This document shows positions 1 through 20,910 of a stretch of DNA of 20,910 bases, piece by piece; position 1 is the stretch's first letter, and each line of letters starts with the position of its first letter. A program made the position numbers and the translations under genes. This DNA comes from a virus, in IMG/VR virus record IMGVR_UViG_3300045919_000358, positions 1 through 20,910 of that record; one strand, given 5' to 3'. The notes below the pieces were generated by a model that saw only the letters and a program-made list of their open reading frames with translations, was not told where the DNA came from and ran no database searches.

Positions 1-2187
1 GCCGAGGAGACCGCCGCCAAACTGCCGCAGACCAAGGCAGAATCGAACCGCGGGCGCACGATGATGGAGTCGGCTTGGATTAGGACGAAGTCGCAACTGC
101 GCTCGTTCCAGGCGTCCTTGCTCAAGGTCGAGCAGATGATGGACTGGCTCGATCACTACAACAGCAACGGGGTTTTCAACCGTCTGGTGTTCAAGAAAAT
201 CGCCGACGCCGAAGGGCGACGCAACGACCTCGACCTCAAGGTCAGCAAACAGTTTGAGGCGTTCGTCCGCGGGGTGCCGAAAGAACTCCTGAAGAACAAC
301 CGCGGCATCCTCGAGATCCCCGGCGTCATCGACGGCATCACCGGCGAGACCCAGCGGCTGACTTGGGAGCAGAAAATTTCGCTGGCCGGAATCCGTGGGG
401 ACGCCGGCCACTTTGCGAAACTTCTGAAAGGCGAGAAGTGGGACGCGGCCGCGGTGCATGACTTCCTCGACAAGAACATGACGCCCGAGGAGTGGGCTTT
501 CGTTCGCGGGCTCGCGAGCACGTTCCAGGAACTTTTCCCGCTGAAGCAGGACATGCTGCGCGCGATGGGCGGCAGCGCCGCCAAAGCGGTGGACCGCATC
601 CCATTCGACACCCAGCACGGCCAGCAGCCTGGGTGGTACTGGCCTATCACCTACGACCCGGCCCGGTCCTGGAGCGTGAAGGAGCGGCACGCGGCGCATG
701 AAGCGTCCCTATTTGAGGACAACATATTCAGCCGGGCTGATACCGGCACCGGTCGGGAGATGACCCGGAACGAAAACTACGCGAAGCCGATGCTGCTCTC
801 GATCGAGACCCTCGCGCGCACGCTGAAGGACGAAGTCCGCGATATCACCATGCGGCAGGCTGTCGTTGAAACTGATCGGTTCGTGTCGCACCCGCAGGTT
901 CGGCGCGCGATCATCGGGGCGCTGTCCGAGGAGCATTACTCCCTGCTGAACAAGTGGCTGCTGTCGATCGCCAACGACGCGGCTGCCCGGCCCAGCGACC
1001 TGCAATTCTGGGACAACCTGGCGCACGGGGTCCGCACCCGCACCACGATGGTCGGGCTGGGCCTGCGGCTATCCACGATGGTGATGCACGGATCGACCGC
1101 GGCGCTGGAGTCGGTCGCCGAGGCGGGCGCCAAGACGATGGCGAAGGGGCTGTTCAACGTGAACACTGCCGCGGCGCTGACGACGATCGGGCCGGAATTC
1201 ATGCAGCGCGGCCTCGAGACCATGTTCCGTGGTACGAACTTTGAATCGAACCGGGACTTCATCTTTGAGAAGTCTGCCGAAATGCGGCACCGCTCGACCG
1301 AGTTTGAGCGTGACGTCCGGGAGAAGCTGCGCGAGATCCAGATCGAATTGATGAACCCGGCCACAAGCGCAGTGCGTCGGGCCCAGCTGGCAATCCAGTC
1401 CCGGGCCTATAGCGGCATCGCGATGCTGGACATGGCGTCGGCGATCCCGACCTGGATGGGCGCCTACCTCAAGGCATCGACTCCTGAGGCGCGCGGCGGG
1501 CTGGGGCTGGGGGATGGACAAGCGGTCTATTTCGCCGACAAGACGGTGCGGAACGCGCACGGCGGCGCCGGCGTCAAGGACATGGCGGCGATCCAGCGGG
1601 GCCACGAGTGGCAGAAGCTGTTCACGATGTTTTACACATTCTGGAACCACAACGTGAACCGGCTAATGGACACGGCACGCCGTGCCGGCGAGCTCCCGGC
1701 GACCGCCGCGAGCGGGGACTGGGGAAAGTTCCGTGGTGATCTTGGCACCGTGATCCTGCGGTCGATGATTTATACGCTGGGCGTACAAGCGATCCACCAC
1801 ATGATGCACCCGCCGAAAGACACCGGCGACCCCGATTCCTGGCTCGCGTGGTTCGGCAAGACGATGGCTAGCTCGGCGTTCGGCGGCATCCCGATCGCGC
1901 GCGATGTCGCTGCCCACTACATCCAGGGCAAGGACTACGAGATGTCGCCGGTCGAAAGCATGATCCCAAACATCGACGCCTTCCTAAAAGACATGGAAGG
2001 CAACGGCAAGACGAACCACTACATCCAGCACGCCAGCAACGTCGCGGGCTACCTGACCGGGCTACCACTTGGGCAGGTCGGCGCGAGCGCGCAGTTCCTG
2101 TCCGATGTCTGGAGCGGGGAGCAGCGGCCCGAGGACATCACCGACTGGTGGAACGGGATGCTTCACGGGTCCACCCAAGCGCACTAA
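1..2187 (+). CDS. C-terminal part of a large virion (ejection/internal) protein, 5' partial
   Basis: The reading frame is open from the first base, so the gene starts upstream. The in-frame ATG at 61 has no ribosome binding site and is probably internal. The visible 728 residues are mostly helical, with charged stretches and a hydrophobic Ala/Gly-rich segment around residues 350-400. No catalytic motif was recognised. Very large proteins just before the tail fibre gene in podoviruses are usually internal virion or DNA-ejection proteins, or 'large polyvalent' proteins. The position fits that role, but it is inferred from context and not from a recognised domain. The gene ends 59 bp before the tail fibre gene on the same strand. 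Confidence 0.6.
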   Translation, partial: AEETAAKLPQTKAESNRGRTMMESAWIRTKSQLRSFQASLLKVEQMMDWLDHYNSNGVFNRLVFKKIADAEGRRNDLDLKVSKQFEAFVRGVPKELLKNNRGILEIPGVIDGITGETQRLTWEQKISLAGIRGDAGHFAKLLKGEKWDAAAVHDFLDKNMTPEEWAFVRGLASTFQELFPLKQDMLRAMGGSAAKAVDRIPFDTQHGQQPGWYWPITYDPARSWSVKERHAAHEASLFEDNIFSRADTGTGREMTRNENYAKPMLLSIETLARTLKDEVRDITMRQAVVETDRFVSHPQVRRAIIGALSEEHYSLLNKWLLSIANDAAARPSDLQFWDNLAHGVRTRTTMVGLGLRLSTMVMHGSTAALESVAEAGAKTMAKGLFNVNTAAALTTIGPEFMQRGLETMFRGTNFESNRDFIFEKSAEMRHRSTEFERDVREKLREIQIELMNPATSAVRRAQLAIQSRAYSGIAMLDMASAIPTWMGAYLKASTPEARGGLGLGDGQAVYFADKTVRNAHGGAGVKDMAAIQRGHEWQKLFTMFYTFWNHNVNRLMDTARRAGELPATAASGDWGKFRGDLGTVILRSMIYTLGVQAIHHMMHPPKDTGDPDSWLAWFGKTMASSAFGGIPIARDVAAHYIQGKDYEMSPVESMIPNIDAFLKDMEGNGKTNHYIQHASNVAGYLTGLPLGQVGASAQFLSDVWSGEQRPEDITDWWNGMLHGSTQAH

Positions 2188-2246
2188 TTCTCCATCGGCT
2201 CGCAAGGGCCACAGACAATTCCGGCAGCGGATAGCGGGGTTATAGA

Positions 2247-3935
2247 ATGACCATCTCCAGCACCAGCACTCGCAAGTCGATCGCCACCGGCAACGGCGTG
2301 ACGACCGCGTTTCCATTCTCGTTCAAGGTCTTCACAACCGCTGACGTGCTGGTCGTTCTCACCGACCTAAGCTTGGTCGAGACCACCCAGACCCTGACCT
2401 CGCAGTACACCGTGTTGCTGAACACGGACCAGGACAGCAACCCTGGTGGTACGGTGACGATGGTGGCGGCCCCCGCCACCGGGTATCTGCTCACGGTCGC
2501 ATCCCAAGTAGCCCAGACCCAGGGCGTACTGCTCACAAGCGCGGGCGGGTTCTTCCCGGAAGTGATCAATACCGCGCTCGACAAGGCGACGGTCCTGGTC
2601 CAGGACCTGCAGGAGAAGATCGGCCGCGCGCTGCTCACGAACATCTCGTCCAGCATCACGCCGTCGGCGCTGGTCGCCCAGCTGCAGGGCTACGTGACTG
2701 CCGCCGGCACGAGCGCAAGCAACGCAGCTACCAGCGCGACGAACGCGGCCGCCAGCGCCGTCAGCGCAGCGGCGAGCTTGGCGTCCGTGATCGCGGCTGC
2801 GGTGACGAACACCAGCACCAACGTGTTCAGCAACAAGACCCTGCTCGCCAGCGGGCCGAACACCGTCGAGGCCACCTCTGGCCCCGGGGCTTCGCAGCTT
2901 GGCAACCGCAACCGAATCCAGAACGGTGAATGTCTGGTGCAGCAAAGGACCGCCGTTGGCGGAATAACTGGTGCTACTGCTGGAGTAACAAGCGGGATTT
3001 ATGGAGCAGTTGATAGGTTTGGGTTTGCATTGGGGAATGCGGCCGTCACTGGAGTTTTTAACATTGGTGCTTCAAACCTTGTTATTAATTCAAACACTAC
3101 ACCGTGCGTTTTGGTGACATGCGCAACGGCATACACGCCAACGTCAACGAATTCAGTTACCCCTATATTCCAAAGAATAGAAGGTAACAATTCTTTTGAT
3201 TTGAACAACAGCCCGGCTTCTCTTTCGTTTTGGTTCCAGGGAACGGTTGCAGGAAACTACGCGGTTCAGATTACGGACTCCACAGGAAGCCAGTCGTATT
3301 CGACAACTTTTGCGTATGCTGTTGGGGGCGCTCCGCAATATGTTTCCATATCGGTTCCTACGTTACCGGCGTTGACAGGTAACGTAAAAGGCACTGGAAC
3401 AGGCTTGCAAGTGCTTATTGGTGCTGTCGGAGGATCAGCGGCAACCGGATCGTGGGTGTCTAGCTACGTTGCAGGCGTTGCAGGCGTAGTGAACTGGTGC
3501 GGCACCAACGGGAATTACATTGCAGCCACGAGAATTCAGCTTGAGCCTGGATCTACTGCCACTCCGTTTGAGGTACGCGATATTGGTGACGAACTGCGCC
3601 GGTGCCAGCGTTATTACACTAAGTCATACAACGATGGAGTCGCACCAGGCACTGCATCGGCTTCGTCTTACATTGGCATGACTTGTAGCGGAGCCGCGAC
3701 TCAACTGTTTGGTAACGTGTTATTTCCGGTAACGATGAGAATAACACCCACAGTTAGTTTATATTCGTTCGCAGGTACGGCAAATGTTTTGAGTAATAAC
3801 GCTGGCGTTGATCAGGCAGGAACCGCAGCGGTTTCCGTTGTCACTTCAAAAGCATTTTCCGCCGGGTCGAATTCTTCGGCGCTGACTCTTGGAACGGTAT
3901 ACCTAGCCAACTATGTTGCGAGCGCGGAACTGTAA
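2247..3935 (+). CDS. Tail fibre protein with T7 gp17-like N-terminus and swapped receptor-binding C-terminus
   Basis: This 562-aa protein probably attaches to the tail through its N-terminus and binds the host receptor through its C-terminus. Residues 1-135 match the podovirus fibre N-terminal pattern: GNGVTTAFPFSFKVF, a TVTMVAAPATGY strand, and an ALDKATVLVQDLQEKIGRAL helix. Residues 150-190 are an Ala/Ser/Thr-rich tail-repeat segment. From about residue 222, RNRIQNGECLVQQRT begins a C-terminal module of the type usually read as NRIINGDF...QRG. It ends with RIQLEPGSTATPFEVRD and RRCQRYY, typical of fibre carbohydrate-binding modules. GC content falls sharply from about 2918 to 3925, so the C-terminal module looks horizontally acquired. 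The stop overlaps the next start by one base (TAATG). Confidence 0.88.
   Translation: MTISSTSTRKSIATGNGVTTAFPFSFKVFTTADVLVVLTDLSLVETTQTLTSQYTVLLNTDQDSNPGGTVTMVAAPATGYLLTVASQVAQTQGVLLTSAGGFFPEVINTALDKATVLVQDLQEKIGRALLTNISSSITPSALVAQLQGYVTAAGTSASNAATSATNAAASAVSAAASLASVIAAAVTNTSTNVFSNKTLLASGPNTVEATSGPGASQLGNRNRIQNGECLVQQRTAVGGITGATAGVTSGIYGAVDRFGFALGNAAVTGVFNIGASNLVINSNTTPCVLVTCATAYTPTSTNSVTPIFQRIEGNNSFDLNNSPASLSFWFQGTVAGNYAVQITDSTGSQSYSTTFAYAVGGAPQYVSISVPTLPALTGNVKGTGTGLQVLIGAVGGSAATGSWVSSYVAGVAGVVNWCGTNGNYIAATRIQLEPGSTATPFEVRDIGDELRRCQRYYTKSYNDGVAPGTASASSYIGMTCSGAATQLFGNVLFPVTMRITPTVSLYSFAGTANVLSNNAGVDQAGTAAVSVVTSKAFSAGSNSSALTLGTVYLANYVASAEL
2918..3925 (+). other. Low-GC segment encoding the fibre C-terminal module
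   Basis: Base composition drops from the high-GC background to about half GC across this stretch, with many A/T-ending codons (ATA, AGA, TTA, AAT) that are scarce in flanking genes. The left edge falls on the conserved RNRIQNGE linker. The right edge lies just before the stop codon, after which GC returns to background. This is what a modular exchange of the receptor-binding domain would leave. It does not form a separate gene. Confidence 0.7.
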
Positions 3936-4468
3936 TGGCCCGCTACCTGCTGCTTGCCGTCACCGGCCTGCTGTTCAGCCTGATGGCGCAAATCCTGGCC
4001 CCGCTGCTCTCTCTGTTCACAGCCAATGGCTGGCCGAGCCGGGGCGCGTGGTTCTGGACTCCCGACAACGACCCCTACGGCGACCGCTCCGACTGGACCG
4101 CTCTCCCCGTCGGCAGTTACCGGCGGCGCGTACGGTGGCTGTGGCGGAACCCCGCCTATGGATTCGACGCAACCGTTCTCGCTGTGCCTCTGCAGCCTGG
4201 GGACTCGCTCGTTACCTACGGGTATGCCAATAACCTGGGCACCGGCCCCGACCACCCAGGCGCATCCGGCACCCAGACCCGGAAAGTGTTTCGAATCGAC
4301 ACCTTGATTGCGTGGGAGTGGTACAGGGTCTGGGCCTACAGCACCGGCTACTGCGTGCGCATGCGCTTCGGTTGGAAAATTCCCATCGGTCCTGACGGTG
4401 GCATCGACACGACGCGGCCCGCTCCGCTGGTCTTCAGCTTCAATCCTTTCATGGGGTTCGCCAAGTGA
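3935..4468 (+). CDS. DUF7338-like phage protein with N-terminal membrane segment
   Basis: A 177-aa protein. Residues 3-28 (YLLLAVTGLLFSLMAQILAP and onward) form a membrane segment or uncleaved signal. The rest is rich in Trp, Tyr and Pro, for example GAWFWTPDNDPYGD and WLWRNPAYGFDATVL. The W-F-W-T-P-D-N-D-P and RWLWRNPAYGF patterns recall the DUF7338 family of phage late genes, whose function is unknown. It sits between the tail fibre and the holin-like gene, which suggests a role in lysis or at the cell envelope, but nothing catalytic can be seen. The start overlaps the fibre stop by one base, and the stop overlaps the next GTG start. Confidence 0.7.
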   Translation: MARYLLLAVTGLLFSLMAQILAPLLSLFTANGWPSRGAWFWTPDNDPYGDRSDWTALPVGSYRRRVRWLWRNPAYGFDATVLAVPLQPGDSLVTYGYANNLGTGPDHPGASGTQTRKVFRIDTLIAWEWYRVWAYSTGYCVRMRFGWKIPIGPDGGIDTTRPAPLVFSFNPFMGFAK

Positions 4469-4620
4469 ATGACCACAAAGATGCATTCCAAATCACGTTG
4501 GCGATGACCCTTGCGGTGATTTCGCACATGACCCTAGACGATTGGACAAAGGTAGTCGTAATCACCTGCGCGGTCGGCAACCTAGCCATCTCGTTCTTGC
4601 GCTGGAGGTTCCCGAAATGA
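4465..4620 (+). CDS. Small two-helix membrane protein, candidate holin
   Basis: A 51-aa reading frame starts at a GTG that overlaps the previous stop (GTGA) and ends in an ATGA overlap with the next gene. Residues 8-24 (FQITLAMTLAVISHMTL) and 29-46 (KVVVITCAVGNLAISFLR) are hydrophobic and separated by a short polar turn (DDWT). A basic tail (RWRFPK) follows. The size and two-helix layout match small phage holins, which make inner-membrane holes for lysis. There is no sequence signature that proves it. The 3TM gene at 5254 is a second holin candidate, so one may be an antiholin. Confidence 0.6.
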   Translation: MNDHKDAFQITLAMTLAVISHMTLDDWTKVVVITCAVGNLAISFLRWRFPK

Positions 4621-5054
4621 AGGTCCTCTACATCGAGCGCGGCCGTAGCACCGATGAGGGCACCTTCGGGAATGCGGTCATGGGCGATCTGCAGTGGATC
4701 TCGCTGGAACTCCCGGACCGCGGCAACTGCACCGGCATATCGTGCATCCCTGCCGGCCACTACACGGCAGTCCGCAAGCACTCCGACCATTTTGGCTATG
4801 ACGTGTTCCTGCTGCAGGGCGTGCCAGGCAGAACCAATGTCGAGATCCACCGCGCGAACTTTGCTGGCGACACGACCAAGGGCTGGCACTCCGATCTGCT
4901 GGGGTGCATCGCGCTCGGCATGCACCAAGGACTGATGCAGTCCCCCGACGGAAAAATGCAGCAGGCCATCTACTCGTCGAGGGTGGCGCTCGACCAGCTG
5001 ATGGCGGACGCCGGCGACATGATCGAGGTCTACATCAAGGACGCGCCGACGTGA
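4617..5054 (+). CDS. DUF5675 family protein in the lysis region
   Basis: A 145-aa protein. The ATG at 4617 forms ATGA with the previous stop, so longer in-frame starts upstream are not used here. Recognisable DUF5675 features are an early E-R-G-x-S-T-D-E-G-T-F-G stretch, an ELPDRGNCTGISCIPAG core, and VEIHRANFAGD (His78) followed by LLGCIALG (Cys97). The family is common in phages and has no proven function. The late His and Cys, with Ser92, loosely resemble the H...(S)HGC arrangement of YkuD L,D-transpeptidases, but the SHGC motif itself is absent, so this is only a suggestion. It lies among membrane and holin genes, where an endolysin would normally sit. Confidence 0.75.
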   Translation: MKVLYIERGRSTDEGTFGNAVMGDLQWISLELPDRGNCTGISCIPAGHYTAVRKHSDHFGYDVFLLQGVPGRTNVEIHRANFAGDTTKGWHSDLLGCIALGMHQGLMQSPDGKMQQAIYSSRVALDQLMADAGDMIEVYIKDAPT

Positions 5055-5254
5055 AGCACTCGGCGGGTGACGGGTTTAGCTTCCGCGGCTCACCCCAACC
5101 CCGCCGGCTGGCCGACTTCGATCCCAAACAAATCCGCAGCAACGCCAGATCCGACCTGATCTGGGCGCTGTTCTCTCACTCGGTCCTGGGGGTCGTGCTG
5201 GGGCTGATGTTCCTAATCCTGGCAGCACTTGACCATATCGCAGGAGACCACTGA
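5051..5254 (+). CDS. Small protein with one C-terminal membrane helix
   Basis: A 67-aa protein starts at a GTG overlapping the previous stop (GTGA) and ends in a TGATG overlap with the next gene. The first 38 residues are polar and basic (RGSPQPRRLADFDPKQIRSN). Residues 39-62 (LIWALFSHSVLGVVLGLMFL and onward) are a strong membrane helix with a short tail. It is not recognised as a member of a named family. Its place between DUF5675 and the 3TM holin-like gene suggests a lysis accessory role, such as an antiholin or a regulator. It has no lipobox or coiled coil that would mark it as a spanin. Confidence 0.6.
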   Translation: MKHSAGDGFSFRGSPQPRRLADFDPKQIRSNARSDLIWALFSHSVLGVVLGLMFLILAALDHIAGDH

Positions 5255-5748
5255 TGGACTGGAAGACCGTACTAGGTAGCATCGCTCCAACCCTCGCTAC
5301 GGCCCTTGGCGGACCGCTGGCTGGCCTCGCGGTTGAGCAGTTGGGCAAGACGCTTGGCATCGACACGCCCACGGCCAAGAGTATCCAAACCGCGCTAGAA
5401 GCGTCGCAACTTTCGGCAGATCAGATCGCCGCGATCAAGCAAGCCGAGATTGCGCTGAAAGTGAAGATGCGCGAACTCGACATCCAGGAAGAATCACTCG
5501 GCCTGAACGACCGCTCCGACGCCCGCAACGCCAACGTCAAGGGCGGGGTCCAGGTCCAACTATTCTGGCTGTCGGTGCTGATCCTCGCCGGCACGGTCGG
5601 GACCGAGATCGCTGTTCTTTTTCATGGCTACCCGACCACGATCCCTGAGCTTGTTGTCGGCCGGGTGCTGGGTCTGCTGGACTCGATCGCGCTGATGGTC
5701 CTGGCGTACTGGTACGGGTCTGGCCCGACGCCCGTACCCCCAAAGTGA
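5254..5748 (+). CDS. Holin-like protein of the 3TM (GTA holin) type
   Basis: A 164-aa protein. The N-terminus (IAPTLATALGGPLAGLAVEQ, residues 10-29) is a hydrophobic Gly/Ala-rich segment. A charged helical middle follows with the sequence LNDRSDARN (84-92). Two strong membrane helices come next, at about 101-124 (VQLFWLSVLILAGTVGTEIA) and 134-154. The ALGGPLAG and DRSDAR elements followed by two helices fit the '3TM holin' family known from gene-transfer agents and phages. Such a protein would permeabilise the inner membrane at lysis. The ATG overlaps the preceding TGA by one base. No muramidase gene follows. Confidence 0.7.
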   Translation: MDWKTVLGSIAPTLATALGGPLAGLAVEQLGKTLGIDTPTAKSIQTALEASQLSADQIAAIKQAEIALKVKMRELDIQEESLGLNDRSDARNANVKGGVQVQLFWLSVLILAGTVGTEIAVLFHGYPTTIPELVVGRVLGLLDSIALMVLAYWYGSGPTPVPPK

Positions 5749-5771
5749 AAGGAGGCATAGGCGGAACCGGA

Positions 5772-5790
5772 TTTATGTCAGCACCATAAA
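5772..5790. repeat. Short inverted repeat in a 72-bp intergenic gap
   Basis: TTTATG (5772-5777) and CATAAA (5785-5790) form a 6-bp inverted repeat with a 7-nt loop, between the 3TM holin-like gene and the Cys-rich gene. There is no T-run after it, so it is not an obvious terminator. The gap also contains AAGGA ahead of the 5821 start. Confidence 0.25.
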
Positions 5791-5820
5791 CGCAATAAAC
5801 TCCCTACAAGGACCGCGCCA

Positions 5821-6009
5821 ATGGCGACCGAACGACCTGTCTGTGAGCAGTGCCGTTTCTTCCACCCTCCCGCAAGCCGGAAAGAATCCGGCATCTGCCA
5901 CCTATCCCCGTCCCTGGTAGCCTTCATTGATGGCGAGCCGAAGACCGTCCCGCGCCCGACCGCTGACGTAGACGATGTGGCCTGCAGCGAATTCGAGGGC
6001 CTCCACTGA
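5821..6009 (+). CDS. Small Cys-rich (probable zinc-binding) phage protein
   Basis: A 62-aa protein with a CEQC knuckle at residues 8-11, a Cys in GICHLSP (about residue 27) and a last Cys in DDVACSEFEG near the C-terminus. The order C-x2-C-R-F-F-H ... C-H-L-S-P ... C-S-E-F is typical of a small phage protein family with four conserved cysteines that probably hold one zinc. Its function is unknown. AAGGA lies about 8 nt before the ATG. The stop overlaps the next ATG (TGATG), so it is co-translated with the metallophosphoesterase gene. Confidence 0.65.
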   Translation: MATERPVCEQCRFFHPPASRKESGICHLSPSLVAFIDGEPKTVPRPTADVDDVACSEFEGLH

Positions 6010-7034
6010 TGGACTCATTCAAGCAGGACGATCTGCGCGAGGCGCAGGACGCACTCGCGGTGGGCGGGTCCATATCTGAGGGCGCCCGACTGCTGGGGAT
6101 CTCTCGGTCATCCATGCAACGCCGGCTGAAAGTGGCCCAGGCAAGGCCACAACCCCCGCTGCAGTCAGTCCATGTCGATTACCCGGCGTCGCCAGACGAG
6201 CCGCTCGAGGACCTGATCAATCGGAAGAAAGCACAGTTCGGACGCGGCAAGGCCCACAAGGACGCGAGCGAGCTGATCCACGTCAAGGTTAAGGAGCGCG
6301 GCCCGTTCGGAATTCTGGTGTTCGGCGATCCCCACATCGACAACGACGGGTGCGACATCACAGCACTTGAGCGGGATCTCGACGTCATCACTGCCCCGAC
6401 CGGGATCTACGGGCTGAACCTGGGCGACCTGACCGACAACTGGGTCGGCCGGCTGGCGCGGCTGTACGCTGAGTCCAGCACCAAGGCATCAGATGGCGTC
6501 CGGCTCATGGAGTGGATGCTGAAGGGCCGGCGCTGGCTCGCGGTGCTGGGTGGAAACCACGACGGGTGGCAGGGCACCGACCTGATCCAGTGGATGCTAC
6601 GGCAGGGCAATTCCCAGCTGTCGATGCACGGAGTCCGGCTGCAGCTGAACTTCCCCAAGGGCGACCCGATCCGCATCCACGCTCGTCACGATTTCCGTGG
6701 GCACTCAATGTACAACCCGACCCACGGCCTGGTGCGCGAAACCCGGGAAGGTTACCGCGACCATCTACTGCTGGCCGGCCACCGTCACATCGACCATTAC
6801 CAGATCCTCCCGCATAAGGCGGCGGGGTTTCCTATGCACATGGCCCGGGTATCTGGATACAAAATCCTGGATGGCTATGCAGATGAACTCGGCCTGCACG
6901 AGTCCCGACTCGCGCCCTCGGTATGCTTCGTCATCCAGCCGGAACACCATCTCCCGGTCGAGCGCATCAAACCCTTCTGGGATGCGTTGGAAGCGGAGGC
7001 ATACCTCAAGTGGCTACGGACACGCGCCGCGTGA
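6009..7034 (+). CDS. Metallophosphoesterase with N-terminal helix-turn-helix
   Basis: A 341-aa protein. Residues 10-43 form a helix-turn-helix (SISEGARLLGISRSSMQRRL). The catalytic domain runs from about 100 to 300 with all metal-binding blocks: GDPHID (Asp107, His109), NLGDLTDN (Asp140, Asn144), GGNHDG (Asn183, His184), HARHD (His224, His227) and AGHRHID (His258, His260). This is a calcineurin-like phosphoesterase that would use two metals to cleave a phosphodiester or phosphomonoester. The HTH suggests it acts on DNA, but the substrate cannot be read from the sequence. The metal site looks intact. It overlaps both neighbours, by TGATG upstream and GTGA downstream. Confidence 0.85.
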   Translation: MDSFKQDDLREAQDALAVGGSISEGARLLGISRSSMQRRLKVAQARPQPPLQSVHVDYPASPDEPLEDLINRKKAQFGRGKAHKDASELIHVKVKERGPFGILVFGDPHIDNDGCDITALERDLDVITAPTGIYGLNLGDLTDNWVGRLARLYAESSTKASDGVRLMEWMLKGRRWLAVLGGNHDGWQGTDLIQWMLRQGNSQLSMHGVRLQLNFPKGDPIRIHARHDFRGHSMYNPTHGLVRETREGYRDHLLLAGHRHIDHYQILPHKAAGFPMHMARVSGYKILDGYADELGLHESRLAPSVCFVIQPEHHLPVERIKPFWDALEAEAYLKWLRTRAA

Positions 7035-7270
7035 CGCGCTACGCGGTCAAGCTGAGCGGCCGGGTACGGGCGACGGTCTTTGCTGAGTGCCCTTGGCACG
7101 AAGCACCGGGGCAGCACCTCGAGGTAGACCTCGCCACCCTGGTGGTCCGCTGCAAAGCATGCGGCCGCTCCGGGGTGGTCGAGGACGTCGTCAAGTCCTG
7201 GGCGATCGTGCGGCTGGTATCCACCTACCAGCCGGGCACACTCGTGTCCCCGAACAAACCGCTGGGGTGA
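7031..7270 (+). CDS. Small zinc-ribbon protein resembling a stand-alone primase CHC2 finger
   Basis: A 79-aa protein starts at a GTG overlapping the metallophosphoesterase stop (GTGA). Residues 20-50 read CPWHE ... VRCKACGRSGVVEDVV. This is a C-x2-H ... C-x2-C layout very like the CHC2 zinc finger of DnaG-type primases (CPFH...CFxCGxxGD). There is no catalytic primase domain, so it would be an isolated nucleic-acid-binding finger. The larger primase-helicase at 18107 has its own Cys/His cluster. The stop codon directly abuts the stop of the convergent gene at 7271. Confidence 0.6.
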   Translation: MTRYAVKLSGRVRATVFAECPWHEAPGQHLEVDLATLVVRCKACGRSGVVEDVVKSWAIVRLVSTYQPGTLVSPNKPLG

Positions 7271-7693
7271 TCACCGTTTAGCAAACTCGTGATCGTTCGA
7301 CGCGTACTCGGCGGCCTTTAGTTGGATCTCAAGCCGTTTTCGGAGCTCGGCGTTCTCCTTTTTGAGGGCGCGGATCTGACCGTGCAGGTACGGCAGCGCC
7401 AGTAAGTCCCCGGTGTGGAAGGGTTCTCCTGCCGGGGAGCACAGATTCCCGTCGCTGTCGAAGCCCCAGCCTTCCCATGTCCGGCACTCCATCCCAGGCA
7501 GCCGCATCATGACGATCGCGTTTAGTGCGATACGCACCGCTTCGGGTGGCTCGGTCTGCTTTTCCCGCCACCGGACCACGGTAGTGCGGTACACATTTAG
7601 CGCGGTTGCAGTATTGTCAATCCCATACAAGTCAATCAATTCAATGACTTGCGCCCACTTTTGTTCCCGTCGTCGTTCGCGCACGTTTAGCAT
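7271..7693 (-). CDS. DUF3653-like phage regulator with HTH and C-terminal coiled coil
   Basis: A 140-aa protein. The frame is open upstream to 7843, but those residues are encoded by a promoter-like AT-rich gap. The ATG at 7693 (MLNVRERRREQKW) is the sensible start, although its GAGGGA sits unusually close. Residues 10-45 form an HTH-like segment (IELIDLYGIDNTATALNVYRT). Then come MMRLPGMECRTWEGWGFD and a DGNLCSPAGEPFHTGDL block, close to the DUF3653 pattern found in phages of xanthomonads and relatives. Residues 100-130 are a coiled coil (IRALKKENAELRKRLE). A DNA-binding regulatory role is likely. It is the last gene of the leftward block. Confidence 0.6.
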   Translation of the reverse strand: MLNVRERRREQKWAQVIELIDLYGIDNTATALNVYRTTVVRWREKQTEPPEAVRIALNAIVMMRLPGMECRTWEGWGFDSDGNLCSPAGEPFHTGDLLALPYLHGQIRALKKENAELRKRLEIQLKAAEYASNDHEFAKR

Positions 7694-7835
7694 TCCCTCA
7701 TGGTAGATGAAGTGCCCGCTAAACGTAAGTGTTTGATAATGCGGATAATATGTATTCTGACAGGCATATTTGCGGTGTACCCTTAGCGGCCTAGCCGGTG
7801 CATTATGCACGGGCCCGCGACTAAACGGGAGGGGT
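7694..7835. other. AT-rich non-coding gap with a 13-bp palindrome
   Basis: This gap separates the leftward regulator from the helicase block. It contains the palindrome GTGCAT-T-ATGCAC (7798-7810) and AT-rich, promoter-like sequence. The best leftward candidate is CTGTCA, 16 nt, CATTAT, which is weak. Isolated TTTAG or CTAAA halves occur here, but no full copy of the operator seen at 17164. Confidence 0.35.
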
Positions 7836-7913
7836 ATGGACACGAACGCTTTTGTGTGCTGCTTGGCTGCGGCGGCGCTGGCGGCCGCGCTGCACTGGGT
7901 GGGGTTTTACTGA
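7836..7913 (+). CDS. Possible 25-aa hydrophobic micropeptide
   Basis: An ATG at 7836 is preceded by a near-perfect ribosome binding site (GGGAGGGG, about 2-5 nt upstream). The 25 residues (MDTNAFVCCLAAAALAAALH, then WVGFY) form one membrane helix. The frame runs on the + strand in the gap between two leftward genes and overlaps the helicase stop by 7 bp, tail to tail. No promoter for it could be found. It could be read only by transcription continuing past 7270, so its expression is uncertain. Confidence 0.35.
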   Translation: MDTNAFVCCLAAAALAAALHWVGFY

Positions 7914-9277
7914 CGTCGCTTCATCGCGTCCATCAAAATATCCTGGACCTCGCGCTTCGACTCGACCCGCTCGAGCACGAGCTCGTCCACGGTGTCGCGG
8001 GCCACGATGTTGTACACAAACACCGGCCGGTCGTGGCCGGCCTGCATCTGCCGGGTGGGCCCGATCCGCTCCGCGATCTGGAGCCGTTCCTCCAAGTTCC
8101 AACTGTGCCCGAAATAGACCAGGATGTTGCCCCCGTCCTGCAGATTCAGGCCGTGCCCCGCACTCGCAGGGTGAGCGAACAGGACAGGGATTTTTCCCGC
8201 GTTCCAATCTCGGACAGTGCCAGGGCGAGCGTCCAGCTGCCGACCCTTAGGGAAAGCCTCCGACAGCCGGGCCAGGTCTGACTTGAAATTGTAGGCCACC
8301 AGGACCGGCATCCCGGCAGCTTCCTCAATGATGGACTCGAGCGCCTGCAGCTTCGCATCGTGGACCTCCTTCCAGGTGCCAGCATCGTCCACGTAGGCGG
8401 CCCCGTTGGCAAGCTGAAGGCACTTGTTCGTGCGCGCGGCCGCGTTGAACGCCTCGACCTCGTGGCCGTCGAGCTCCATGAACATCCTCCGCTCCATCTC
8501 CCGGTAGAGGGCGCGGGCTCGAGGCGGCAGATCCACCTCGACGGTGCGGGTGATCGGCTCACGTAGGTCGAACCAGTCCTTCGCCTCGACCGTGAACACG
8601 ATGTCACGAAGTCGGTCCTGGATCTGGGCCTGGGCGAAGTCCGCCGGGGCGAGACCGTACCCGGTCTGGCTGGCACGGAACCATCGCTGCTTGAACGCGT
8701 CGTGGGTCCGGCCCAGCCGCTCGCCGCCGTCAAGGAACCATATCTGGCCCCAGAGATCCTGCAGACCGTTGGGGCTGGGCGTGCCGGTGAGCTCCCAGAA
8801 TCGACGCACGCGGGTGTGGGCGACCTTGCCAAGCGCCTGGGTGCGGACCCCGCCCTGCCGCAGCCTGAACCCTTTCAGCCGGGTGGACTCGTCGGAGACC
8901 ACGGTCTGGTACGGCCACCGGTCGCCCCAGTGCTCGACAAGCCACGGCAGATTGTCGTAGTTGCAGGCATAGATCGGGGCCTTGACCCGCAGGGCGGCGA
9001 GCCGCTCCTCCTTGCTGCCGCAAATAGGCACGACATCCAGGTGCCGGAACTCGTCCCACTTTTTGCACTCGTCCGGCCAGGTGGACTGGATCACCCGGAG
9101 CGGCCCCAGGATCAGGACCGGAGCGTCATCGCCCAGCATGTGCTGGGCGCAGATCGCCGCCAGTGTCGCGGTCGTCTTGCCCATGCCCATGCCGGCCCAG
9201 CGGGCCGACCTCGGGAGCTCGAGCGCGTGCTGCTCCATGAGCAGTTGGTACGGCCGCGGGGTGAAGGATCGGGTCAA
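7907..9277 (-). CDS. SNF2-family helicase/ATPase
   Basis: A superfamily 2 DNA-dependent ATPase of the SNF2 type, about 456 aa. Motif order: RPYQ near the start, Walker A GMGMGKTTAT, ILGPLRVIQSTW (Ia), SDESTRLKG in place of DEAH, LTGTPSPNGLQDLWGQ (III), then GHGLNLQDGGNILVYFGHSW and LEERLQIAERIGPTRQ (V-VI) and the closing DTVDELVLERVESK helix. It probably remodels DNA during phage replication or recombination. The TTG at 9277 overlaps the previous stop (TTGA) with GGAGGG just upstream. A GTG at 9298 would add seven residues. It follows the VRR-NUC nuclease in the same operon, a common phage pairing. Confidence 0.88.
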   Translation of the reverse strand: MTRSFTPRPYQLLMEQHALELPRSARWAGMGMGKTTATLAAICAQHMLGDDAPVLILGPLRVIQSTWPDECKKWDEFRHLDVVPICGSKEERLAALRVKAPIYACNYDNLPWLVEHWGDRWPYQTVVSDESTRLKGFRLRQGGVRTQALGKVAHTRVRRFWELTGTPSPNGLQDLWGQIWFLDGGERLGRTHDAFKQRWFRASQTGYGLAPADFAQAQIQDRLRDIVFTVEAKDWFDLREPITRTVEVDLPPRARALYREMERRMFMELDGHEVEAFNAAARTNKCLQLANGAAYVDDAGTWKEVHDAKLQALESIIEEAAGMPVLVAYNFKSDLARLSEAFPKGRQLDARPGTVRDWNAGKIPVLFAHPASAGHGLNLQDGGNILVYFGHSWNLEERLQIAERIGPTRQMQAGHDRPVFVYNIVARDTVDELVLERVESKREVQDILMDAMKRRQ

Positions 9278-9429
9278 GCGCCCTCCATCTGCACACACGA
9301 CAGAACGGCAGGCATATCCGGGTGCTGTCGGATAATCTCGTGCCTAGCGTCATCGCAGTCCTCGAAAGTCTGGAAAGCGCCGGCAGGGATGATTGACGCG
9401 TGGTATGTGATGAGCAGTACCCAGATCAC
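9274..9429 (-). CDS. Small phage protein with hydrophobic N-terminus
   Basis: A 51-aa protein. The GTG at 9429 overlaps the previous stop (GTGA), with GGAG 9 nt upstream. A GTG at 9453 would add eight residues. The sequence begins MIWVLLITYHASIIPAGAF, a short signal-like or membrane segment, followed by QTFEDCDDARHEIIRQ and a second Cys in LSCVQMEG. The pattern of a hydrophobic start, a 'xF.s...C..A' helix and a final Cys is common in tiny phage proteins of unknown function. The two cysteines could form a disulfide if the protein is exported. It is coupled to the helicase start. Confidence 0.6.
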   Translation of the reverse strand: MIWVLLITYHASIIPAGAFQTFEDCDDARHEIIRQHPDMPAVLSCVQMEGA

Positions 9430-9509
9430 TTTGTCATACTCCAAAGCAGCCACATGTTAATCCACGTTGCGACGCAGAATCCGAGCATGAACCAATCTAA
9501 ATCAATCAT
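9426..9509 (-). CDS. 27-aa membrane micropeptide
   Basis: The ATG at 9509 overlaps the previous stop (ATGA), and the stop overlaps the next GTG (GTGA). The peptide is MIDLDWFMLGFCVATWINMW followed by LLWSMTK, a single Trp-rich membrane helix. Its strongest support is the exact four-base overlap at both ends within a continuous operon. Function is unknown. Confidence 0.5.
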   Translation of the reverse strand: MIDLDWFMLGFCVATWINMWLLWSMTK

Positions 9510-9601
9510 TCCCTGAACCCCTTTTGAGTCGCAGCCAGCGCCACAAAGCACACAGCCACGCCGACGAAAATACCAAGCGCGAAAATGACGAAGCCTGTCA
9601 T
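9506..9601 (-). CDS. 31-aa membrane micropeptide
   Basis: The ATG at 9601 overlaps the stop of the preceding gene (ATGA), with GGGAG about 8 nt upstream. The peptide begins MTGFVIFALGIFVGVAVCFV and ends ALAATQKGFRE, so it is one Gly/Val/Phe-rich membrane helix with a charged tail. It is followed by another four-base overlap. Function is unknown. Confidence 0.5.
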   Translation of the reverse strand: MTGFVIFALGIFVGVAVCFVALAATQKGFRE

Positions 9602-9834
9602 TTCAGCATCTCCCGTGCCTCTTCGATCAATCTCTTAGTCGGCCCACCAAGGATATGCTCGACTCCAATGGTTCCGCTCAGCGCCACTGCCAGCCGCTCG
9701 ATCATCTCCAGCAGGGGATTGGGGTCGGTGGCGTAGAGCTTGGCGCCATCTGGCAAACACTGGGCCGCTGCCAGTTGCACGAAATTTTGTGTGTGATTAT
9801 TGACAACAGTAGCCACCGGCTCAATCTTGCTCAT
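9598..9834 (-). CDS. Ea22-like protein, tandem paralogue B
   Basis: A 78-aa protein starting MSKIEPVA and ending EEAREMLK. The middle has LPDGAKLYATDPNPLLEMIE. The order PVA ... L-P-x-G-x-K-(L/V)-Y-A ... P is the signature of the Ea22-like group of phage early accessory proteins, whose function is unknown. It is a tandem duplicate of the 9831-10064 gene. Both ends and a central 52-bp block are almost identical, and the middle third has diverged. The ATG at 9834 overlaps the previous stop (ATGA). Confidence 0.72.
   Translation of the reverse strand: MSKIEPVATVVNNHTQNFVQLAAAQCLPDGAKLYATDPNPLLEMIERLAVALSGTIGVEHILGGPTKRLIEEAREMLK
9688..9739. repeat. 52-bp direct repeat, copy 1
   Basis: This matches 9906-9957 with one mismatch (A at 9710, C at 9928), offset 218 bp. 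It encodes the shared YATDPNPLxEMIERLA segment of the two tandem Ea22-like paralogues. Confidence 0.85.
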
Positions 9835-10064
9835 TTCAGCATCTCCCGTGTTTCTGCTAACAACGATTCCACATGCCAGTTAGTTTCGTGATACTCAACA
9901 ACGTTTGCCAGCCGCTCGATCATCTCCCGCAGGGGATTGGGGTCGGTGGCGTAGAGCGGAATACTCCAATGATCAGCTACCACACCATAATATTCTTTCA
10001 AATCAGCCGTGATAATTTTGTCACTATTTGGAAGCTGCCACGCCACCGGCTCAATCTTGCTCAT
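9831..10064 (-). CDS. Ea22-like protein, tandem paralogue A
   Basis: A 77-aa protein beginning MSKIEPVAWQLPNSDK and ending AETREMLK, with IPLYATDPNPLREMIERLA in the middle. It is a close paralogue of the next gene. Its PVAW...LYATDPNP layout is Ea22-like. The last codons (GAGATGCTGAAATGA) supply the ribosome binding site for the downstream gene, and the same sequence recurs at the end of the downstream copy, so the duplication carries its own translation coupling. The start overlaps the previous stop (ATGA). Confidence 0.72.
   Translation of the reverse strand: MSKIEPVAWQLPNSDKIITADLKEYYGVVADHWSIPLYATDPNPLREMIERLANVVEYHETNWHVESLLAETREMLK
9906..9957. repeat. 52-bp direct repeat, copy 2
   Basis: Partner of 9688-9739. 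Two more blocks of the same duplication are exact: 23 bp at 9812-9834 and 10042-10064 (the gene starts), and 20 bp at 9598-9617 and 9831-9850 (the gene ends). Confidence 0.85.
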
Positions 10065-10618
10065 GGCATATCCTTTTTGATCGCGGCGTCGAGTGCTTCC
10101 ATGGCTTCTTCGGTGGCTTCTATCGGGGCGAGCGTGGCCTCGCGTTCAAGTGCATCTAGCGCCTTCCGCATCACCTCCACCTGCTGAGAGACGCGGATTT
10201 TCAGGTCACAGATTTGGTCGGCGTACTGCCGTATTGTCTCGTCTCTGCACTCGATGCCGTCATACGGGATATCTGGGCGGATTTCCAAGCGTGCTTCCAG
10301 CTTGGTGATGCGTGCCAGAAGTGCAGCGGTGTCGGGTGGGGCGGCGTAGACCTTGGTGCCTTTTGGCAATTCAGCGTTGATGACGCTCATGCCGACATCT
10401 GCAAGGAGTTCAGGGAGGACGGTATAGGCCACAGGCTTCGGTGCTGGCGCTACTAATCCAACCAATTCAAATTGACCGCGAGTTGCTTTGCATGGCCCAA
10501 GCCCGCATACGTGGCAGGTTCTTGGATAAGTCTGCCCAATCCCGCGCAAAATTTCATTGCAATTGCTCCACGCATTTTTAGGCTCTGGTGCTGGCGTTGC
10601 TATCAGGGCTTCTCTCAT
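10061..10618 (-). CDS. Ea22-like protein with a Cys motif and C-terminal helices
   Basis: A 185-aa protein. The N-terminal third holds CHVCGLGPC (residues 35-43), a possible zinc site. Then comes KPVAYTVLPELLAD and LPKGTKVYAAPPDTAALLAR, the Ea22-like signature that is also present in the two downstream paralogues. The C-terminal half is a long helix with coiled-coil character (ITKLEARLEI, KIRVSQQVEVMRKALDALER). The three genes in a row therefore share one module with different attachments. It has ATGA overlaps at both ends. Function is unknown. Confidence 0.65.
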   Translation of the reverse strand: MREALIATPAPEPKNAWSNCNEILRGIGQTYPRTCHVCGLGPCKATRGQFELVGLVAPAPKPVAYTVLPELLADVGMSVINAELPKGTKVYAAPPDTAALLARITKLEARLEIRPDIPYDGIECRDETIRQYADQICDLKIRVSQQVEVMRKALDALEREATLAPIEATEEAMEALDAAIKKDMP

Positions 10619-10911
10619 CCGAGCATCTCCTCGACTCCTGCAAAACTGTCAATCACCAACACGGCGCACCCGATCCTGCGCATGCGGTCGTGTTCCCTTA
10701 GCTGGTGGTCCTCGGGCACTTTACCTGGGGCCTTGAGTTCCACCCACAAGTGCCGGCCTGGCATCAGCGGTTCGCTGCTGGGCAGCAGCACAAAGCGATC
10801 CGGGGCGCCGTTGCGACCGATCCACTTGACCTTGCGGACTTCCCCGCCCATGGCCTTGACCCGGGCGACGAGGTACTCCTCAATGTCACGCTCGCGGATC
10901 TTAGCGACCAT
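10615..10911 (-). CDS. VRR-NUC domain nuclease
   Basis: A 98-aa protein that is almost exactly one VRR-NUC domain of the PD-(D/E)XK fold. It shows an N-terminal helix with Glu (RERDIEEYL), GAPDRFVLL (residues 35-43, the PD motif), LWVELKAPG (Glu58, Lys60) and the QLREHDRM helix. Stand-alone VRR-NUC proteins in phages act as structure-specific DNA nucleases, probably resolving branched replication or recombination intermediates. An in-frame TTG one codon upstream (10914) is less likely than this ATG. It overlaps the preceding 37-aa gene by 11 bp and the next gene by ATGA. Confidence 0.88.
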   Translation of the reverse strand: MVAKIRERDIEEYLVARVKAMGGEVRKVKWIGRNGAPDRFVLLPSSEPLMPGRHLWVELKAPGKVPEDHQLREHDRMRRIGCAVLVIDSFAGVEEMLG

Positions 10912-11014
10912 CAATCGACCCCGAGATCAGCGCCGCCAACAGGGCCAGCATAACCACCATGGCCCAGCGCTCGCCTTGATTCATCGAACACCACCATTCA
11001 TTCAACATTCGCAT
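10901..11014 (-). CDS. 37-aa membrane micropeptide downstream of the polymerase
   Basis: An ATG at 11014 lies one base after the polymerase stop. AAGGAG, inside the last polymerase codons, sits 8-14 nt upstream as its binding site. The 37 residues are MRMLNEWWCSMNQGERWAMV followed by VMLALLAALISGSIDGR, with one membrane helix (residues 18-31). It overlaps the VRR-NUC start by 11 bp. Function is unknown, but it is well placed for translation. Confidence 0.55.
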   Translation of the reverse strand: MRMLNEWWCSMNQGERWAMVVMLALLAALISGSIDGR

Positions 11015-11015
11015 C

Positions 11016-13055
11016 TCATTGCTCCTTGAAATAGCGATACGTTTCAAACCCGGCCGCCGCGAGCGGCAGCCCTTCTGTCCATTCGTGGCCGGCCGCCATC
11101 TGCGCCGCGAGGTCCTGGGCGCTGTAACGGTCGATGTCGGGCGCCTCGGTGATGAGCTCGTCGTGCACATGCAGCACGATCTGGTAGCCCAGATCCTCGA
11201 CGCCGGGCATGCTGTCGTAAAGCACGTCCCGGGCAACGGACTGGCACATGTTCTCGAACAGCTTCCCGCCGTAGGTGGACAGGCGACACCACTTGCGGGA
11301 GTACTGGTTCACGCCCATGTAGGTCAGCTTGCCGTCGGTCACCTGCGGCGACGGGTAGCAGAGCGATCGCCCGCTGGGCAGCACGATCCGCAGCCACGCG
11401 CCAGACCTCACGACGTAGCAGCGCCGGCACGGAACCTTGACGCCCGGGTTTGCCATCGCCTTGAAGCAGGCGTTCTCGATCTCGCCCCAGTAACTGCTGA
11501 TCGCGTCGTGCGCCTCGCGCCACAACCGGGTGAGCACGTCGCACGCTATGAAGGCCGCGTCTGACAGGCCGAACTGATCATTGCCCTGCCGCCGCCACCA
11601 GAGCAGGAACTCCTCGCTCGCTGCCAGGACGTCGAGCGGTGCAGCCTTTTGAACCAGGACCGCGAGCTCCTCGAGGTCGATCCCGTAGGCGGCGGCAAAG
11701 GTCACGAACGCCCCGACCCGACCCTGGTACTGCAGCGCCAACTCCTGGACCTTGCCGACCTGGCGCTGCGGCTTGGTGACATCGGCCGGGTCGATGTTGA
11801 ACGACCTGGCGTAGGCCACCTTGTAGAGGTCGGCGCCCAGGCCGGCGTCGAAGTCTTCGAACGCTCGGATCTTCCAGTCCTCGCCAGCCAGCCAGGCGGC
11901 GACCCGGCCCTCGATGTTGGACAGGTCAGCCACCACCAATTTCTTGCCAGGCGGGGCGACGATCGCGCCCCGGACGCAGCTGGCAATCACCGCCATCGGC
12001 CGGTCGAACACCAAGTGCAGGGCGTCCATCTTCATGAGGTCGATGCCGTGGTCGATCTCCCACTGCTCGACGGTCGGTCTTGGGAGATTCTGCGGCTGGA
12101 ATGTACGGCCAGCTGCCCGGCGGGTGCGGCCGGCGCCGTCGAACTGGATGGTTCCCCGCATGCGCCCGCCGGTGTGGCCGGCGGCCAGCACCTTGTACTT
12201 GGCGACCGATGTGCTGCTTGAGTCCAGCCGGATCTCCAGCAGCACCCGGATGCCTTCCGCGAGCCCCGGGTCCTCGAGCAGCTTCTCAAGGGTGGCCTTC
12301 TGCAGGTTCGGGATCTGGAGACCGTAGGCGTCGAGCAGGTGCTGCAGCAGCACGTCCCGCTGCGTAGCCGCGGCTACCTCGCCGGCGGTCTCCTCGCGCG
12401 TCCGCTCGGCCAGCGCCGCCTGCTCGCGCTCTGCGGCCCGCTGGGCGGCGTCGACCAGATCCAAGTCCACACAGAACCCGCGGTCATTGATGATCTGGTC
12501 CAGGTGCCAGAGCTCGATCTCGCGGTCGTCATAGTTCCAGGTCGGCAGCCGCTTCCAGACCTCGCGCATGGCGCGGACGTCCTGCTTCGCGTACTCGACA
12601 AATTGGGCCCACTCCTGCGGGTGGGTGTCCTTCGTTGCCCGGCGCAGCTTTTGGTTCGCTGGGCGGGGCTTGCAGAAAAGGTTAATCAATTTCTTGTCAC
12701 CGTCCAGCTTCCACAGTTCGGGCGGCAGCCCCATGACATCGCACAATTTCGCGAGCCCACCAGGCAGCGCGTGCGCCATGGCGCGAACCATGGAGCAGCG
12801 CCACTTGTGAAGCGGCACGGCCAGCGTTGAACGCAGGGCGTTGCGGTCAAACATCGCGTTATGGGCGACGACGATGTCGGCGTCGGCGACCGCCGACAGG
12901 AGATCCGTCGAGGGTTCGGCGCCCTCGCAAACCACTTCCCCGTCATCGACCGCCCAGGTGATGAGCATGACCTCGACGTCGGCCGTGTACCGGTAGGTGC
13001 CAGCCTGGATCGGGGTCTCGCTGTAGGTCTCGCAGTCGAGGTAGAGAGTGGTCAC
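11016..13055 (-). CDS. Family A DNA polymerase with 3'-5' exonuclease
   Basis: A 679-aa replicative polymerase. The exonuclease domain (1-170) has DCET (Asp7, Glu9), AHNAMFD (Asn66, Asp70) and YAKQDVRAM (Tyr155, Asp159). The polymerase domain has motif A VVADLSNIEGR (Asp377), motif B RQVGKVQELALQYQG (Lys435) and motif C HVHDE (His631, Asp632). All catalytic residues are present, so both activities should work. Motif A reads DLSNIEGR where Pol I has DYSQIELR. It begins at a GTG that overlaps the previous stop (GTGA). It is grouped with SSB and a RecB-like nuclease, as in a self-sufficient phage replisome. Confidence 0.95.
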   Translation of the reverse strand: MTTLYLDCETYSETPIQAGTYRYTADVEVMLITWAVDDGEVVCEGAEPSTDLLSAVADADIVVAHNAMFDRNALRSTLAVPLHKWRCSMVRAMAHALPGGLAKLCDVMGLPPELWKLDGDKKLINLFCKPRPANQKLRRATKDTHPQEWAQFVEYAKQDVRAMREVWKRLPTWNYDDREIELWHLDQIINDRGFCVDLDLVDAAQRAAEREQAALAERTREETAGEVAAATQRDVLLQHLLDAYGLQIPNLQKATLEKLLEDPGLAEGIRVLLEIRLDSSSTSVAKYKVLAAGHTGGRMRGTIQFDGAGRTRRAAGRTFQPQNLPRPTVEQWEIDHGIDLMKMDALHLVFDRPMAVIASCVRGAIVAPPGKKLVVADLSNIEGRVAAWLAGEDWKIRAFEDFDAGLGADLYKVAYARSFNIDPADVTKPQRQVGKVQELALQYQGRVGAFVTFAAAYGIDLEELAVLVQKAAPLDVLAASEEFLLWWRRQGNDQFGLSDAAFIACDVLTRLWREAHDAISSYWGEIENACFKAMANPGVKVPCRRCYVVRSGAWLRIVLPSGRSLCYPSPQVTDGKLTYMGVNQYSRKWCRLSTYGGKLFENMCQSVARDVLYDSMPGVEDLGYQIVLHVHDELITEAPDIDRYSAQDLAAQMAAGHEWTEGLPLAAAGFETYRYFKEQ

Positions 13056-13243
13056 CGCAGATATACCTTGTAGGACTTGATCATCTTGACCCCTAGGCGG
13101 CCGCTCAGCTGCAACCGAAGGGCGACCTTAGTCGCCCGGTGCTGGGGCCACCCAAGCGCTTGCGCTGCCTGAGCGGCGGTCCAGCGATGTTTCTGCCGGC
13201 GCCCCCACTCAATCAGCACAGCCATGTCGCCCATCGGCTCCAT
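13052..13243 (-). CDS. Small winged-helix-like DNA-binding protein
   Basis: A 63-aa protein. Residues 12-45 (RRQKHRWTAAQAAQALGWPQ, then HRATKVALRL) look like a helix-turn-helix, followed by a short basic wing (GRLGVKMIKSYKVYLR). It lies between SSB and the DNA polymerase, with a TGATG overlap upstream and GTGA downstream. It could be a replication accessory or a regulator. It was not recognised as a named family. Confidence 0.6.
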   Translation of the reverse strand: MEPMGDMAVLIEWGRRQKHRWTAAQAAQALGWPQHRATKVALRLQLSGRLGVKMIKSYKVYLR

Positions 13244-13806
13244 CAGAACAGGTCTTCCGCGGTCTCCTCGCCTTGGTCGGCGAGGTTGTCGAACCCGTCG
13301 GCGCTGGCGCGCTTGGCGCCCCCGAAGCTGTCGCCGTCGCGGCTGAACTGGACCGCGCGAAAGCCGGCGCGGATGCCAGGGTTCTGCCCGGTCTGCGCGT
13401 AGATTTCGACGAACGCGTTCACGTAGCAGCCACCGTAAACAACGCCGTCACCGGCCTTGAGTTCGATGGACGGGTTGCGGTGCACGACCTTGGGCGCGCC
13501 GTCGGTGTCCTTGCGGTGGGAGGCCAGATACATGTGGCCTTCATACCCGTCGTAGTCCTTGGTATCACCGTCCAGGTAGCAGATCTTCTGGCTATTGCCC
13601 TCCATCGTGGATTTCAGCTTCGGCCACTTGGCGCCGAACGCGTCGGCCCCGACCTTGTCGATCGCCGCCTTGACCTTGCGGTCGTTGGCGCTGTTCGGCT
13701 CGACCAGGAAAGTCGCGTTGAACCGGTACTTGCCGTCACCGTTGAAGTCCTTCGGCTCCCACAGATCCGGGAACGACAGCCGCACATCTTCGAGTTTCAA
13801 TTCCAT
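13243..13806 (-). CDS. ssb: Single-stranded DNA-binding protein, DUF2815/Enc34 type
   Basis: A 187-aa protein. The start MELKLEDVRLSFPDLWEPK is characteristic of the DUF2815 (Enc34 ssDNA-binding) family. The body is an OB-fold-like set of strands including KYRFNATFLVEP and GVVYGGCYVNAFVEIY. A disordered acidic tail ends in EETAEDLF, matching the acidic tip through which phage SSBs recruit partners. It would coat single-stranded DNA during replication and recombination. A good AAGGAG lies 7-9 nt before the ATG. It is next to the polymerase and DUF2800 genes, the usual neighbours of this SSB. Confidence 0.9.
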   Translation of the reverse strand: MELKLEDVRLSFPDLWEPKDFNGDGKYRFNATFLVEPNSANDRKVKAAIDKVGADAFGAKWPKLKSTMEGNSQKICYLDGDTKDYDGYEGHMYLASHRKDTDGAPKVVHRNPSIELKAGDGVVYGGCYVNAFVEIYAQTGQNPGIRAGFRAVQFSRDGDSFGGAKRASADGFDNLADQGEETAEDLF

Positions 13807-13810
13807 GGTG

Positions 13811-13999
13811 TTACTCCTTGAAAAAAAGAGGGTACTTTTGCTTCACTTCCTGGGCCGCTTGGTCCAGGACTTTCGACCGCTGGAGCTCCAGCAGCCGCTC
13901 GTCGTCGCCCGTCAGCGCCCGGGCTGTGGCGGCCGCCGCCATGAGAATCGCCCGGGCGCCCGGGGGCAGGATCATGCTCGACTGCTGGGGCCGTTTCAT
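13811..13999 (-). CDS. Small helical protein between SSB and DUF2800 genes
   Basis: A 62-aa protein beginning MKRPQQSSMILPPGARAILM. It has an Ala-rich helix (AAAATARALTGDDERLLELQ) and a Lys-rich end (VKQKYPLFFKE). The ATG overlaps the DUF2800 stop by one base (TGATG). No family is recognised. Its conserved place suggests a replication or recombination accessory protein, but the sequence shows no motif. Confidence 0.6.
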   Translation of the reverse strand: MKRPQQSSMILPPGARAILMAAAATARALTGDDERLLELQRSKVLDQAAQEVKQKYPLFFKE

Positions 14000-15306
14000 C
14001 AGATCAAGTCCTCCTCAAGGTTGGCGAACGAATCCCGGGCGATCGCCGGGCGCGGGTCGGACTCGGCCACCACGATCGGCGCCCCGTTCTTGCGGGCGAT
14101 GTGGGCCCGGACCTTCTCCCACTGCCGCGCCGTGATCGGCCGGTCCTCGTGGCCCTTCTTGAGCACACCGTCCTTGCCCAGCTGCTGGACCAGCTTCTCG
14201 GCTGAGGTCGGGCTGATCAGCTTGTGCTCGTACATCGTGTCCTTCGGCAGCCGCAGCGACTTGAGTGCCTTCTCGGCCGCCTCGGCGTCGGCCCAGTGCC
14301 TGGCACCGAGCTCGCCTTCGATCAGCTTGTAGCCGGCCACTGGCTGACCCGCCTCGAGCCGGGCCCGGACCTCGTCCTCGACCGCTTTGATCCACTGCTC
14401 CAGGAGCGGAATCCGTGCCTTGGCTGCTGCCAGCGCGTCGGCGTCGGCTTGGGTCAAGTCGCTGAACCCGTTCGCGGTCGCCTGCTCCGCGACGTGGTCG
14501 GCGACCGCGTTGAGAGCGGGGCAGGTAGCCTTCGCCGGGCAGAACTGGCAGCCCTCGGTGGTGGGGTTCAGGAACTCGTTGTCCATCCCGCCGGCGTTGT
14601 ACTGCGCTTCAGCCTCGAGCACCCGGCTTGCGACAAAACGGATCTGCTGCTCAAGCGCCGCCATCTCGACCGGGGTGTAGACCACTTCCTTGACCCCACC
14701 GTTACGGGGCTGATGGATCACGAACCGGAACTGATGCACGGAATCCGCGAGATCCTGCGGCAGGGTGCGCCACAGACCCAGCAGGTACATCGGGCCCTGC
14801 AGGCCGTGCTGATCGACCGCCTTGCCTCGCCCGTACTTGAGGTCGGCGTCAACCAGTTCGTGCGAGCCGGGGCGGTTGGCGATCGGGAGCAGGGCGCCGA
14901 AGTCCAGCGTGCTGAACGCGCCGTCCTCGCCCGTCAGCCAGCCGATCGGGACCGCGTGCTCAATCCAAATCTGAACGGCCGACTGGATCATCGCGGCGCA
15001 GAAGTCGGTGTACTGGGTGACGAACCCGACCATGTCGTCGTCTACCTGAAACTCGGTATAGGGCGGCTCGTCGTCCAGGCCGGCCCAGATCGCGCCCTGA
15101 GGCGTGACCCGGATCAGCTTGCCCAGGAAGTCGCGCGGCTCGACCTCGAGCAACATCGACTCGCTGGCGAGGAAGTGGGCAGCGGTGCCCTCGTCGGCCG
15201 CCTGCGAGCTCCGGTTCGGCAAACCCCGGGACAGGGCCAGCGAGCCCGGGCACGCCTCGAGCCGGTCGAGCTTGGATGCCGAGATGTCGGCGTGCAGGCC
15301 GGGCAT
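13999..15306 (-). CDS. DUF2800 RecB-like PD-(D/E)XK nuclease with Fe-S type cysteines
   Basis: A 435-aa protein. The ATG at 15306, one base after the previous stop, is preferred over an upstream ATG at 15366. It shows SASKLDRLEACPGS at the N-terminus, GTAAHFLA (His44), STLDFGALL (Asp135) and VDADLKYGRGKAVD (Asp155, Lys157), the core of the nuclease site. It then shows CQFCPAKATCPA (Cys253, Cys256, Cys262). With Cys19 these form the four-cysteine pattern of AddB/Cas4-like 4Fe-4S nucleases. It probably resects DNA ends for phage recombination or replication. It is located directly upstream of SSB. Confidence 0.85.
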   Translation of the reverse strand: MPGLHADISASKLDRLEACPGSLALSRGLPNRSSQAADEGTAAHFLASESMLLEVEPRDFLGKLIRVTPQGAIWAGLDDEPPYTEFQVDDDMVGFVTQYTDFCAAMIQSAVQIWIEHAVPIGWLTGEDGAFSTLDFGALLPIANRPGSHELVDADLKYGRGKAVDQHGLQGPMYLLGLWRTLPQDLADSVHQFRFVIHQPRNGGVKEVVYTPVEMAALEQQIRFVASRVLEAEAQYNAGGMDNEFLNPTTEGCQFCPAKATCPALNAVADHVAEQATANGFSDLTQADADALAAAKARIPLLEQWIKAVEDEVRARLEAGQPVAGYKLIEGELGARHWADAEAAEKALKSLRLPKDTMYEHKLISPTSAEKLVQQLGKDGVLKKGHEDRPITARQWEKVRAHIARKNGAPIVVAESDPRPAIARDSFANLEEDLI

Positions 15307-15307
15307 C

Positions 15308-15682
15308 TCAGGCCACCATCGCCGATTTGATGGCGGCGAAAACGGTGGGCAGGGAATCGACCGCAACCAGCGACAGCTTCTGGGCGCCGACCTTGGACAG
15401 GCAGGCCTGCGCAGCCGCAGCGCCCTTCGTCTTGATCAGTTCCTTGAACGCCGGCAGCACGTCCTTTTCATAATCGACGACATCGGGCACGAGCTCGACT
15501 TCGGGGGCGGGTTCGGTCTTGGGAGGACCGGCCTTGATCTTGGCTTCAAACTGCTCCTTGGTCGGGAACGGCTTGGCCTGCTCCTTGGTGTAGGTGCTGC
15601 CGGTGATGACGGTGCCGGCCTGCAGCGCGGCCAGGACCTCGCGCAGTACGGCAGTGTTTTCCTTGATCGCTTCTTCAAGCAT
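15308..15682 (-). CDS. Helical phage protein upstream of the DUF2800 nuclease
   Basis: A 124-aa protein. The ATG at 15682 has AAGGAG 8 nt upstream and is chosen over an in-frame start at 15739. Residues 1-22 form an amphipathic helix (MLEEAIKENTAVLREVLAAL), followed by a Pro/Lys/Glu-rich linker (residues 35-66). The C-terminal segment (FKELIKTKGAAAAQACLSKV, then GAQKLSLVAV) resembles small helical domains found beside phage SSB or annealing proteins. A role as a partner of the recombination proteins is possible but not shown. Confidence 0.65.
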   Translation of the reverse strand: MLEEAIKENTAVLREVLAALQAGTVITGSTYTKEQAKPFPTKEQFEAKIKAGPPKTEPAPEVELVPDVVDYEKDVLPAFKELIKTKGAAAAQACLSKVGAQKLSLVAVDSLPTVFAAIKSAMVA

Positions 15683-15693
15683 GGTGGTGCTCC

Positions 15694-15801
15694 TTAGGGT
15701 TTCAGGTGGTTGAGGCGGGTGAACTCGGCGACGTACCAAGCGGTCAGGGCGTCGCCCTTCAACTTGAGCAGCCGCGCGATCCGCCGGCGGGGGAACAGCA
15801 T
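15694..15801 (-). CDS. 35-aa basic micropeptide, first gene after the internal promoter
   Basis: The ATG at 15801 has AAAGGA about 8 nt upstream. The peptide is MLFPRRRIARLLKLKGDALT followed by AWYVAEFTRLNHLKP: strongly basic at the start and helical after. It begins about 24 nt downstream of the predicted start of the internal promoter (15832-15860) and precedes the replication genes. It was not recognised. Confidence 0.5.
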   Translation of the reverse strand: MLFPRRRIARLLKLKGDALTAWYVAEFTRLNHLKP

Positions 15802-15831
15802 GGCGACGTTCCTTTAGTCAGTGGAAAAGAA

Positions 15832-15860
15832 AATGTAGCAGTTACTAAACATCCAGGCAA
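15832..15860 (-). promoter_or_regulatory. Internal leftward promoter with repressor operator
   Basis: The -35 box TTGCCT (15860-15855) is followed after 17 nt by the -10 box TACATT (15837-15832). The spacer holds a 16-bp operator-like site, TTTAG-N6-CTACA (15849-15834), five bases after the -35 box and overlapping the -10 box by four bases. The geometry is identical to the 17162 and 17746 promoters. It would drive the replication gene block (15801 leftward) and place it under the same repressor. The right half differs by one base from CTAAA, so binding may be weaker. Confidence 0.6.
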
Positions 15861-15872
15861 GCGAAATCGTGA

Positions 15873-16034
15873 TCAGGGCATCAGGCCGTGCTTCGGGATC
15901 GCCAGCACCGGCTGGGCGACCTTATCGGGGATGACGAGCTCCTGCACAGACGGGGCCCGCAGTCCGCAGACGGACATACCCGCCGCGAGGCTGTAGTCGG
16001 GCCGCAGGAAGATGAGTACGAGGGTAGAGATCAT
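15873..16034 (-). CDS. Small protein with hydrophobic start
   Basis: A 53-aa protein starting MISTLVLIFLRPDYSLAAGM, then SVCGLRAPSVQELVIPDKVA and a short tail. The ATG at 16034 overlaps the preceding stop (ATGA). The first ten residues are hydrophobic but too short for a clear signal peptide. No family is recognised. It is the last gene before the internal promoter. Confidence 0.5.
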   Translation of the reverse strand: MISTLVLIFLRPDYSLAAGMSVCGLRAPSVQELVIPDKVAQPVLAIPKHGLMP

Positions 16035-16291
16035 GCTGCACCCCCAGCCTTGGCGATTGCGGCGCGGGCGATCTTGGCGCACCACGCTGCCTCGGGGGAT
16101 TTTTTGTCGCCTTCGAACTGGGCAATCAGTTCCAGAGCGGCCAGCAGTTCCGGCGCGGCTGCGACCAGTTTTGCCTCGCATTCAGGCAGACCATGGGCGA
16201 TGAACCGCTCCTGCGGGCTTCCGCCGTCCATCACCTCGTAACCTGCGGTGATCGTTGTCGAATAGCGCGAGTACCAATTGGTGGCGCTCAT
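16031..16291 (-). CDS. Small phage early protein with the 'AAPELLAALE' motif
   Basis: An 86-aa protein. The N-terminal half (MSATNWYSRYSTTITAGYEV) is polar, followed by a helix with KLVAAAPELLAALELIAQFE (residues 41-60). The AAPELLxALE helix appears in many small phage early proteins of unknown function. The C-terminus is Ala-rich and helical (AWCAKIARAAIAKAGGAA). ATGA overlaps on both sides show that it is part of one operon. Confidence 0.65.
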   Translation of the reverse strand: MSATNWYSRYSTTITAGYEVMDGGSPQERFIAHGLPECEAKLVAAAPELLAALELIAQFEGDKKSPEAAWCAKIARAAIAKAGGAA

Positions 16292-16560
16292 GCTGCACCC
16301 CCGGTGGCTTCTGCATAGTCGGCTTCCATCTGGCGGACGGCAGACTTAGCATCGCGCAGCAGGCCGTATTTTTGGCACCATTGGCCGTTCATGAAAACGT
16401 GCCACCCGGTCTGAACGTCGCGTCCAAGGCGATCCGTGTATGCGCGCTCGATGGTGAGGATCGGCTTGCCCGGCAAGTCCCTGTAGAACTGCCGCTCTGC
16501 TGCTTTCAGGGTGACCCTCCCGGCAGGTGAGCTATCGAAGTCGATCTGGGTGGTTTGCAT
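16288..16560 (-). CDS. Small early accessory protein
   Basis: A 90-aa protein. The ATG at 16560 has AGGAG about 9 nt upstream and is preferred over an upstream in-frame start at 16596. It starts MQTTQIDFDSSPAGRVTLKA, with ILTIERAYTDRLGRDVQTGW and WHVFMNGQWCQKYGLL later, so it is probably a compact mixed alpha/beta protein. Its first codons share a 16-bp identity with those of the 17122 gene. Function is unknown. A GGCCCC/GGGGCC hairpin (16608-16625) lies in the 77-bp gap upstream. Confidence 0.6.
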   Translation of the reverse strand: MQTTQIDFDSSPAGRVTLKAAERQFYRDLPGKPILTIERAYTDRLGRDVQTGWHVFMNGQWCQKYGLLRDAKSAVRQMEADYAEATGGAA

Positions 16561-16607
16561 GGTGACTCTCCTAATTGGTTGGCTACGGATACGCATCGCT
16601 GCGTTTC

Positions 16608-16625
16608 GGCCCCAGCCACGGGGCC
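16608..16625. repeat. GC-rich hairpin between early genes
   Basis: GGCCCC (16608-16613) and GGGGCC (16620-16625) form a 6-bp stem with a 6-nt loop in the gap between two early genes. There is no T-run on either strand, so a terminator or attenuator role is only possible. Confidence 0.25.
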
Positions 16626-16637
16626 TCGTCAGTCCGG

Positions 16638-16892
16638 TCAGAATGGGATGTCGTCCCAGTAGCCGGCGGGATCGAGCGGGGCGGGTGGGCCGACAAAAGT
16701 GTCAACGCTTGCCACGAATTCCGGCTCTTCGTAGTAGTCGGGACCGGCCTCCGGGTGAGGCTGGGCCGGACCTTCATAAAACGGGTTGCGGTACCACGCG
16801 TCGCGGTCGCTCAGGACCCAGGCTTCGCCGGGGTTGTCGCGGCCCACGTTCCGGGCGAACTCCCGGTCCGCCTGCGCGTCGGTGGCGATCAC
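16638..16892 (-). CDS. Early protein with an SSB-like acidic C-terminal tip (DDIPF)
   Basis: An 84-aa protein starting at a GTG that overlaps the previous stop (GTGA), with GGAGG 6 nt upstream. Residues 1-35 are polar and include DRDAWYRNPFYEG. The rest is Pro/Glu/Asp-rich and probably disordered (EAGPDYYEEPEFVASVDTFV). The last residues are GYWDDIPF. The tip DDIPF is the same as the end of E. coli-type SSB, which docks many repair and replication proteins. No OB-fold is visible, so this is not an SSB. It may bind host SSB-partner proteins by mimicry. Confidence 0.6.
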   Translation of the reverse strand: MIATDAQADREFARNVGRDNPGEAWVLSDRDAWYRNPFYEGPAQPHPEAGPDYYEEPEFVASVDTFVGPPAPLDPAGYWDDIPF

Positions 16893-17122
16893 TTGGCACC
16901 TCCGGCGAGGCGGGCGATCTCGGCGTCGAAGGCGCTTCCGGTCATTTGGTCTTCGAACCACTCCAGGCGGAGGCCCATCTCGCGAAAGGTGTCGTACATG
17001 TTCTGGCGGTAGGACTCGATCGCCTCTTCCGGGCTGTCGTACCCCCGGATGTTGCGCTGGTCCCAAGCGCATGCGGCGTGGTGGCGGGCTTCGGCTACGA
17101 TGTCGATCTGGGTGGTTGTCAT
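16889..17122 (-). CDS. First gene of the early leftward operon, small helical protein
   Basis: A 77-aa protein. The ATG at 17122 has AGGAG 8 nt upstream, and a start at 17161 would lie within the promoter region. It begins MTTTQIDIVAEARHHAACAW, with helices around PEEAIESYRQNMYDTFREMG and LEWFEDQMTG. It sits directly downstream of the 17162 promoter, so it is expected to be made early. No family was recognised. It overlaps the next gene (GTGA). Confidence 0.6.
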   Translation of the reverse strand: MTTTQIDIVAEARHHAACAWDQRNIRGYDSPEEAIESYRQNMYDTFREMGLRLEWFEDQMTGSAFDAEIARLAGGAK

Positions 17123-17161
17123 TTTGTGTCTCCTGTTTATTAATAACGTACTGGAGGACAC

Positions 17162-17190
17162 ACTTTAGCCGCGGCTAAACACTGCGTCAA
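17162..17190 (-). promoter_or_regulatory. Early leftward promoter (PL-like)
   Basis: TTGACG (17190-17185), a 17-nt spacer, and TAAAGT (17167-17162) form a good sigma-70 type promoter reading leftward into the 17122 gene. A perfect 16-bp palindrome lies in the spacer and covers four bases of the -10 box, so a bound repressor would block RNA polymerase. It controls the small early genes and, by read-through, the rest of the left operon. Confidence 0.8.
17164..17179. promoter_or_regulatory. Operator OL, perfect 16-bp palindrome
   Basis: TTTAGCCG followed by CGGCTAAA is a perfect palindrome. It is the strongest copy of the site. Its position between the -35 and -10 boxes is the same as at 17757-17772 and 15834-15849. 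Confidence 0.8.
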
Positions 17191-17210
17191 CACTTTTCGT
17201 AACGTGTTGA
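17187..17210. repeat. Inverted repeat beside the leftward promoter -35
   Basis: TCAACAC (17187-17193) and GTGTTGA (17204-17210) are perfect 7-bp arms 10 bp apart, and the left arm overlaps the -35 box. It could be a second regulator site, for example for an activator or for the Cro-like protein. It is unlike the TTTAG operator. Confidence 0.45.
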
Positions 17211-17251
17211 TTCCACACGTAAAAAACAGCACAGAAATTTAGACTTTGCGA

Positions 17252-17273
17252 AACCCTTTGCGCTGCAAGGGTT
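17252..17273 (-). terminator. Hairpin directly after the repressor gene, possible terminator
   Basis: AACCCTT (17273-17267 on the minus strand) pairs with AAGGGTT (17258-17252). Inner GC pairs give a compact stem four bases after the repressor stop. Only a short T-run (TTT) follows, so termination may be weak. It would separate the repressor transcript from the early left operon. Confidence 0.4.
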
Positions 17274-17277
17274 CCCG

Positions 17278-17679
17278 TCAGATTGCCAGTTTCAGCATCT
17301 GCTCGACGTAGGGCGGGGATATGCGCCCCGTTTTGCGGGCGTCCTCATAGATCATGAGGACCAGCTGGGCGATCTTGGCGCAGGGCAGATCCTTCGCGCC
17401 GGGGGCATCCAGTACCGTACAGACGGCGTCCACCAACAATTCGGGCACAAGACCGTCGGTTTGTTCCTTGTGCTCGGCGTCCAGCCACCCAGCCGGGAGT
17501 TCCAGAGTCTGTTCGATACGCCTCGCTGCCTTCTCCCCGAACTCGCTGTGACCGTTCGCCAACTGGCTCAGGTATGACGGGCCCGACAACTCGAGTCTGC
17601 GTGCCAGGGTGGTGGGGCCACCCCATTGAGACACCAGCAGCGCTAAGTTCGCGCGGCGGGTTTCTCCTATCGTTTTCAT
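17278..17679 (-). CDS. CI-like repressor without cleavage domain
   Basis: A 133-aa protein. Residues 20-66 form a lambda/P22-type helix-turn-helix domain: GPTTLARRLELSGPSYLSQL, then GHSEFGEKAARRIEQTL and the closing LPAGWLD. The remaining 65 residues are a small helical tail (LVPELLVDAVCTVLDAP). There is no S24 peptidase domain with its Ser-Lys pair, so RecA-driven self-cleavage is unlikely. GGGAG lies 5 nt before the ATG. It is read leftward from a promoter next to a degenerate operator and is the obvious candidate to bind the TTTAG-N6-CTAAA sites. Confidence 0.8.
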   Translation of the reverse strand: MKTIGETRRANLALLVSQWGGPTTLARRLELSGPSYLSQLANGHSEFGEKAARRIEQTLELPAGWLDAEHKEQTDGLVPELLVDAVCTVLDAPGAKDLPCAKIAQLVLMIYEDARKTGRISPPYVEQMLKLAI

Positions 17680-17718
17680 ATTGTTCTCCCAAGGTGTTAC
17701 GTGAAGCGTGCGTCAGGA

Positions 17719-17747
17719 ACTTTAGCACCGGCTCATGATAAATGTTT
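17719..17747 (-). promoter_or_regulatory. Candidate repressor promoter (PRM-like) with degenerate operator
   Basis: A -10 box TAAAGT (17724-17719) faces the repressor gene. Seventeen bases upstream is AAACAT (17747-17742), a poor -35 box, so the promoter may need help from bound protein, as lambda PRM does. The spacer holds a degenerate operator, TTTAG-N6-CTCAT on the + strand (17721-17736), at the same relative place as in the other promoters. Confidence 0.45.
17721..17736. promoter_or_regulatory. Degenerate operator, possible autoregulation site
   Basis: TTTAGCACCGGCTCAT keeps the left half exactly but has two mismatches in the right half. Its centre is 36 bp from the 17757 operator. It overlaps the candidate repressor -10 box, as expected for autoregulation. 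Confidence 0.45.
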
Positions 17748-17774
17748 GCAGTAACTTTTAGCCGAGACTAAAGT
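17746..17774 (+). promoter_or_regulatory. Early rightward promoter (PR-like)
   Basis: TTGCAG (17746-17751), a 17-nt spacer and TAAAGT (17769-17774) read rightward into the Cro-like gene. The -10 box is identical to that of the leftward promoter. The operator at 17757-17772 fills the spacer and overlaps the -10 box by four bases. Transcription would start about 30-35 nt before the first ATG. Confidence 0.72.
17757..17772. promoter_or_regulatory. Operator OR, near-palindromic
   Basis: TTTAGCCGAGACTAAA has perfect 5-bp outer halves, and its first eight bases match the perfect operator at 17164. Its spacing to the -35 and -10 boxes is the same. Confidence 0.75.
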
Positions 17775-17815
17775 TTGGTCTGTGCGTTACCCCACTTTGA
17801 GACCTTAGGATGAGC

Positions 17816-18100
17816 ATGATGAAGAACGCGTTGCGCCGGTGGCTGGACTCAGCCACCAGCACCGAGAAGCAGCAGCTGGCTAACAAGGCCCGCACGAGCC
17901 TGGGCAACCTGGCCCAGATCGCTGGTGGATACAAGCGGAACGGGAAGGCGTCGACCTCGCCCGATACCGCTCGAAAGATTGAGCAGGCGGCCGCCTCGCT
18001 CCAGCGCGAGGGCTTGCCGGCGGTCCTGCGTGAGGACCTTTGCGTCCACTGCAACAAGTGCGAGCTCGCGAAAGCGGCCAGACTGCTGCCCCTCGAGTAA
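17816..18100 (+). CDS. Cro-like regulator with a C-terminal Cys motif
   Basis: A 94-aa protein (96 from the ATG at 17810). The third in-frame Met at 17816 has AGGA 5 nt upstream and is preferred. Residues 20-60 form a Cro-type helix-turn-helix: QQLANKARTSLGNLAQIAGG, then SPDTARKIEQAA. The C-terminus carries CVHCNKC, a possible metal site unusual for Cro proteins. It is the first gene after the rightward promoter and opposite the repressor, the classic position for Cro. It probably binds the same operators to shut down repressor synthesis. Confidence 0.7.
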   Translation: MMKNALRRWLDSATSTEKQQLANKARTSLGNLAQIAGGYKRNGKASTSPDTARKIEQAAASLQREGLPAVLREDLCVHCNKCELAKAARLLPLE

Positions 18101-18106
18101 ACCCTC

Positions 18107-20065
18107 ATGACAGCTATACCGATCCGCTGGGGTGCTACCCAGCTGGAGTGGGACCGCTTCTCTCTGGGGCTTGACCTTTGCGTCGATTTGCTGCCAGTTG
18201 TCAGCAACCCGAACGCCAAGATCAGCCCCAGATCCGCCATCAAGGAAGTGGGCAAGACACCCTCGAGGTACGACCGCGAGAAGCTTGTCGTCGGCATCGC
18301 GGACTGGACCTCGAAGGTCACAGAGCAGCGCGAGTGCAAGATATGGGCGACCGAGCCCGACTACGGGATCTGTGTCCAGACCCGGCGCGTGCGCGCAATC
18401 GACATCGACGTGCCTGACCCGGCCCAGGCCCACGCAATCAGCGCCGCGGTCAAGGAGATGCTGGGCGAGCTCCCGACCCGTACCCGCAGCAATAGTGGCA
18501 AGTGCTTGCTGGCGATCGAGGTCGCGGGCGAGCTCACCAAGCGCCGGCTGACGGTCGCCGGGGGTGTCGTTGAGTTCCTGGCGACCGGCCAGCAGTTCAT
18601 CGCGGTCGGCACCCACCCGTCCGGGGTCAAGTACGAGTGGGAGGGCGGGCTGCCCGACGAGATCCCCACCATCTCGCTGGACGCCTTCGAACTGGTCTGG
18701 GCGATGCTGCAGGACCGGTTCGGGGTCGGTGATAGTGTCGAGTCCAAACCATCGACCAAGGCGCTGACGCTGGCCGAGGCGTACCGTGCTGACCCGCTGG
18801 CGCAGTTCCTGGTAGATGGTGGCTGGGTCAAGCGGACCGACAAGACCGGGGCGCTGCACATCCGCTGCCCTTGGGAGGACGAGCACACCGGCGACTCGAG
18901 CGACACGGCCACCACCTACTGGCCGGCGCATACGGGTGGCTACGAGCACGGCGGGTTCAAGTGCCAGCACGCCCACTGCATCGGGCGCGGGGTCGAGGCA
19001 ATGCGGCAGGCGATCGGCTACGCTCAGGGTGACTTCGAGAACCTGGACGATGGCAGGACGCCCGAGGCCGCGGGGCCCCAAGGCAAGCCTGCCAGGTTCC
19101 AGGTGCTGTCGGCTGCCCAGTTCGTGCGGCGGCCGGCCCCGACCTGGCTGATCGAGGACGTGCTGCCGCAGGGTGAGCTCGTGGTCCTGTTCGGGGAGTC
19201 TGGCGCCGGCAAGTCCTTCATGGCGCTGGATCTGGTTATGGCGATCGCTCGCGGGGTCCAGTGGCGCGATCGGGAGGTGGTCAAGGGCAGGGTGGTCTAT
19301 GTCTGCGCCGAAGGCTCCAGGGGCTTCATCAGCCGGCTCGAGGCCTACGCCGAGCACAACAACTTGGACGTCGATACCTTACCGGTCGGGTTTGTCGTCG
19401 ATGCACCGAACCTGCTGCAGCGGGCCGAGTGCCTCGAGGTCGCATCTCAGATAGGCCGCGCCGACGTGGTGGTGTTCGACACCTTCGCCCAAGTCACGCC
19501 TGGCGGGAACGAGAACAGCGGCGAAGACATGGGGCTGGCTCTCAGCCACTGCAAGGGCATCCACCGGGCGACCGGTGCCACGGTCCTGCTGGTGCATCAC
19601 AGTGGCAAGGACGCAAGCAAGGGTGCCCGTGGGTGGTCTGGGCTGCGTGCCGCAGCCGATGCTGAGTTTGAGGTCATTGATAGCGGTCACGGGCGCTCGA
19701 TGACCGTGACCAAGCAGAAGGACGGCGAGACCGGCGAGGAGTTTGGTTTTGTGCTGGCCGACGTGCTGCTGGGTGTCAGCCCCAAGGGTAAGCCGATCGT
19801 TGGCAAGGTGGTCGAGCATACCGGCGAGGTATCCAAGCGCAAGGTGCCGGCCAGGGGTGCTGTCGAAAAGGTGGCGCTTAGGGTGCTGGGTGAGCTCAAG
19901 GAAGCTGGCCCGGTCTCTCAGGCTGAGTGGATTGATGCTGCCGTTGAGAACCTGCCGGCGGGGTCTCCGGGGGGTAGAGATACCCGCCGGCAGCGGGTGA
20001 TGAGGGCTGTCGAGTGCCTCGTGGCGCTCGGCCATGCGGTCATTGTTGAAGGGAAAGTGGCATGA
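18107..20065 (+). CDS. Primase-polymerase/RepA-like helicase fusion
   Basis: A 652-aa replication protein. Residues 1-200 are a bifunctional primase-polymerase domain with RAIDIDVPD (Asp99, Asp101), RSNSGKCLLAI (128-136) and EFLATGQQFIAVGTH (His170). A Cys/His cluster follows (HIRCPWEDEH at 251-260 and FKCQHAHC at 284-291), probably zinc-binding. Residues 340-560 are a RecA-fold helicase with Walker A GESGAGKS (363-370), Walker B VVVFDTF (454-460) and VLLVHHSGKD (493-502). The C-terminal 70 residues look like a winged helix. It would open the origin, unwind DNA and make primers. The iteron cluster starts right at its end. Confidence 0.9.
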   Translation: MTAIPIRWGATQLEWDRFSLGLDLCVDLLPVVSNPNAKISPRSAIKEVGKTPSRYDREKLVVGIADWTSKVTEQRECKIWATEPDYGICVQTRRVRAIDIDVPDPAQAHAISAAVKEMLGELPTRTRSNSGKCLLAIEVAGELTKRRLTVAGGVVEFLATGQQFIAVGTHPSGVKYEWEGGLPDEIPTISLDAFELVWAMLQDRFGVGDSVESKPSTKALTLAEAYRADPLAQFLVDGGWVKRTDKTGALHIRCPWEDEHTGDSSDTATTYWPAHTGGYEHGGFKCQHAHCIGRGVEAMRQAIGYAQGDFENLDDGRTPEAAGPQGKPARFQVLSAAQFVRRPAPTWLIEDVLPQGELVVLFGESGAGKSFMALDLVMAIARGVQWRDREVVKGRVVYVCAEGSRGFISRLEAYAEHNNLDVDTLPVGFVVDAPNLLQRAECLEVASQIGRADVVVFDTFAQVTPGGNENSGEDMGLALSHCKGIHRATGATVLLVHHSGKDASKGARGWSGLRAAADAEFEVIDSGHGRSMTVTKQKDGETGEEFGFVLADVLLGVSPKGKPIVGKVVEHTGEVSKRKVPARGAVEKVALRVLGELKEAGPVSQAEWIDAAVENLPAGSPGGRDTRRQRVMRAVECLVALGHAVIVEGKVA

Positions 20066-20262
20066 AAATCGTGCAGAAATTTGCAGATTGCAGTTTTTTG
20101 CACGAATTTGGCGTGCAAATTTCTGCAGAAATAGCAGCAACGACTGCAACGATTGGCAACGATTCGCGAATCGTTGCAGGCAAACAGCAACTATTGGGGA
20201 CCCCCTACGTAGTAGGGGCCCAATCGTTGCACCCCGAATCGGTGCTGTATCTGGAAAACTGA
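20062..20262 (+). CDS. Possible small ORF across the iteron region
   Basis: A 66-aa frame whose ATG overlaps the primase-helicase stop (ATGA). It starts MKIVQKFADCSFLHEFGVQI. Much of it is written by iterons and palindromes, so its sequence is partly set by DNA structure. There is no family match by eye. The overlap supports translation, but it could equally be a chance open frame across an origin. Confidence 0.35.
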   Translation: MKIVQKFADCSFLHEFGVQISAEIAATTATIGNDSRIVAGKQQLLGTPYVVGAQSLHPESVLYLEN

Positions 20263-20290
20263 ATCGTTGCAGACCAGCGAGGCAATCGTG
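20073..20290. other. Candidate replication origin with iterons and palindromes
   Basis: The 9-mer GCAACGATT or its complement AATCGTTGC occurs exactly at 20146-20154, 20156-20164, 20169-20177, 20222-20230 and 20262-20270. Degenerate copies lie at 20137-20145, 20237-20245 and near 20283. Two copies form a perfect 22-bp palindrome (20156-20177, arms GCAACGATTCG and CGAATCGTTGC). An AT-rich stretch to the left holds a 14-bp inverted repeat (20072-20085 with 20114-20127) and a nested 8-bp one (20097-20104 with 20112-20119). Iterons plus an AT-rich unwinding element next to the primase-helicase gene are typical of an origin. Confidence 0.65.
20193..20224. repeat. Strong hairpin inside the origin-like region
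   Basis: ATTGGG (20193-20198) pairs with CCCAAT (20219-20224), and CCCCTAC (20202-20208) pairs with GTAGGGG (20212-20218). The loop is GTA and a GAC bulge lies on one side, giving a 13-bp stem. No T-run follows, so it is not a standard terminator. It lies between iterons and may act as a single-strand initiation site or an attenuator. Confidence 0.55.
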
Positions 20291-20518
20291 CAAAAAATTA
20301 CGAAAATGAGCGAGGACGGCAAACTTGTCGGCGACTCTCACCCGAACGCTCGGTACTCGGATCACGAGGTCGAACTGATGCGCCAGCTTCGTGAAGGCGG
20401 CATGAAGATCGTGGATATCGCCCGGCGTTTCGGCTGCTCGCGGGCTCAGGCCGGCAAGGTAGTCAACTACACGGCGCGGCGCTCCGTGGCGGCCCGGATC
20501 CGGTTCTCCATCGACTGA
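20288..20518 (+). CDS. HTH DNA-binding protein
   Basis: A protein of about 76 aa from a GTG at 20288, which has GAGG 5 nt upstream. A TTG at 20267 and an ATG at 20306 are alternatives. The core is NARYSDHEVELMRQLREGGM then KIVDIARRFGCSRAQAGKVV, a clear resolvase- or terminase-like helix-turn-helix, ending in a basic tail. It is probably a DNA-binding regulator or a packaging accessory, since the small terminase gene follows. The sequence does not say which. Confidence 0.7.
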   Translation: MQKITKMSEDGKLVGDSHPNARYSDHEVELMRQLREGGMKIVDIARRFGCSRAQAGKVVNYTARRSVAARIRFSID

Positions 20519-20542
20519 CCGGGCGGCGCTATCGTCGCTGGC

Positions 20543-20910
20543 ATGGCAACCGACGACGACCAGGACTTCGATCCAACCGACCGCCCCCCGGTGACACGGG
20601 GCGAGATGCGCGCTGTCGCGCTCGAGATGCTTGAGGCCGGCGCCAAGGATCTGGAAATTTGCGAGGCGCTGGGTATCCACCGGGTGACGTTTTGGCGTTG
20701 GTTCCGCAACGACCCGGTCGGGCGCGAGAAGGCGGCCGCCAGCCGCAGGGTCGCGGTGGACCAGCTGATCAGCGAAGCAAAACGGCGGGCGCTGAACGGT
20801 TCCGACAGCCTCATGATCTTCATGCTGAAGAACCTGGCGGCGGATCAATTCACCGACCGAAGCAAAATTCAGCACGAGGGCGCGGTCAGTCTTGCGGTTG
20901 TGACGGGCGT
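20543..20910 (+). CDS. Terminase small subunit, 3' partial
   Basis: The frame opens at an ATG (20543) and runs off the window with 122 residues visible. Residues 20-55 form a helix-turn-helix (EMRAVALEMLEAGAKDLEIC, then EALGIHRVTFWRWFRND). Residues 80-110 are SEAKRRALNGSDSLMIFMLK and DRSKIQHEGAV. The HTH followed by the 'D-S-L-M-I-F-M-L-K-N' helix and the 'DRSKxQHEGAV' strand are typical of phage small terminases, which recognise the packaging site. The large subunit should follow beyond the window. It starts 24 bp after the HTH gene. Confidence 0.8.
   Translation, partial: MATDDDQDFDPTDRPPVTRGEMRAVALEMLEAGAKDLEICEALGIHRVTFWRWFRNDPVGREKAAASRRVAVDQLISEAKRRALNGSDSLMIFMLKNLAADQFTDRSKIQHEGAVSLAVVTG

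Follow-up and report, generated by a model that had tools for sequence, protein, structure and literature searches.

The window, by which we mean the whole 20,910-nt stretch analysed here (positions 1 to 20,910 of IMG/VR record IMGVR_UViG_3300045919_000358), carries a repressor gene and a Cro-like gene in divergent orientation. Downstream of the repressor gene lie the promoter PL and then short early-left ORFs, and 1.3 kb inside the left operon a further candidate promoter, P3, stands ahead of genes for DNA replication (Table 1).

Table 1. Genes, promoters and operator-like sites of the window.
Feature	Position	Strand	Details
Degenerate operator-like dyad	7708..7723	-	TTTAGCGGGCACTTCA; upstream of HTH gene starting at 7693; weak; 6.0 bits
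Family A DNA polymerase	11016..13055	-	family matches
Enc34-type ssDNA-binding protein	13243..13806	-	family matches
DUF2800 / PD-(D/E)XK exonuclease	13999..15315	-	family matches
124-aa gene	15308..15682	-	homologues in relatives follow a P3-type site at the same place
First ORF after P3, 35 aa	15694..15801	-	Shine-Dalgarno AAAGGA
P3, candidate internal replication promoter	15832..15860	-	TTGCCT 15860-15855, GGATG, operator TTTAGTAACTGCTACA 15849-15834, -10 TACATT 15837-15832; 21.1 bits
PL, early-left promoter	17162..17190	-	TTGACG 17190-17185, CAGTG, operator TTTAGCCGCGGCTAAA 17179-17164, -10 TAAAGT 17167-17162; 19.6 bits
Weak operator-like dyad	17238..17253	-	TTTCGCAAAGTCTAAA; between repressor gene and PL; 10.7 bits
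Repressor, 133 aa	17278..17679	-	HTH domain and helical C-terminal part; PaaR2-like DNA-binding domain
Fourth, imperfect operator	17719..17736	-	ATGAGCCGGTGCTAAA; 16-mer at 17721, ATGAGCCGGTGCTAAAGT; 14.4 bits
PR, early-right promoter	17746..17774	+	TTGCAG 17746-17751, TAACT, operator TTTAGCCGAGACTAAA 17757-17772, -10 TAAAGT 17769-17774; 14.4 bits
Cro-like candidate, 96 aa	17810..18100	+	first gene of early-right; weak PHROG 10248 match
Primase / AAA helicase	18107..20065	+	second gene of early-right; family matches

At PL, PR and P3, a -35 box is followed by 5 nt and a 16-bp dyad of the TTTAG-N6-CTAAA type, the last four bases of which are the opening bases of the -10 box, with a spacer of 17 nt in all three. 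This arrangement had been described in a first-pass annotation and was confirmed in every element and position, as was the single right-half mismatch of the P3 operator (CTACA for CTAAA). P3 also has a TGC extended -10 and is located in a 71-bp gap (15802-15872), one of the few in a tightly packed operon. All three sites described earlier are real, but a fourth had been missed, and by its sequence the window holds at least four. This fourth site, at 17721, has the same register to its -10 box (TAAAGT), which precedes the repressor gene, and a poor -35 (AAACAT); it would be a PRM-like site for repressor autoregulation. The 17238 dyad, which is without a -35 and has a score expected about 0.2 times by chance, is of doubtful function. 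Weaker dyads were also detected at 7686/7708, and relatives have stronger sites at the spot matching the 7708 dyad.

Dyad matches with up to two mismatches numbered 10 in the window, compared with 1.5 expected. When the window was scored with a matrix of 18 positions, built from other phages with the window left out, P3 ranked first, followed by PL and then by PR and the 17721 site with equal scores. Under a second-order Markov null, 0.001, 0.0013 and 0.035 sites per window are expected at 21.1, 19.6 and 14.4 bits, respectively, and three sites at or above 14.3 were never seen together in any of 3000 simulated windows. Part of the training loci were obtained by pattern scan and, as the training sites were defined by the same core, conservation of that core is not independent evidence. 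The hexamers are weak as plain sigma-70 promoters, and a consensus scan reported PL only. A terminator scan near P3 revealed nothing relevant, and no common RNA leader structure was found overall downstream of the promoters (mean z 0.02).

The repressor matches PHROG 5736/12107 (transcription regulators) and has 12 homologues at 35-42% identity. It gave no Pfam match, and the LexA/S24 peptidase domain of lambda CI-type cleavable repressors is absent from its 133 residues, for which AlphaFold predicts an all-helical model (pLDDT 87.8). A phmmer search matched residues 32-74 to the N-terminal domain (NTD) structures of PaaR2 (7nkv/8c3l, E 1.6e-11), and VIA-align superposed the protein on 8c3l with Z 8.2 and rmsd 2.0 at 48% identity over 58 residues. 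The best structural match of the N-terminal domain was Rep of Salmonella phage SPC32H (5d50; Z 12.6, rmsd 1.5, 27% identity over 74 residues), a structure solved in complex with an antirepressor; no antirepressor candidate was identified for the window. The sequence match to PaaR2 stops at residue 74-76, the solved PaaR2 chains found being of the NTD only, and the structure search listed mainly HTH domains and gave no information on the C-terminal part. Judged from these alignments, the repressor HTH is homologous to that of PaaR2 from prophage CP-933P. The protein would bind its dyads probably as a dimer or higher oligomer.

The PaaR2/YdaS region of CP-933P, a cryptic prophage of E. coli O157:H7, also resembles the window in its divergent repressor and Cro-like genes, and Escherichia phage Evi has an immunity region of the same type. 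In CP-933P, palindromic TTTAG half-site operators were footprinted over PR, PRM and PL, with the half-site GTTTAGTAA, and PaaR2 repressed PL about 100-fold in reporters (PMC8630535). In the window, the TTTAG-N6-CTAAA core likewise overlaps PR and PL and, as the imperfect 17721 copy, the repressor promoter; against the full 9-bp half-site, the window sites keep TTTAG and vary in the flanks, those of PaaR2 (G-TTTAG-TAA) not being kept. The CP-933P operators form clusters, at PL and in the immunity region, and the available text reports none at an internal replication promoter, whereas the window has dispersed single sites and its replication genes have their own (PMC8630535). The two also differ in that paaA2-parE2, which in CP-933P follows paaR2 in a three-gene toxin-antitoxin operon, is not present downstream of the window repressor, where the short early-left ORFs have no toxin or antitoxin family matches. 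RacR of the Rac prophage, also divergent from YdaS and with the same layout, was rejected as the type because its repeats, GCCTAA/TTAGGC, differ (PMC5700373).

Sites lie in several early promoters of the window, a pattern that would suit a dispersed-operator regulon of the P1 C1 type, with one repressor acting on several unlinked early promoters. The operators of P1 C1 include replication control. That regulon likewise joins one repressor to dispersed operators, 22 over the genome (PMC8546580), but C1 is a different protein and its operators are asymmetric 17-mers (ATTGCTCTAATAAATTT), in contrast to the dyads of the window. The repressor of mycobacteriophage L5 has sites scattered along the genome, some within promoters and others in short gaps between genes (PMC9283540). 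Each is an asymmetric 13-mer to which a monomer binds, and many are proposed to stop elongation. Such stoperators need not lie in promoters, and the type was ruled out for the window, where the sites are dyads overlapping -10 boxes.

No DNA-level relatives were found in phage records, and the motif was followed in about two dozen distant relatives, with PolA 43-52% identical and the repressor, where seen, at the identity given above. Among these the motif recurs at the matching syntenic spot ahead of the exonuclease, SSB and PolA genes. The internal site had at first been considered unusual; on the contrary, a second site, separate from PL and lying before the exonuclease gene or between it and ssb, is nearly universal, being present in 14 of the 15 relatives with this operator in which the stretch is visible (sites assigned by hand). 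The best score within 1.6 kb upstream of the exonuclease was 17.9-32.3 in most operator-type loci and below 9 in most other loci, the 99% level of the null being 11.8. For PolA relatives in which 5.5 kb or more of upstream sequence was available, strict sites were detected in all nine with a repressor homologue (six without near-duplicates; about 0 expected) and in 5 of 54 without a detected one. In one of those five, L101, the repressor is cut by the contig end. L125, L127 and L137 keep the sites with no detectable repressor homologue, so another protein may use them. One site was present in L133 where others have two, and the site that relatives have after polA is absent from the window, which has no comparable gap. 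In a relative that can be cultured, phage PCA1 of Curvibacter sp. AEP1.3, imperfect copies of the motif were seen in the repressor region, ahead of the exo-ssb-pol operon and behind the helicase gene.

The first-pass annotation had taken the shared geometry, spacing included, as the mark to scan for in relatives. The motif recurs there and the operator-to--10 register is conserved, whereas the -35 distance is loose, spacers of 16-17 being only mildly favoured among sites chosen without regard to that distance; the exact -35 distance was dropped as a defining feature. Of 28 sites in loci found without use of a promoter pattern, 26 have a T at the end of the -10 box, a few symmetric ones having been oriented by that T, and 22 have a TG ahead of the box. 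Left halves are TTTAGC at PL and after polA, and often TGTAGC at the replication promoter.

The control of PL, PR and the internal promoter by one repressor, as first proposed, fits every comparative test, and a regulon of dispersed sites under one repressor is well supported by these sequence data because the motif scores, the recurrence, the confinement to a prophage described below, the HTH homology to PaaR2 and the shared TTTAG half-site all point to it. The repressor appears to hold shut at least four early promoters, one of them for DNA-copying genes, and very likely does so as a PaaR2-type protein on -10-overlapping dyads at PR, PL, its own promoter and P3. Bound at these dyads, it would block RNA polymerase, since their last four bases begin the -10 box. 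The Cro-like protein and primase-helicase would thereby be repressed from PR, the early-left operon from PL, the repressor gene by autoregulation, and P3 in the same way. P3, for which a lower affinity is predicted, would upon release transcribe the exonuclease, SSB and polymerase genes independently of PL.

It is quite possible, though rather short of probable, that the Cro-like protein is the main user of the sites, or shares them with the repressor, P3 then being shut late in infection and not only in the lysogen. YdaS, the Cro analogue of CP-933P, binds overlapping DNA at PR and PRM and represses PL (PMC8630535). Part of the Cro-like protein looks like an HTH and resembles the one in the repressor, and one locus protein matches both; homologues at 32-37% identity lie at the same place in L092, L103, L105, L120, L134 and L137, the last of which keeps the operators and this homologue with no detectable repressor. 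On the other hand, the presence of the motif follows the repressor family well, and the Cro-like protein has weak family matches only (none in Pfam, and no relative in a search of viral contigs) and no known binding site. It may use the sites as well. That the motif is merely a conserved extended -10 promoter, its dyad not an operator, is improbable: the right half is the -10 and, outside the core, the preceding TG and the final T are most constant, but the left half mirrors the right (TGTAGC/GCTACA at several P3 sites) where sigma-70 needs no fixed sequence, and the motif tracks the repressor and matches the half-site footprinted for PaaR2 (PMC8630535). A chance resemblance at P3, leaving PL and PR as the sole real operators, could draw on its mismatch and weak -35 and is very unlikely given its top score in the window by an independent matrix, the rare operon gap and the same place in relatives. 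Host repressors, too, typically use palindromes that cover -10 boxes, yet the least credible reading is that the sites belong to a regulator of the host, for instance one of the LexA type, as every strict site of the one Burkholderiales genome tested (2.9 Mb) is on the prophage contig, and in phages of Escherichia and Klebsiella the motif is likewise found next to repressor homologues.

Returning to the immunity repressor, its predicted direct control of the replication genes at an internal promoter means that phage replication in a lysogen or superinfected cell would meet more than one block. Dispersed-operator phage regulons are already known as a kind; here the replication genes would have their own operator. 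The PaaR2 operator class, known experimentally from one cryptic prophage, is extended to many phages. A testable repressor, operator and regulon are also provided for a group of phages, most of them uncultured, with a replication module related to the one in Bordetella phage BPP-1. It may also be possible to predict immunity groups by means of the operator motif, with sequence as the only input. More speculatively, and less likely than not, every early unit could carry a standard operator-promoter cassette in which a half-site supplies the (extended) -10 bases and half-sites are tuned by position, so that falling repressor would free the replication genes and PL at different thresholds, a timed programme from one repressor.

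A genome-contig scan with the closer alignment set (A2) yielded a single Burkholderiales prophage. Different operators in the same layout were sought by a dyad scan of the relatives that lack this repressor, which returned mostly G+C-rich noise; the sole suggestive case was L038, with a divergent repressor and CTTTA-N8-TAAAG at 3518, 5605 and 9082.

The first-pass annotation had proposed that three promoters, early left (PL), early right (PR) and an internal replication promoter (P3), share one operator in one geometry, and a check of the sequence found this geometry exactly as described. In each, the last four bases of a TTTAG-N6-CTAAA-type dyad of 16 bp form the start of the -10 box. A fourth copy stands in equal register to a -10 ahead of the repressor gene, without a good -35. 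P3 lies within a 71-bp gap (15802-15872) of an otherwise tightly packed operon and carries a TGC extended -10, whereas PL and PR do not. If transcription started near 15825, the P3 leader would have about 24 nt to the first ATG (15801); the stretch up to this ATG includes AAAGGA.

Predicted operator-promoter sites and putative regulatory genes; expected numbers per window are from a second-order Markov null
Feature	Position	Strand	Operator	Promoter orientation	Matrix score	Expected sites
PL	17162-17190	-	17164	TTGACG-CAGTG-TTTAGCCGCGGCTAAAGT	19.6	0.0013
PR	17746-17774	+	17757	TTGCAG-TAACT-TTTAGCCGAGACTAAAGT	14.4	0.035
P3	15832-15860	-	15834	TTGCCT-GGATG-TTTAGTAACTGCTACATT	21.1	0.001
Fourth site	17736-17719	-	17721	ATGAGCCGGTGCTAAAGT	14.4	0.035
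Repressor gene (133 aa)	17278-17679	-				
Cro-like gene (96 aa)	17810-18100	+				
Distal HTH gene	7274-7693	-				

In the window, a viral contig of 20,910 bases, the order to the left of the repressor region is small early genes, a 35-aa ORF, a 124-aa gene, a DUF2800/PD-(D/E)XK exonuclease, an Enc34-type SSB and a family A polymerase; the Cro-like gene and a primase-helicase lie rightward. The replication cassette is similar to that of Bordetella phage BPP-1, which we take to be our locus L011, whose polymerase is 55% identical to that of the window.

The motif was found in about two dozen distinct loci among the relatives collected (about 110 loci from polymerase searches and 25 stretches from a pattern scan). 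The sites of the window were ranked with an 18-position matrix built from 47 strict sites of other phages, the window being left out. In the relatives, sites were located between the repressor and Cro-like genes, 3' of the repressor (as PL) and ahead of the 124-aa gene or the exonuclease (as P3), or, in L100, L105 and L137, between exonuclease and SSB; further sites lay 3' of polA and in front of a later HTH gene. By hand assignment, a second site ahead of the SSB and separate from PL was present in 14 of the 15 relatives with the PL-to-SSB stretch visible (L100, L101, L105, L110, L119, L120, L123, L125, L126, L127, L129, L134, L137 and L144), the exception, L133, having a single site. Contrary to what had been supposed, an internal replication site is not unusual among relatives with this operator. 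L039, L040, L093 and L095, with repressor regions outside the view, also had a site ahead of the 124-aa gene. Most operator-type loci reached 17.9 to 32.3 as their best score in the 1.6 kb upstream of the exonuclease, a stretch that takes in PL in some loci, and most other relatives stayed below 9 (99% value of the null, 11.8); in L093 and L095, operator-type loci without a high score there, the sites lie farther upstream. The replication promoter of the window has one operator-like site, in contrast to pairs exactly 34 bp apart in L040 (329/363), L134 (6874/6908) and L144 (11956/11990).

When the polymerase relatives were restricted to those with 5.5 kb or more of upstream sequence, strict sites were present in all carriers of a repressor homologue and in 5 of 54 in which no homologue was detected; in two of these five, the repressor is cut by the contig end (L101) or the locus stops short of the repressor region (L093). 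Operator-type loci had 9.0 sites of at least 14 bits per 20 kb and 80 repressor-negative loci had 0.37, a contrast rather than an independent test, as the former were picked by the motif. In the Burkholderiales genome with prophage L144 the strict motif occurred on the prophage contig only, and in the quite different genomes of Escherichia phage Evi and Klebsiella phage 5 motif copies flank a repressor homologue. L125, L127 and L137 keep operators with no repressor homologue found by profile search, and could be virulent derivatives or users of another protein; L137 keeps a Cro-like gene (6943-6710). In L038, with a divergent repressor, another dyad, CTTTA-N8-TAAAG, occurs at 3518, 5605 and 9082, one copy being in the exonuclease-SSB gap, and operator and repressor may have changed together. 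A second repressor paralogue directly follows the first in L106 (10232-10696) and L110 (9601-10065). Curvibacter phage PCA1 (L146), which is named and has a culturable host, carries imperfect motif copies at the repressor region (14081), ahead of the exo-ssb-pol operon (22733) and 3' of the helicase gene (31660).

The repressor matched the solved chains 7nkv, 8c3k and 8c3l, the last titled as the PaaR2 N-terminal domain. The region that PaaR2 protects, over PR and PRM, contains 18-bp palindromes with half-site GTTTAGTAA; PaaR2 represses PR and PL in reporters and at low levels activates PRM, and its Cro analogue, YdaS, binds overlapping DNA (PMC8630535). Because of this precedent, the TTTAG-N6-CTAAA sites are likely operators, at which the Cro-like protein plausibly also acts.

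Loci collected without recourse to a promoter pattern supplied 28 sites. Of these, 26 end the -10 with T and 22 have TG just before it, whereas a -35 with at least four matches stood at spacer 17 in only four sites and at spacer 16 in three. Therefore, the conserved feature is the operator-to--10 register; the distance to the -35 is loose in relatives. A good -35 was common with a symmetric CTAAA right half (TTGACA in L040 and L144, for instance), and an extended -10 with CTACA or CTATA, giving the impression, from few sites, that the two compensate for each other. The left half TGTAGC, found at the P3 sites of six distinct loci (L119, L120, L123, L126, L129 and L144) and at none of 15 PL sites, suggests weaker predicted repressor binding at those P3 sites. 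A hairpin such as GTGGTTGATTTTGACCAC directly follows the promoter at L040 6387, L131 2027, L144 10636 and 17582, L151 7603 and L101 396, and was not general among the leaders examined in relatives.

The proposal that one repressor controls all three promoters is thus supported by the syntenic recurrence of the sites, their link to the repressor family and the homology to a footprinted repressor, with corrections as to register and rarity. The repressor would bind the operators and, through their overlap with the -10, block polymerase; it may regulate its own gene via the fourth site, and after derepression the replication genes would be expressed separately from P3. As a family search revealed no recognisable peptidase domain in the repressor, induction probably depends on a route other than self-cleavage driven by RecA; an antirepressor is one option, for which the analysis gave no candidate.

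In kind, the system joins the known dispersed-operator regulons, among them those of P1 C1, with 22 operators (PMC8546580), and mycobacteriophage L5 (PMC9283540). Here, however, the predicted operators are palindromic, -10-embedded and of the PaaR2 class, and one at an internal replication promoter is conserved; the open-licence papers searched contained no prior account of such a regulon in this group of phages. The distal HTH gene of the left operon, kept in many relatives, possibly encodes a late regulator, and operator-like sites lie upstream of genes of this type in relatives.
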